Counted from the first letter of the stretch, positions 1-48,892 are shown. The stretch is DNA of 48,892 bases from Methanosarcinaceae archaeon (GCA_020055655.1 JAIPUR010000019.1:1-48892), one strand, 5' to 3'. The notes: generated from the letters alone by a model not told the origin. Made by a program: numbers and translations.

Positions 1-54
1 GATATAACATCCCTCTAATAAGAGTTAAGTTATTTAACGTTTATTCTAGTTGGT

Positions 55-816
55 ATGAAGATAACGTTTCTTGGAACAGGAGTTGGGATTCCCCAGGCTG
101 GAAGGGTGCAGTCAGGTCTTATCATGGAGATTTCCGGTAAACCGGTGCTTTTCGATTGCGGCTGCGGTGTTTTAGGCAGAATACAGGAATCCGGTTATGA
201 GCATACGGATATTGAGACCATTTTTTTGACTCACTTACATCTGGATCATGTGGGCGATGTACTAGCACTGCTCAAGGCTAACTGGCTCATGGGCAAGACT
301 GCCATGCGCATCTTCGGTCCAAAGGGCACAAAAGAGTGGTTCGAGCAGATGATCTCGGTTTATGACTATCTGGAGGGGCGCTTTGAAGTAGATATAGTCG
401 AAGTGGAAGCAGGGGAGAGCTTCTTGCTGGACGATCCTGAATGCGATTGTAAGGTCAGCACCGCCCCTGGTGTGCATAGCATCACTTCCCTGACCTACCG
501 TGTGGAGCATAATGGCAAAGTAGTAGTCTATGCAGGTGATACAGAACCGTGTATTCCTGTATTCGAGCTTGCTGACGGTGCTGACCTGCTAATACACGAA
601 TGTTCCTTCCCTCTTAATTTCGAGATGACAAATCACACCACACCTGATATGTTCAGCCAAATGCTTGAAAAAACCCCGTTAAACGTAAAGCAACTCTATC
701 TGTTGCATCTCTATCCTCACATGCAGGGGCACGAAGAAGAAGCTCTGGAGCACATTAAAGGGAATTTCAAAGGAGATGTGAGAATAGCCACAGACCTGCT
801 AAAAATTGAAGTATAA
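55..816 (+). CDS. Metallo-beta-lactamase-fold hydrolase (RNase Z-like)
   Basis: A 253-residue soluble protein of the metallo-beta-lactamase superfamily, close in layout to RNase Z/phosphodiesterase-type members. The zinc-binding motif HLHLDH lies at residues 60-65. A later AGDTE segment supplies the bridging aspartate, and a late LLHLYPH segment supplies a further histidine ligand. The N-terminal ITFLGTGVGIP strand is the usual start of RNase Z-like proteins. It lacks the long flexible arm expected of a canonical tRNA 3' endonuclease, so the substrate is open: a small phosphodiester, a cyclic nucleotide or another ester. The gene stands alone, convergent with the DJ-1 gene 16 bases downstream. 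The superfamily call is firm; the substrate is unknown. Confidence 0.85.
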   Translation: MKITFLGTGVGIPQAGRVQSGLIMEISGKPVLFDCGCGVLGRIQESGYEHTDIETIFLTHLHLDHVGDVLALLKANWLMGKTAMRIFGPKGTKEWFEQMISVYDYLEGRFEVDIVEVEAGESFLLDDPECDCKVSTAPGVHSITSLTYRVEHNGKVVVYAGDTEPCIPVFELADGADLLIHECSFPLNFEMTNHTTPDMFSQMLEKTPLNVKQLYLLHLYPHMQGHEEEALEHIKGNFKGDVRIATDLLKIEV

Positions 817-832
817 CTCTCAGTTTTGAGAG

Positions 833-1372
833 TCAATACTTTTTAAGAGCTTCCAGAACAGCCTTTCCGAATTTCATGGCACTTGCAGGATCTCTGGCTG
901 TTATGATATTATCCACAACAATGACATCCTCATCCTCATAGAACGCACCAGCCTTTTCAAGTTCTGCAATGCTGGCCTGATCAGCAAATACCGTGGCACG
1001 CTTTCCCTCAAGGATTCCGGCCTTTGCCAGTATCACAGGAGACACACATATTGCTGCAACCACCTTTTCCATTTCAAAAGCCTGCAGCACAAGCTCATGC
1101 AAGGCTACATTGTTCCAGAGGTATTCCTTTGAACCACCACCACCAGATATAACAATGGCATCATAATCAGCAATAACAACATCAGAAATAGCAATATCGG
1201 GCACAACTGTGCCACCAAGCATGCCTATTGCTTCTTTGGTCGTGCTACTTGCCACAGTAATGGTAATTCCCACATCTTCAAAAACATCTCTGGGATCAAA
1301 GAATTCCTCATCCCTGAAGTCCTTCTGTGCCACAACCATCAATATTTTTTTTTCAGATACATCCCCCATCAT
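833..1372 (-). CDS. DJ-1/PfpI family protein
   Basis: A 179-residue member of the DJ-1/PfpI superfamily. The nucleophile elbow is AICVSP, with the likely catalytic cysteine at residue 109, and the ISGGGGSKE loop comes before it. In PfpI-type proteases the residue after the cysteine is a histidine; here it is valine, so a classical Cys-His protease is unlikely. A DJ-1-like deglycase, glyoxalase, chaperone or redox role fits better. A longer reading frame begins 42 bases upstream, but a GAGGAG ribosome site lies 7-8 bases before the ATG at 1372, which decides the start. The neighbours say nothing about the substrate. Confidence 0.8.
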   Translation of the reverse strand: MMGDVSEKKILMVVAQKDFRDEEFFDPRDVFEDVGITITVASSTTKEAIGMLGGTVVPDIAISDVVIADYDAIVISGGGGSKEYLWNNVALHELVLQAFEMEKVVAAICVSPVILAKAGILEGKRATVFADQASIAELEKAGAFYEDEDVIVVDNIITARDPASAMKFGKAVLEALKKY

Positions 1373-1612
1373 ATTATCACTCCTCGATCTACCTATAAGT
1401 AAAATAATTATCACAAATATCCAGGTATATTTGCAATTAAGGCAACTTATTCGAATTTGCTAGTAACGTATCTCACTTTTCAACCACATCAGACACATCA
1501 ATAGTACCTGAAAAGAAGTTTTATTTCAAATTATTTATACATGACGAGTTCAGACTAAAAAAGCATATAAAACCTTCGCTCTTAGAGACTTAACTGTAGA
1601 GAATGAAAAATA

Positions 1613-3787
1613 TCAACTATTCTTTCCATACTTCCTGCTTATGGTAACAATTCCAAGATAGCCGTCTACTGTCAACTCATCCCCTGTATTGATGACCTTT
1701 GTCGCATCAGGTATTCCTGTTACGCAGGGAATACCGTACTCCCTTGCGATGATCGCCCCGTGGATTAGCATACCACCCCTGCGTTCCACTATACCGCTAA
1801 CAAGTGGCATCACAAATGTCATATTCGGGTCAATGGAATCGCATATAAGTATCTCTCCGAATCGTACATCGAAAAGTTCCTGATTTCTGTTTATCACTCT
1901 GGCGATACCGCTGACAAATCCTTCCCCCGCAGGCTGTCCCTGGATCTGACGTTTATGTTCTTTCTCATCAAGGCTCTCTTCTTCAACTCTCATTTTTTTC
2001 ACAGGAATGTATGATCCATCATTAAGAGCTTTCAGCAATTCATCCTTCTCTATATCATAATCCATAGCATCATTGCCATTGTTTACTGATCTGGCTGCTA
2101 TCCTGCTTTTTGCTTCTTTTAGAGATGAAAGATACTGTTCCTCTATTCTTCCCAGATAGATATTGTCATCATCCCTCAATCGATAGCTTGTGCGTCCTGT
2201 ATCAAGCAATTCTTTCGCACACTTTCTGTTACTTTCGGAAAAGGCGGATATGAAGCGCTTTTCCAGTTTACCATCATCTGCTTTGCTTGGCATTTCCTTT
2301 TCAGGGTTGGAAGCTAACTCTATTATCAATCTCAGCAGATCTTCCCTTCCTTTGAAGTAACCCGAATGTCCGAATTCATCAAAGAAGCCTTCGACCCCTT
2401 CCCCAAAATCATCTTCAATGATATTGTTCCTTGCTTTTTCCATAAGTGTAGCATCGTTTCTCAGCATGCCTGCCAGTCTGTTAAGCTCATGGTTCCTGCT
2501 CACACTTAGCAATCCTGAACCAGACAGCAGGTCCATGAATTCGTATGGGTTGGAGGGTCGTATCACATCATTGTAGACCTGACCGAACATCCTCATTCCG
2601 TGGGCAAACGGAATGAACTCATCGATGTACCTCTGCTTCCATTTTTCATGTAACTCATCTCTTCGCATGATCTCTTCAGCAAGCTCAGCGTTGTTCATGT
2701 CATTTATATCAATGGCTTTCAATACTGTTTCATCCTTTATCATTTCAGGGATCAATTCATTCTCTACCCTTTTACGGAGCTCCCCCAGATTATCCATGGT
2801 CCTTCTGAGGGATAAATACCAGAGTTTTTTCTTGTCACCTGTAGTTGTTATGGGTCTTGACTGAAGTACAAAGATATCTTCTCCCTTCCTGGTCCATTCA
2901 ATATCCTGAGGCATTCCAAACCTCTTCTCCAGTGCCATTGCTATTTCATACAACCTGTGCACATAATCATCATCCAGAGGAATACTATTTGCTATCTCAA
3001 CACCGGTTTTTTCAAGAATGGTTCCTGTATCCCTCGATCGTGTAACCAGTTCGCGGCTTGAAGGACTTGTATGCTGAACAATATGCCCCGATCCTCTGTC
3101 TACTATCCATCTATCCGGTTCCACATCACCATCAACAAGTCCTTTGTTCAGTCCGTGTACTGCTTCAATTGCCATCTGTTCAGTGTTGTCCGGACTGCTG
3201 CTAAAGATAATTCCTGAGACATCTCCCTCAACGAGTTCCTGCACCATCACCGCCATGCTGCTGTGTTCTATATCCAGTCCCAGCTCTTCCCTGTAGAGAA
3301 AAGCCGCATCTGACCACAGGGATGCCCAGACAAGCCGGATATGTTTAATAATTGGATCCACTCCCTTAACATTCACATAAGACTCATGCAAGCCCGCGAA
3401 GGATGTATTGCTGGAATCCTCTCCTGGAGCTGAGGATCTGACAACTACAGGCAAATCGCCGAAGAATTTGTTTAACTGGCGCCTCATTTCCATTTCAAGA
3501 GCTTCAGGTATTGCTGTGTTCAGGAAATGCCTCCTTATCCTCAGGGATGTATCCCACATCTCCTCCCAACGCATGTCCTTGACATCCTTTCTGGAAAGTT
3601 CCATGGTTATCTTTCCCCTCAATATGCTAGAATCCAGGAACATCTCATAGGCTTTTGTGGTGATGCACACAAAAGGAGGTACTTGCAAACCTTCGGCAGC
3701 TATGGTATATAAAGAGAAAGCTTTTGATCCTATCAGTTCATTATGTTCTTTTTGTATCTCTTCAAAAGGTATCACAAGTTCTTTCAT
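1613..3787 (-). CDS. PEP-utilising enzyme, rifampicin phosphotransferase/PEP synthase-like
   Basis: A 724-residue protein with an N-terminal pyruvate phosphate dikinase ATP-binding domain (roughly residues 1-315; note VVRSSAPGEDS and the DIEWT segment), a helical middle region (about 330-600) and a C-terminal swivelling phosphohistidine domain. The phospho-acceptor is His676 in the motif IHGAIIARE. The TIM-barrel PEP/pyruvate domain that follows the swivel domain in true PEP synthase is absent. The order ATP-grasp, variable middle, swivel His at the end is that of rifampicin phosphotransferase and related enzymes, which transfer the beta-phosphate of ATP to a small molecule. The ATG at 3787 overlaps the stop of the upstream flavin-binding gene (ATGA), so the two are translationally coupled. 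The substrate is unknown. Confidence 0.8.
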   Translation of the reverse strand: MKELVIPFEEIQKEHNELIGSKAFSLYTIAAEGLQVPPFVCITTKAYEMFLDSSILRGKITMELSRKDVKDMRWEEMWDTSLRIRRHFLNTAIPEALEMEMRRQLNKFFGDLPVVVRSSAPGEDSSNTSFAGLHESYVNVKGVDPIIKHIRLVWASLWSDAAFLYREELGLDIEHSSMAVMVQELVEGDVSGIIFSSSPDNTEQMAIEAVHGLNKGLVDGDVEPDRWIVDRGSGHIVQHTSPSSRELVTRSRDTGTILEKTGVEIANSIPLDDDYVHRLYEIAMALEKRFGMPQDIEWTRKGEDIFVLQSRPITTTGDKKKLWYLSLRRTMDNLGELRKRVENELIPEMIKDETVLKAIDINDMNNAELAEEIMRRDELHEKWKQRYIDEFIPFAHGMRMFGQVYNDVIRPSNPYEFMDLLSGSGLLSVSRNHELNRLAGMLRNDATLMEKARNNIIEDDFGEGVEGFFDEFGHSGYFKGREDLLRLIIELASNPEKEMPSKADDGKLEKRFISAFSESNRKCAKELLDTGRTSYRLRDDDNIYLGRIEEQYLSSLKEAKSRIAARSVNNGNDAMDYDIEKDELLKALNDGSYIPVKKMRVEEESLDEKEHKRQIQGQPAGEGFVSGIARVINRNQELFDVRFGEILICDSIDPNMTFVMPLVSGIVERRGGMLIHGAIIAREYGIPCVTGIPDATKVINTGDELTVDGYLGIVTISRKYGKNS

Positions 3788-4224
3788 GTCATATCTACCT
3801 CTGTGACATTCTGGAACTTACTGGCAACAATATACCTTTCCACATCCATCTTCATCAAAGCTGATGAAGGAGATTGGATGAAATCCATGAGGTAGGGATG
3901 CTTTTCAAGATATAGTAATTTGATATCATCCGACTTTTCAATCTCTAGTACTTTTCCTGTTGCGTTTACAGCCATGGCATCCTTGAAGTCACTCTCATCA
4001 TTAGATCTGTTATCTATCATCATGGATGCCTTCCTGGATTCACTGAGATAGGAGTATTTCCGCGTGGACACTGGGGTCACAAAAAATATATATTTGAGAT
4101 TATCACTTGACAGGAAAGCCACAAGGTTGGTATAGGGTTCATTCTCATGAAAAGTCGCAAGTACTCCCAGTTTCTGCTCTTCCATAAGAGCTTTCAATCG
4201 TTCTTTAAGATATCTATTTGTCAT
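3784..4224 (-). CDS. Pyridoxamine 5'-phosphate oxidase-like flavin-binding protein
   Basis: A small split-barrel protein of the PNPOx-like superfamily, 146 residues from the chosen start. The N-terminal part (KLGVLATFHENEPYTNLVAF) is the typical first pair of strands of F420- or FMN-binding split barrels, followed by the STRKYSYLSESRKASMMIDNR region that contacts the flavin phosphate. A longer frame begins with GTG at 4242, but a GAGGGTGAT ribosome site lies seven bases before the ATG at 4224, so I take that start. Its last four bases overlap the next gene, so it forms an operon with the PEP-utilising enzyme. It could be an F420-dependent reductase or a heme- or flavin-handling protein; the sequence alone does not decide. 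Confidence 0.75.
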   Translation of the reverse strand: MTNRYLKERLKALMEEQKLGVLATFHENEPYTNLVAFLSSDNLKYIFFVTPVSTRKYSYLSESRKASMMIDNRSNDESDFKDAMAVNATGKVLEIEKSDDIKLLYLEKHPYLMDFIQSPSSALMKMDVERYIVASKFQNVTEVDMT

Positions 4225-4418
4225 TTCAGGGATCACCCTCACTTTTTACCCACTTTTAAATTAGCTCCTGTGTATTTATGCTTTACCAGGAAGATTTGGT
4301 GAAAAGGCTAAATGAATAAAAGAAAGACAATTAAAAGAAAAATGAGTTGCAAAAAGAATCCAATAAAGCAAAATTAAATATAGAGGGCAAAATAGAAATA
4401 AGAGTTACAGGAAATTGA

Positions 4419-4842
4419 CCTGATATCTCATTTCATGAATACCTCATAGATATCAACTGTGATCTATGGATTCCTGCTGCTCGTCCAGATGTCATCGATA
4501 TAGAGAATGCTCATCATATCACAGTAAAAATAGTTCTCTAAGGCGCAAACATTCCTGTGAGCCACGATGCTGAGAAATATCTGGACGAAAAAGGTGTCAT
4601 CTGTGCTCCTGATCTCATTGCCAACGCCCGGTGCTGTCATTTGTGCTACAATTGAGTATGAAGGTGGCACTGAATGTGATGCATTGGAGATTGAGGAGAA
4701 GATACACTTGAACACGCGAGCTGTTCTGAGTGGATATATAGAGAAAGGGATAGTTCCAAGGCAGGATGCGCTGGATATTGCTGTCAGGTGGCTAAAAAAG
4801 GTGATGGTTTATAGGCGCTGCTCATTATTCTCATCAGCCTGA
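4419..4842 (+). pseudogene. Decayed glutamate dehydrogenase C-terminus
   Basis: The forward strand encodes the C-terminal third of a Glu/Leu/Phe/Val dehydrogenase. In frame from 4419 it reads CDLWIPAARPDVID, then hits a TAA at 4539-4541 exactly where the family has a Glu or Gln before GANIPVSHDAEKYL. It continues to APDLIANA, and one extra C near 4626-4629 shifts the frame so that AVICATIEYEGGTE and the tail to the TGA at 4840 lie in another frame. The N-terminal two thirds are missing; the upstream 170 bases are AT-rich with nothing recognisable. One nonsense codon, one frameshift and truncation make this a clear relic. The stop is TAA, so pyrrolysine read-through cannot rescue it. Confidence 0.8.
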
Positions 4843-5088
4843 TTTTATATGAGTGTGCCCATTAGCAGACCTCAATATCATTCTGGCATCCACTGTAATT
4901 TTACAAGTCTTGCTTTTCTAAAAATGCAAGTCTCATTTTCTCAAGGAGAATCTCTGCATCATCAGCCCCCATATATTTTTGTACAGATGGCTATAAAAAC
5001 CTCCATATCCCATTTGAATCGGATGATTTAATTCTGATAGAAATCTTTTTAAAAATGAGAGTCTATATTTATTTGTGGGTTTTAAAAA

Positions 5089-5405
5089 ATGATGGATGAA
5101 ATGTCTAAAAATGAGGGGTTCATAGGTACTATTCAGTATATGATCAAAAACAAAAAAGAAGGATCTCTGCTTGCAGGACGCTTTTGTCTTAAGATAGTGC
5201 TGAAAATCTTCGCTTTTCTGATATACTTGCATGCTACGAAATTGCTCTGCTTCCGGGCGATATGGGAATTGTTATTGAGGAAAGAAATAAGTTCGGTGAA
5301 TTTGCAGACATAACTGTAATTACAATGTCTCAGGTAGCCGCTTTTAATCTTTCATATGAACAGCCTTCAGTTGAACCAGGACAAGGAATTTCAATAGATC
5401 TCTGA
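5089..5405 (+). pseudogene. Frameshifted relic of an unidentified ~105-residue gene
   Basis: The frame from the ATG at 5089 (MMDEMSKNEGFIGT... KKEGSLLAGR) looks protein-like up to about base 5190 and then turns to low-quality sequence. From there the next frame reads DSAENLRFSDILACYEIA, LLPGDMGIVIEERNKFGEF and so on to a TGA at 5403-5405, interrupted near its start by a TAA that would be a CAA glutamine codon. Joined, the two halves give a plausible protein of about 105 residues with one frameshift and one nonsense change. I do not recognise the family. It follows the glutamate dehydrogenase relic and is part of the same decayed region. Confidence 0.45.
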
Positions 5406-5700
5406 AACTATTTATCTCTATAGGCTGCATTTAAAGGCCATTTAATTGATAAAATATAATATTTGTTTAGCATTACTTTGAATGTAAATTAAACATATTC
5501 GGATTTAAACCAAAATTAGATAATTGTTGATTTTTGTATTTTTCATTTTTCATAGTCATACATTAGCTAAATATCGAAGTTCTTTTCTATTTATCGATAA
5601 GTATATATGTTGTGTTCATATACCTTAATTACAGGTTTCAGTGGAACCGAAAGATTTTCTGAATGATATATCTTAAAATTATTGTGGGAAATGTGATATT

Positions 5701-6198
5701 ATGAATTTTACTCCAAAAAATAAACTAAGCAAGCAGAAAGGTGGAAAAAAGAACTTGAAAATATCATTTCTAGTTCTGATCTCTTTTGTTTCAATTTTTA
5801 TGTCAGGATGTATATTCGATGAAGCACAAGGTGTTGAAATTTCAGGAGATATTGGATATTCTGTAGGTTCCATTAGTGAAGATCAAACAGATATCCAAAA
5901 GATCCAATGGACAGCTAGTGTCGGAAATAATGGAGAAATAACGGCAAAAAACGTCAGCTGTAAAGTTATACTTCATCCAGAAGTATCATCAAGATTGATT
6001 GATCTTGAAGGAGATACAAAACATATTGGAAACTTAGAGTCTGATACCTGGGAAGGCTTTAAAGGTAATGCAACATTTAATGCAGCCAATTTAAGCAAAC
6101 AAGACATGGATGAATGGGGAAAGCTTATCGAAGTAAAAGTAATGTGGGAAGAGAATGGAGAAATGTTTGAAAAAACAATTCCTGATATGGTAAAATGA
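5701..6198 (+). CDS. Small secreted lipoprotein
   Basis: A 165-residue protein with a basic N-terminus (about 19 residues), a hydrophobic signal stretch and a lipobox ending in MSGC, so the mature protein would begin with a lipidated cysteine near residue 37. The rest resembles an archaeal beta-sandwich of the FxLYD/CARDB-like kind: alternating hydrophobic strands, GNNGEITAKNVSCKV and VMWEENGE. The upstream 295 bases hold a TATA-like AAGTATATATG near 5597-5607 and otherwise nothing I can name. A small membrane-protein gene follows 47 bases later on the same strand. Function unknown; likely an extracytoplasmic binding or adhesion accessory. Confidence 0.65.
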   Translation: MNFTPKNKLSKQKGGKKNLKISFLVLISFVSIFMSGCIFDEAQGVEISGDIGYSVGSISEDQTDIQKIQWTASVGNNGEITAKNVSCKVILHPEVSSRLIDLEGDTKHIGNLESDTWEGFKGNATFNAANLSKQDMDEWGKLIEVKVMWEENGEMFEKTIPDMVK

Positions 6199-6245
6199 CT
6201 TGAACCTATTAGATTTAGGCGAATCGAGATTTGAGGTGGTAGGAA

Positions 6246-6494
6246 TTGAACAAAGTTATAAAGTTGATCATTTTATCCTTAATTGCTGTAGCTGTTGTCT
6301 TAACTGCAGTAATCCTAATTAGCAATTTATACTTCACTGTGAATTCTGTCGAGACGGGCAGTGAACAGGTTGTCAGAATAAGTGAGGAAGACCTGGATAA
6401 TAATGTTTTGATTGCGAGAAGCTACGGTTACGAGGATCATCTGGTCTTCACATATGTTCCTCGTACTCCAGAACAGAAGATCGATCTATACTAA
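6246..6494 (+). CDS. Small single-pass membrane protein, possibly truncated
   Basis: An 82-residue protein with one strong transmembrane helix at residues 5-30 (LIILSLIAVAVVLTAVILI) and a polar extracellular tail. The start is TTG at 6246, chosen because a GAGGTGG ribosome site sits seven bases upstream. The last few codons run into sequence that, on the other strand, borders a response-regulator fragment, so the original C-terminus may have been lost at a rearrangement junction near 6485. It lies directly downstream of the lipoprotein gene and may be co-transcribed. No family recognised. Confidence 0.5.
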   Translation: MNKVIKLIILSLIAVAVVLTAVILISNLYFTVNSVETGSEQVVRISEEDLDNNVLIARSYGYEDHLVFTYVPRTPEQKIDLY

Positions 6495-6627
6495 AACCAA
6501 GCTTCTGGAGCATGCTTTGGGCCACTTTCTGGTTTACGATGTTATCCTCAACCAGTAATATCTTCTGATCACTGCTGGAAATTTCATGCATATAATGGTC
6601 TTTTGGATGAGAATGTGACTTTTTGGT
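6483..6627 (-). pseudogene. Fragment of a response-regulator receiver domain
   Basis: On the minus strand the stretch ending near 6486 encodes KILLVEDNIVNQKVAQSML followed by QKLGFSID. This is the first strand, acidic pocket (EDN) and first helix of a CheY-like receiver domain of the type found at the C-terminus of hybrid histidine kinases. Homology stops abruptly after QKLGFSID; the phospho-acceptor aspartate and the rest of the domain are missing. The preceding residues look like a linker. It is a relic with no sign of being expressed as a functional domain. Confidence 0.6.
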
Positions 6628-6917
6628 ACCTTGCTCTTCACACCCTAGGGTACTCCCATCGTTCCAACTCCGGCGTAGAATTACAAATTGAACGCTTACG
6701 TTCTCACTGTACATACAGACGTAGATTTAATCCTTGATCGATTTTACCTCAAAGATAGATTGATATTTGCCATACATATCAAGCAGTCTAAAAATTAAAA
6801 ACTAAGTTTAAAGCTCATTTTTCGAGTTGTGCACATAATAGCCGAAAAGTATATGTTTTTTTAGTAAAGTTATGCTAAAAAATCGCCTCTAATAGAAGAC
6901 TATCTAAAAAAGTTTTA

Positions 6918-6990
6918 TAGCCCGGCACGGATTCGAACCGAAGTTGCGGGATCCAGAGTCCTGCATGATTGACCACTACACTACCGGGCT
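6918..6990 (-). tRNA. tRNA-Gln, anticodon CUG
   Basis: A 73-base cloverleaf on the minus strand. The acceptor stem is AGCCCGG paired with CCGGGCT plus discriminator A; the first pair A1-U72 is a known identity feature of archaeal tRNA-Gln. The D arm is GTG...CAT with a GG pair in the loop, the anticodon loop CTCTGGA gives CUG, and the T loop is TTCGAAT. CCA is not encoded. Two non-pairs are visible: A28-C42 in the anticodon stem and T50-T64 in the T stem. The acceptor stem is intact. It may be functional with modest stem defects or be starting to decay. Confidence 0.85.
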
Positions 6991-7043
6991 ACTATGAATA
7001 CAGTTCCTTAATAGGAAACGTTACATATTAATCTATCGGCTGC

Positions 7044-7445
7044 TTAGAGGTTTTCAGGATTTTCATTTAAAACTGCAGTCCACCACCAGCGTGCCATATC
7101 CAATAGATCCTTGCTAAATTGCCCGGATAAGCGGTATTCTCCACCTTTATTTGAGATGAGACCTCCACCAAGTAACTTGTTGCGCATAGAATAAAAAGAG
7201 GCGCGGCCGATATCAAGCTCTTCAAGTAGCTGTTCCCATTCATTAGTTTTAATGGGGTTGCCATTTCTTTGTCGCTCTTCGACCATTATGAGAAATTTCT
7301 GACCGCGTACTGCAGTCGTCTCTTCTTGAAAGAGACGTCTCATAAGATTGTAATAAGGATCTCTTGAATGTGTAATACGTGCATTTGCATCGGAACGTAC
7401 TACTAGAGTTGTCGATGTACGGGGTGCGTTTTTTATGATGGACAT
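7044..7445 (-). CDS. Winged-helix-type DNA-binding protein (hypothetical)
   Basis: A 133-residue protein whose middle (residues 45-110) has the pattern of a winged helix: EWEQLLEELDIGRASFYSMRNKLL reads as helix, turn and recognition helix, followed by the GGLISNKGGEYRL wing. The basic N-terminal 25 residues look flexible. It lies 15 bases downstream of the DUF2551 gene on the same strand, and both proteins look like small regulators, so they probably form one operon. The ATG at 7445 has no obvious ribosome site. I cannot name a family or target. Confidence 0.55.
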   Translation of the reverse strand: MSIIKNAPRTSTTLVVRSDANARITHSRDPYYNLMRRLFQEETTAVRGQKFLIMVEERQRNGNPIKTNEWEQLLEELDIGRASFYSMRNKLLGGGLISNKGGEYRLSGQFSKDLLDMARWWWTAVLNENPENL

Positions 7446-7460
7446 GTATGATTTATACTA

Positions 7461-7784
7461 TTATGCTGCGCATGATCCACTTTTAGATTCAAGAGCATTC
7501 TTTATTAGATCGATATATTCCTCTTTCAAAGAGTATACTATAGGTGTTTTATAAGATTCTTTGTAAGATCTTAATACACCCAATTTTGAATATATGTAGC
7601 CTACCATGGATGCAACTGCACTACGTGAAATATCATAGTTGCTGTTAATTTTTCCATGTAATTCATCGACAGTAATTTCTTTTACTTGCAGAAAAGTGGA
7701 TAGTATGCAACTGCGAAGGCCATTACCATCAAGTTCAATGAATTTTTTTAACCTTCGTTTAATTTTTAATCGAATTGACTCCAT
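7461..7784 (-). CDS. DUF2551-like small regulator
   Basis: A 107-residue protein resembling the methanogen-restricted DUF2551 family as I remember it: a basic N-terminal helix (IRLKIKRRLKKFIE), then NGLRSCILSTFLQVKEITVD and DISRSAVASMVGYIYSKLGV, which read as a winged-helix fold. The frame can begin at a GTG six bases upstream, but an AGAGGTG ribosome site overlaps that codon and is five bases from the ATG at 7784, so ATG is chosen. It heads a two-gene unit with the next winged-helix gene. A regulatory role is inferred from fold only. Confidence 0.6.
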   Translation of the reverse strand: MESIRLKIKRRLKKFIELDGNGLRSCILSTFLQVKEITVDELHGKINSNYDISRSAVASMVGYIYSKLGVLRSYKESYKTPIVYSLKEEYIDLIKNALESKSGSCAA

Positions 7785-7928
7785 AGCCACACCTCTCGAT
7801 GTTAATCTTTATAAGTACTATTTATATATATGTGACTATACCTATAAAAAGCTTTAGACTTTTTCTGTTGTTCCATTAAGGTATTATAGTATTATTTAGA
7901 ATAAATATTGTTTAGTTTTGGTGATTCT

Positions 7929-8429
7929 ATGGTTTATGAATATGATACTGGAAAGAGCACGCTTTATTTTGATAGTGTGGAACTTCCACCCCTCAGTCAG
8001 GAAAAGAATATAATTGGTACCTGCACTAATTGCAATTCTGATGTACAGAGTGTGAGTTATCATAATCATGAAAAAAATAATATTGTTGCCGCTAGATGCG
8101 TAAAATGTAATCTTTTTAATGCTATAGTTTATGACACCCTCTGGAACTGGTTAGGTGAAGAATCAATATCTTCTGATATCATCTCCAAGATCGGTAGTTC
8201 AGGAAATAAGATAATTGAGCCAAGAATCGAAGCACCAATGGATACTGAAGAATTACATTATTTACGATCAATTCCCGCTAATAAACTGAGTGCAGTATTT
8301 TCACCTGCTGAGATCGAAGCAATGTTTCTGAAGGCATCAGAGCAAAAATACGTCCGACAATATTTATACCGAGCTCGGAAAAAATACCAGGACTTCAATG
8401 ATCTTTTTGACATTATGCTTAATATTTAA
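7929..8429 (+). CDS. Zinc-ribbon protein of unknown function
   Basis: A 166-residue protein with a four-cysteine zinc ribbon: CTNC in the first third and CVKC about 30 residues later. The C-terminal part (residues 110-165) is helical and charged, with SPAEIEAMFLKASEQKYVRQ followed by RARKKYQDF. The frame is open from a TTG at 7908, but GGTGAT ends three bases before the ATG at 7929, a spacing seen repeatedly in this window, so that start is preferred. Divergent from the DUF2551 operon. No family recognised; the ribbon suggests nucleic-acid or protein binding. Confidence 0.5.
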   Translation: MVYEYDTGKSTLYFDSVELPPLSQEKNIIGTCTNCNSDVQSVSYHNHEKNNIVAARCVKCNLFNAIVYDTLWNWLGEESISSDIISKIGSSGNKIIEPRIEAPMDTEELHYLRSIPANKLSAVFSPAEIEAMFLKASEQKYVRQYLYRARKKYQDFNDLFDIMLNI

Positions 8430-10731
8430 GACAATGTATACTGCTACAAATATTAAATAAAGTAAAACAATGCAAAGTAAAATCCGGACGTTTAACAAAA
8501 ATTTAAAGTGCATACAGTTCAATAAAAATTAGAATATTACTAAAAATATCAAAAATCGACATTTGCAAAAATTTACTAATTACTTTCACGCATATTTTGA
8601 GATATTATTATTAAAAATGAGTATATTATAAGGCTATATTTATAATATTGTTTTTTGAGTGTTTACTCTATACTATTTGCATTGAATATGTTCATATCCA
8701 CATAGCATTAAATCTGCACTACTTTTTTAAAAATATACATCTAAATAGAACTAAATTTAAACTGTTTTTGTTATTCACTTAATTAACTTCGTTCATTACA
8801 TATACTATAAGAATAATATGAGATTTGTCTTGGTATAACTAAAGCATATACTTTTTTGTACTAAATAGTGGGGTTGAAGGCCGAAACAGCTCTATTCATA
8901 TAGACTTTAGAACAGCTCATTGAACAGAAATATAACAAAATATGGTTTTTCCGAAATTTCAATAAGCATGATTATAGACTATAAGAATGAATTTTTGTGT
9001 ACGCTTGATTACGATTTTAGCTACGTTATTTTGAAAACGGTAGCATAGGGGCTTATATTAAACAAATATTTTGTAAACTTGTAAAAAAAGCATTTTTTCT
9101 GATAATTAGACAAGATCTGGCGAAAAATCTCACACTGTCATAATAATTTGCTGAGTTGAAATTGTTTATAACTAATAGTAATTTAGTAAACAATTTTTAT
9201 TACATTTTTTGAATTTTGTCAACTCATAACTCTCAGAAAATTGAGCACTAAAATTAATTTTACGCAAAGTTTACTCATATGTTTCTAACTTACAACCCCT
9301 ATACTAAGCAAGTTAAAAATATTTTTATAAATATAGTCTTAATATATTGTTTTGAAAATGTACACAGTAGAAAAAAACAGATTGAGTTATTTAAACTAAT
9401 GCAATAATTTGATATGCTTATGGACTTGTAAAATATTAATGTTTTGCTTTTACCAATTATTTACGCAATTCTTAAAGACTCCTATTCTAAAAGTTGCATC
9501 ATTGAATAAAAAATATTACTTTGATTCCAGTCAGCTAAAAAAATCAATTATATTCGAAATAGCTAAAGTATTGAGTGATTAAACAATGATGGTAGTAGTT
9601 ATTGAAGGCCAATAAAAATAATAGTACCTATCATTAAATTCAAAAATATGGAACAAAGAATCAATAGAAAAATTCCAATAAATAAATTGATTTTTCACAT
9701 CCATTTTTTAATAATACTAAATATAGATTCCATCAATCCAAAATAATATAAATTGCACTAAACAAGAAGTTGCATAAAAATAGTGTGATGGCATCGATAA
9801 ATGATCGATGCCGGTGATGTCCCTACCCAACAACTTCACCTTGAACATATGTATATTTGAAATTTAACATATATAAGCATGACGATAGAACCATATTTGC
9901 AGTGTTTTCAAGTGATCAGAGGAAAATCAGCACAAAACTTTATAAAATAAATGTTACATCTTAGTAATAAATTATACAATTTTAGTTTTTATTCACCTAT
10001 GTTAATTAATATATTTAGCAATTAAAAAGTGTAGCAGAATGAAATTAGATTTATTTTTATAAAAATAGCATTAATTAATAAACACTTCTAGTAAATATTA
10101 TTTAAATTAAAAAACATATTTAGAATTATAATATCATGTCACTATAATCTATTACTTTAATAATAAATTTTGAGTATGTACTTGCTATTAATATTGCATA
10201 TGTTAAATCAAATTAATTTGTAAAATACATTTTGACAATATTAACATTCATAGATATTATACTGATATTTTTGAATTTTTGCTATACTTATTAAATTACA
10301 CCTCACTTTTTTAAAGGAATATATTGATATATAATAAATACAAGCTTATAAATAGTTCTTATGTAGAATGATAAGTTTATTCTGATAAATAAGTACACAA
10401 ATGATCAATGCACATATCGTATGTAAAACAAATTATTTAACAAAAATAATATTTTACCTGTTAAATAATTTATCCATTTTAAATCAATATTACTTTAATA
10501 CCAACTTTGTATATTATCAAAATATGAAAATAATAATTAATAAACCATATTATTTAATATGTATATTCAGCAATAGCAATTGTTGTTTTTCAGCAATTTC
10601 AAAAAATGAGGGGAAAAATGAGAGTTCATTTTTCAAATAATTGGGTAAATAGGTGATTATAAACAATATTTTTCAATGGTAATAACTATTAACTTTGAGT
10701 CCTTTTCCTGTAGGCCAAGGGGTAAAAGGGA
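8430..10731. other. 2.3-kb AT-rich region without recognisable genes
   Basis: This is the longest gene-free stretch in the window. Both strands are closed by frequent stop codons; the only open frame of any size (10401-10640) is low-complexity AT-rich sequence with no ribosome site and I do not accept it. Two places stand out against the background: a GC-richer patch at 8868-8925, where AACAGCTC occurs twice 26 bases apart (8885-8892 and 8911-8918), and the hairpin at 9790-9812 described separately. No transposase, CRISPR array or rRNA is visible. The last bases before 10732 carry the ribosome site of the MFS gene. Confidence 0.7.
9790..9812. other. GC-rich perfect hairpin, candidate structured RNA or terminator
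   Basis: GGCATCGAT and ATCGATGCC form a perfect nine-base-pair stem around a five-base loop, in DNA that is otherwise about 80 percent AT. The following 30 bases remain GC-rich and contain GGTGA and TCACC, which could form a second, weaker stem. On the minus strand the hairpin is followed by CTATTTTT, the arrangement of a terminator or of a small RNA's 3' end. No coding frame explains it. Confidence 0.4.
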
Positions 10732-11862
10732 ATGGACAAAAACAGATTTTTACTATATTCAACGATATTTTTGATAATGGGATTATCGGATGCGGTTATT
10801 CCCGTATTACCAGAGCTTGCTGCAGCAAATAATGGAAGCAATGGAGCTTTTGCATCCAGTTTACTATTCTCAGGTTACTTCATTGGAGCACTACTAACAA
10901 TGCTTCCTTTCGGGATACTTGCTGACCGCTATGATCATTTAAGATTTATTGTCCTGTCAGTACTTCTGACATTGGTTTCTGGAATGTTTTTAGCAATAAG
11001 TGATAACTTATATATCCTGATAGTTGCACGCTTCATGGAGGGATCTGCATGTGGTGCATTTTTCCCGGCTGCATATGCAATGCTATCTGAATACGTCAAT
11101 AAGAATCGTTACATCGGTGAGCTTAATTTCCTGTTAAATGCTGGCCTGGCACTTGGTGTAGCAATTGCAGGATACCTAACACAATGGTTCATCAGAGGCG
11201 GTATATTTTTGTTTACCGGACTTGCAGGCATCCTGTTCCTGATAGGTTTATTGATGCTCAGATCCCAACCAAACATTGTAAGGATCAAAAGCAAAGAACC
11301 CTTCACAACATCAGTAATATCAGAGATAAGAAAATTTAGATTTATATTGTTTAACAAAAATTACATAAGTATATGGATAACTACTTTCCTGCTTTTCGGT
11401 ATCAGTGGGGTTTTAATGGCATTCTATCCGGACTTTAGTAAAGATTTTCTTAGTAAAACCGAGCTTGGAGTAACAATTGGACTGCTCTACGTAAGTTCAA
11501 TGATAACAAATATCGTAGTTGGAAGAGCCAATATAAATTACCGGGAAATGATCAAATATGGTATCATAATAGCTTCTCTGGGTACATTAATATCAATAAA
11601 ATATCCATTGATCGGTTTTACACTAATAGGAGTGGGAACAGGAGCTGGCATGATAGGGCTTCCAATAGCAGTAACTCACATGAACATAAAAAAAGGCGTA
11701 GCAATGGGATTTTTCAATACAAGCACATATGCAGGCCTGGGAATCATGCCCATATTACTTGGTTTCTTCCTAAATACACTTGGATTCCAGCTTCTTTTTG
11801 CAATTAGTGCCTTAATCCTGTTCCTGTCTATATTCTTTAAGGATGGGCTTAAAAGCGAGTGA
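10732..11862 (+). CDS. MFS transporter
   Basis: A 376-residue polytopic membrane protein with about twelve hydrophobic helices. The cytoplasmic loop between helices 2 and 3 carries the family signature as GILADRYDHLRF (canonical G-x-L-a-D-r-x-G-r/k), and helix 5 has the GLALGVAIAGYL pattern found in drug:H+ antiporters. Its length matches compact 12-helix exporters. An AAGGGGTAAAAGGGA ribosome region lies just before the ATG. The next gene, a secreted phosphatase-superfamily protein, is on the same strand 64 bases downstream but has its own TATA-like region, so coupling is uncertain. The substrate cannot be read from sequence. Confidence 0.85.
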   Translation: MDKNRFLLYSTIFLIMGLSDAVIPVLPELAAANNGSNGAFASSLLFSGYFIGALLTMLPFGILADRYDHLRFIVLSVLLTLVSGMFLAISDNLYILIVARFMEGSACGAFFPAAYAMLSEYVNKNRYIGELNFLLNAGLALGVAIAGYLTQWFIRGGIFLFTGLAGILFLIGLLMLRSQPNIVRIKSKEPFTTSVISEIRKFRFILFNKNYISIWITTFLLFGISGVLMAFYPDFSKDFLSKTELGVTIGLLYVSSMITNIVVGRANINYREMIKYGIIIASLGTLISIKYPLIGFTLIGVGTGAGMIGLPIAVTHMNIKKGVAMGFFNTSTYAGLGIMPILLGFFLNTLGFQLLFAISALILFLSIFFKDGLKSE

Positions 11863-11926
11863 AAACTTTAATATTTTTAAAAATTAAATCGAAAAATTAT
11901 TAAACTTAGTATTATTATTTTGTACA

Positions 11927-13375
11927 ATGTTCAAAAACGATTCTCTGAATTGTGCATATATTTTAAGAATATTGGCCTGTATACTGGTTCTAAGCTTATG
12001 TATTTTCCCTGCCAGTGCAATAATTGTTGATGTGGCCCCGACAAATGCACCACATGGAGCTGTTATATTAATAATGGATGGCGTTAGTTCTTGTTATATT
12101 TATCCTGAGTTTACACCCTACGCAATAGATGGGTCACTTATTGAAAAAGCAGACAACGACAACATGTCATTTATATTCGACCAGAGTTGTCGGGTTTTAG
12201 ATGTGGTTGCACCTCAAACGTATACGGAAGCCGGACATTCCGTTCTAGTTACTGGTTACTCTAGGGCTGATGGAGATATTGTTGGGGGATATGACACAAC
12301 GATATACGATGTGGCACACGATTATGATTACCTGACGTTTGCAATCATGGAAAAGGGTGATTTCTCATCCATGTGCGAAGAACAGAATGTTGTGGTCCAT
12401 GATGCTACCAACTCAATAAACAATCCTGAAATGCTTGTCAAGACCAATATTCACTCAATCGATAACAAAAAAATATCAATGGATGTAGCTAAGTTCTTTC
12501 AAGATCAAGCATCCATAATTCCTTTTCAGCTACAGAATTACCCGGAAGGCTCTATAGAAAGATACAATGCTTACAATAAATGGGCAATTGAAACTGCGAT
12601 CAATAACATTGAATTTATGGCACGGACTTATCCAGAAGAACATTATATCCTTACTATCAACGTAGGAGCCACCGATTCTGCAGGTCACTACAAAAAAGAT
12701 TCAGGTTATATTGCAACTATAGAAGGAATAGATAGTGTTTGTAAAACTCTCTACGACACCTGTAATGAGAATAATATAGCATTCGTCATGACAGCTGATC
12801 ACGGCATGGCATTTTCCACAGAAGATTCACGCGGTGGACATCAATCGAAAAAATATTCCGTAACCACAGAAGCACAAAAGGTCCCATTTGTAATATCCTC
12901 CCCGAATGTAAAAAGTGGATTAGTTCAAGGCGAATTTGGTCAGGAGGACATTCCCCCGACAATTCTTTCAGTTCTGGAGCTTCCGGATAAATTGAGGCTT
13001 GCAGATGGTTCTACAATACCAGTAACAAAACATATAACACTGAACATAAAGACCTTTGAAACTGGTAACATAATTCTTCTGAATAATGGAATGATACTTG
13101 CTGAAGCTAGTAGTACCAGCAACTGCCTTTTCAGAGGAATTGAACCTGGTCCTAATTATACAATCAGATTTCTACCAGATGCAGACGAAAACAATGTACT
13201 TGAACAAAAAATCGATCTTCAAAAAAGTGAGACTATTGTTTTTAGTTCATCTTCCCATAAATCTTTAGAAAATAATGAACTGCTAAATTCCCGGCATATA
13301 ATTGGCGGTTCACTCATTGCTTTGATAAATGTCACTGGCCTAATAATGATACGGAGAATATTGAAAAGTGGATAA
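11927..13375 (+). CDS. Membrane-anchored alkaline phosphatase-superfamily hydrolase
   Basis: A 482-residue exported protein: an N-terminal signal helix (about residues 9-32), a catalytic domain of the alkaline phosphatase/sulfatase/phosphodiesterase superfamily, and a C-terminal transmembrane helix (about 455-477) followed by a short basic tail. Metal-site landmarks are ILIMDGVSS (first aspartate), NVGATDSAGHY, TADHGMAF (Asp-His pair) and GGHQSKK, then VPFVISSPN. The domain order matches metal-dependent phosphoesterases related to phosphopentomutase and bisphosphoglycerate-independent phosphoglycerate mutase. It probably acts outside the cell on phosphate or sulfate esters or on surface glycans. 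Nothing nearby fixes the substrate. Confidence 0.75.
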   Translation: MFKNDSLNCAYILRILACILVLSLCIFPASAIIVDVAPTNAPHGAVILIMDGVSSCYIYPEFTPYAIDGSLIEKADNDNMSFIFDQSCRVLDVVAPQTYTEAGHSVLVTGYSRADGDIVGGYDTTIYDVAHDYDYLTFAIMEKGDFSSMCEEQNVVVHDATNSINNPEMLVKTNIHSIDNKKISMDVAKFFQDQASIIPFQLQNYPEGSIERYNAYNKWAIETAINNIEFMARTYPEEHYILTINVGATDSAGHYKKDSGYIATIEGIDSVCKTLYDTCNENNIAFVMTADHGMAFSTEDSRGGHQSKKYSVTTEAQKVPFVISSPNVKSGLVQGEFGQEDIPPTILSVLELPDKLRLADGSTIPVTKHITLNIKTFETGNIILLNNGMILAEASSTSNCLFRGIEPGPNYTIRFLPDADENNVLEQKIDLQKSETIVFSSSSHKSLENNELLNSRHIIGGSLIALINVTGLIMIRRILKSG

Positions 13376-13528
13376 AACAGAAAAATACCTTTGATCGACC
13401 TATGTCTAAAATAAGGAGGAATGTTTTGAGATATATCGAAACAGGTCTTTGATATTGAAAAAAGAGCACCAGTTTTATTGACGCTGTTTTATAATGTTCC
13501 ACTGCCTTAACTACAACCCAATATAGTG

Positions 13529-13554
13529 CTATTTATTAACATGTTAATAAATAG
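13529..13554. promoter_or_regulatory. Perfect 26-bp palindrome, likely operator of the sulfur operon
   Basis: The half-site CTATTTATTAACA is followed immediately by its exact reverse complement, giving a 26-bp palindrome with no spacer. A TATA-like TTATATAT lies only five bases downstream (13560-13567). A factor bound to the palindrome would touch the TFB recognition element of that promoter, so it could repress or activate transcription of tusA-dsrE-iscS-iscU. The dyad could also form an RNA hairpin, but it lies upstream of the predicted start site. Confidence 0.6.
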
Positions 13555-13672
13555 AATAATTATATATGATCTTTTTTTGTCAGGACTAATTGATGAGTAA
13601 CATTCTTAAATACTCTAAGATAATAGTATTATATGGATATCTGAATTGATTTTACTTATATGGGGAGTTAGT

Positions 13673-13894
13673 ATGACAGAAGTAGAAATTGATGTGAGGG
13701 GGGAGACCTGTCCGGTACCTCTTGTTGAGTTCCGTAAAGCTTTGCGAAAGGCTTCATCCGGGGATGAACTAATAGTCATAGGCAACCATCCTGCATCAAA
13801 AGTAGAAATACCTATGGCATCTGAAGTTATGGGTCTTGAAGTCGTCGATATTGAAGAAAAGAACGATGAATGGAAGATCAGAGTAAAGAAATAG
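13673..13894 (+). CDS. tusA: TusA-family sulfur carrier
   Basis: A 73-residue protein of the TusA/YeeD/SirA family. The conserved persulfide cysteine is Cys13 in GETCPVPL, followed by the helix VEFRKALRKASSGDEL and the C-terminal strands. The start at 13673 is set by a GGGGAG site five bases upstream; a longer frame from 13646 lacks one. TusA proteins receive sulfur from a cysteine desulfurase and hand it to acceptors for tRNA thiolation, molybdopterin or FeS synthesis. Here it is first in an operon with a DsrE-like protein (10-base gap), a cysteine desulfurase homologue and an IscU fusion, which supports a persulfide relay. Two TATA-like boxes lie upstream, at 13560 and about 13626. Confidence 0.85.
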   Translation: MTEVEIDVRGETCPVPLVEFRKALRKASSGDELIVIGNHPASKVEIPMASEVMGLEVVDIEEKNDEWKIRVKK

Positions 13895-13904
13895 GTGATA
13901 AGAT

Positions 13905-14324
<420 letters not shown>

Positions 14325-14357
14325 TTTGCATATAATAACCAACAATGGAGGGTATAA

Positions 14358-15527
14358 ATGTTTGGGGAAATGACATATCTTGATAATGCTGCCAGTACAC
14401 GATTAGATGAAAAAGTACTGGAAGCTATGAAACCGTATTATTTTGAGACTTATGCGGTTGCAACATCTGAATTTGGATATTCCATGGGAATAGATGCTAA
14501 AGAAGGACTGCAGGAAGCCCGGGAAATGATTGCCAGGTCCATTGCTGCTTCAGCAGAGGAAATTGTTTTTACATCAGGAGACACCGAGTCAAGTAATATG
14601 GCCATAAAAGGTGTTGCTCAGGCACTGCAGGATAAAAAAGGGAAGCATATAATAATTTCAAAAATTGAGGATTTCTCAGTCCTGAACACTGCAAAAATGA
14701 TGGAAAAACAGGGATTTAATGTTAGTTTTATAAATGTAGATTCCGAAGGAATACTTGATCTGGAAGAATTAAAAAATACAATAACAGATGAAACTATACT
14801 TGTATCCATACAGCATGCGAACCAGGAGATAGGTACTCTTCAGAATATCGAAGCAATTGCTAAGATATGCAAAGAGAAAGATCTAGTAATGCACACCGAT
14901 GCAACTCATAGTTATATGAGAGTGCCAATTGATGTTACAAAAATACCTGTCGATCTTATCACAATCTCAGCCCATACCATCCATGGTCCACGTGGCATAG
15001 GAGCTTTGTACATCAGAGAAGGTACCCCCATAAATAAATGGATGGATGGCGGTTTTCAGGAAGCGAATAGACGTGCCGGCCTTGAAAATATACCTGCAGC
15101 CGTTGGATTTGCAAAGGCAGTAGAACTAGTGACAGCTGAAGAGACTGAAAAGCTTGCATCACTGCGTGATTATACTATCAAGCGTGCTGAAGAAGAAATA
15201 CCACATGTAACACTAAATGGAAGCAGAGATCAAAGATTACCCCAGAATGCAAATATCACATTCCATTATGTGGAAGGTGAGTCCATGACACTACATCTTG
15301 ATATGCGTGGTTTTGCAGTGAGTACAGGATCAGCGTGTTTTAGCCGTTCCCTCGAAGCAAGTCATGTTATAATGGGTATTGGCGGAGATCACGAAAGAGC
15401 ACATGGATCAATTCGTTTCACATTTGGACGCTATAACAGCAAAGAAGATGTTGATGCTGTAATGGATTCAATAAAGGATATCGTAGCACAGCTCCGGGCT
15501 ATAAGTCCGCTTTATGATAGTAATTAG
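14358..15527 (+). CDS. iscS: IscS/NifS-like cysteine desulfurase homologue lacking the PLP lysine
   Basis: A 389-residue class V aminotransferase-fold protein of the NifS/IscS group. The N-terminal MTYLDNAAST, the phosphate-binding TSGDTESSN (residues 72-80), QHANQEIG (152-159) and the PLP-ring aspartate Asp181 match the family. The mobile-loop cysteine that receives sulfur is Cys327 in STGSACFSRS. However, the lysine that forms the Schiff base with PLP (SAHK in typical IscS) is Thr207 (SAHTIHGPRG, codon ACC at 14976-14978), and the glutamine after the aspartate is histidine. From memory, Archaeoglobus fulgidus IscS also lacks this lysine and still forms an IscS-IscU complex. GGAGGG five bases upstream sets the start. 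It may act as a sulfur scaffold or use another amine. Confidence 0.85.
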   Translation: MFGEMTYLDNAASTRLDEKVLEAMKPYYFETYAVATSEFGYSMGIDAKEGLQEAREMIARSIAASAEEIVFTSGDTESSNMAIKGVAQALQDKKGKHIIISKIEDFSVLNTAKMMEKQGFNVSFINVDSEGILDLEELKNTITDETILVSIQHANQEIGTLQNIEAIAKICKEKDLVMHTDATHSYMRVPIDVTKIPVDLITISAHTIHGPRGIGALYIREGTPINKWMDGGFQEANRRAGLENIPAAVGFAKAVELVTAEETEKLASLRDYTIKRAEEEIPHVTLNGSRDQRLPQNANITFHYVEGESMTLHLDMRGFAVSTGSACFSRSLEASHVIMGIGGDHERAHGSIRFTFGRYNSKEDVDAVMDSIKDIVAQLRAISPLYDSN

Positions 15528-15538
15528 AGGTGATAAAA

Positions 15539-16174
15539 TTGAAGTTCCCATACAGTGAGAAAGTTCTTGAGCATTTCAAGAATCCCAAAAATGTTGGCAA
15601 AATAGAAGAAGCCGATGGAAAAGGGATGGAAGGAAGTCCTGCATGTGGTGATATGGTAGCAGTTTATCTCGATGTCAACGAAGAAACAATGATAATAGAA
15701 GATGCTAAGTTCGAATCATATGGCTGTGCATCAAATATTGCAACAGCATCCATAATTACCGAGATGGCAAAAGGCAAAACACTTGAAGAAGCAAAAAAAA
15801 TCACCTGGAAAGAAGCTACTGAGGAATTGGGTGGGCTTCCTCCTGTTAAAGCACATTGCTCCGTATTGGCAGTAGAAGGTCTAAGAGCTGCTATTCGTGA
15901 TTATGAGGAAAAGCATGGACTTATTACTGAGAATGAGCCAACAACTGTTGATGTTGTAAGAAGCCGGCTTAAGCACGTAATGAACCCAATGGCCGGTCTT
16001 GATATAATCCGTACAGAGCTGGTAAGCAAGATAGAAGTCAATGATGGTGTTGTGAGAATACTGATCGACCTCCCATCTACCCACCAGTTTGCAGCTGCGA
16101 TCAAAGAAGATACCCTTGAAAAAATCGAATCTCTCTGGGATGTAAAAGAAGTAAACATCGTTTTCACTGAATGA
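15539..16174 (+). CDS. iscU: IscU scaffold fused to a DUF59/MIP18-type domain
   Basis: A 211-residue two-domain protein. Residues 1-125 are IscU/NifU-N: YSEKVLEHFKNPKNVG, then the three cluster-ligand cysteines at Cys36 (SPACGD), Cys63 (YGCASN) and Cys107 (KAHCSVL), with Asp38 at the position that labilises the cluster. Residues 135-211 look like a DUF59/PaaD/MIP18 domain: VRSRLKHVMNPMAGLDII, then VRILIDLPSTHQFAAAI and the closing VKEVNIVF strand. In separate proteins that domain helps FeS cluster transfer. The start is TTG at 15539, four bases after GGTGAT; a GTG at 15530 lies inside the ribosome site. The gene begins 11 bases after the desulfurase stop, so scaffold and sulfur source are made together. 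Confidence 0.8.
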   Translation: MKFPYSEKVLEHFKNPKNVGKIEEADGKGMEGSPACGDMVAVYLDVNEETMIIEDAKFESYGCASNIATASIITEMAKGKTLEEAKKITWKEATEELGGLPPVKAHCSVLAVEGLRAAIRDYEEKHGLITENEPTTVDVVRSRLKHVMNPMAGLDIIRTELVSKIEVNDGVVRILIDLPSTHQFAAAIKEDTLEKIESLWDVKEVNIVFTE

Positions 16175-16217
16175 ATTCGATCTTATTTTTTTTATCTCTT
16201 GGACAAAGCCTTAATAT

Positions 16218-16982
16218 TTGAATATAAATAGTGATAATGTGAGATTGAATAATGACCTTAGTGTGAATTCAGATGATCTGGAAGATTTTCAGAATAAAAT
16301 CAATGTTCATTTCGCAGATCAATGCCTTTTAATTCAGGCGTTGACACACGGTTCTCTTTTTAGCGGTGATAGTGAAAAACTGGCAACTTTTAAAAAGGCT
16401 AATAAGCTCGAAGATACAGATTATGAAAAGCTGGAATTTCTTGGGGATTCGGTTCTTGGTTTGATAGTTGCAGAATATGCCTATTATGACAAAGAAATTA
16501 AAGATTACACAAAGAAGACAGGTAAATCAATAGAAGGCGTTTGTACAGATCTCAAAAAAACACTCGTTTCAAATGAAAGTTTGAAATCAATAGCAAACAA
16601 ACTAGATCTTGATAATTATGTCCTGTGTGGACCTCATGTTAATATTGACGGTAAGTTACCAGATATTATAGAATCTCTAATTGGCTCTATATATCTTGGT
16701 AGTTTAGGTTACTGCCAGGCAAGAAAATTCGTTTACACATTTTTTGAACTTGAAAAGGCACTGAACAAAATCCCTCATTTGAATCCTAAAGGAAAGATTA
16801 AAGAATTCTTCGATAAACAAGAATCAGATTTCGAATATAGGGTCTTAAGTGAACAGGGAATGGCTCATGACAAATGTTTTATTGTTGGTTTATTTGTTGA
16901 TGGAGAATTGATTTTGGAAGGATATGGTAAAAAGATCAAGGATGCTGAGAAGGATGCTGCAGAAAAATACCTTCAAAGTTGA
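16218..16982 (+). CDS. rnc: Ribonuclease III
   Basis: A 254-residue RNase III with its catalytic domain at about residues 20-170 and a double-stranded-RNA-binding domain at 184-254. The signature LEFLGDSVL is at residues 72-80, and the second acidic pair is Asp149 and Glu152 in PDIIESLIGSIYLG. The dsRBD runs from NPKGKIKEFFDKQ to the end, finishing with KDAEKDAAEKYL. Bacterial-type RNase III is uncommon in archaea and is known mainly from some Methanosarcina relatives, so old transfer from bacteria is likely. The start is uncertain: TTG at 16218 opens the frame without a ribosome site and overlaps a TATA-like AATATAAATA, while GTG at 16239 is preceded by AGTGAT. Confidence 0.85.
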   Translation: MNINSDNVRLNNDLSVNSDDLEDFQNKINVHFADQCLLIQALTHGSLFSGDSEKLATFKKANKLEDTDYEKLEFLGDSVLGLIVAEYAYYDKEIKDYTKKTGKSIEGVCTDLKKTLVSNESLKSIANKLDLDNYVLCGPHVNIDGKLPDIIESLIGSIYLGSLGYCQARKFVYTFFELEKALNKIPHLNPKGKIKEFFDKQESDFEYRVLSEQGMAHDKCFIVGLFVDGELILEGYGKKIKDAEKDAAEKYLQS

Positions 16983-17150
16983 TTTAGTTCCAACTTGATC
17001 ACCTCTACTTTCACTTCACTTCACTTTATTTTTCTTTATTTAGCTGGGAGTGCAAATATGAATTCAGAATTTCAGTAAAGAATGACCTTTTTCATTTATC
17101 TATGATAACTTTATATGTTTATATAACAACTATCTTAACGGAGGGATTTA

Positions 17151-17744
17151 ATGCGAGTAATTATTGCTTCTGGATTATCGGGTAATGAGAAAAAGAGAAC
17201 AATTTTTGCAATTGCAAAAGATATTGCTGCTAAAGGGAGCAATCTAGCTGTTGTTCTTACTGAAGCAGACGAGCATGATGTGAAAAGTGAGATAATTGAT
17301 GTTCCTGGAATTCATCCAAGGGAAATGATCTCCAGTTGTGTTCCTTGCAGCTTTCAATTCGACCTGATAAATGAGATCGAAAAAATAAGAAAGATACCTG
17401 ATGTTGAATTTATCATAATAGAACTACCATTCAGTTCAATACCAAATGATATACAGGAAGCTCTTGAAAATATGAACTATGAAGATATGACATTTGCGCC
17501 ATTACTTTATGTTATTGATGCTAAACAGATGGAATCCAGTATCACCAAGATTCCAAAACTTATCAAAACTCAAATAACAAATTCCCAAATTCTTTCTATA
17601 AACACCGATGATGCTTCTGCAGAAAAGATAAGTGCATTAAGCAGCACATTAAAAGATATGAATCCTTCTGCCAATGTTGTGGATTTCTCTTTAAATTCTA
17701 AAGGACAGGATTTTGAGAACTTAATAAGTTTATTTAATAATTGA
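17151..17744 (+). CDS. CobW/HypB-like P-loop protein with degenerate Walker A
   Basis: A 197-residue protein with the layout of the SIMIBI class (CobW, HypB, UreG, CooC-like): MRVIIASGLSGNEKKRT at the N-terminus, ANLAVVL-type second strand, and EFIIIELPF as Walker B-like strand. The Walker A differs from G-x4-GKT: the second glycine is Glu13 and the lysine is followed by Lys15 rather than Ser/Thr. Cys63 and Cys66 form a CVPC motif, at about the place where CobW-family metallochaperones have their metal-binding cysteines. GGAGGGATTTA precedes the ATG and a TATA box lies near 17110. It converges on a corrinoid methyltransferase-like gene 28 bases away, suggesting but not proving a role in cofactor or metal delivery. 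Confidence 0.6.
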   Translation: MRVIIASGLSGNEKKRTIFAIAKDIAAKGSNLAVVLTEADEHDVKSEIIDVPGIHPREMISSCVPCSFQFDLINEIEKIRKIPDVEFIIIELPFSSIPNDIQEALENMNYEDMTFAPLLYVIDAKQMESSITKIPKLIKTQITNSQILSINTDDASAEKISALSSTLKDMNPSANVVDFSLNSKGQDFENLISLFNN

Positions 17745-17766
17745 ACTATAAATAAAAGAACAATAT

Positions 17767-17786
17767 CACGCTTCATTTGAAGCGTG
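17767..17786. terminator. Hairpin terminator between convergent genes
   Basis: CACGCTTC and GAAGCGTG form a perfect eight-base-pair stem with a four-base loop. The stem contains the stop codon of the methyltransferase gene (17773-17775). On the minus strand it is followed by ATATTGTTCTTTTATTT, a U-rich run suited to archaeal termination. It could also stop transcription arriving from the CobW-like gene. Confidence 0.55.
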
Positions 17787-18888
17787 CACTCATTGTTTTC
17801 CACAACACATCCATTTTTTCTGCTGGGATACTGAGAGGAATTTCACAACCTGTAGCAAGGATAAATCCTTTTTCAGGGGCAGCACTCATGCAGCTATTGA
17901 CCTCAAATTCAAGATCAGATGGAGATTCCGAAGTGAATACATATGGATTTATATTGCCCATCAGGCAGATACCTTCATCCTGGAAGTTCTGGAAATCCCT
18001 GTAGCAATAGCGCTGTTTGCAACCTATGCTTTTATGGTTATGGAGTTTATCGCAATCGACACCATATTCCTCTCCAAGCTTTTTCACATTTCCAAAAGCA
18101 AAATTCAGAGCATCGGGTTTGAGTTTCATTTCAAGGTCATGGAATGCACGTGCTGCACAATTATGTGATATTACATACCCACCGTTTTTCTGAACATGGG
18201 AGTAGACCTTCTTTGTGTACTGTACTCCAAATTCATCGGCCATATCAGGACTGAAAAGCTCGGCTGTACTTTCCCCGTTCTCTGCAAATATTCCGTCAGC
18301 TCCTGCTTCAAGCATTATATCAGCAAACTCGATACAACATTCTGTGAGCACATCAAGCATGGAATGGAAATTATCGGGATCAAAGAGCATTTCACTGCAC
18401 ATCTTGGTTCCCCCAATTAACTGGGACACAAGCATTAATGGCGTTAATGTTGCACAGGAAATAAAGGCCTCATCATTTAGTTCTTTATTCATTATACTAA
18501 TGGATTCAGCAATGGTCTGTACTCTTTCAGACTTTCTCATTGAATCAGGATCGATTTTATCAAATTCCTTGGATGAATCCATTGGATATTCAATGATCTT
18601 AGGGTATTCATTCTCTCTTAGATCCAGTTTTGTTCCAAGAGCTTCAGCTTCCACAAGTAGACATCCCCATGGAGCCATTACGTTGTCATGGTGATACATT
18701 TCCCTTGCAAGTATCTGTGCTCTGGCAATACCCTTAGCTGAACGATAGGCATCATTCAGACTTGTACCCATTTTTTCAAGAACAGCATCTCCAGCTCCAA
18801 ACCACAGATAACCATAAGGCATTCTATCAACTTCTTTTCCTTTGAGCGCGTTAATAAAGCGTTCTTTTGAGTTCATATCATCTGTCAT
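17773..18888 (-). CDS. MtaA/MtbA-like methylcobamide:CoM methyltransferase (URO-D fold)
   Basis: A 371-residue protein of the uroporphyrinogen decarboxylase/MtaA/CmuA family. The zinc site of methylcobamide:coenzyme M methyltransferases, His-x-Cys plus a distant Cys, is present as His242-Asn-Cys244 (VISHNC) and Cys348 (TGCEIPLSIPAEKM). True uroporphyrinogen decarboxylases lack this set, so a zinc-thiolate methyl transfer is likely. The N-terminal NSKERFINALKGKEVDRMPYG is typical of the family. It is longer than MtaA/MtbA (about 340), with a Cys/His-rich insert near residues 278-296. GGAGAT lies six to seven bases before the ATG. No corrinoid protein or substrate methyltransferase is adjacent, so the methyl donor is unknown. 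Confidence 0.8.
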   Translation of the reverse strand: MTDDMNSKERFINALKGKEVDRMPYGYLWFGAGDAVLEKMGTSLNDAYRSAKGIARAQILAREMYHHDNVMAPWGCLLVEAEALGTKLDLRENEYPKIIEYPMDSSKEFDKIDPDSMRKSERVQTIAESISIMNKELNDEAFISCATLTPLMLVSQLIGGTKMCSEMLFDPDNFHSMLDVLTECCIEFADIMLEAGADGIFAENGESTAELFSPDMADEFGVQYTKKVYSHVQKNGGYVISHNCAARAFHDLEMKLKPDALNFAFGNVKKLGEEYGVDCDKLHNHKSIGCKQRYCYRDFQNFQDEGICLMGNINPYVFTSESPSDLEFEVNSCMSAAPEKGFILATGCEIPLSIPAEKMDVLWKTMSARFK

Positions 18889-19004
18889 TTTTGTATCTCC
18901 GTTGTCTATTAAAAGCTGATGAATAGAATTTAGAATCCAAAATTATCTGCATAAAACTGTCTCAATTACAGTATTTAACTCTACTCCCTCAAATTACATT
19001 GAAT

Positions 19005-19676
19005 TTAAAGCATTGAAGTGAAATTGTTGTAATTGAAAAGAAACCAGGATCCAAAAATAATGAGGAAAGCACCACAAAGATATAATATTCTCTCATGTGC
19101 ACGTGGAGATACCATTTCTTTTCCCTTTGAACAAGAAGAAGATACAGTTACCAGAACCAGAAGGTCTGCTATCCAATGACCAAGAACAAATGATAAAACT
19201 GCAAAAATTCCCACGAGATATGCCTGAAGAAGGATGGAACTTCCGGCTGTTAGCCACCAGATAAGTACAGTTGGATTAAAGGCAGTTGTCACAGCACCTG
19301 CAGAAACCGGGCTTGAACACAGATCCACCTTACTGGCAGATTCGGATATGTTTATCTCTGATACATGTTTTGCACTTTTTATCAGAAAAATACCGAAAAT
19401 GAACATAACTACTCCACCTACTATAGTCATGTACGATATCATTTCTTCTCCAATAATGGCTGCTACACCTACTATTATTAGAAGGAATATCATAGATTCA
19501 ACAAAAGCATGGCCTGTAAATACAAAAATACCTGTCTTCCAGCCTTTTTTAAGAGCAATACCGACTGTTGTGAACATCATTGGACCAGGAATCATTGCAG
19601 CAGAGATTCCAACAGTGAATCCCATGATCAAAGATCTGATCAACTCGATAATAAGATCAAGCTGTGACAAGATCAT
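19005..19676 (-). CDS. LysE/RhtB-family exporter
   Basis: A membrane protein of 223 residues with five to six hydrophobic helices. The family signature appears near the N-terminus as GFTVGISAAMIPGPMMFTTV, followed by KKGWKTGIFVFTGHAFVE, typical of LysE/RhtB amino-acid exporters. The frame extends upstream to 19745, but a TATATAAA box on the minus strand lies about 25 bases before the ATG at 19676, which would make that codon the start of a leaderless message. The AAA+/VWA pair is transcribed divergently from the same intergenic DNA. Substrate not deducible. Confidence 0.75.
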   Translation of the reverse strand: MILSQLDLIIELIRSLIMGFTVGISAAMIPGPMMFTTVGIALKKGWKTGIFVFTGHAFVESMIFLLIIVGVAAIIGEEMISYMTIVGGVVMFIFGIFLIKSAKHVSEINISESASKVDLCSSPVSAGAVTTAFNPTVLIWWLTAGSSILLQAYLVGIFAVLSFVLGHWIADLLVLVTVSSSCSKGKEMVSPRAHERILYLCGAFLIIFGSWFLFNYNNFTSML

Positions 19677-19773
19677 GAGTTGTATTATGTTATTTTTATA
19701 TATAATATCTCCCGCAGAGCAGATATAAGTAAGAGAAAGATGCATTAGTTAAATCAAAAAAGGAAATAATTTT

Positions 19774-20604
19774 ATGGCGCTGGAATGTACTTTATCTGAA
19801 GAATTGGCCGTTGAGGAGTATTTTATTGAAGAGGAACCATATTATGTTCCAATTGGCAATGAGATAGAAATATTTACTGCAGCTTACAAAAATCAGCTGC
19901 CTGTTAATTTGAAAGGACCTACAGGATGTGGAAAAACCCGTTTTATGGAATATATGGCCTACAAATTGAAAAGACCACTAATTACAGTTGCATGCCATGA
20001 GGACCTTACTGCAACAGACCTAGTGGGAAGATTCCTCATCAAAGACGGTTCTGTGGAATGGAACGACGGACCACTTTCTAAGGCTGTTAAAAGTGGTGCG
20101 ATTTGTTATCTTGATGAAGTAGTGGAAGCCAGAAAGGATACTATAGTTGTCATACATCCATTGACCGATGACAGGCGTATGATCCCTATAGATAAATTGG
20201 GGATCTTGCTTAAAGCATCACCTGAGTTCATGTTTGCTATATCCTATAATCCGGGATATCAAAGTGTTGTGAAAGACCTAAAGCAAAGCACAAGACAAAG
20301 ATTTGTTGCAATCGATTTTTATTATCCTCCTGCTGACCTTGAAAGACAGATTGTTGCCCACGAGAGTGGGATTGATGAAAATATGGCAGAATCCCTTGTG
20401 GAAATTGGCCAGAGCATCAGGAATTTTAAACATCATGGACTCGAGGAAGGAGTCAGCACACGTTTACTGATATATGCCGGAAAGCTCATTCATGAGGGCA
20501 TAGAGCCAAAAGAAGCATGCAGCATTTCTATGGTAAGATCCATCACCGATAATTCGGATCTGCAAAAGAGTATTGATGAGATAGTTTATGCAATTCTGGA
20601 ATGA
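19774..20604 (+). CDS. NorQ/CbbQ-type MoxR-family AAA+ ATPase
   Basis: A 276-residue AAA+ ATPase. Walker A is GPTGCGKTR (about residues 48-56), Walker B is AICYLDEV, and sensor 1 lies in [11 protein letters not shown]. The segment [19 protein letters not shown] matches the NirQ/NorQ/CbbQ branch, whose members pair with VWA proteins to remodel or activate metalloenzymes (Rubisco, NO reductase). The gene sits 17 bases upstream of a VWA-domain gene, the classical Q-O/Q-D pair. No Rubisco or oxidase gene is in the window, so the client is unknown. The start has only a weak AAGGAAAT ribosome region. Confidence 0.85.
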
Positions 20605-20621
20605 TGGAGTGAGACAGAACT

Positions 20622-23600
20622 TTGCCACACTATAGTGACAGACATATTGCGGAAGAAAAAGAAATTACTCAGTTACTGGAACTTAAGTATCCCGAGCTTG
20701 GATCGGAAGACATTAAATGCATAGCAGAGCAATTACACGGATTTTCTGATGAGGATCTGGAAACTATTCTAAGACCTGGAAAGTGGATACTGGATAAAGG
20801 TGAAAAGGTCTTGATGTCCTACCTTGCAGCCTCACCACAAATATATGTCCTAACAGGAAGAAGAGTATTTTTGAAATGGCTGGGCATAGCAAATAAAGTT
20901 TCCAATCTAAGTATCTCATGTTCTGAAGGTTTCTTTGACTCGTCAGTCCCCATATTGAGAAAAGGTGGCATAGAGCTACTTGAAAACTGGACAAATATAG
21001 AAATATCCCTGGCAAAGAAAAACAAATCGCTCGCCGTTGCTTTCTGTAAGTTCACAGGCAAACTTGTTTCATCTACAGAAACAGAGAGATTTTTGGAACT
21101 TGTTGAAGTAGGTGAAAATTTTTCAGATACGAATATAAAGGTTGCAGAAGCATATTTTGAGAACCTTCCATATCTTTTATCTTATCTAGCTAATGATGAA
21201 TTCGTGCTCTATTGCCATATGATCCATCAGATCAGTAAGAACCATTGGCTCACTGCCATTAATATGATAGCATCAAGTAGGGAAGTGTTACCTCTTATTT
21301 CTCCGGAAAGAAGAAAAAAAGTGATCCAGTCTTTAATAGATTTCCAGGCGAAAAACGAGTCTGTTAAATTAGCACTCTTTAAAAATGCACCTTACGCACT
21401 CATTAAGCTTAATGATGAAGGCTTTGAGAAATGGATAGACGTAGCCGCAGAGATTGCAATCGTTGAGAATGTAATGGTTGGTGGAAATGCCGCGATAGCA
21501 TATTTTGACAGAAGTCATGATCTGCTTGATACCATAGAAATTGATGAGCTTCGGATTTGGGCACGAAGAGGTGCTGACAAATTGTTCCGTGACAGACAGT
21601 CATTCCGCTCATTTATAGATGGCAGTCTCAAGGGAATGCATGTCATTTCAGATTCCCTGACAAAGAAAGAAAGATTGTATCTAATAGACAAAGGTATAGA
21701 AATAGCTGATATCAATTTTGAGTGCGTTGAATCATATTTTGAAAATTGCATACACGTTTTCAAATTGCTAAATATTGCCCAATTCAGCAGATGGACTGAA
21801 ATAGGTTTAGTAATATCAAAAGAAAATTCTGATCTTGGTTCAACTTACTACAAAAATTCATTCATTTCCCTGAAAAAAGTAAAACATGGAGAATATGCTG
21901 ACATATTCAGTACAGCAGAAATGCTACTTGAAACTGACTGGTCACTTGCTGCAGCTTTTTGTAGGGACCTACCGGCAGCACTTGAGAATTTTAACGTTGA
22001 AGACATTCGAAAGTGGGCTGGTATCGGGATTAGGATATATGATTTAGATAAGAATCTGTCAAATAATTATTTCTCACATTCCCCTACAATTCTAAATAAG
22101 CTTAATGTCAATGAACTTGAGGAATGGGCATTGAAAGGAATTGAGGTCTTTGAGGATAATCCTGCTTCAGGTAGATCATATTTTACCCTGAAGTCAAAAG
22201 GCTCAAAGGACTATGTCGAGAACCTCACAGGTTCTGTCACGCTTAAAAATATCACATCTGTGCTGCGTTATTATGCATTGGGCCTTTCAGGTGTGAACTT
22301 CAAGATACGTTCAAGAAATTTATTGCAGATCCAAAATGAGCAGGATGCAAATTCATTAAATCCGATTATTGCAGGAAATACAGTATATCTGGCACCAAAA
22401 CTTAGCAGATTCGGGAATTTTGAGGATAATTTCAGGATATACAAGCTCAGTATGATGCATGAGGTGGGGCATGTGCATTTTAGCTCACTGGAACTTCCAT
22501 TCAATGAAATTTCAGACCTTGTGGAGTGTATTGACAAGGTATACAACAGTAAGAATAATGTGAAGGTACTGGAAGGATTGGAAGCATCTGATCTGGTTGA
22601 TATTTCAGATGTTCTATCGATGTTACCAAACCAGGTACTTGCAGCAAGCATACTTGGTGTGATCGAGGATGCCCGAGTTGAGTTCCTTGTTATGGATAAG
22701 TACAAAGGTATACGCCCTGACCTTGAGAATGTCAGAATAGATATGCTTCGGGAAAGAGAAAAACCTGAAGGGGTAATTGAGGAATTCATTGATGCATTGC
22801 TCTGGATATCCACCGGCTATTATCCGGAATTTGATATGAGCAAAGATACGAAGGATCTTCTGGATAAAGCAGCAATCTTTCTGGAAAATGACGTTTTTAG
22901 AAAGAATTCAAATATTCAGGAATCACTGGAAGCATCCTTTCAAATATACAGGCTGCTTGACATGAAATACGGACCACTTGATGATATGGAATATGAGATG
23001 GTCAGGAACATTGATTACAGGGGTATGGGAATCGGTGCATTCTCACAAAATGATTCGACGTTAGCAAGATCAACTGAAAATATAATCAAGAATTTCATTC
23101 CTGAGACCGAGACCGATCTGACCTCTGAAGAGGAAAGACCTCAGGAAGAGGAAGAGAAGGAACCCAGATCTGCTAAGGATAAGAAGAGGAAGATCATTGG
23201 CAGCTACAAATATGATGAATGGGATGCTGTAATAGGTGACTATAAGTCCAACTGGTGTACTGTTCATGAGGTCGAAACCATTGGAGGTTCTGCCGATTAT
23301 TATGTTGATGCTATGAAGCGTTACAGCAATGAGATCACTCTTATCAAAAGTATTTTCAGCAAAATGAAACCCCAGGCATTTCACAAGCTAAAATCCCAGA
23401 CTGATGGCACAGAGATAGATATAGATGCTTTTATTGATGCACTGATAGAAAGAAAGTGTGGTATCAATCCGGATGATAACCTGTATATCAGATGGGATAA
23501 ACATGAGCGGGATGTGGCTACTCTTTTCCTTATTGATGTTAGTGCCTCTACCCAGAAAGCACTTGATCAGACAGGCAGAACCATACTTGACGTGGAAAAA

Positions 23601-24104
23601 GATGCTCTTATAATCATGCTACAGGCTCTTGAAAGCATAGGCGATAACTATGCAACATACGCCTTTTCCGGACGTAGCAGGGAAGATGTAGAGTACTTCA
23701 TGGTCAAGGATTTTGATGACAAACTCTCAGAAGATGTTTCTCGCAGGATAAGTTTGCTGAATCCTGCCTCAAATACCCGTCTTGGACCTGCCATCCGTCA
23801 TTCTATCACAAAACTTGAGGAACTCAGTGCAAAGACAAAGATCATCATTCTCCTCTCAGATGGGGAACCATATGATTCAGATAGGGGAGAGGAGAACTAT
23901 CAGGGGTTCATGGCAGAGGAAGATACCAAAGTTGCCATACAGGAAGGCCATAGAAAGAATATCAACTTTTTCTGTATAACCGTTGATACAGATCCGGGCG
24001 AATATCTTGATAACATCTTCTCTGATATTGCTTATACCATAATAGATGATGTGCAGATGCTACCCGAGATGTTGCCTTTGCTGTATAAAAGAATCACAAC
24101 ATAG
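20622..24104 (+). CDS. Giant NorD/CbbO-like VWA protein with helical repeats and an HExxH motif
   Basis: A 1160-residue partner of the upstream ATPase. Residues ~170-525 contain about eight helical repeats of 40-50 residues, each with an aromatic-rich start (YFENLPYLLSYL, LFKNAPYALIKLND, NYFSHSPTILNKLN) and a W-containing helix (EKWIDVAAEIA, RKWAGIGIRIYD, EEWALKGIEVFE). Residues 613-617 are HEVGH, a zinc-metalloprotease-type HExxH. A Glu/Lys-rich linker near 830-860 precedes the C-terminal VWA domain, whose metal-ion-dependent adhesion site begins at Asp972 (DVSAS), with a later threonine (NTRLGP) and LSDGEPYD. The start is TTG at 20622 with GGAGTGAG upstream. It probably recruits a client to the AAA+ ring; whether HEVGH is proteolytic or structural is unknown. 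Confidence 0.8.
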   Translation: MPHYSDRHIAEEKEITQLLELKYPELGSEDIKCIAEQLHGFSDEDLETILRPGKWILDKGEKVLMSYLAASPQIYVLTGRRVFLKWLGIANKVSNLSISCSEGFFDSSVPILRKGGIELLENWTNIEISLAKKNKSLAVAFCKFTGKLVSSTETERFLELVEVGENFSDTNIKVAEAYFENLPYLLSYLANDEFVLYCHMIHQISKNHWLTAINMIASSREVLPLISPERRKKVIQSLIDFQAKNESVKLALFKNAPYALIKLNDEGFEKWIDVAAEIAIVENVMVGGNAAIAYFDRSHDLLDTIEIDELRIWARRGADKLFRDRQSFRSFIDGSLKGMHVISDSLTKKERLYLIDKGIEIADINFECVESYFENCIHVFKLLNIAQFSRWTEIGLVISKENSDLGSTYYKNSFISLKKVKHGEYADIFSTAEMLLETDWSLAAAFCRDLPAALENFNVEDIRKWAGIGIRIYDLDKNLSNNYFSHSPTILNKLNVNELEEWALKGIEVFEDNPASGRSYFTLKSKGSKDYVENLTGSVTLKNITSVLRYYALGLSGVNFKIRSRNLLQIQNEQDANSLNPIIAGNTVYLAPKLSRFGNFEDNFRIYKLSMMHEVGHVHFSSLELPFNEISDLVECIDKVYNSKNNVKVLEGLEASDLVDISDVLSMLPNQVLAASILGVIEDARVEFLVMDKYKGIRPDLENVRIDMLREREKPEGVIEEFIDALLWISTGYYPEFDMSKDTKDLLDKAAIFLENDVFRKNSNIQESLEASFQIYRLLDMKYGPLDDMEYEMVRNIDYRGMGIGAFSQNDSTLARSTENIIKNFIPETETDLTSEEERPQEEEEKEPRSAKDKKRKIIGSYKYDEWDAVIGDYKSNWCTVHEVETIGGSADYYVDAMKRYSNEITLIKSIFSKMKPQAFHKLKSQTDGTEIDIDAFIDALIERKCGINPDDNLYIRWDKHERDVATLFLIDVSASTQKALDQTGRTILDVEKDALIIMLQALESIGDNYATYAFSGRSREDVEYFMVKDFDDKLSEDVSRRISLLNPASNTRLGPAIRHSITKLEELSAKTKIIILLSDGEPYDSDRGEENYQGFMAEEDTKVAIQEGHRKNINFFCITVDTDPGEYLDNIFSDIAYTIIDDVQMLPEMLPLLYKRITT

Positions 24105-24116
24105 CTTTCCCCCTGG

Positions 24117-24818
24117 CTACATCAGTAACTTTACCAATAGAGGCGCAAGAATAACCGTTACAAGCCCTGCAATACCGATGGCAAGACTGCTCATGGCACC
24201 TTCGGTTTCCCCTATTTCTACAGCTTTGGTTGTGCCAAGTGCATGGGACGAGGTGCCTATTGCTATTCCAACTGCAACTTTATCCTCGATTTTGAAGAAC
24301 TTGCAGATGTTAGGACCCATTACAGCTCCCACAATACCGGTGACAACAATGCCTGCTATGGTTATAGCTGGAAGACCTCCAAGCTGGGTTGATAATTCAA
24401 TTCCAATGGGAGTTGTGACAGATTTTGGTACAAGGGATGTACTCACAAGTTCATCCAGACCGAAGATTTTGGCCATTAGGATTATACTTGCTATACCCGT
24501 AGCCGAACCAACGGTGATCCCGGTAATTATGGCAATGGCATTCTCATGAAGCAAGCTGATCTTCCTGTATAATGGCACTGCAAGAATCACGGTAGCAGGT
24601 CCTAAAAAGAAGGAGATGAAACTGCCTCCTGAATTGTATTCCTCAAATGATATATTGAAGATCAGGAGGAATCCGATTATCAGAAAAGTGCTGACTACCA
24701 GTGGATTCAGAAACGAATAATTCAGTCTTTTGTAGAGTACAGTGCCTGCTTGGAATGTGAACAAGGTTATCAGGATACCAAACAGAGGATTGGAGAAGAT
24801 ATCATTTATTTCAATCAT
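24117..24818 (-). CDS. lrgB: LrgB/CidB-family membrane protein
   Basis: A 233-residue polytopic membrane protein of the LrgB/YohK/CidB family. Diagnostic stretches are LGPATVILAVPLY, a central LVPKSVTTPIGIEL and a late GTSSHALGTTKA followed by GAMSSLAIGI. The gene overlaps the CidA/LrgA gene by eight bases and is translated after it, the usual arrangement. In bacteria and plants these pairs affect holin-like permeability, or pyruvate and glycolate transport; in archaea transport of small carboxylates is the safer guess. It converges with the VWA gene, leaving 12 bases between stops. Confidence 0.85.
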   Translation of the reverse strand: MIEINDIFSNPLFGILITLFTFQAGTVLYKRLNYSFLNPLVVSTFLIIGFLLIFNISFEEYNSGGSFISFFLGPATVILAVPLYRKISLLHENAIAIITGITVGSATGIASIILMAKIFGLDELVSTSLVPKSVTTPIGIELSTQLGGLPAITIAGIVVTGIVGAVMGPNICKFFKIEDKVAVGIAIGTSSHALGTTKAVEIGETEGAMSSLAIGIAGLVTVILAPLLVKLLM

Positions 24819-25167
24819 CAGCCTGCCCCCTGCGCATCATTATCTGAATTGTCAGACCTGTTACAACTGCTATTATCACCGTGGATACAAAGGATATGAA
24901 GATAAGAGCAGCCCATTTTCCTTCCAGCAAGGTGAAACAGGTCATCAGAGCCACACCTGCCGGTACAAAGAAGAATGACAAATGTTTAAGCATGAAATTG
25001 GTGGTTTCCTCTATCATAGGCATTTTAACAAGCCCTGTCAAAAGAAACACAAGTAAAAGCACCATTCCCATAACATTCCCCGGCAAAGGGAGGTTCAGTG
25101 ATTCTGACAGGAAGTCACCCAAAAAACAAATAATAAGAATAATAGCAAATTGTTTAGCGTACTTCAA
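24811..25167 (-). CDS. lrgA: CidA/LrgA-family membrane protein
   Basis: A 118-residue protein with four hydrophobic helices, matching CidA/LrgA: LPLPGNVMGMVLLL in the second helix, FFFVPAGVALMT in the third and a short basic C-terminus (MMRRGQADD). It is holin-like in topology. The start is a TTG at 25167 preceded by AGTGATC. Its stop region overlaps the LrgB start by eight bases, so the two are made together and probably form one complex in the membrane. The 5' flank (25168-25527) holds no gene I can support. Confidence 0.8.
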   Translation of the reverse strand: MKYAKQFAIILIICFLGDFLSESLNLPLPGNVMGMVLLLVFLLTGLVKMPMIEETTNFMLKHLSFFFVPAGVALMTCFTLLEGKWAALIFISFVSTVIIAVVTGLTIQIMMRRGQADD

Positions 25168-25527
25168 GCGATCACTTTCGTTTTTTAAAGTTTGATGCGC
25201 TGCTTAAGGATAGATGGTGTATTATTGTTTTCGGTTAACTGTTTTTCCTGGAAAATATGAAGATGCTATTTTTATTTAAATTATGAGACATAAGTGCGAT
25301 ATATGAGGTGCATTTTGGAGACATTTCAACAATGTCAAGATATCATTGGCAAATATAAAAATGGGAGTAAGGTAGTATTGTGGATGCTAAAAAGCTTGTA
25401 AAAAATAGATTTGTGTTACCAAAAATATTGAGTACATCCGCAATTGGTATAATAAAAATTGATTGCTTGTCACAGACATAGCCTCTGAAGCAACCTTTTT
25501 CTTGCAGGAGTGAACAAATTAACCTTT

Positions 25528-25790
25528 TCAATCTTCCTTAAAGTTTTTCCAATGGATTTCCTTGTCGTCTGGAAGGTCATTCCTATCAACTCCCAATTCC
25601 TCAGCTATCTTTTGAGGCAGGTTGAGTATTTGTTGAGCGATCCATTTTTCGTCAATGAACTCTTGAGCTAGTTTTAACCTAACTCCTGTCCATCAATATT
25701 ACTGGGTTCTTTCCCAATATAAACAACAGAATCAGCCTGAATATTAAAGTTACAACCTTCAAGTAAACTTAAAAGTGACCAGTTCCATAT
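25528..25790 (-). pseudogene. C-terminal relic of an unidentified gene
   Basis: Reading the minus strand, one frame gives LLSLLEGCNFNIQADSVVYI and GKEPSNIDGQE, then meets stops near 25680. A neighbouring frame continues directly as VRLKLAQEFIDEKWIAQQI, LNLPQKIAEELGV and DRNDLPDDKEIHWKNFKED to a TGA at 25528-25530. The two parts join into one coherent C-terminal segment of about 85 residues with a single frameshift near 25680. I do not recognise the family, and no intact 5' part exists because the CNNM gene begins at 25801 on the other strand. Confidence 0.4.
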
Positions 25791-25800
25791 ATATTATATA

Positions 25801-27123
25801 ATGTCGTACATGCTTGAAATCATCATTATTGTTCTTTTGATATTGTTAAACAGTGTTTTTGCGATGTCTGAATTCGCACTGGTTTCATCGAGAAAGATAC
25901 CTCTAAGGCAAAAGGCAGATGGAGGAGATAGTGGAGCGACAGCAGCACTTGAGATCTCAGAGAACTTGACACCTTTCCTTTCAACTATCCAGATAGGAAT
26001 AACTCTGATAGGGATATTCACAGGTGCATTCGGAGGAGCAACCATAGCAAAGGGCCTTTCCTCTTACTTTGCACAGTTCTCTGCACTGGCTCCATATAGT
26101 TACTCACTCGGAATTAGCATTGTGGTTGTCACGATCACTTACCTTACTTTAACATTCGGGGAACTTGTTCCAAAAAAAATTGCACTCTACAAGGCAGAAC
26201 CCATTGCATCCAGAGTAGCAAAACCTATGAGACTCTTTTCTTCCATAGCAAAGCCATTGGTGCTGATTCTCAGCGCTTCAACCGATGCTACACTCCGGCT
26301 TCTGAAAGTTCCCAAGGAGTATGAACCATCGATTACAGAAGAAGAGGTCAAAGTCATGCTTGAGAAAGGAACCAAAAGCGGGGTTTTCGAGAAGGCTGAA
26401 CTGATCATGATCAAAGGTGTACTTAAAGTAGGTGACCTTCGTGTCGAATCCCTGATGACACATCGCAATGAGATAATCGCTTTGAACCTGGAAGACGAAA
26501 TCGATGTGAACCTTCAGAAAATGATAGATAGCAGTCATTCCTACTTTCCTGTTTATGAGAAAGAAGTTGACAACATTCTTGGCATAATTTCCGCAAAGGA
26601 TATCATGGCAAATCTAGTGGAATCAGATGTCGTTGACATGAAAAAGTATATCAAAAAAGCGCTCTTCGTTCCTGAAACCCTCCTAGTGCTGAAACTCCTT
26701 GAAACATTCAAGGAAAATGGAGTACATATAGCTATGATAGCTGATGAATACGGGAATATCCAGGGATTCATCACTCTCAACGACGTACTTGAAGCAATTG
26801 TTGGGGATGTCAGAGACCTTGGAGAGACTGTGGAGATACCCAAGATCGTAATGCGTGAAGACGGTTCCTGGCTTATCGATGGAGATACACCCATTGAAAA
26901 GCTGAAGGAAACGTTATCCCTTGATTCTTTCCCTGAAGAGGAGGACGGGTATTACTACACGATCTCCGGGCTTATTATGTTCATTCTTCATCGTATTCCC
27001 AATATTGGAAACCACATTGAGGTAAATGGAATAAAATACGAGGTTGTAGCCATGGACGGCAATCGCATTGAGAAAGTGCTGGCTACAAGATTTGAAAGTA
27101 ATACAGAAAATATGGATAAATGA
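25801..27123 (+). CDS. CNNM/CBS-domain transporter (HlyC/CorC family)
   Basis: A 440-residue membrane protein with three modules. Residues 1-190 are the CNNM (DUF21) transmembrane domain with the conserved AMSEFALVSS motif and GELVPKKIALYKAE loop. Residues about 205-335 are a CBS pair (VESLMTHRNEI and VLEAIVGDVRD). Residues about 350-430 are the CorC_HlyC domain (GSWLIDGDTPIEKL). Members transport Mg2+ or Co2+, or act as Na+-coupled Mg2+ exporters regulated by ATP binding to the CBS pair. The ATG at 25801 abuts a TATA-like CATATATATTATATA, so the exact start is unsure, but the first helix must be included. It stands alone, convergent with the DUF1724 gene. Confidence 0.85.
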   Translation: MSYMLEIIIIVLLILLNSVFAMSEFALVSSRKIPLRQKADGGDSGATAALEISENLTPFLSTIQIGITLIGIFTGAFGGATIAKGLSSYFAQFSALAPYSYSLGISIVVVTITYLTLTFGELVPKKIALYKAEPIASRVAKPMRLFSSIAKPLVLILSASTDATLRLLKVPKEYEPSITEEEVKVMLEKGTKSGVFEKAELIMIKGVLKVGDLRVESLMTHRNEIIALNLEDEIDVNLQKMIDSSHSYFPVYEKEVDNILGIISAKDIMANLVESDVVDMKKYIKKALFVPETLLVLKLLETFKENGVHIAMIADEYGNIQGFITLNDVLEAIVGDVRDLGETVEIPKIVMREDGSWLIDGDTPIEKLKETLSLDSFPEEEDGYYYTISGLIMFILHRIPNIGNHIEVNGIKYEVVAMDGNRIEKVLATRFESNTENMDK

Positions 27124-27137
27124 AAAAATAACAGTGA

Positions 27138-27923
27138 TTAAATTTCCGTGATCGGCGTAGAATCCTTTAAATAATAGTCAAACAATTCCTTTCCCCACTT
27201 TAATGCCCATTCATTATTACAAAGGACATATTTTGTTTCAAATTCCCCATTATTTTTTAGTTGTCTCATAAAGAGATAATAATCATTACATACAAAACCT
27301 ACTAAATTTAGATTTCCAGAATATACAAACAAATGGAATAAATTATTTTCTAACAATTTTTCAAAGTCCGGAAGTTGCTCGTTTTTAGTTTTCTCAATAG
27401 CCTTTTGAGGCATTATTATGTAGACATTTACATTATTTGCTATCATTTTCGATACAAATTTAAGGAACATTGGATGGAAATATGTTATTATTCCGTAATG
27501 TGACTTTGAAATAGGAGATGTTTCTAATATTTTTTCATTGAGGTTATATACATCACTAAAAGACGGGCTTATTATCTCATAATTTCTAAGCTCACGCATT
27601 CTTTCCAGAAGCTGTGATGGTATGAAACCAAGATCATGAGTTCCCCAGTAATCAACATCACCATCAAGAACTTCAATAGTATTTAAAAAAGGGACTATTG
27701 GATTTACAACTAATTTCCCGATGGACGTCAATTCATAAACATCATTTGAACTTGTGATAAGTTGATGTTCACGCAGGATTTTCATTTGCGGAAGTAGGGA
27801 TTGTCTTGTTGTATTCAATGAATTGACTAAAGCTTCCATGGCCTTAGGTCCATCATGTAATAGAAAAAGCACATTTTTCCTTTTCTCTGAGAAAAATATA
27901 ACTTCAAGTAATCGTTTTTTCAT
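27138..27923 (-). CDS. Winged-helix transcriptional regulator with DUF1724 (Msr-like)
   Basis: A 261-residue protein of the methanogen regulator family to which Msr proteins and MreA of Methanosarcina belong. Residues 1-80 form an ArsR-like winged helix (RKNVLFLLHDGPKAMEALV, then TTRQSLLPQMKILREHQLI). Residues about 130-255 form the DUF1724 sensor domain, with the characteristic ISPSFSDVYNLNEKI and LCNNEWALKWGKELFDYY. These regulators control methylotrophic or acetoclastic gene sets. An imperfect dyad, ACTCAG/CTGAGT at 28012-28030, lies in the divergent region shared with the aminopeptidase gene and could be its own operator. Its target is unknown. Confidence 0.8.
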   Translation of the reverse strand: MKKRLLEVIFFSEKRKNVLFLLHDGPKAMEALVNSLNTTRQSLLPQMKILREHQLITSSNDVYELTSIGKLVVNPIVPFLNTIEVLDGDVDYWGTHDLGFIPSQLLERMRELRNYEIISPSFSDVYNLNEKILETSPISKSHYGIITYFHPMFLKFVSKMIANNVNVYIIMPQKAIEKTKNEQLPDFEKLLENNLFHLFVYSGNLNLVGFVCNDYYLFMRQLKNNGEFETKYVLCNNEWALKWGKELFDYYLKDSTPITEI

Positions 27924-28127
27924 ATAAGTTCAACCCTTTTTAAAATTATAAATTATATGCTCCCTTCATTAATGTGAGATATCATTCTACTATTTAAAAT
28001 AACCCAAATTCACTCAGATTTACCCTGAGTAACTACAAATATAATTGCCAATGATATACAACGATAAAACTAATTGAAGATTCATTGCAAAGCTGAATAC
28101 ATGTTGGTATTATTAAAAGGTGGAAAT

Positions 28128-29429
28128 ATGGTAAATACAGATTATATCAACGATTTTTTTGAATTCATGAAAAAAGCAACAACAGCTGTTCAAACGATTG
28201 ATGTCATAAAAGAACGTCTGCATGCCGAAGGTTTTACAGAATTGAGTTTAAATGAACAATGGACCTTGGATGCATCGGGAAAATACTATCTAAGCCCCTA
28301 TCCTTCCATGTTGGTGGGCTTTACTACCGGAAGTGTAAAAGATCTGACAACAGGTGTGAAAATAATTGTTGCTCATACGGATAGTCCGGGATTCAGGATA
28401 AAACCAAATCCAGAACTGAGCATTGAAGGAATACTGACACTGAATGTGGAGAATTATGGTGGCCCCATTCTTAATACCTGGTTTGACCGTCCTTTATCCA
28501 TCGCTGGAAGAATAGCGATAAGATCTCATGAGATCCTGGAGCCAAAAGTGATCCATCTGGATTTTCAAAAACCGATACTTACAATCCCTAACTTATCGAT
28601 CCATATGAATCGTGAAGTCAATAAAGGTGTGGAGATCAAGATACAAAAGGAAATGCAACCTCTTTTAACCCATTTGATCGAGGATGAGATCAAGGATAAT
28701 TATCTGCTGAAACTGGTTGCTGAAGAAACTGGAGTCGATCAGGAGAATATTCTGGACATGGATCTGAATGTCTACTGCAGCGAAGAAGCTATGCTGGTGG
28801 GAGCAAAAGAGGAATTCATCTCCTGTCCGAGAATTGATGATCTGTCAATGGTGTATGCAGCTATGGAAGCTCTTGTAGGGTCAAAGCATAAAGAAGGAAT
28901 TAATATGGTGGCATTAATGGACAATGAAGAGATCGGCTCCATGACAAAGCAAGGTGCTGACTCCATGATGCTAAGCACTATTTTACAAAAGGTCCATATG
29001 AGCATGGAAACGACAGAAGAAGAATCCGGCCATCAAACAATGGACTCCTTTGTAATTTCAGCCGATGGTGCTCATGCACTTCATCCAAATTACAGTGAAA
29101 AGAATGATATTACTAACAAGCCTCTAATGAACAAGGGAATTACAATCAAGATAAGTGGCAATCGTTCCTATGCATCGGAAGTGGAGACCATTGCGGCTTT
29201 CCAGCAATTATGCGATAAAGCCGGTGTGAAATATCAGAAATTCGTAAACCACTCAGATCAACCGGGAGGAAAGACTCTGGGTCCGTTACTCAGCAAATAT
29301 ATGCCCGTTCATGTAGTAGATGTAGGAGTACCAATGCTGGCAATGCACTCAAGCAGGGAACTCATGGGTAAACAGGACTTCCTGGATTCTATTAAGATAT
29401 TTAGGACATTTTTCCAGCTGGAAAAGTGA
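28128..29429 (+). CDS. M18-family aspartyl aminopeptidase
   Basis: A 433-residue M18 metallopeptidase. Ligand motifs are VAHTDSPGFRIKP (His and nearby acid), the bridging Asp in CPRIDDLSM, the Glu pair in MDNEEIGS, and the late SADGAHALHPNY and VDVGVPMLAMHSSRE. Members remove N-terminal acidic or neutral residues and form dodecamers in the cytoplasm. The frame opens at 28074, but AAGGTGG lies four bases before the ATG at 28128, matching the normal N-terminus (YINDFFEFMKKATTAV), so I use that start. A single gene; no neighbour suggests a special role beyond peptide turnover. Confidence 0.88.
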   Translation: MVNTDYINDFFEFMKKATTAVQTIDVIKERLHAEGFTELSLNEQWTLDASGKYYLSPYPSMLVGFTTGSVKDLTTGVKIIVAHTDSPGFRIKPNPELSIEGILTLNVENYGGPILNTWFDRPLSIAGRIAIRSHEILEPKVIHLDFQKPILTIPNLSIHMNREVNKGVEIKIQKEMQPLLTHLIEDEIKDNYLLKLVAEETGVDQENILDMDLNVYCSEEAMLVGAKEEFISCPRIDDLSMVYAAMEALVGSKHKEGINMVALMDNEEIGSMTKQGADSMMLSTILQKVHMSMETTEEESGHQTMDSFVISADGAHALHPNYSEKNDITNKPLMNKGITIKISGNRSYASEVETIAAFQQLCDKAGVKYQKFVNHSDQPGGKTLGPLLSKYMPVHVVDVGVPMLAMHSSRELMGKQDFLDSIKIFRTFFQLEK

Positions 29430-29530
29430 GTGACGGAGAATATGGTTTAAACGATCTATCCTCAATTTTAAATAATAAGTAAAATTGTTATCCCATTTGC
29501 ATTCCAGGGTATTGGAAAGTGTAAGATAAT

Positions 29531-29737
29531 ATGAAGAAAACATCCCATGAAGTAGATCGCAAGTATGATAATAAACTGCTTGGTATATTTCATGAAATGA
29601 TTTTCGTCTTTGGATTTACAGTGGGTTGTACTGAGAATCCATAAAAAGAGGGATTACTATTAGGATATGCGGTGGTTTTCACATTCAATGCGTTTTTTAA
29701 GAAACATGCTTTGAAGTATGTAAAAGATAAATCAAAA
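29531..29737 (+). pseudogene. Small membrane-protein gene interrupted by TAA
   Basis: From the ATG at 29531 the frame gives KYDNKLLGIFHEMIFVFGF to TENP, then a TAA at 29642-29644. In the same frame it continues as KEGLLLGYAVVFTFNAF followed by FKKHALKYVKDKSK. The two halves read as one two-helix membrane protein of about 69 residues with a single nonsense codon. The stop is TAA, so pyrrolysine decoding does not apply. It ends at the TATA box of the next gene. Family not recognised; a real short protein of 37 residues cannot be excluded. Confidence 0.4.
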
Positions 29738-29746
29738 TTATATATA
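29738..29746 (+). promoter_or_regulatory. TATA box for the thiohistidine operon, leaderless start
   Basis: TTATATATA is centred about 27-28 bases before the ATG at 29770. Archaeal transcription starts roughly 25 bases after the TATA centre, so the message would begin at or next to the start codon. No ribosome site precedes the ATG, which agrees with a leaderless mRNA. Confidence 0.55.
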
Positions 29747-29769
29747 TCAGTTCCTTCCATATATGTATC

Positions 29770-31032
29770 ATGGTGTGTATATCAACTGATGAGTTACTGG
29801 ATAGTTTACAAGATTATAAATTGATAGATGTAAGGTCTATTGATGCTTATAATGGCTGGAAAGAAGCCGGCGAGGCAAGAGGAGGACATATAAAAGGTGC
29901 CAGGTCACTTCCTCACAAATGGTTACATTATATCGACTGGATAGAGATTGTTAGAAGCAAGGGTATTTTACTTAAAGATTCCCTGCTGATCTACGGCTAT
30001 AATAAGGAAAAAACAGAGGAAGTAGCCAGGCAATTCGAAAGAGCCGGCTATCACGATGTTACAGTTTACGATTCATTTCTTGAATGGGCTGAAAAGGACC
30101 TTCCAATGGAGCATCTTGAAAAGTACCGGCAGCTGGTCTCGGCACGTTGGCTGAATCAGCTCATTAATACTGATAATGCTCCTGAATATGACAATGACAA
30201 ATATGTCATATGCCATGCCCACTACATGAATCCTGAAGATTATGATAGAGGACATATTCCCGGAGCAATAGCACTTGATACTAATTCACTTGAATCAACT
30301 GAAGACTGGAATCGTCTCCCTCCTGAGGAACTAAAAGAAACCCTTGAAAAAGCAGGCATAACCCATGATACGACCGTGATTCTCTACGGAAGGTTCGCTT
30401 CACCAAGCAATGATGATCCTTTCCCGGGAAGCAGTGCCGGTCATCTGGGTGCAATTCGCTGTGCATTCATAATGCTCTATGCGGGTGTTAAGGATATTCG
30501 CATACTCAATGGAGGACTCCAGTCCTGGCTTGATTCAGGTTTTGAAGAAACAAGGGAATTCTTTGAAAACTCCAGATCATCATTTGGAATTGAAATACCC
30601 CAAAAAAATGAGATCATGGTCGATCTTGAAGAAGCAAAGCAGATACTTGCCGACTGTGACAAAAACCTTGTAAGCGTTAGAAGCTGGCCGGAATATATTG
30701 GGGAAGTGAGTGGTTACAATTACATTGAGAAAAAAGGAAGGATTCCAGGTTGTGTTTTCGGAGATTGTGGTACTGATGCTTACCACATGGAGAACTACAG
30801 GAACCTGGATCATACCATGCGTGAATACCAGGAAGTTTTTGAGAACTGGAAAAGAATGGGCATAACTCCAGACAAACGCAACGCATTCTACTGCGGAACT
30901 GGATGGAGAGGCAGTGAAGCATTCTTCAATGCATGGCTTATGGGCTGGGAGAAAGCAGCAGTCTATGATGGAGGATGGTTTGAATGGAGCAGCAACAACC
31001 TTCCTTTTGAAACTGGAGTACCTGAAAAATGA
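29770..31032 (+). CDS. eanB: EanB-like triple-rhodanese sulfurtransferase (anaerobic ergothioneine synthase candidate)
   Basis: A 420-residue cytoplasmic protein with three rhodanese-like domains (about 1-115, 120-262, 280-420). Only the last has a catalytic cysteine: Cys375 in CGTGWRGS. The equivalent loops in domains one and two (IYGYNKE, LYGRFAS) have none. Characterised EanB of Chlorobium, as I recall it, uses Cys412 with Thr414, Trp416 and Tyr353 to replace the imidazole C2-H of trimethylhistidine by C-S. Here Thr377 and Trp379 keep the same spacing from the cysteine, and Tyr316 lies 59 residues upstream just as Tyr353 does. The next gene, overlapping by four bases, encodes a histidine methyltransferase. 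If the substrate is hercynine, the product is ergothioneine. Confidence 0.8.
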   Translation: MVCISTDELLDSLQDYKLIDVRSIDAYNGWKEAGEARGGHIKGARSLPHKWLHYIDWIEIVRSKGILLKDSLLIYGYNKEKTEEVARQFERAGYHDVTVYDSFLEWAEKDLPMEHLEKYRQLVSARWLNQLINTDNAPEYDNDKYVICHAHYMNPEDYDRGHIPGAIALDTNSLESTEDWNRLPPEELKETLEKAGITHDTTVILYGRFASPSNDDPFPGSSAGHLGAIRCAFIMLYAGVKDIRILNGGLQSWLDSGFEETREFFENSRSSFGIEIPQKNEIMVDLEEAKQILADCDKNLVSVRSWPEYIGEVSGYNYIEKKGRIPGCVFGDCGTDAYHMENYRNLDHTMREYQEVFENWKRMGITPDKRNAFYCGTGWRGSEAFFNAWLMGWEKAAVYDGGWFEWSSNNLPFETGVPEK

Positions 31033-31991
31033 TTATAGAAGATCATATACCGAAAGTCGGGGAAAGTTCAATTCAGGAAGAATTGCTTAATTGCCTGACA
31101 TCCGAGCCTAAGATGCTTCCTTCAATGTATTTTTATGACAATTATGGGTCTGAGCTATTTGAAAAGATCACACAGCTTGAGGAGTACTATCAACCAAAGA
31201 TCGAAATGCTACTGCTCAGGTCTACTGCCCGGAAACTCAAGGGTGAAATAAAGGACTGTGACCTTGTGGAGCTTGGTAGCGGAGATTGCTCTAAGATATC
31301 CGTGTTACTTGATGAAATTCCGGAAGAGATTCGTCAAAGTATAGTCTATTATCCTGTTGATATCTGCAAAGAAGCTATAGAAAGATCTGCCTGCAATCTT
31401 CAGGAAAAGTATCCGGAAATGGCAATACACGGGATAACTGCTGATTTCCTTGAGCATCTTGAAAATATCCCCGGAAAAAGAAGGAGGTTTTTCTGCTTCT
31501 TCGGAAGCACAATAGGTAACCTTAGCGAAGAAAAAGCATTTGAGTTTATGGAAAATCTTGGTGATATTATGAGCAGGGACGATAGGCTCCTTCTTGGAAT
31601 AGATATGGTAAAAGATATTGATATCATTGAAAGAGCCTATAATGATAGCAAGGGAATCACTGCGGAATTCAATAAGAACATATTGAAAGTTACTAATTCT
31701 CATCTCGGGACTGATTTTGATCCTGAGGAGTTTGAACACGTTGCCTTTTTTAATGAGAATAATTCCAGGATTGAAATGCATCTGGAAGCTAAAAAGGATC
31801 TTGAAATTGATATTCCGTTCTTTTCAGAAAAAATCGTTTTCAAGAAAGGTGAAACGATACATACTGAAAACTCCCACAAGTACACTGCAGAGAGTATTAG
31901 CAGGCTGGCAGACGCAGCGGGACTTACTATGAAAAATACATTCACTGATGAGAAAGAATGGTTCTCTCTTGTTGAAATGGTGAAAGTATGA
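31029..31991 (+). CDS. eanA: EgtD/EanA-like L-histidine N-alpha-methyltransferase
   Basis: A 320-residue SAM-dependent methyltransferase of the EgtD family. SAM-binding ELGSGDCSK is at 81-89, Asp111 lies in YPVDI and Asp139 in TADF. The histidine-pocket residues I remember from mycobacterial EgtD (Tyr56, Asn166, Tyr206, Glu282, Ser284) all have equivalents at a constant offset of two: Tyr54 (EEYYQ), Asn164 (TIGNLS), Tyr204 (ERAYND), Glu280 and Ser282 (HTENSHKY). That supports trimethylation of histidine to hercynine. The ATG overlaps the eanB stop (ATGA), and its own stop overlaps the sufS start in the same way, so translation is coupled through the operon. Confidence 0.85.
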   Translation: MIIEDHIPKVGESSIQEELLNCLTSEPKMLPSMYFYDNYGSELFEKITQLEEYYQPKIEMLLLRSTARKLKGEIKDCDLVELGSGDCSKISVLLDEIPEEIRQSIVYYPVDICKEAIERSACNLQEKYPEMAIHGITADFLEHLENIPGKRRRFFCFFGSTIGNLSEEKAFEFMENLGDIMSRDDRLLLGIDMVKDIDIIERAYNDSKGITAEFNKNILKVTNSHLGTDFDPEEFEHVAFFNENNSRIEMHLEAKKDLEIDIPFFSEKIVFKKGETIHTENSHKYTAESISRLADAAGLTMKNTFTDEKEWFSLVEMVKV

Positions 31992-33169
31992 CTTATTTTA
32001 GAAAAGACTTCCCGATTCTTGAAAAAGAAATATACGGAAGACGGCTGGTTTATCTTGATAATGCCGCTACAACCCAGAAACCAAAATCTGTAATTGATAA
32101 GATCTCTGATCTTTATAGGGATGATTATAGTAATATTCACAGGGGCGTCCATTACCTGAGTGAGGCTTCAAGTGAGAAATATGAAGCTGCAAGAAAAAAA
32201 GTAAGTGATTTCATAGGAGCCCGGAACCCAGATGAAGTAACATTCACTGCCGGAACCACAGATTCAATTAATCAGGTAGCACGTTCCCTTGAACCTTCAT
32301 TAAAGGGAAATGAAGTCCTTGTAACAAGTGTAGAACATCATTCCAATATCGTACCTTGGCAAATGGCAGGGGCAAAGTTAAGAGCCATTCAAATGGATGA
32401 AGACTGTAATTTACTGCCGGAATCTATGGAGATCACAAAGGATACAAAACTAGTGGCAATTTCCCATGCATCAAATGTCCTGGGTTCTCTTAACGAGGTC
32501 AAGGAGATCACTAAGATTGCAAGTGAGCATGATGTTCCTGTATTGGTGGATGCTGCACAATCGGTACAGCACCTACCTCTCGATATAAAAGATATTAATT
32601 GTGATTTCCTGGCTTTTTCAGGCCACAAAATGTATGCTTCAACCGGTGTCGGGGTGCTTTATACAAGTAAAAGGTTCAGCGACATCATGCCTGCAAAAGG
32701 TGGTGGTGGCATGGTGGACAAGGTAACCCTTGAGAAAACAACATATGCAGAACCCCCTTTAAGATTTGAGGCAGGGACCCCTGATATTGCAGGGGCTATC
32801 AGTATTGGCGCGGCAATCGATTATATGAAGGGCATAGGCATGAAAAACATAAAAAAGCATGAACATGATATTTATTCCTACGCGAAGGAAAGGCTGCTGG
32901 AAAAGGATAACATAACTATTTATGGAAATACACCTCAAATGTGCGGAGCCATCTCATTCAATCTTAATGGAATTCATCAATATGATGCAGGAATGATACT
33001 TGACAAGATGGGGGTTGCTGTCAGGACAGGACACCATTGTGCCCAACCATTGATGAATAGCCTGGGTATTGAAGGAACAGTAAGAGCAAGCTTTGCATTG
33101 TACAACACAAAAGAAGATGTAGAGATGTTGATCGAAGGAATAGAAAAAGTAGAGATGATGTACAGGTGA
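31988..33169 (+). CDS. sufS: SufS-type cysteine desulfurase
   Basis: A 393-residue group II cysteine desulfurase. The PLP lysine is Lys214 in FSGHKMYAS, the ring aspartate Asp188 in LVDAAQSVQH, and the sulfur-accepting cysteine Cys351 in RTGHHCAQPL. The N-terminal FPILEKEIYGRRLVYLDNAATTQKP region (split here only for description) is typical of SufS. Unlike the IscS-like protein at 14.4-15.5 kb, every catalytic residue is present. It overlaps eanA and sufE by four bases on each side. No sufB, sufC or sufD gene is near, so its persulfide more likely feeds the rhodanese protein of this operon than FeS assembly, although a shared role is possible. Confidence 0.9.
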   Translation: MTYFRKDFPILEKEIYGRRLVYLDNAATTQKPKSVIDKISDLYRDDYSNIHRGVHYLSEASSEKYEAARKKVSDFIGARNPDEVTFTAGTTDSINQVARSLEPSLKGNEVLVTSVEHHSNIVPWQMAGAKLRAIQMDEDCNLLPESMEITKDTKLVAISHASNVLGSLNEVKEITKIASEHDVPVLVDAAQSVQHLPLDIKDINCDFLAFSGHKMYASTGVGVLYTSKRFSDIMPAKGGGGMVDKVTLEKTTYAEPPLRFEAGTPDIAGAISIGAAIDYMKGIGMKNIKKHEHDIYSYAKERLLEKDNITIYGNTPQMCGAISFNLNGIHQYDAGMILDKMGVAVRTGHHCAQPLMNSLGIEGTVRASFALYNTKEDVEMLIEGIEKVEMMYR

Positions 33170-33573
33170 AAGACGCTATTCAGGATGAAATAATCCAGGA
33201 ATTTGCAGGTCTTGATTGGTTCGATAAATACGAGCTCCTAATAGAATCAGCCAGAAATATCGACTATATGGATAAAAAGTTCAGAACTGAAGAAAACTCG
33301 ATCAGTGGTTGCCAATCCAAAGTATGGATCAGAAGTTATATTGATGATGGTAAGCTGGTCTTTGAACTGGACAGCGATGCCATGATCACAAAAGGAATAA
33401 TGTCCCTTTTACTCAGGGTTTTTAACAACCGATATTCTGAAGATATCCTGAATACTGATCTGTATTTCATTGATGATATTGGGCTAAAATCAAACCTGTC
33501 ACCTGCAAGATCAAATGGGTTACAGGCCATTATCAATAGAATCAGAGAAATTGGTGAAGAAGCAGTTCCTTGA
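33166..33573 (+). CDS. sufE: SufE sulfur acceptor
   Basis: A 135-residue SufE-family protein. The persulfide-accepting cysteine is Cys49 in ISGCQSKVWI, the family hallmark. The N-terminal helices (QEFAGLDWFDKYELLIE) and the late AITRGLA-type turn, here MITKGIMSLLLRVFN, match SufE. The start is GTG overlapping the sufS stop (GTGA). SufE takes sulfur from SufS Cys351 and passes it on; in this operon the natural recipient is Cys375 of the rhodanese protein. A hairpin terminator candidate lies about 150 bases downstream. Confidence 0.9.
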   Translation: MKDAIQDEIIQEFAGLDWFDKYELLIESARNIDYMDKKFRTEENSISGCQSKVWIRSYIDDGKLVFELDSDAMITKGIMSLLLRVFNNRYSEDILNTDLYFIDDIGLKSNLSPARSNGLQAIINRIREIGEEAVP

Positions 33574-33577
33574 ATAA

Positions 33578-33697
33578 ATGCTCCCAGCATCTTGCAATTT
33601 CCGACTTCCCGAATCTGTGATCGAGGAATTAGAGGGAGCAGACCTTGAAGAAAGGGTTGGGATGGCAAAGATGTTCCTGGCGAATAAGGATATTTGA
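33578..33697 (+). CDS. 39-residue ORF homologous to a second copy at 40592 (possible gene fragment)
   Basis: An open frame from ATG four bases after sufE. Its C-terminal half, EELEGADLEERVGMAKMF followed by LANKDI and TGA, matches the end of the 43-residue frame at 40592-40723 (EDFEGPGLEEWIRMAKMF, LKNKDI). The similarity ends at identical stop positions. They could be short conserved proteins or matching 3' relics of a longer unidentified gene. No ribosome site is evident. Family unknown. Confidence 0.3.
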   Translation: MLPASCNFRLPESVIEELEGADLEERVGMAKMFLANKDI

Positions 33698-33726
33698 GAT
33701 TTTTCAATAGTTACAGAATAAGCAAT

Positions 33727-33746
33727 TATCCTGAGCTATCAGGATA
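33727..33746 (+). terminator. Hairpin terminator candidate of the thiohistidine operon
   Basis: TATCCTGA and TCAGGATA form a perfect eight-base-pair stem with a four-base loop GCTA. It is followed by the T-rich run TTGCATTATTTTCTTAAATC. It lies between sufE with its trailing small ORF and the helicase relic, which fits the end of the four-gene operon. Confidence 0.5.
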
Positions 33747-33894
33747 CTTGCATTATTTTCTTAAATCTCTTATTTTTGATTTCAAACTCATTGCTAAGAT
33801 AACTTTATTCCCTGACAGAAACAGATTTTACCCTTCACTCCATTAACCCCACAAAATCTAAATTATATTCTTCTAAAAAACTGAGGATTAACAA

Positions 33895-34089
33895 ATGGAC
33901 ATTTCCGAGCTGATCAGGACAGTTTAAGAATCAAGAGGCTATGAAGGGCAGATAGTCCACATAGAGGACATAGCTCCAAAAGAGCCTCAATTCAGCCCAG
34001 TGGAGATGCATCCACTGATGCAGCATGCCCTAGGGCAGATGGGGATCGAACAGCTCTATTCGCATCAGGCAGAGACTGTTGAGAAAGCG
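33895..34089 (+). pseudogene. Decayed copy of the 5' end of the DEAD/DEAH helicase gene
   Basis: About 65 codons corresponding to the start of the helicase gene at 46957. The frame begins MDISELIRTV, meets TAA at 33925-33927 (codon 11), then continues ESRGYEGQIVHIEDIAPKE up to HQAETVEKA and stops matching at 34089, just before the Walker A region. Two blocks are identical to the intact gene at DNA level: 33964-34008 against 47026-47070 (45 bases) and 34045-34074 against 47107-47136 (30 bases). Upstream DNA is also similar (CAGAAAC-GATTTTA-CC near 33820 and 46900), so the promoter was copied too. Confidence 0.85.
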
Positions 34090-34095
34090 ATAACA

Positions 34096-34147
34096 GGGAT
34101 TCAATTGAAATATCCTCATCCGGGATTCAATTGAAATATCCTCATCC
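34096..34147. repeat. Two abutting 26-bp direct repeats inside a 10-bp inverted repeat
   Basis: A 26-base unit beginning GGGATTCAATTGAAATATCC occurs at 34096-34121 and again, identical, at 34122-34147 with no spacer. The pair is bracketed by the perfect inverted repeat ATAACAGGGA (34090-34099) and TCCCTGTTAT (34149-34158). It lies exactly at the point where helicase homology breaks off, suggesting a rearrangement junction or slippage product. It may also act as a terminator for the ABC-transporter operon that ends at 34174. Confidence 0.65.
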
Positions 34148-34173
34148 CTCCCTGTTATACTGAAACAATTATT

Positions 34174-34785
34174 TTAAGTGCGGTTCAGGGCAGACATATA
34201 AGTTACATCATGGCACAATCTGTTAATTAAACTTTTATCGTGGCTTACAACAAGAACTCCCACGTTCAGCTCTTCAACGATACCTAAAATACTCTCCCAT
34301 ATTTGAGCCTGAGTTATAGCATCCACCATAGTTGTGATCTCATCAGCGATCAAAAATTTTGTTTTTGGCCCCAAAGCTCTTGCAAGGGCAAATCTTTGAA
34401 GCTCTCCTCCGGAAAGTTCGTTTGGCCATCTATTAAGCCATTTCTCTTTAATTCCAAAGGATTCCAGAATGTCCTGTGAAACATCATGACCTTCCTTTAA
34501 GATATCTTTCATTTTCCATTTTGGATTCACCGCTTTTTCTGGATGCTGGAAGATAAGCTGGACTGGATTATATCCACTTGATGGAATATTATTACCGTCT
34601 ATACTTACATTTCCTCTGTGTTTTTTTTCATATCCTGCCAATATTTTGCACAGGGTTGATTTACCGCATCCGCTGTCTCCCACAAGGCCCAGTACTTCTC
34701 CGCTTCTAAGGGATATGTCCACATCCCGTAAAATCAAATTGCTCTCCTTGTAGCCGAAGCTGATATTCTCACCTTTAAGCTGCAT
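34174..34785 (-). CDS. ABC transporter ATPase, nickel/peptide type (NikE/DppF-like)
   Basis: A 203-residue ATP-binding subunit. Walker A is GDSGCGKST (about 37-45), the signature is ELSGGELQR (about 124), Walker B is FLIADEI followed by the D-loop, and the switch histidine is in VVSHDKSL. It lacks the C-terminal oligopeptide/nickel extension of the larger partner, as in compact NikE-type proteins. It starts 11 bases before the end of the other ATPase gene, with GAGGTG five bases upstream, so the two ATPases form a coupled heterodimer. Last gene of the importer operon. Confidence 0.88.
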   Translation of the reverse strand: MQLKGENISFGYKESNLILRDVDISLRSGEVLGLVGDSGCGKSTLCKILAGYEKKHRGNVSIDGNNIPSSGYNPVQLIFQHPEKAVNPKWKMKDILKEGHDVSQDILESFGIKEKWLNRWPNELSGGELQRFALARALGPKTKFLIADEITTMVDAITQAQIWESILGIVEELNVGVLVVSHDKSLINRLCHDVTYMSALNRT

Positions 34786-35752
34786 TATTGCACCTCACCA
34801 TTCCCCCGTTGAATATTTTCAGTTTGGGGGTACATTTGGAGCAATTCTCATTCCCTGTGGAGCACCTTTTATAGAAGAAGCATCCTTCAAGCACTTCATC
34901 CTGCATGGGATGGTGGCCTTTTATGGCATGGAACTTGTTTTGTGGCAGGGCATTCCATAATGCCCTTGTATACGGGTGCCTGAGTTTTTCTCCCTCACCT
35001 GCAAAGTCCCCGGATTTTGCAATTTCCAGGATGGTTCCGGCGTAGAAAATAGCAATCTTATCAGATATTTTCAATGCAGCTTCTATATCGTGGGTTATCA
35101 GGATGACTGCATATCCTTTCTTTGCCATGTTCTTGAAATAACTTAGTGTTTCATTCAGGTTTTTCTCATCCAGCCCCGGTGTGGGCTCATCTGCAATTAC
35201 AATCTTAGACGATTCCATAACGGCAGTGGAAACCAAGACTCTTCGAGTCATTCCTCCAGAAAGTTCATGCGGGAACATCCCTTCGACCTCAGGTTTTAGG
35301 TCATATTTTTTAAAGATATCTCTCTGAAGATTCTTTCTGGACTCTGCATTTTTCCCATCGGTATTTCCTATGACCTGACTGGAAATTCTCATCAAGGGAT
35401 CAAGGTATTTGGTTGACTGGGGAATAAGGACGATTTCTTTGCCTCGAAGTTCCTCCTTTTTCTTCCGATTCAGGTCGTAGCCATTGTATTCCATACCGCC
35501 ACTAAGTTGTGCGTTTGATGGAAGAATTCCTAAAATAGCATGTGCCAGAAGACTTTTCCCTGAACCACTGGAACCAACGACCGCTAAGATTTCACCACTA
35601 TAAGCTTCCATGCTCAAATTCGATATCACTTTTAATTCGGTTTGCCGCAGTCCAGAGGTATATTGGATAAAAGAAAGGGAAACATCTTTGACTTTTAGCA
35701 AAGCGTCAGATTTATCCTTTTTATCAGTAGTTACTTGAGATATATTTTTCAT
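34775..35752 (-). CDS. ABC transporter ATPase, nickel/peptide type (NikD/DppD-like)
   Basis: A 325-residue ATPase subunit with Walker A GSSGSGKSL, signature ELSGGMTRR, Walker B KIVIADEPTPGLD and switch His in LITHDIEA. The C-terminal 70 residues carry the oligopeptide/dipeptide/nickel transporter extension, including LRHPYTRALWNALPQ and a cysteine cluster (CFFYKRC, then CSKC) of the kind that binds an FeS cluster in related DppD-type proteins. GAGGTG precedes the ATG by four bases. It is the third-from-last step of a five-gene operon with two permeases and a binding protein. Confidence 0.9.
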   Translation of the reverse strand: MKNISQVTTDKKDKSDALLKVKDVSLSFIQYTSGLRQTELKVISNLSMEAYSGEILAVVGSSGSGKSLLAHAILGILPSNAQLSGGMEYNGYDLNRKKKEELRGKEIVLIPQSTKYLDPLMRISSQVIGNTDGKNAESRKNLQRDIFKKYDLKPEVEGMFPHELSGGMTRRVLVSTAVMESSKIVIADEPTPGLDEKNLNETLSYFKNMAKKGYAVILITHDIEAALKISDKIAIFYAGTILEIAKSGDFAGEGEKLRHPYTRALWNALPQNKFHAIKGHHPMQDEVLEGCFFYKRCSTGNENCSKCTPKLKIFNGGMVRCNNAA

Positions 35753-35804
35753 ACTTCACCTCTTTTTATCATTTCAATCAATTTTCATCAACAATTATCT
35801 GTTT

Positions 35805-36662
35805 CTATTCGTGAGCTTTTTTCGGATCTAGCATTTTTCCAAGATTTTCCCCTATTAAGTCAAATACCAGGATCACGATCAGAAGTGATAATCCCGGGAA
35901 AAATGCAAGCCACCAGTATCCTGCTGAAAGGTATTTCATTGATTCTGACAGGATAATGCCGATTGCCGGTTCATGTGGAGAAAGTCCAAAGCCCAGAAAA
36001 GTTACTGATGCTTCATGCAGAATTGCATGGGGGAACATTACAATCGTTCCTAATACAAACTGAGGAAGCAGATGAGGAAAAATATGATTTTTAGCGATCC
36101 ACCACTTTGATTTTCCAAATTTTTGCGATATATGGATGTATTCCTGGGTTTTTATCTGTTTGACTTCTGCCCTTACAACTCGTGTAAGACTTGTCCAATG
36201 CGATAATGCAACCCCTATGATAACTCCGGTAGCTCCTCCACCAAATCCTATTGAGATCAAAATAATCAATAGGAGATGTGGTATTGAAAGAAATAGATCT
36301 ACCAGCCAGGATACAATTGAATCCTCTATTTTACCTATACTTGAAAGTAAACCTAAAAAAACACTGATTATAGTGCTGATCGAGGAAGCTAAAGCTCCAA
36401 TTATTATACTTAAACCAAGTCCGCCAAGAGTTCGCACAAACATGTCTCTTCCCATCCAGTCTGTTCCAAAAGGATGTTCCAGAGAAGGTGCAAGGTTCTT
36501 TGATTCAAAGTCAGTTGACAGTGCATTCTCATCTATGAATGCACTGGAAACCACGATTGCAATCAATAACAATGACAGGCAACTAATCAGCATGATGGTT
36601 TTCTGTCGCAGGTTGATTCCTTTGAATAGTTCCCTGTTAGCATTTACAACAGCAGTAGTCAT
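35805..36662 (-). CDS. ABC transporter permease (NikC/DppC-like)
   Basis: A 285-residue inner permease with about six helices. The N-terminal extension and HPFGTDWMGRDMFVRTLGGL motif are typical of DppC/OppC/NikC proteins, and the cytoplasmic EAA-type loop reads VVRAEVKQIKTQEYIHIS. Its ATG overlaps the stop of the upstream permease gene by four bases, so they are made in equal amounts and pair in the membrane. Located between that gene and the NikD-like ATPase. Confidence 0.9.
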   Translation of the reverse strand: MTTAVVNANRELFKGINLRQKTIMLISCLSLLLIAIVVSSAFIDENALSTDFESKNLAPSLEHPFGTDWMGRDMFVRTLGGLGLSIIIGALASSISTIISVFLGLLSSIGKIEDSIVSWLVDLFLSIPHLLLIILISIGFGGGATGVIIGVALSHWTSLTRVVRAEVKQIKTQEYIHISQKFGKSKWWIAKNHIFPHLLPQFVLGTIVMFPHAILHEASVTFLGFGLSPHEPAIGIILSESMKYLSAGYWWLAFFPGLSLLIVILVFDLIGENLGKMLDPKKAHE

Positions 36663-37648
36663 GGCCTCGTCTCCTGCTGTTTTATTCTGGGGTCAACGAA
36701 TTCATAGATTATATCGGCTATCAGATTTCCTGAATAGACAAACAAAGTGCTGACAATGACTATTGCCAAAAGCAGGGGCACATCTGACCTTAAACCCGCT
36801 GCCACTGCAGCCTGACCAAGACCTGGATAAGAAAACACCTGCTCAACTAGTACAGCTCCTCCAAACAGTTCACTGAATCCTAAAAACTGCAATGTAATAG
36901 CCGGAAGTGCAACATTCCTGATTCCATGCCTTTTTACCAGATCAAATCCTGTTTCTCCTCTTGCCTTTGCAAATAGAACATAATCACTTGACATAACCTC
37001 AATTAATTTTTCACGAGTGAACATTGCGATAGAGGCAACTCCAAGCAGACTAAGGGTTATTGTTGGAAGTATCAAATGATGGATGCGGTCAAAAAAAGTC
37101 ACATCCCCACTTGCAACACCTATAGGCACACTTAGACCTACCGGGAACCATCCTAAGTTTACCGAAAATATCAATAAGAAGATCAATGCCAACCAGAAAG
37201 TTGGAGCGGCAAGCAGAATGTAGCAGTATGTCTTTATTACCTTATCAATAAAAGTTCCGTGTTTCATCCCGGCTACAATGCCTAAAACAAATCCCAGAAT
37301 TCCTGATAGCACCCATGAAGAAGCCATGAGCAATAGAGAAGATGCAAATCGTTCTTTAATTATATCTGTCACAGGCATCCTGTATATCAGTGAGGTGCCA
37401 AAATCCCCTTCAAGAGCACTACCCGCCCAATTTAGAAATTTTTCATGTGCAGGAGTATTAACTCCCCAGTATTCTTCCATCTTTGCTTTTTGTTCTGGTT
37501 GTATACTCATTTCCCCAATATATGCCCTGACAGGATCTATTGGGGATTGCTCCACTATCCAGAAACTGGCAACGCAAACAAATATTAAAAGAACAATTAA
37601 TTTGAGGGTCTTTTTCCCCATAAAAATGCCTAATTTCTCATATTTCAC
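36659..37648 (-). CDS. ABC transporter permease (NikB/DppB-like)
   Basis: A 329-residue permease with the DppB/NikB layout: an N-terminal anchor helix, a periplasmic loop containing YWGVNTPAHEKFLNWAG and GDFGTSLIYRMPV, and an EAA-type loop around VLFAKARGETGFDLVKRHG. The start is GTG at 37648, chosen because GGAGGT lies eight bases upstream; an internal ATG at 37621 lacks one. The 120-base gap to the binding-protein gene holds no clear promoter, so read-through from upstream is likely. Confidence 0.9.
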   Translation of the reverse strand: MKYEKLGIFMGKKTLKLIVLLIFVCVASFWIVEQSPIDPVRAYIGEMSIQPEQKAKMEEYWGVNTPAHEKFLNWAGSALEGDFGTSLIYRMPVTDIIKERFASSLLLMASSWVLSGILGFVLGIVAGMKHGTFIDKVIKTYCYILLAAPTFWLALIFLLIFSVNLGWFPVGLSVPIGVASGDVTFFDRIHHLILPTITLSLLGVASIAMFTREKLIEVMSSDYVLFAKARGETGFDLVKRHGIRNVALPAITLQFLGFSELFGGAVLVEQVFSYPGLGQAAVAAGLRSDVPLLLAIVIVSTLFVYSGNLIADIIYEFVDPRIKQQETRP

Positions 37649-37769
37649 TCTCTTTGACCTCCAATTTCCATTCTGGTAAAGTTGTGGCTCGGGATATTTT
37701 CAAAAGCTTTGTTTATGGTTAAAAAAAGTTGAACTGAGAGATTCCCCCTCAGTTAATCAAACCACGGAT

Positions 37770-39389
37770 CTAGTTCCCTTTGAGCTCCCATTCCAGAATA
37801 TTTCCGAATATATCAGCACCGTGTGGCTGTATCTTTGGTGTACCTATGTCTATTTTCTCATCCATGATGTACAGGTAGTCAACGGTTGCCATCCACATCC
37901 ATGTTGCATCGCCTTTAGAAGAGAAACCTGTATCTCCGTCCCATGCTGCAAGCTGCCAATCCTTGTTTGCAGCATTCTGATCTGGATTTGTTATTGCAGC
38001 CCTTAAATGGGAGTCCACGGTCGGATTGCTGTACTTTATTATGTTGTTGTAGCTTGAGGGATCATAGCTCTTGCTGTAGTATTTCAGGTACAGGTCGGTC
38101 GGATCGAGTGAACCGTAACCGAAGACAACCGGAGTTGAAAGGGCAAGGGTATCGATCTTATCCCAACTTGCACCTTCGGGTATTATGTTGATACCGATCT
38201 TTTTGGATTCTTCGGAAATTGAAACTGCCAGAGCTTGTCTTTCCTGTGCACTAGCAGCGTATAAAAGAGTAAATTCAGCTTTTACTTCGTTCTTTTCAAC
38301 AATACCGTCTCCATCAGTGTCTTTCCAGCCGGCGTCATTTAATATTTTCTTAGCCTCATCAATGTTTCCATCTTCAAAAATTGCATCTTTGTTTCCCCAT
38401 GGTAGTTTGTCCACACCGGTGAACTCTTCCTCGCCCTGGCCGTTCAGTGCGGCATCGACCAACTTTTGCCTGTCGATTCCTATGTTCAGTGCTTTTCTGA
38501 TTGCAATGTCAGAGGTCACATCGTTCCCAATCGGATATCCATCCTCGGATTTTTCACCTGTCTCGGGCTGAATCGGGAAACTGATTCCACGGGCATCAAT
38601 TGAATCTAGGGATACTACCTTCATTCCGTCAACTTTCTGGCTTGCATAGGAAGATGGAATTTCAGCCAGATCGATCTGGCCTGATTTCGCAGCGGCAAAA
38701 GCAGTATCTGCTTCCATGAATACAATGGTTAGTTTCTTGAAGTAAGGTTCATCTCCATAATAATCAGGATTTGCTTCCAGAATTACCTGTTGTCCTTTAT
38801 CCCACTGTACAAATTCATAAGGCCCTGATCCTATTGGACTCTGGCCGTAGTCTTCATTGTATGCATGTTCAGGGACAATTCCTATAACTGCCAGTTTATT
38901 GATAAATGTGGCCTGATTGTCATTCAATTCAAATTTAATGGTATCATCATCAATGGTTGTAGCTTTTTCCAGCATGGAAAGGTCCACACTGCCCCCAGCA
39001 TTTGCTGCAGTATTGAATGTGAAGGCTACATCCTCTGCTGTCAGTGATTCTCCGTCATGGAACTTGACATCGTTCCTTATCGTAACAGTCCATGTATATC
39101 CATCTTCACTAGCTGAGTGTTCGGTAGCAAGATCGCCAACAAAGGCAGCATTATTATTTCTATTAAAAAGAGTACTCTGGATTAAAGGTTCATGGTTGTA
39201 ACCCCATCCTGTAATAGGGTTAAATCCAGATTCAGGTTCTCCTCCATGGGTTCCAACTGCTGCAATTAACTCATCCGTTCTTATTTCTTCAGTACCTGAT
39301 GCTTCTGTTTTACTGTCCGCACATCCAGAAACCATAACTGCCACTACTAGTAGCATTCCTATCAATAACATACTCAATGATTTTTTCAT
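37770..39389 (-). CDS. Family 5 solute-binding lipoprotein of a nickel/peptide ABC importer
   Basis: A 539-residue extracytoplasmic binding protein. It begins with a signal helix and lipobox (VAVMVSGC), followed by an acidic linker and the SBP_bac_5 domain: NDVKFHDGESLTAEDVAFTF, GSGPYEFVQWDKGQQV and RKALNIGIDRQKLV are diagnostic. The substrate of family 5 proteins (peptides, nickel, opines or metallophore complexes) cannot be read from sequence; methanogens have high nickel needs for F430, hydrogenases and CODH, so nickel or a nickel chelate is a fair guess. AGGAG precedes the ATG at 39389 by eight bases; a GTG one codon earlier is the alternative. Three palindromes in the 5' flank suggest tight regulation. 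Confidence 0.85.
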   Translation of the reverse strand: MKKSLSMLLIGMLLVVAVMVSGCADSKTEASGTEEIRTDELIAAVGTHGGEPESGFNPITGWGYNHEPLIQSTLFNRNNNAAFVGDLATEHSASEDGYTWTVTIRNDVKFHDGESLTAEDVAFTFNTAANAGGSVDLSMLEKATTIDDDTIKFELNDNQATFINKLAVIGIVPEHAYNEDYGQSPIGSGPYEFVQWDKGQQVILEANPDYYGDEPYFKKLTIVFMEADTAFAAAKSGQIDLAEIPSSYASQKVDGMKVVSLDSIDARGISFPIQPETGEKSEDGYPIGNDVTSDIAIRKALNIGIDRQKLVDAALNGQGEEEFTGVDKLPWGNKDAIFEDGNIDEAKKILNDAGWKDTDGDGIVEKNEVKAEFTLLYAASAQERQALAVSISEESKKIGINIIPEGASWDKIDTLALSTPVVFGYGSLDPTDLYLKYYSKSYDPSSYNNIIKYSNPTVDSHLRAAITNPDQNAANKDWQLAAWDGDTGFSSKGDATWMWMATVDYLYIMDEKIDIGTPKIQPHGADIFGNILEWELKGN

Positions 39390-39482
39390 CACAAATACTC
39401 CTGTATAAATTTTGAAATATCAACTATTCTGCATTATTCCCCGATTTAGCTTGATACTAAAATTTGGATATTAGGGGGAAAT

Positions 39483-39555
39483 TTAGTATTACTAATTTTA
39501 TTATTAATTAGAGTTATTAAACGTTTAATACAAATATAATCACTGTATTTAATAC
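39483..39555. promoter_or_regulatory. Cluster of three palindromes upstream of the ABC importer
   Basis: Three dyads lie in 73 bases: TTAGTATTACTAA at 39483-39495 (6+1+6), TATTAAACGTTTAATA at 39515-39530 (perfect, 16 bp) and GTATTTAATAC at 39545-39555 (5+1+5). They share the core half-site GTATTA/TATTA. Their centres are about 33 and 28 bases apart. They lie 90-165 bases upstream of the binding-protein start and would suit a dimeric metal-responsive repressor. The rest of 39393-39861 shows no gene. Confidence 0.5.
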
Positions 39556-39861
39556 TTTCGTTATAATTCGTAACACTAAATTGTGCAAACTCTACTTTTT
39601 AACATTCAACCAATACGCATAAAAAACAAAAATTGGCCATCTAAAAATATATAAATCAACATCTTTAGGCGGTACCCAGCAAAAAAGAATGTGTCTGAGC
39701 TATATTTAAAAATGTTATTGATATGTGTTACAGGCTAATATTAAAGAAACTTTATAGATTTATTTATAGTTAATTTTGTATTAACAACCAGATGAGTAAC
39801 TATCACTATCTTTTTATCCAATGTTGTTATTTTTATACTTATTTCGGGGTTTGATATAAAA

Positions 39862-40158
39862 ATGTCAACTGTAACTATTACAAAAATTAATGCTATATCA
39901 TTGGGAAAATTAGTTGCAATTATCTCTGCAGTTATAGGTTTCATTTTCGGAGTGATTATGCTATTGTTCATGATTTCCCAAGCAATTGGACCTATTGAAA
40001 TAATGGTCATAGTTAAAATAATTATTATACCTATGATAATACCTGTGATGAATATTATTATTGGTTTTATAACAGGTGTGATCATTGCACTGGTTTTCAA
40101 CTTCATGAGTAGATATACTGGCGGGCTGAAACTTGAAATTGAAGAGGTTGCAATATAA
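39862..40158 (+). CDS. Small two-helix membrane protein, DUF3566-like (paralogue 1)
   Basis: A 98-residue membrane protein. The N-terminal TVTITKINAISLGKLVAII leads into two hydrophobic segments (about 16-42 and 48-82), ending in FNFMSRYTGGLKLEIEEV. The pattern, a short strand, two helices and a closing GG-containing strand, resembles the DUF3566-like small transmembrane proteins of archaea. It is followed 39 bases later by a clear paralogue. Its composition is very AT- and Ile-rich. Function unknown. Confidence 0.5.
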   Translation: MSTVTITKINAISLGKLVAIISAVIGFIFGVIMLLFMISQAIGPIEIMVIVKIIIIPMIIPVMNIIIGFITGVIIALVFNFMSRYTGGLKLEIEEVAI

Positions 40159-40197
40159 AATTGGATAGATCAAGAAATCAATGAAAGGATAACTCGC

Positions 40198-40533
40198 ATG
40201 ACAACTGCAACTATTACAAAAATCAATCCCATATCATTAGGAAAAAATGTAGCGATTATCTTTGGGATAATGAGTTTCTTATTTGGAATGTTTTGGAGCG
40301 TTTTCCTACCACTATTAATTAAGGTGCTTGCACCAGTATTAGAAGCAAATCATGGATACGCAATAGCAATAATTTATGGAGAAAGCGAAATCCAGACGAC
40401 ACTAATAACTTTGCTAAAAATGTCACTAATCTCTGGTGTCATTGGTCTTATTTTAGGCGTTATAGTTGCAGTAATATACAATTTCATTTGCGTGCATACT
40501 AGTGGTGTGGAGCTGGAATTTAAACAAGGATGA
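40198..40533 (+). CDS. Small two-helix membrane protein, DUF3566-like (paralogue 2)
   Basis: A 111-residue paralogue of the preceding protein. The N-termini align almost residue for residue (TATITKINPISLGKNVAII against TVTITKINAISLGKLVAII), and both end with an N-F-[MI]-x3-[YH]-T-[GS]-G motif (YNFICVHTSGVELEF here). The loop between the two hydrophobic regions is longer and more polar (EANHGYAIAIIYGESEIQT). A tandem duplication followed by divergence explains the pair; they may form a heteromeric membrane complex. No ribosome site better than GGATAACTC is seen. Confidence 0.5.
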   Translation: MTTATITKINPISLGKNVAIIFGIMSFLFGMFWSVFLPLLIKVLAPVLEANHGYAIAIIYGESEIQTTLITLLKMSLISGVIGLILGVIVAVIYNFICVHTSGVELEFKQG

Positions 40534-40591
40534 ATAGTATACTTGAAACTGGCGAATCTACACTTGCATCGCTTTGTGTGCAATGTAATGA

Positions 40592-40723
40592 ATGTCTGGA
40601 AAATTCCCACAGCATCTTGATATCTCCACTCTGTTATACTTTGTGGTCGAGGACTTTGAGGGACCCGGACTTGAGGAATGGATTAGGATGGCGAAAATGT
40701 TCCTGAAGAATAAGGATATTTGA
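40592..40723 (+). CDS. 43-residue ORF homologous to the ORF at 33578 (possible gene fragment)
   Basis: The frame reads MSGKFPQHLDISTLLYFVV and EDFEGPGLEEWIRMAKMF, then LKNKDI and TGA. Its end matches the frame at 33578-33697. A frame just upstream (KLANLHLHRFVCNVMNVWKI) may belong to the same gene before a frameshift near 40600, in which case this is a 3' relic rather than a short gene. Family unknown. The following 200 bases to the methyltransferase stop are AT-rich and empty. Confidence 0.3.
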   Translation: MSGKFPQHLDISTLLYFVVEDFEGPGLEEWIRMAKMFLKNKDI

Positions 40724-40921
40724 TTATTAGGTTTTTTTAGAATATACAACCATAAATTTGAAGATATGGAAGGAATGCTACGGCTAATGTTGCATCAACA
40801 AACATAAAATACTTATTTGGCAAAATATAACCATCCCCTTTTGTATTTTCTGCAACAAGTAATACCCAGAGGATTAATTATTTTTAAATTGTTATGTAAA
40901 ATTTAAATCTAAGTATGTTTT

Positions 40922-42019
40922 CTACAGAGCCTCAATTTTGATATATTTCAAGCACTCGTCATAATTCTCTTTTTCAATTACATTTTTTAATCTTTTGTAC
41001 GTTATATTTCTACATATATTATTCTCATTGTTATTGACAAGAATAAATAATCTATCACCTTGATCTTCTCTATTTAAGTCCATTACAGCATGTCCTGTTG
41101 TACCAGAGCCAGCAAAAAAATCGAGCACTATTGAATTAGGCCTTGAAGAAGCTCTAATCAATTCTTTAATCAATGACATCGGTTTAGGTGTTTGGAAACA
41201 GTATCTATCACCAAGTATTTCACCCAGCTCATCTTTTGCAGATGAGGTCGTACCTAACCCTTTCAATATGGTTTCCATATCTGATAGCTTGCCTACTCTT
41301 TTACCATCAGTTGCTTGAGGAAGCATAATTTTGTTAAAATTGGTACTCTTTTTATTTTTGAAGCAGACAAAAATATATTCATGAGCAATTTTGATGTTCT
41401 TAAAAGACTTATCAACACGATTTTCGTCAAAATATGGATCAATTTTGGGCCATATAAGAACGTCTACATTGTTTTCCCCAAATATTTGATGGCATAATAG
41501 AAGAAGCGTTCCAGTCTCATGTTCATCTATATTAATAAATAGAGTACCTTCATTAGACAATAAATCATAGGCATATTTCAATCTCTTTTTCATGAAACTA
41601 AGCCATTTACTATGGTAATACGAGTCTTCATCGCTAGAATAACCATGATCACTGTAATTTAGCCAATCCATGCCAGTGTTATATGGCGGATCAATACAAA
41701 TCACATCAATTTTGTGATTATAGGGTTTTTTGAGGATACTAAGAGCCTCTAGATTTTCACCTTCAATCAACAAGTTCATGCGACTACCATTTTCAATAAA
41801 AAGATTCTTATCTTCAATCAGTCCTAATATTTCATTTCCAGCTTGATTCTCAGTACATTCTTCAAAAACAAGTCCATATTTCTCTTTTTGAATTTCGTTT
41901 TTTATTTGACATACTATCTGTAAATAATATTCAGGAACAGAACTGTTTTCTAAATATGTTTCCAACTCGGAGATCTTCGAAACAAGATCATTTTTCCTAT
42001 TTTTTGTAATATTACTCAT
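40922..42019 (-). CDS. Orphan beta-class adenine DNA methyltransferase (type III Mod-like)
   Basis: A 365-residue DNA methyltransferase. Catalytic motif IV is DPPYNTG at residues 110-116, followed by SKWLSFMKKRLKYAYDLL and the INIDEHE strand. SAM-binding motif I comes later as DFFAGSGTTGHAV (300-312). This order (IV before I) is the beta class, as in type III Mod subunits and N6-adenine enzymes. Between the motifs only about 110-150 residues remain for target recognition, less than in a full Mod of about 600 residues. No res helicase-nuclease gene is adjacent, so it looks like an orphan modification enzyme. AAGGAGAT precedes the ATG by four bases. It is the last gene of the nrdG-nrdD-tmk-LRR operon. 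Confidence 0.85.
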   Translation of the reverse strand: MSNITKNRKNDLVSKISELETYLENSSVPEYYLQIVCQIKNEIQKEKYGLVFEECTENQAGNEILGLIEDKNLFIENGSRMNLLIEGENLEALSILKKPYNHKIDVICIDPPYNTGMDWLNYSDHGYSSDEDSYYHSKWLSFMKKRLKYAYDLLSNEGTLFINIDEHETGTLLLLCHQIFGENNVDVLIWPKIDPYFDENRVDKSFKNIKIAHEYIFVCFKNKKSTNFNKIMLPQATDGKRVGKLSDMETILKGLGTTSSAKDELGEILGDRYCFQTPKPMSLIKELIRASSRPNSIVLDFFAGSGTTGHAVMDLNREDQGDRLFILVNNNENNICRNITYKRLKNVIEKENYDECLKYIKIEAL

Positions 42020-42060
42020 AAAAATCTCCTTATAAGTGAGATATTATTCTTAAAAATATC

Positions 42061-43800
42061 TTATTGTTTCCTCACAATCTCTGCGGGACAGTTAAGGAAA
42101 GTGTGCTTTTCTGTCGTAGTTTGTTTGGGCAGGATGAGCTCTTTAAGATATTTACAATTCACAAATGCCCATTCACCAAGGCTTACCATATTTTCTGGAA
42201 TAGAAACATTAGCTAGACTCGAGCAATTTGCAAATGCTGATCTCTCAATACTTGTTACACTATCGGGTAGAATCACATTCATAATGTAACTGCAGCCAAA
42301 AAAAGCGCTCCTACCAATCTTTTTAACACCACCAGGAACCACAAACATCTTCCGAGGGTTTGTTTTTGAATAAAATATTAGCTCCGTTTTATCCTTATTG
42401 TAAAGTGCATCATTCTCATATACATATTCTGGACTATGATTTATTAAGGAAGTAAGAGAAGAATTCGTGAAAGGGTTATATCCGATTATCTTCACACTTT
42501 GAGGAATACCAATTGTCTTAATTGTCTGACAATTGTAGAATGAATGCCTGCCAATAATGACAACCCCTTCAGGGATAACAAGATCACTTGTTCCACTTCC
42601 ATGTTCAAAATAGAACAGCGTTGTCATGGTTTTATTATAAAGTGCCCCATCCTTAAAAATGAAATGAGGGCTATTGTTCTCTATATGTAACTTAGGCAAA
42701 TTTGAAAATGGATTATTTTCAATGATTTTGACACTTGGGGGAATTACTATTTTTCTAAGATTAAAGCAGTTGTAAAATGCATGCTTACTAATGGATATCA
42801 CACCATCAGGAATCTCAAACACATCTGATTCACGATTTATAGCACAATAGATTAATCGTGTAAGATCTCTATCATATAATGCTCCATCCTTTAAGGCAAA
42901 ATGAGAGCTTTTATTAATGAGATTCAAATTAGGACAGTTTGCAAAAGGATTGTCGCCCATAACCGTAACACTTTCAGGAATAATAAGTTCTACAAGATTT
43001 TCACAATTATAGAAAGTGTCTCCTCCTAGATTTGAGACTGTATTTGGAATCGTTATCTTCACTATATTGTTACAATTCCAAAACACACTGTTCTTAAGTT
43101 TCTCCACACCTTCTGGTATCCTCACATATCGATTGCTCCCATTATACTTTGTTAGGGTGGCATCAAGTATTTTAAAATCATGTACAGACCTAATACTTCG
43201 CTTTTTCACAGCATCTTGATATCTATATGCATCAAATTTAGGGGAAAAAGCATAACTTTCATCTTCGAAAAGTCCGGCAAGATACATTTCTTTGTTAATT
43301 GAAGTAAAACCCCGGGGAAATACCAAATATTTGCATTCAATAGTTCCTGCCTTTAAGCGAGAAGTATATGCACAGAAATACTTAGTATCGCGGTTCTTTT
43401 CAAAAAAAGACATTATAATAGAAGGATTATTTTTAATCTTGGAAAGCTCAGCTTCATATTGTTCTTCCCATTCCAAGCACCTGACAGCTATGAACACCGT
43501 ATTTGGATTTTTTACAATAGCAAAGTCATACGTTGAATCTTTGCCTAGATGTATGTATTCAGGCTTGTAACCTTTTCTAAGAAACCTGTCTATTGCCTCA
43601 AGGATAATAAAATTTCTTTGCGAGAACTTCAAAAACCTGTTAGTAGCAACATGTATTAGGTGTCCATAATCAAAGGTCTCATTAACAACATCAAGAGAAA
43701 TACTTTGAGAATCGGAATATTTTTTTAAATAAATATCATTTGTTTCTTCACTGAAACCCAATTTCCAAAAATAGTTGATAGCATTAAGGATGATGCTCAT
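42061..43800 (-). CDS. LRR_5 (BspA-like) leucine-rich repeat protein with unknown N-terminal domain
   Basis: A 579-residue protein. Residues ~1-200 form a domain I do not recognise (AINYFWKLGFSEETNDIY, AIDRFLRKGYKPEYIHLGK, TVFIAVRCLEWEEQYEAEL). From about 215 onward come LRR_5/BspA-type repeats (IPEGVEKLKNSVFWNCNNI, AFYNCFNLRKIVIPPSVKII, AFANCSSLANVSIPENMVSL), broken by inserts of the form HFALKDGALYDRDLTRLIY. There is no signal peptide, unlike cell-surface BspA proteins, so it probably works in the cytoplasm. GGAG lies seven bases before the ATG at 43800; a longer frame to 43833 lacks a site. It overlaps the kinase gene by 17 bases and precedes the methyltransferase by 41, so co-translation is likely. 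Confidence 0.7.
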   Translation of the reverse strand: MSIILNAINYFWKLGFSEETNDIYLKKYSDSQSISLDVVNETFDYGHLIHVATNRFLKFSQRNFIILEAIDRFLRKGYKPEYIHLGKDSTYDFAIVKNPNTVFIAVRCLEWEEQYEAELSKIKNNPSIIMSFFEKNRDTKYFCAYTSRLKAGTIECKYLVFPRGFTSINKEMYLAGLFEDESYAFSPKFDAYRYQDAVKKRSIRSVHDFKILDATLTKYNGSNRYVRIPEGVEKLKNSVFWNCNNIVKITIPNTVSNLGGDTFYNCENLVELIIPESVTVMGDNPFANCPNLNLINKSSHFALKDGALYDRDLTRLIYCAINRESDVFEIPDGVISISKHAFYNCFNLRKIVIPPSVKIIENNPFSNLPKLHIENNSPHFIFKDGALYNKTMTTLFYFEHGSGTSDLVIPEGVVIIGRHSFYNCQTIKTIGIPQSVKIIGYNPFTNSSLTSLINHSPEYVYENDALYNKDKTELIFYSKTNPRKMFVVPGGVKKIGRSAFFGCSYIMNVILPDSVTSIERSAFANCSSLANVSIPENMVSLGEWAFVNCKYLKELILPKQTTTEKHTFLNCPAEIVRKQ

Positions 43801-44395
43801 TTTTGTTCTCCAAATCAAACTGTTTATTTTCAACCAAGTGCCAAACCATTTTATCTACAACATCTTCAGGACTTAGATTAGTTGTATCAATCGAAACATA
43901 GTCCATATCATATTTCTGAAGAAATGTCTCCATTTTCTCTTTAGCTATTGGATATAATTCAGCTTTTACTATGTCGGGATCATCTAAATCTCTATTTTTT
44001 ATTCTCCTGGCACCTTCCCCTGAAGAAACATCTAGAAGAAAAGTAAAATCAGGTTTACCTACCAAATTAATCATGCATTCAAAAATGTTTTCGGTTTCTT
44101 TTGAACCACACCAATAATAATTTGAAGCAAAATGACGGTCTGTGATAATGTTCTCATTCTTGAATCGGTGATAAAGAAAAATATTTCCCAATCCATAGAA
44201 CCATGCTCTTAGAGCATCATTATCAACTTGTTGATTGATGTAGTCCCTGACTCTTATGTAATTAGTCAAACTATCATCTACGTCCAACATATAATGTAAT
44301 GGTTTCTCAATAATCTTGAAGTTTAACCTGTCGGCCAGGATTGTAGCTGCAGTTGTTTTTCCAACACCATCCATTCCTTCAATCGCGATGTGCAA
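43784..44395 (-). CDS. tmk: Thymidylate kinase-like dNMP kinase
   Basis: A 203-residue P-loop kinase of the thymidylate kinase family. Walker A is EGMDGVGKTT near the N-terminus, the DR(H/Y) motif appears as IITDRHFASNYYW, and a lid-like RRIKNRDLDDPD segment follows LLDVSSGEGA. The start is TTG at 44395, seven bases after GGAGGT and just downstream of the nrdD stop; the longer open frame would run into nrdD. It follows the reductase genes directly, so it would phosphorylate a deoxynucleotide in the same pathway. Whether it uses dTMP, dUMP or a modified dNMP is not clear. Confidence 0.8.
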   Translation of the reverse strand: MHIAIEGMDGVGKTTAATILADRLNFKIIEKPLHYMLDVDDSLTNYIRVRDYINQQVDNDALRAWFYGLGNIFLYHRFKNENIITDRHFASNYYWCGSKETENIFECMINLVGKPDFTFLLDVSSGEGARRIKNRDLDDPDIVKAELYPIAKEKMETFLQKYDMDYVSIDTTNLSPEDVVDKMVWHLVENKQFDLENKNEHHP

Positions 44396-44417
44396 ATTTC
44401 TAACCTCCAGAATTACA

Positions 44418-46127
44418 TTACAAATTAGGTTTTCTAAAAGCAACTTCTGCTTTCTTTCCTGCTGTGAAAAACTCAAGTTCTTCTAGATATCCAGAGACTC
44501 TGCGAATTCTTAACACATCTTTGCTGCCACAAGAGAAACAATCATCAAAAGTACCAACATTGCCACAGTTACAACATTTATCCAATGGGAAGTTAATACC
44601 CAAGTAATTCACCTCATTGTCAATCCCCACCTGAATAATTTCAGAAATTGCCTCAGTATTGTTTAAAGGTGCAGAAGAAAATTCAACATAGGATATACAA
44701 CCACCATTGGCATATCTGTGGAAAGGTCCTTCAATAGCAATTTTCTCAATTGGATGCAAACCAGAATCGACATTTACATGGAATGAATTTGTATAAAAAT
44801 CCTTATCAATAAAATCGTGAGAGAAATACTGTTTATCAATTTCAGGGAACCTACCTGATATGAACTCTCCAGAAGAGCCAAGAAGATTAAAGTTTAAATT
44901 ATGCTCAAACTTGAATCTGTCTACCACCTCGCGCATGTACCTCACGAGATCAAGAGCATCAGAATAGTTTTCCTCCGAATCATAATATCGCTCTCCAGAC
45001 ATAATTTCTAAAGCCTCTGAAAGACCTATAAAACCAATTGATAAAGTCCCATTCTTAAATATCTCTTCAAGAGATTCGACGGTTTCAAAATTATTAATCC
45101 AGAGATTGTACTTATGGTTACACGGAAAATCGCTAGACTCAAGCTTGCATAGTTGATGATATCTATCTATAAGTATCTCTTTGACTGAAATTGCAATATC
45201 TGTCCATTTCCCTTTGAATATGTCTAATTTTTCATGGCCACTCTTGTCAGGATAGTCACAATCTATTTCCAAAGCAATTCTAGGAAGATTAATAGAGATA
45301 TAAGCCACATTACCACGTCCAGTAGAGCAAGGCTCACCAAACAGGTTATCAGCAACTTTTGTCCGACAACCCATTATAGCCACCTTCTTTGGGTCGTATT
45401 TTTCATTTGTTTTAGAATCAAATAGTAGATAGGTGGGAATCATTTTTTTGCATGTGGACTCCAGAGCAAGACAAAAAAGGTCATAGTTTTTGTCACATTC
45501 GTTGTAGTTTATTCCTTTTTTCACCTTGAAGATAATATTGGGTTTTAGAATTTCAGGAGAGGAATTTTTGAAGTATTCAATAACCCATTTTGTGGTTGAG
45601 CGACCTATTTTTTTTGTAGATAAGCCTAAATTTAACGAAACATAATAGGTAACCTGACCACACCTCTCTCGTGCGTTGTTGAGCCAGTCAATAAAAGATT
45701 CTATAGAATCCTTTAAAATTCCAAGATTCTCCGCACTTTCATCAATATCTAATCTGTCGACCAAAACAGCAATGTCCTCATCAAAGTTTGGAAAACCCAT
45801 ACCTCCAGATTGCTCATTACCCAATTTAACGATTAAATCCCTAAAGTGATTAAATATCTCAGTTATTTTTCTGTGATTAGAAAATGTCATAAGTCTTTCA
45901 TAAGGAAAACCTTGCAATACATCCATCTGAAGACAATTATAGGTCTGGCCATATGCTTCAAGATCATGAATGTGTATTTTTCCTTCCCTATGTAAAAGAG
46001 AATGCTTTTCGTCTAGCTGATCCAGATGATTTTTCTTAACAGCTTCGGTCCCTGCTCTATAAACATAACCCACATAGGTTTTTCTTTGAGCAGCATTATC
46101 ATACTGAATACCCTTAACACCCTTCAT
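44418..46127 (-). CDS. nrdD: Anaerobic (class III) ribonucleoside triphosphate reductase
   Basis: A 569-residue glycyl-radical enzyme. The C-terminal zinc site has CNCG and CFSCG (Cys residues about 518-533), followed by the radical glycine Gly546 in RRVSGYLEE. Substrate-domain segments include YNCLQMDVLQGF, GNEQSGGMGFPNF, AIMGCRTKVADN and STGRGNVAYISINL. It lacks an N-terminal ATP cone (the protein starts at KGVKGIQYDNAAQRKTYV), so it is shorter than E. coli NrdD (about 710) and probably has no dATP-type overall control. Its start overlaps nrdG by 14 bases. It makes dNTPs under anoxic conditions; the adjacent activase supplies the radical. Confidence 0.9.
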   Translation of the reverse strand: MKGVKGIQYDNAAQRKTYVGYVYRAGTEAVKKNHLDQLDEKHSLLHREGKIHIHDLEAYGQTYNCLQMDVLQGFPYERLMTFSNHRKITEIFNHFRDLIVKLGNEQSGGMGFPNFDEDIAVLVDRLDIDESAENLGILKDSIESFIDWLNNARERCGQVTYYVSLNLGLSTKKIGRSTTKWVIEYFKNSSPEILKPNIIFKVKKGINYNECDKNYDLFCLALESTCKKMIPTYLLFDSKTNEKYDPKKVAIMGCRTKVADNLFGEPCSTGRGNVAYISINLPRIALEIDCDYPDKSGHEKLDIFKGKWTDIAISVKEILIDRYHQLCKLESSDFPCNHKYNLWINNFETVESLEEIFKNGTLSIGFIGLSEALEIMSGERYYDSEENYSDALDLVRYMREVVDRFKFEHNLNFNLLGSSGEFISGRFPEIDKQYFSHDFIDKDFYTNSFHVNVDSGLHPIEKIAIEGPFHRYANGGCISYVEFSSAPLNNTEAISEIIQVGIDNEVNYLGINFPLDKCCNCGNVGTFDDCFSCGSKDVLRIRRVSGYLEELEFFTAGKKAEVAFRKPNL

Positions 46128-46569
46128 ATTTCAATCTCCCGATATGGATAAACTGTTGATTATCAGAACCAACATAACTAATAGTAGTACAACTTTTGAT
46201 ATTTTCGTATTTGCCGACCTTTATATACTCAAGTTTGTACAATAGTGCATGCGGAACACTTTCAAGCTCGTATCCTGTATACAAAACAATATTGAAATCA
46301 TCCAAGAACTTAATCAGTTCCAATAATGCTGGAATTTGTAAAAGCGGCTCCCCCCCAGATATCGTAAGTTTCTTATTTTTTGATTTGACCCTGATGTCAG
46401 CAGCTAAATCACTAACATCAATCCAAATTCCTGCATCAATCTCCCATGTATTAGGATTATGACACGAATCACATCTGTGTTTACATCCTTGGACAAATAG
46501 GACAGTACGTATGCCGGGACCATCAACAATTGATCCCCTATAATCTATTGAATTAATTCTTATTTTCAT
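46114..46569 (-). CDS. nrdG: Anaerobic ribonucleotide reductase activase
   Basis: A 151-residue radical-SAM protein of the NrdG family. The cluster motif CxxxCxxC is Cys29, Cys33, Cys36 in QGCKHRCDSCHN; DGPGIRTVLF precedes it and the SAM-binding TISGGEPLLQ follows. It is a typical length for NrdG and would install the glycyl radical on NrdD. First gene of the five-gene operon. A TATATAAATA box (46581-46594 on the plus strand) lies about 24 bases before the ATG and no ribosome site is seen, so the message is probably leaderless. Confidence 0.9.
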   Translation of the reverse strand: MKIRINSIDYRGSIVDGPGIRTVLFVQGCKHRCDSCHNPNTWEIDAGIWIDVSDLAADIRVKSKNKKLTISGGEPLLQIPALLELIKFLDDFNIVLYTGYELESVPHALLYKLEYIKVGKYENIKSCTTISYVGSDNQQFIHIGRLKYEGC

Positions 46570-46580
46570 TGTGATCTGGA

Positions 46581-46594
46581 AATAGATATATAAA
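46581..46594 (-). promoter_or_regulatory. TATA box for the nrdG-nrdD-tmk-LRR-mod operon
   Basis: On the minus strand TATTTATATATCT is centred about 24 bases upstream of the nrdG start codon at 46569. The spacing predicts transcription starting at or within a few bases of the ATG. No other promoter-like element is evident in the following 4.6 kb of closely packed genes. Confidence 0.5.
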
Positions 46595-46747
46595 TATTTA
46601 GGGCAAATCGAAATCGTGTGGATTTAGATTGACGCGGTTGTATAAATATATTTCTAAAATACATATAATGTCGATTCTTTTAAGTAATATCATAATTTAA
46701 AAAATATCACCATTTTTCCTTTTAACCTCCCTAGATTCAGCAGAAGT

Positions 46748-46906
46748 TTAACTCAAAATAAAGACCCTCGATTTTTCAATATCCTGATACATCTCAACCT
46801 TGTTGGCTTCCTTACCGATATACACACATCCAGTATCTTTAAGTGCCTCCTTTGCAGAACTCCAATATCCCCTTCAAACTTTGCTTCAGGATAATCTATA
46901 ACAGAA
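46748..46906 (-). pseudogene. C-terminal relic of an unidentified gene
   Basis: The minus strand encodes SSAKEALKDTGCVYIGKEA, NKVEMYQDIEKSRVFILS and a TAA at 46748-46750. Just upstream another frame gives VIDYPEAKFEGDIG, which would join with a frameshift near 46855. No start or remaining N-terminus is present. The segment ends only 50 bases before the helicase start. I do not recognise the family. The rest of 46570-46956 shows only promoter-like AT-rich DNA. Confidence 0.35.
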
Positions 46907-46956
46907 ACTGATTTTAACCCTCCACACCCATTACATCCAAAAGAGGATACTTAAAA

Positions 46957-48892
46957 ATGGACGTTTCCAATCTTATCAAGACAATTACATCAGTCAGGGG
47001 CTACGAGGGGCAGGTTGTACATGTTGAGGACATAGCTCCAAAAGAGCCTCAATTCAGCCCAGTGGAGATGAATCCACTAATCAAACATGCTCTTGGTAAA
47101 ATGGGAATCGAACAGCTCTATTCGCATCAGGCAGAGGCTGTTGAAAAAGCGAGAGATGGGGAGAACATTGTACTGTCCACAAGTACCGCCAGTGGTAAGA
47201 CCATGTGCTATATGCTTCCTATTTTTGAAAAGATGCTGGAAGATCCTTTTGCAACTGCTCTCTATATCTCGCCACTGAATGCTCTTGTCAATGACCAGTT
47301 GCAGACTTTTTTAGATTTCAGTGAACACATGTTCCTGAAGGTGAAGATAGACAGGTTCACAGGTTCTATGAGCAAGGCTGAGAAGGATGCTGTTAAATAC
47401 GGGAACACAAGAGTGATCTTCACCAATCCTGAAATGCTTCACATGAGCTTTTTGCAGTGGAAACAGCAGTGGCAAACATTTCTTTCAAATCTTAAGATCA
47501 TAGTATTGGATGAGAGCCATAGTTACAGTGGAGTAATGGGCAGCCACATGGCAAACCTGCTTAGAAGGCTTAATCGTATCTGTGATCATTACGGTGCAAA
47601 ACCACAGTACATCTGCTGCACCGCAACCATAGGAAATCCTGTGGAACACACTTCTGCACTTATTGGGCGTGATGTTAGTCTTATTGACAGAGACAGTTCC
47701 GGTCAAGGTGCTCAAAAATTCCTGTTCTGGAATCCACCACTTTACGTTAATAAAAGGAATTTCACTCTACGCAAATCCAGTTTCAGGGAAACGGTGAACC
47801 TGTTCAGTATATTTGTACATAACGATTTCCAGACTATAGTGTTTGCACGCTCCCGTCAGAAAGTAGAGAGAATGTACGTTCAGGCACAGGAAATACTAGC
47901 TAATCGTGGTGCAGGAAAGCATATAAGTCCATACAGGGGAGGATATCATGGAACTGAGCGTGAGAATATCGAAAAAGGACTCTCTACCGGTGAAATCAAC
48001 GGCGTTATATCCACCAATGCCCTGGAATTGGGAATAGACATCGGTGGACTGGATGCCTGTATACTGGACGGTTTCCCGGGCACCATCATGAGTGCAAGGC
48101 AGCAGGCAGGCCGTGCAGGACGTGGAACTCAGGAAAGTATCGTGGTTCTTGTGGCAGACTCCAATGCTCTGGACCAGTATTACATGCGAAATCCAAAGGA
48201 TTTCTTCAGGAGAAATTGTGAAGAGGCGGTCATCAACGTTTCAAACCGTTACATTCAGGCAACCCATCTCCTTTGCGCTGCAAGAGAAATACCTTTGAAA
48301 ACTGAGGATGAGAAATATTTTGGCAGTGAATATCATGCCATTGTTGAAGTACTTGAGGAAGAAGGTCTACTGGAAGGACTTATTGAAAAACGCTCACTTG
48401 ACAATAAGGCACATATGCAGGTTTCCATTCGAAATATCGAGAACGATGCATATATCATAATCGACAAAATCAGCAGAAAGCCTTTGGAAAAGGATATTGG
48501 TAAACTTCGAGCTTACAGGGAAGCCTTTGAAGGTGCCGTATACATCAACAAGGGCACTCCATATTGTGTTACAAAACAAGACCATGACAAAAAAGAGATA
48601 CATGTGGAAATAGCCCGTGATGGATATTATACCAGATCTCTGTTTTCCTCTGAGATCTTTATTCGGGACAGCGTTGAGAGTAAAGAACTGCCAACATATC
48701 CCGACGTAAAAGTCGGTTTTGGTGATGTTGATGTAACCCAGCAGGTCACCGGCTACAAAAAGATACAGCAGCGTAGTGATGCTGATCTTGGCCAGTATTC
48801 CCTTGACATGCCGGAATTCTCTCTGGAGACAGAAGCCCTATGGCTGGAGCTACCTTCCAATTTGTATGAAGTGGTAACTGCACATGAGCGTG
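46957..48892 (+). CDS. DEAD/DEAH-box helicase, MrfA/YprA-like (partial, runs off the window)
   Basis: The first 645 codons of a large superfamily 2 helicase; the frame is open to the window edge. An N-terminal segment (MDVSNLIKTITSVRGYEGQ) precedes a Q-motif-like region (GIEQLYSHQAEAVEKA). Motifs follow: I as STSTASGKTMCY, Ia YISPLNALVNDQ, II as LDESHSY (DESH box), III CCTATIGNP, IV TIVFARSR, V STNALELGIDIG and VI QQAGRAGRG. This order and the DESH box match the MrfA/YprA/Hrq1-like group, which acts in DNA repair and usually ends with a DUF1998 metal-binding domain, here beyond the window. A damaged copy of its 5' end lies at 33895-34089. Confidence 0.88.
   Translation, partial: MDVSNLIKTITSVRGYEGQVVHVEDIAPKEPQFSPVEMNPLIKHALGKMGIEQLYSHQAEAVEKARDGENIVLSTSTASGKTMCYMLPIFEKMLEDPFATALYISPLNALVNDQLQTFLDFSEHMFLKVKIDRFTGSMSKAEKDAVKYGNTRVIFTNPEMLHMSFLQWKQQWQTFLSNLKIIVLDESHSYSGVMGSHMANLLRRLNRICDHYGAKPQYICCTATIGNPVEHTSALIGRDVSLIDRDSSGQGAQKFLFWNPPLYVNKRNFTLRKSSFRETVNLFSIFVHNDFQTIVFARSRQKVERMYVQAQEILANRGAGKHISPYRGGYHGTERENIEKGLSTGEINGVISTNALELGIDIGGLDACILDGFPGTIMSARQQAGRAGRGTQESIVVLVADSNALDQYYMRNPKDFFRRNCEEAVINVSNRYIQATHLLCAAREIPLKTEDEKYFGSEYHAIVEVLEEEGLLEGLIEKRSLDNKAHMQVSIRNIENDAYIIIDKISRKPLEKDIGKLRAYREAFEGAVYINKGTPYCVTKQDHDKKEIHVEIARDGYYTRSLFSSEIFIRDSVESKELPTYPDVKVGFGDVDVTQQVTGYKKIQQRSDADLGQYSLDMPEFSLETEALWLELPSNLYEVVTAHER

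Follow-up and report, generated by a model that had tools for sequence, protein, structure and literature searches.

A predicted four-gene operon that couples anaerobic ergothioneine synthesis to a SufS-SufE sulfur supply in a methanogenic archaeon

The window, i.e. the whole stretch of DNA analysed here, comprises 48,892 nucleotides of a Methanosarcinaceae archaeon (GCA_020055655.1 JAIPUR010000019.1:1-48892) and contains four consecutive genes whose products display, in gene order, three Rhodanese domains, a Methyltransf_33, an Aminotran_5 and a SufE domain of Pfam (Table 1). The first-pass annotation of this DNA had described four genes that overlap by four bases at each junction, which is confirmed here; the overlaps are ATGA (eanB/eanA), ATGA (eanA/sufS) and GTGA (sufS/sufE). 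An exact TATATA is found at -28 to -31 from the eanB ATG in the window and at seven other methanogen loci, and a further locus (L011) has it at this spacing after a three-codon correction of its start. This suggests a putative promoter directly upstream of eanB, in which case the operon mRNA would be nearly leaderless. The surrounding genome (2.48 Mb in 48 contigs, 99.9% complete) carries a pyrrolysyl-tRNA synthetase gene, as expected for Methanosarcinaceae. The closest relatives of its EanB are found in Methanolobus (79% identity), and the organism is a Methanolobus-type methanogen.

Table 1. Predicted genes and upstream element of the locus (positions counted from the first nucleotide of the window).
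Feature	Position	Strand	Details and basis
eanB, triple-rhodanese ergothioneine synthase (predicted)	29770..31032	+	420 aa; phmmer, residues, AF2 model
eanA, histidine N-alpha-trimethyltransferase, EgtD family (predicted)	31029..31991	+	320 aa; TIGR03438, pocket residues, AF2 model
sufS, group II cysteine desulfurase (predicted)	31988..33169	+	393 aa; TIGR01979, PDB SufS matches, residues, clade
sufE, sulfur acceptor/carrier (predicted)	33166..33573	+	135 aa, GTG start; PF02657, E. coli SufE match
putative TATA box	29739..29744	+	31 nt upstream of eanB ATG; TATATA element

In a phmmer search of the PDB, the window EanB with its three rhodanese domains matches the solved EanB of Chlorobium limicola (6ktv) over its full length (residues 4-419, E 5.5e-168, 562 bits), and the next family in this search is YnjE (E 4e-83). 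According to an alignment of 82 sequences, Cys375, Tyr316, Thr377, Trp379 and Arg380 of the window correspond to Cys412, Tyr353, Thr414, Trp416 and Arg417 of the C. limicola enzyme, for which roles of Cys412, Tyr353 and Arg417 (PMC10903977) and of Thr414 (PMC9103826) have been described. All five positions are invariant in the 63 sequences with known context. The cysteine, the threonine at +2, the tryptophan at +4 and the tyrosine 59 residues upstream, which the first-pass annotation had named, are all kept, with Tyr316 located 59 residues before Cys375. The AF2 model of EanB has a mean pLDDT of 84, with low confidence for residues 335-350, and its best 14 Foldseek matches are all EanB structures (TM 0.88-0.90). 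Alignment and structure comparison therefore both return EanB, the former by its catalytic residues and the latter by its fold.

EanA scores 358.2 bits against TIGR03438, the EgtD equivalog of NCBIfam (cut-off 290.9). The histidine pocket of EgtD, which we take to consist of Tyr39, Tyr56, Asn166, Tyr206, Met252, Glu282 and Ser284, is present in full. Asn164, Tyr204, Met250, Glu280 and Ser282 align with the last five of these residues at an offset of 2, i.e. at the constant offset noticed at first reading, and Tyr36 and Tyr53 align with the two tyrosines Tyr39 and Tyr56 at an offset of 3. All seven are invariant in 20 of 20 homologues. The AF2 model (pLDDT 89) superimposes on EgtD 4pim with a TM of 0.94; alignment and structure thus indicate a kept pocket in an EgtD fold.

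SufS exceeds the cut-off of TIGR01979 (510.3 bits, cut-off 475.1), matches SufS structures in the PDB and keeps both the PLP lysine Lys214 and the persulfide cysteine Cys351. SufE matches PF02657 (135.9 bits) and the E. coli SufE in the PDB (E 4e-17). Against NF006792, the NCBI equivalog of E. coli SufE, it reaches 89 bits, below the cut-off of 160, and is therefore a SufE-family protein of another lineage than E. coli SufE. SufE carries its cysteine on a mobile loop; in the window protein this is the single cysteine, Cys49, in the motif GCQSKVW. The cysteine is present in 26 of 26 linked loci, as GCQ in 25 and as ACQ in one. The window gene is the one SufE match in its genome.

The order eanB-eanA-sufS-sufE is kept in 10 of 10 other methanogen loci that reach far enough, two more (L001 and L009) being cut by contig ends and left out of the count. 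Flank genes are common to only 7 of the 55 pairs of methanogen loci, and the unit therefore consists of the four genes. The upstream neighbour, an M18 aminopeptidase, was considered as a pathway member and rejected, as it is not conserved at other loci; the same applies to the downstream Opp/Nik-type ABC transporter, with the exception of one Methanohalophilus locus (L005). The flank of that locus contains an ABC pair with 33-36% identity to the transporter genes of the window.

Neighbours were scored for the best 80 of 307 EanB loci, and the EanB tree comprises these 80 plus the window. Among them, the full four-gene order also occurs in Thermoplasmata, Phycisphaerae, Omnitrophota, Aminicenantes and Elusimicrobia, so that in archaea it is found in other methanogens and in Thermoplasmata. 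Chance adjacency is ruled out, as no fewer than five further phylum-level groups share the order, and the 10 methanogen loci mentioned above retain it in mostly different surroundings. Within the same best 80 of 307 loci, a Chitinivibrionales genome possesses eanB-sufS-sufE; Caldithrix, Gemmatimonadetes, Ignavibacteriales and others possess eanB-sufE with sufS not adjoining; and Bacteroidota loci mostly show eanB-eanA without SufE. In some bacteria eanB and sufE adjoin although both eanA and sufS are away from the locus. Seven genomes with EanA missing from the EanB locus were checked, and six of them encode an EgtD scoring above the cut-off at another site. Of the 80 loci, 62 have informative downstream sequence; SufE or SufS linkage is present in 28 of these, whereas the other 34 (55%), almost exclusively from Bacteroidota, are without a neighbouring SufE. 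SufE linkage is therefore not needed by all EanB.

On the EanB tree, SufE linkage amounts to one change, with a moderate SH-aLRT of 94 at the split from a short search. Exceptions may exist further out, since the sample consists of the 80 nearest relatives. The C. limicola EanB groups with the unlinked set, which leaves one change if it is scored as unlinked and two if it is scored as linked. In five of six SufE-linked non-methanogen genomes scanned, the one SufE found is the copy beside eanB, the exception being Caldithrix with a second SufE; in the unlinked genomes scanned, one SufE is located elsewhere in the genome. The operon SufS of archaea and bacteria form one clade (bootstrap 98, SH-aLRT 97), apart from the SufS that EanB-bearing organisms encode at other genomic sites. 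This monophyly supports joint inheritance of the module and its transfer between bacteria and archaea.

A phyletic survey of 150 Methanosarcinales genomes recovered EanB in 28, belonging to four genera, to which EanB is also confined among 295 genomes of the phylum. SufE is present in the same 28 genomes and in two more: in G131 the contig ends inside eanA, followed by sufS and sufE, and G029 retains a 29-residue C-terminal SufE remnant where a contig begins, next to a tRNA-like 3' end. Most Methanosarcinales do not possess any SufE. The co-occurrence of EanB and SufE yields a Fisher p of about 2e-28 over the 150 genomes, with relatedness ignored. The genomes with an EgtD above the cut-off are precisely the 28 EanB genomes, a truncated form being present in G131, and SufS of the operon type (71-82% identity) occurs only in these 28 and G131, the next SufS reaching at most 45%. 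SufE is thus encoded essentially only in the operon and in all EanB genomes of the survey, which favours the dedicated SufS and SufE of the first-pass annotation and suggests that SufE in Methanosarcinales belongs to ergothioneine synthesis.

Taken as a whole, the four genes probably constitute an operon that directs ergothioneine synthesis in the absence of oxygen and also provides the sulfur for it, a reading that we hold with good confidence. Judged from its family and pocket residues, EanA would trimethylate histidine with SAM to yield hercynine. SufS would move the sulfur of L-cysteine to its own Cys351 and on to Cys49 of SufE, a transfer expected from the family, with both residues in place. 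SufE would then load Cys375 of EanB, either directly or via a short-lived small persulfide or polysulfide, and EanB, with Tyr316 as acid/base, would place the sulfur on C2 of the hercynine imidazole to form the antioxidant ergothioneine. This is the route from cysteine via persulfide to thiohistidine that had been proposed at first reading; as a prediction it is backed by the linkage of the genes, their phyletic co-occurrence and their phylogeny. From this evidence we infer the product, the flux towards it and the last sulfur carrier. That the pathway makes ergothioneine is predicted with high confidence, and SufS and SufE are very likely dedicated to it. Against the pathway counts that, according to a 2020 review (PMC7278568), ergothioneine was at that time still undetected in archaea.

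For the loading of EanB, we lean slightly towards direct transfer from SufE rather than release of polysulfide. In vitro, the cysteine desulfurase IscS sustains EanB (PMC11767532, PMC9103826), an effect that was later reread for the C. limicola enzyme as polysulfide supply, because a 13 Angstrom tunnel has Cys412 at its far end (PMC9103826); this tunnel argues against simple protein-to-protein transfer. SufS and SufE might accordingly only make soluble polysulfide or persulfide for EanB, as in Chlorobium, with no specific contact between SufE and EanB, which we regard as possible rather than probable. In vitro, C. limicola EanB works best with polysulfide as the donor, its tunnel has been argued to exclude the desulfurase cysteine (PMC9103826), and the catalytic residues are all common to the EanB clades whether or not these are SufE-linked. 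However, the known role of SufE is to carry a protected persulfide, and it would be superfluous if free polysulfide sufficed; its cysteine loop could in principle enter the EanB tunnel. The eanB-sufE pairs of several bacteria, with no adjoining sufS, likewise speak against a supply of soluble polysulfide, as do eight clade-specific positions of EanB, one of them four residues before the catalytic cysteine, although these positions may represent plain phylogenetic signal only. Along with direct loading by SufE, we consider a division of EanB into two lineages by sulfur supply, for which the arguments seem evenly balanced: a SufE-loaded lineage, with all methanogen and diverse bacterial EanB, and a lineage without linked SufE, which includes the studied Chlorobium enzyme and may use polysulfide or general donors, SufE in Methanosarcinales serving ergothioneine only.

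An assignment of SufS and SufE to Fe-S cluster assembly, their place in the operon being due to chance or shared regulation, is very unlikely. Both are classic Fe-S proteins, and a 2021 survey of methanogens treats SufE, present in 10 of 132 Methanosarcinales, as Fe-S/Suf machinery (PMC8351635). This reading is nevertheless rejected because the operon contains no SufB, SufC or SufD gene, a single SufB-type gene being located on another contig (C11); because the genome encodes a separate NifS/IscS-NifU/IscU pair (14358-16174) besides a second SufS; and because SufE, missing from most Methanosarcinales, tracks EanB one to one. That the product is another thio- or seleno-histidine, e.g. selenoneine made via the selenocysteine lyase activity that PDB entry names also give for SufS-type enzymes, is most improbable, as the C2-sulfuration residues of EanB and the histidine-pocket residues of EgtD are all kept, selenoneine synthesis with EanB has been tried and failed (PMC9103826), and the operon includes no selenium gene.

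What donates sulfur to EanB in nature is disputed, and the predicted SufS-SufE-EanB operon names a specific, testable donor. It would also account for the rare SufE genes of methanogens that were counted as Fe-S machinery in 2021. Furthermore, its distribution points to transfer of a four-gene ergothioneine module between archaea and bacteria, and to a role for ergothioneine in strict anaerobes. Our literature search found no report linking SufS or SufE to EanB, the founding EanB papers (Burn 2017; Cheng 2020, 2021), which may mention it, lying outside this search; a text search for ergothioneine and SufE returned unrelated papers only.

Gene pairs of eanA and eanB have been reported in over 20 anaerobes (PMC9103826). 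The pair of Chlorobium limicola (Clim_1148/1149) resembles that of the window in its EgtD-type methyltransferase and triple-rhodanese EanB, in catalytic residues and in fold. In contrast to Chlorobium, the window operon starts with eanB and adds sufS and sufE, and its EanB belongs to the SufE-linked branch, that of C. limicola to the unlinked one. Methanococcoides vulcani, of the same archaeal order as the window, possesses the same gene pair with synteny (SAMN04488587_0183/0184), as listed in the 2020 review (PMC7278568); EanA-EanB in methanogens are therefore not new, having been predicted there already, whereas the available part of that review makes no mention of adjoining sufS-sufE or of a sulfur donor. 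The metallopterin-dependent synthase MES of Caldithrix abyssi (PMC9516567) likewise makes ergothioneine anaerobically with cysteine sulfur and a dedicated cysteine desulfurase, but its sulfurating enzyme is an unrelated metallopterin protein and its desulfurase a fused NifS/IscS-like domain, in place of SufS and a separate SufE. The SufS-SufE and CsdA-CsdE relays share with the window a group II desulfurase, a SufE acceptor and the conserved cysteines; the window operon differs from them in having no SufBCD and in its predicted acceptor, which is not an Fe-S scaffold but a rhodanese that would make a small molecule.

The oligopeptide/nickel (Opp/Nik)-type ABC transporter neighbouring the operon includes a NikA/oligopeptide-like binding protein. 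A gene pair distantly similar to these transporter genes is likewise located downstream in Methanohalophilus (operon locus L005). Besides the SufS of the operon, the host genome possesses a second SufS with 41% identity to it, near putative YcaO and TfuA genes recognised by eye. In the window itself, a NifS/IscS-like desulfurase is directly followed by a NifU/IscU-like protein, and both form an Fe-S assembly pair separate from the operon.

Coordinates of the features discussed
Feature	Sequence	Position	Strand	Placement
NifS/IscS-like and NifU/IscU-like genes	window	14358-16174
Opp/Nik-type ABC transporter	window	34174-39392	opposite to operon	downstream of operon
EanB-EanA fusion	L046 (Bacteroidales)	5983-8229
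SufE remnant	L091 (genome G029)	1-400		contig start, near tRNA-like 3' end
Second SufS, putative YcaO and TfuA	L092	1808-5948
In-frame TAG in eanA	L095 (genome G019)	about 5977-5979

Among Methanosarcinales, eanA of the Methanococcoides-group genome G019 contains an in-frame TAG, the gene being otherwise intact. The TAG occupies the position of a Lys or Arg codon in relatives, and the same genome encodes PylS; either EanA contains pyrrolysine or the gene is disabled. In G029, SufE is reduced to its last part, probably owing to operon loss or a contig-edge artefact. Many genomes of the Methanosarcina-type genera g6 and g7 without EanB possess a weak EgtD-family relative (ca. 35-66 bits), mostly 317-384 aa long.

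A Bacteroidales genome encodes EanB and EanA fused in a single 749-aa open frame, a natural link of both enzymes. Furthermore, EanB is present in Salinimicrobium (L042, L053, L058, L062, L063, L065 and L076), generally considered an aerobic group, with EgtD located elsewhere in the genome than the EanB locus in all three genomes checked. The occurrence of EanB therefore extends beyond anaerobes.
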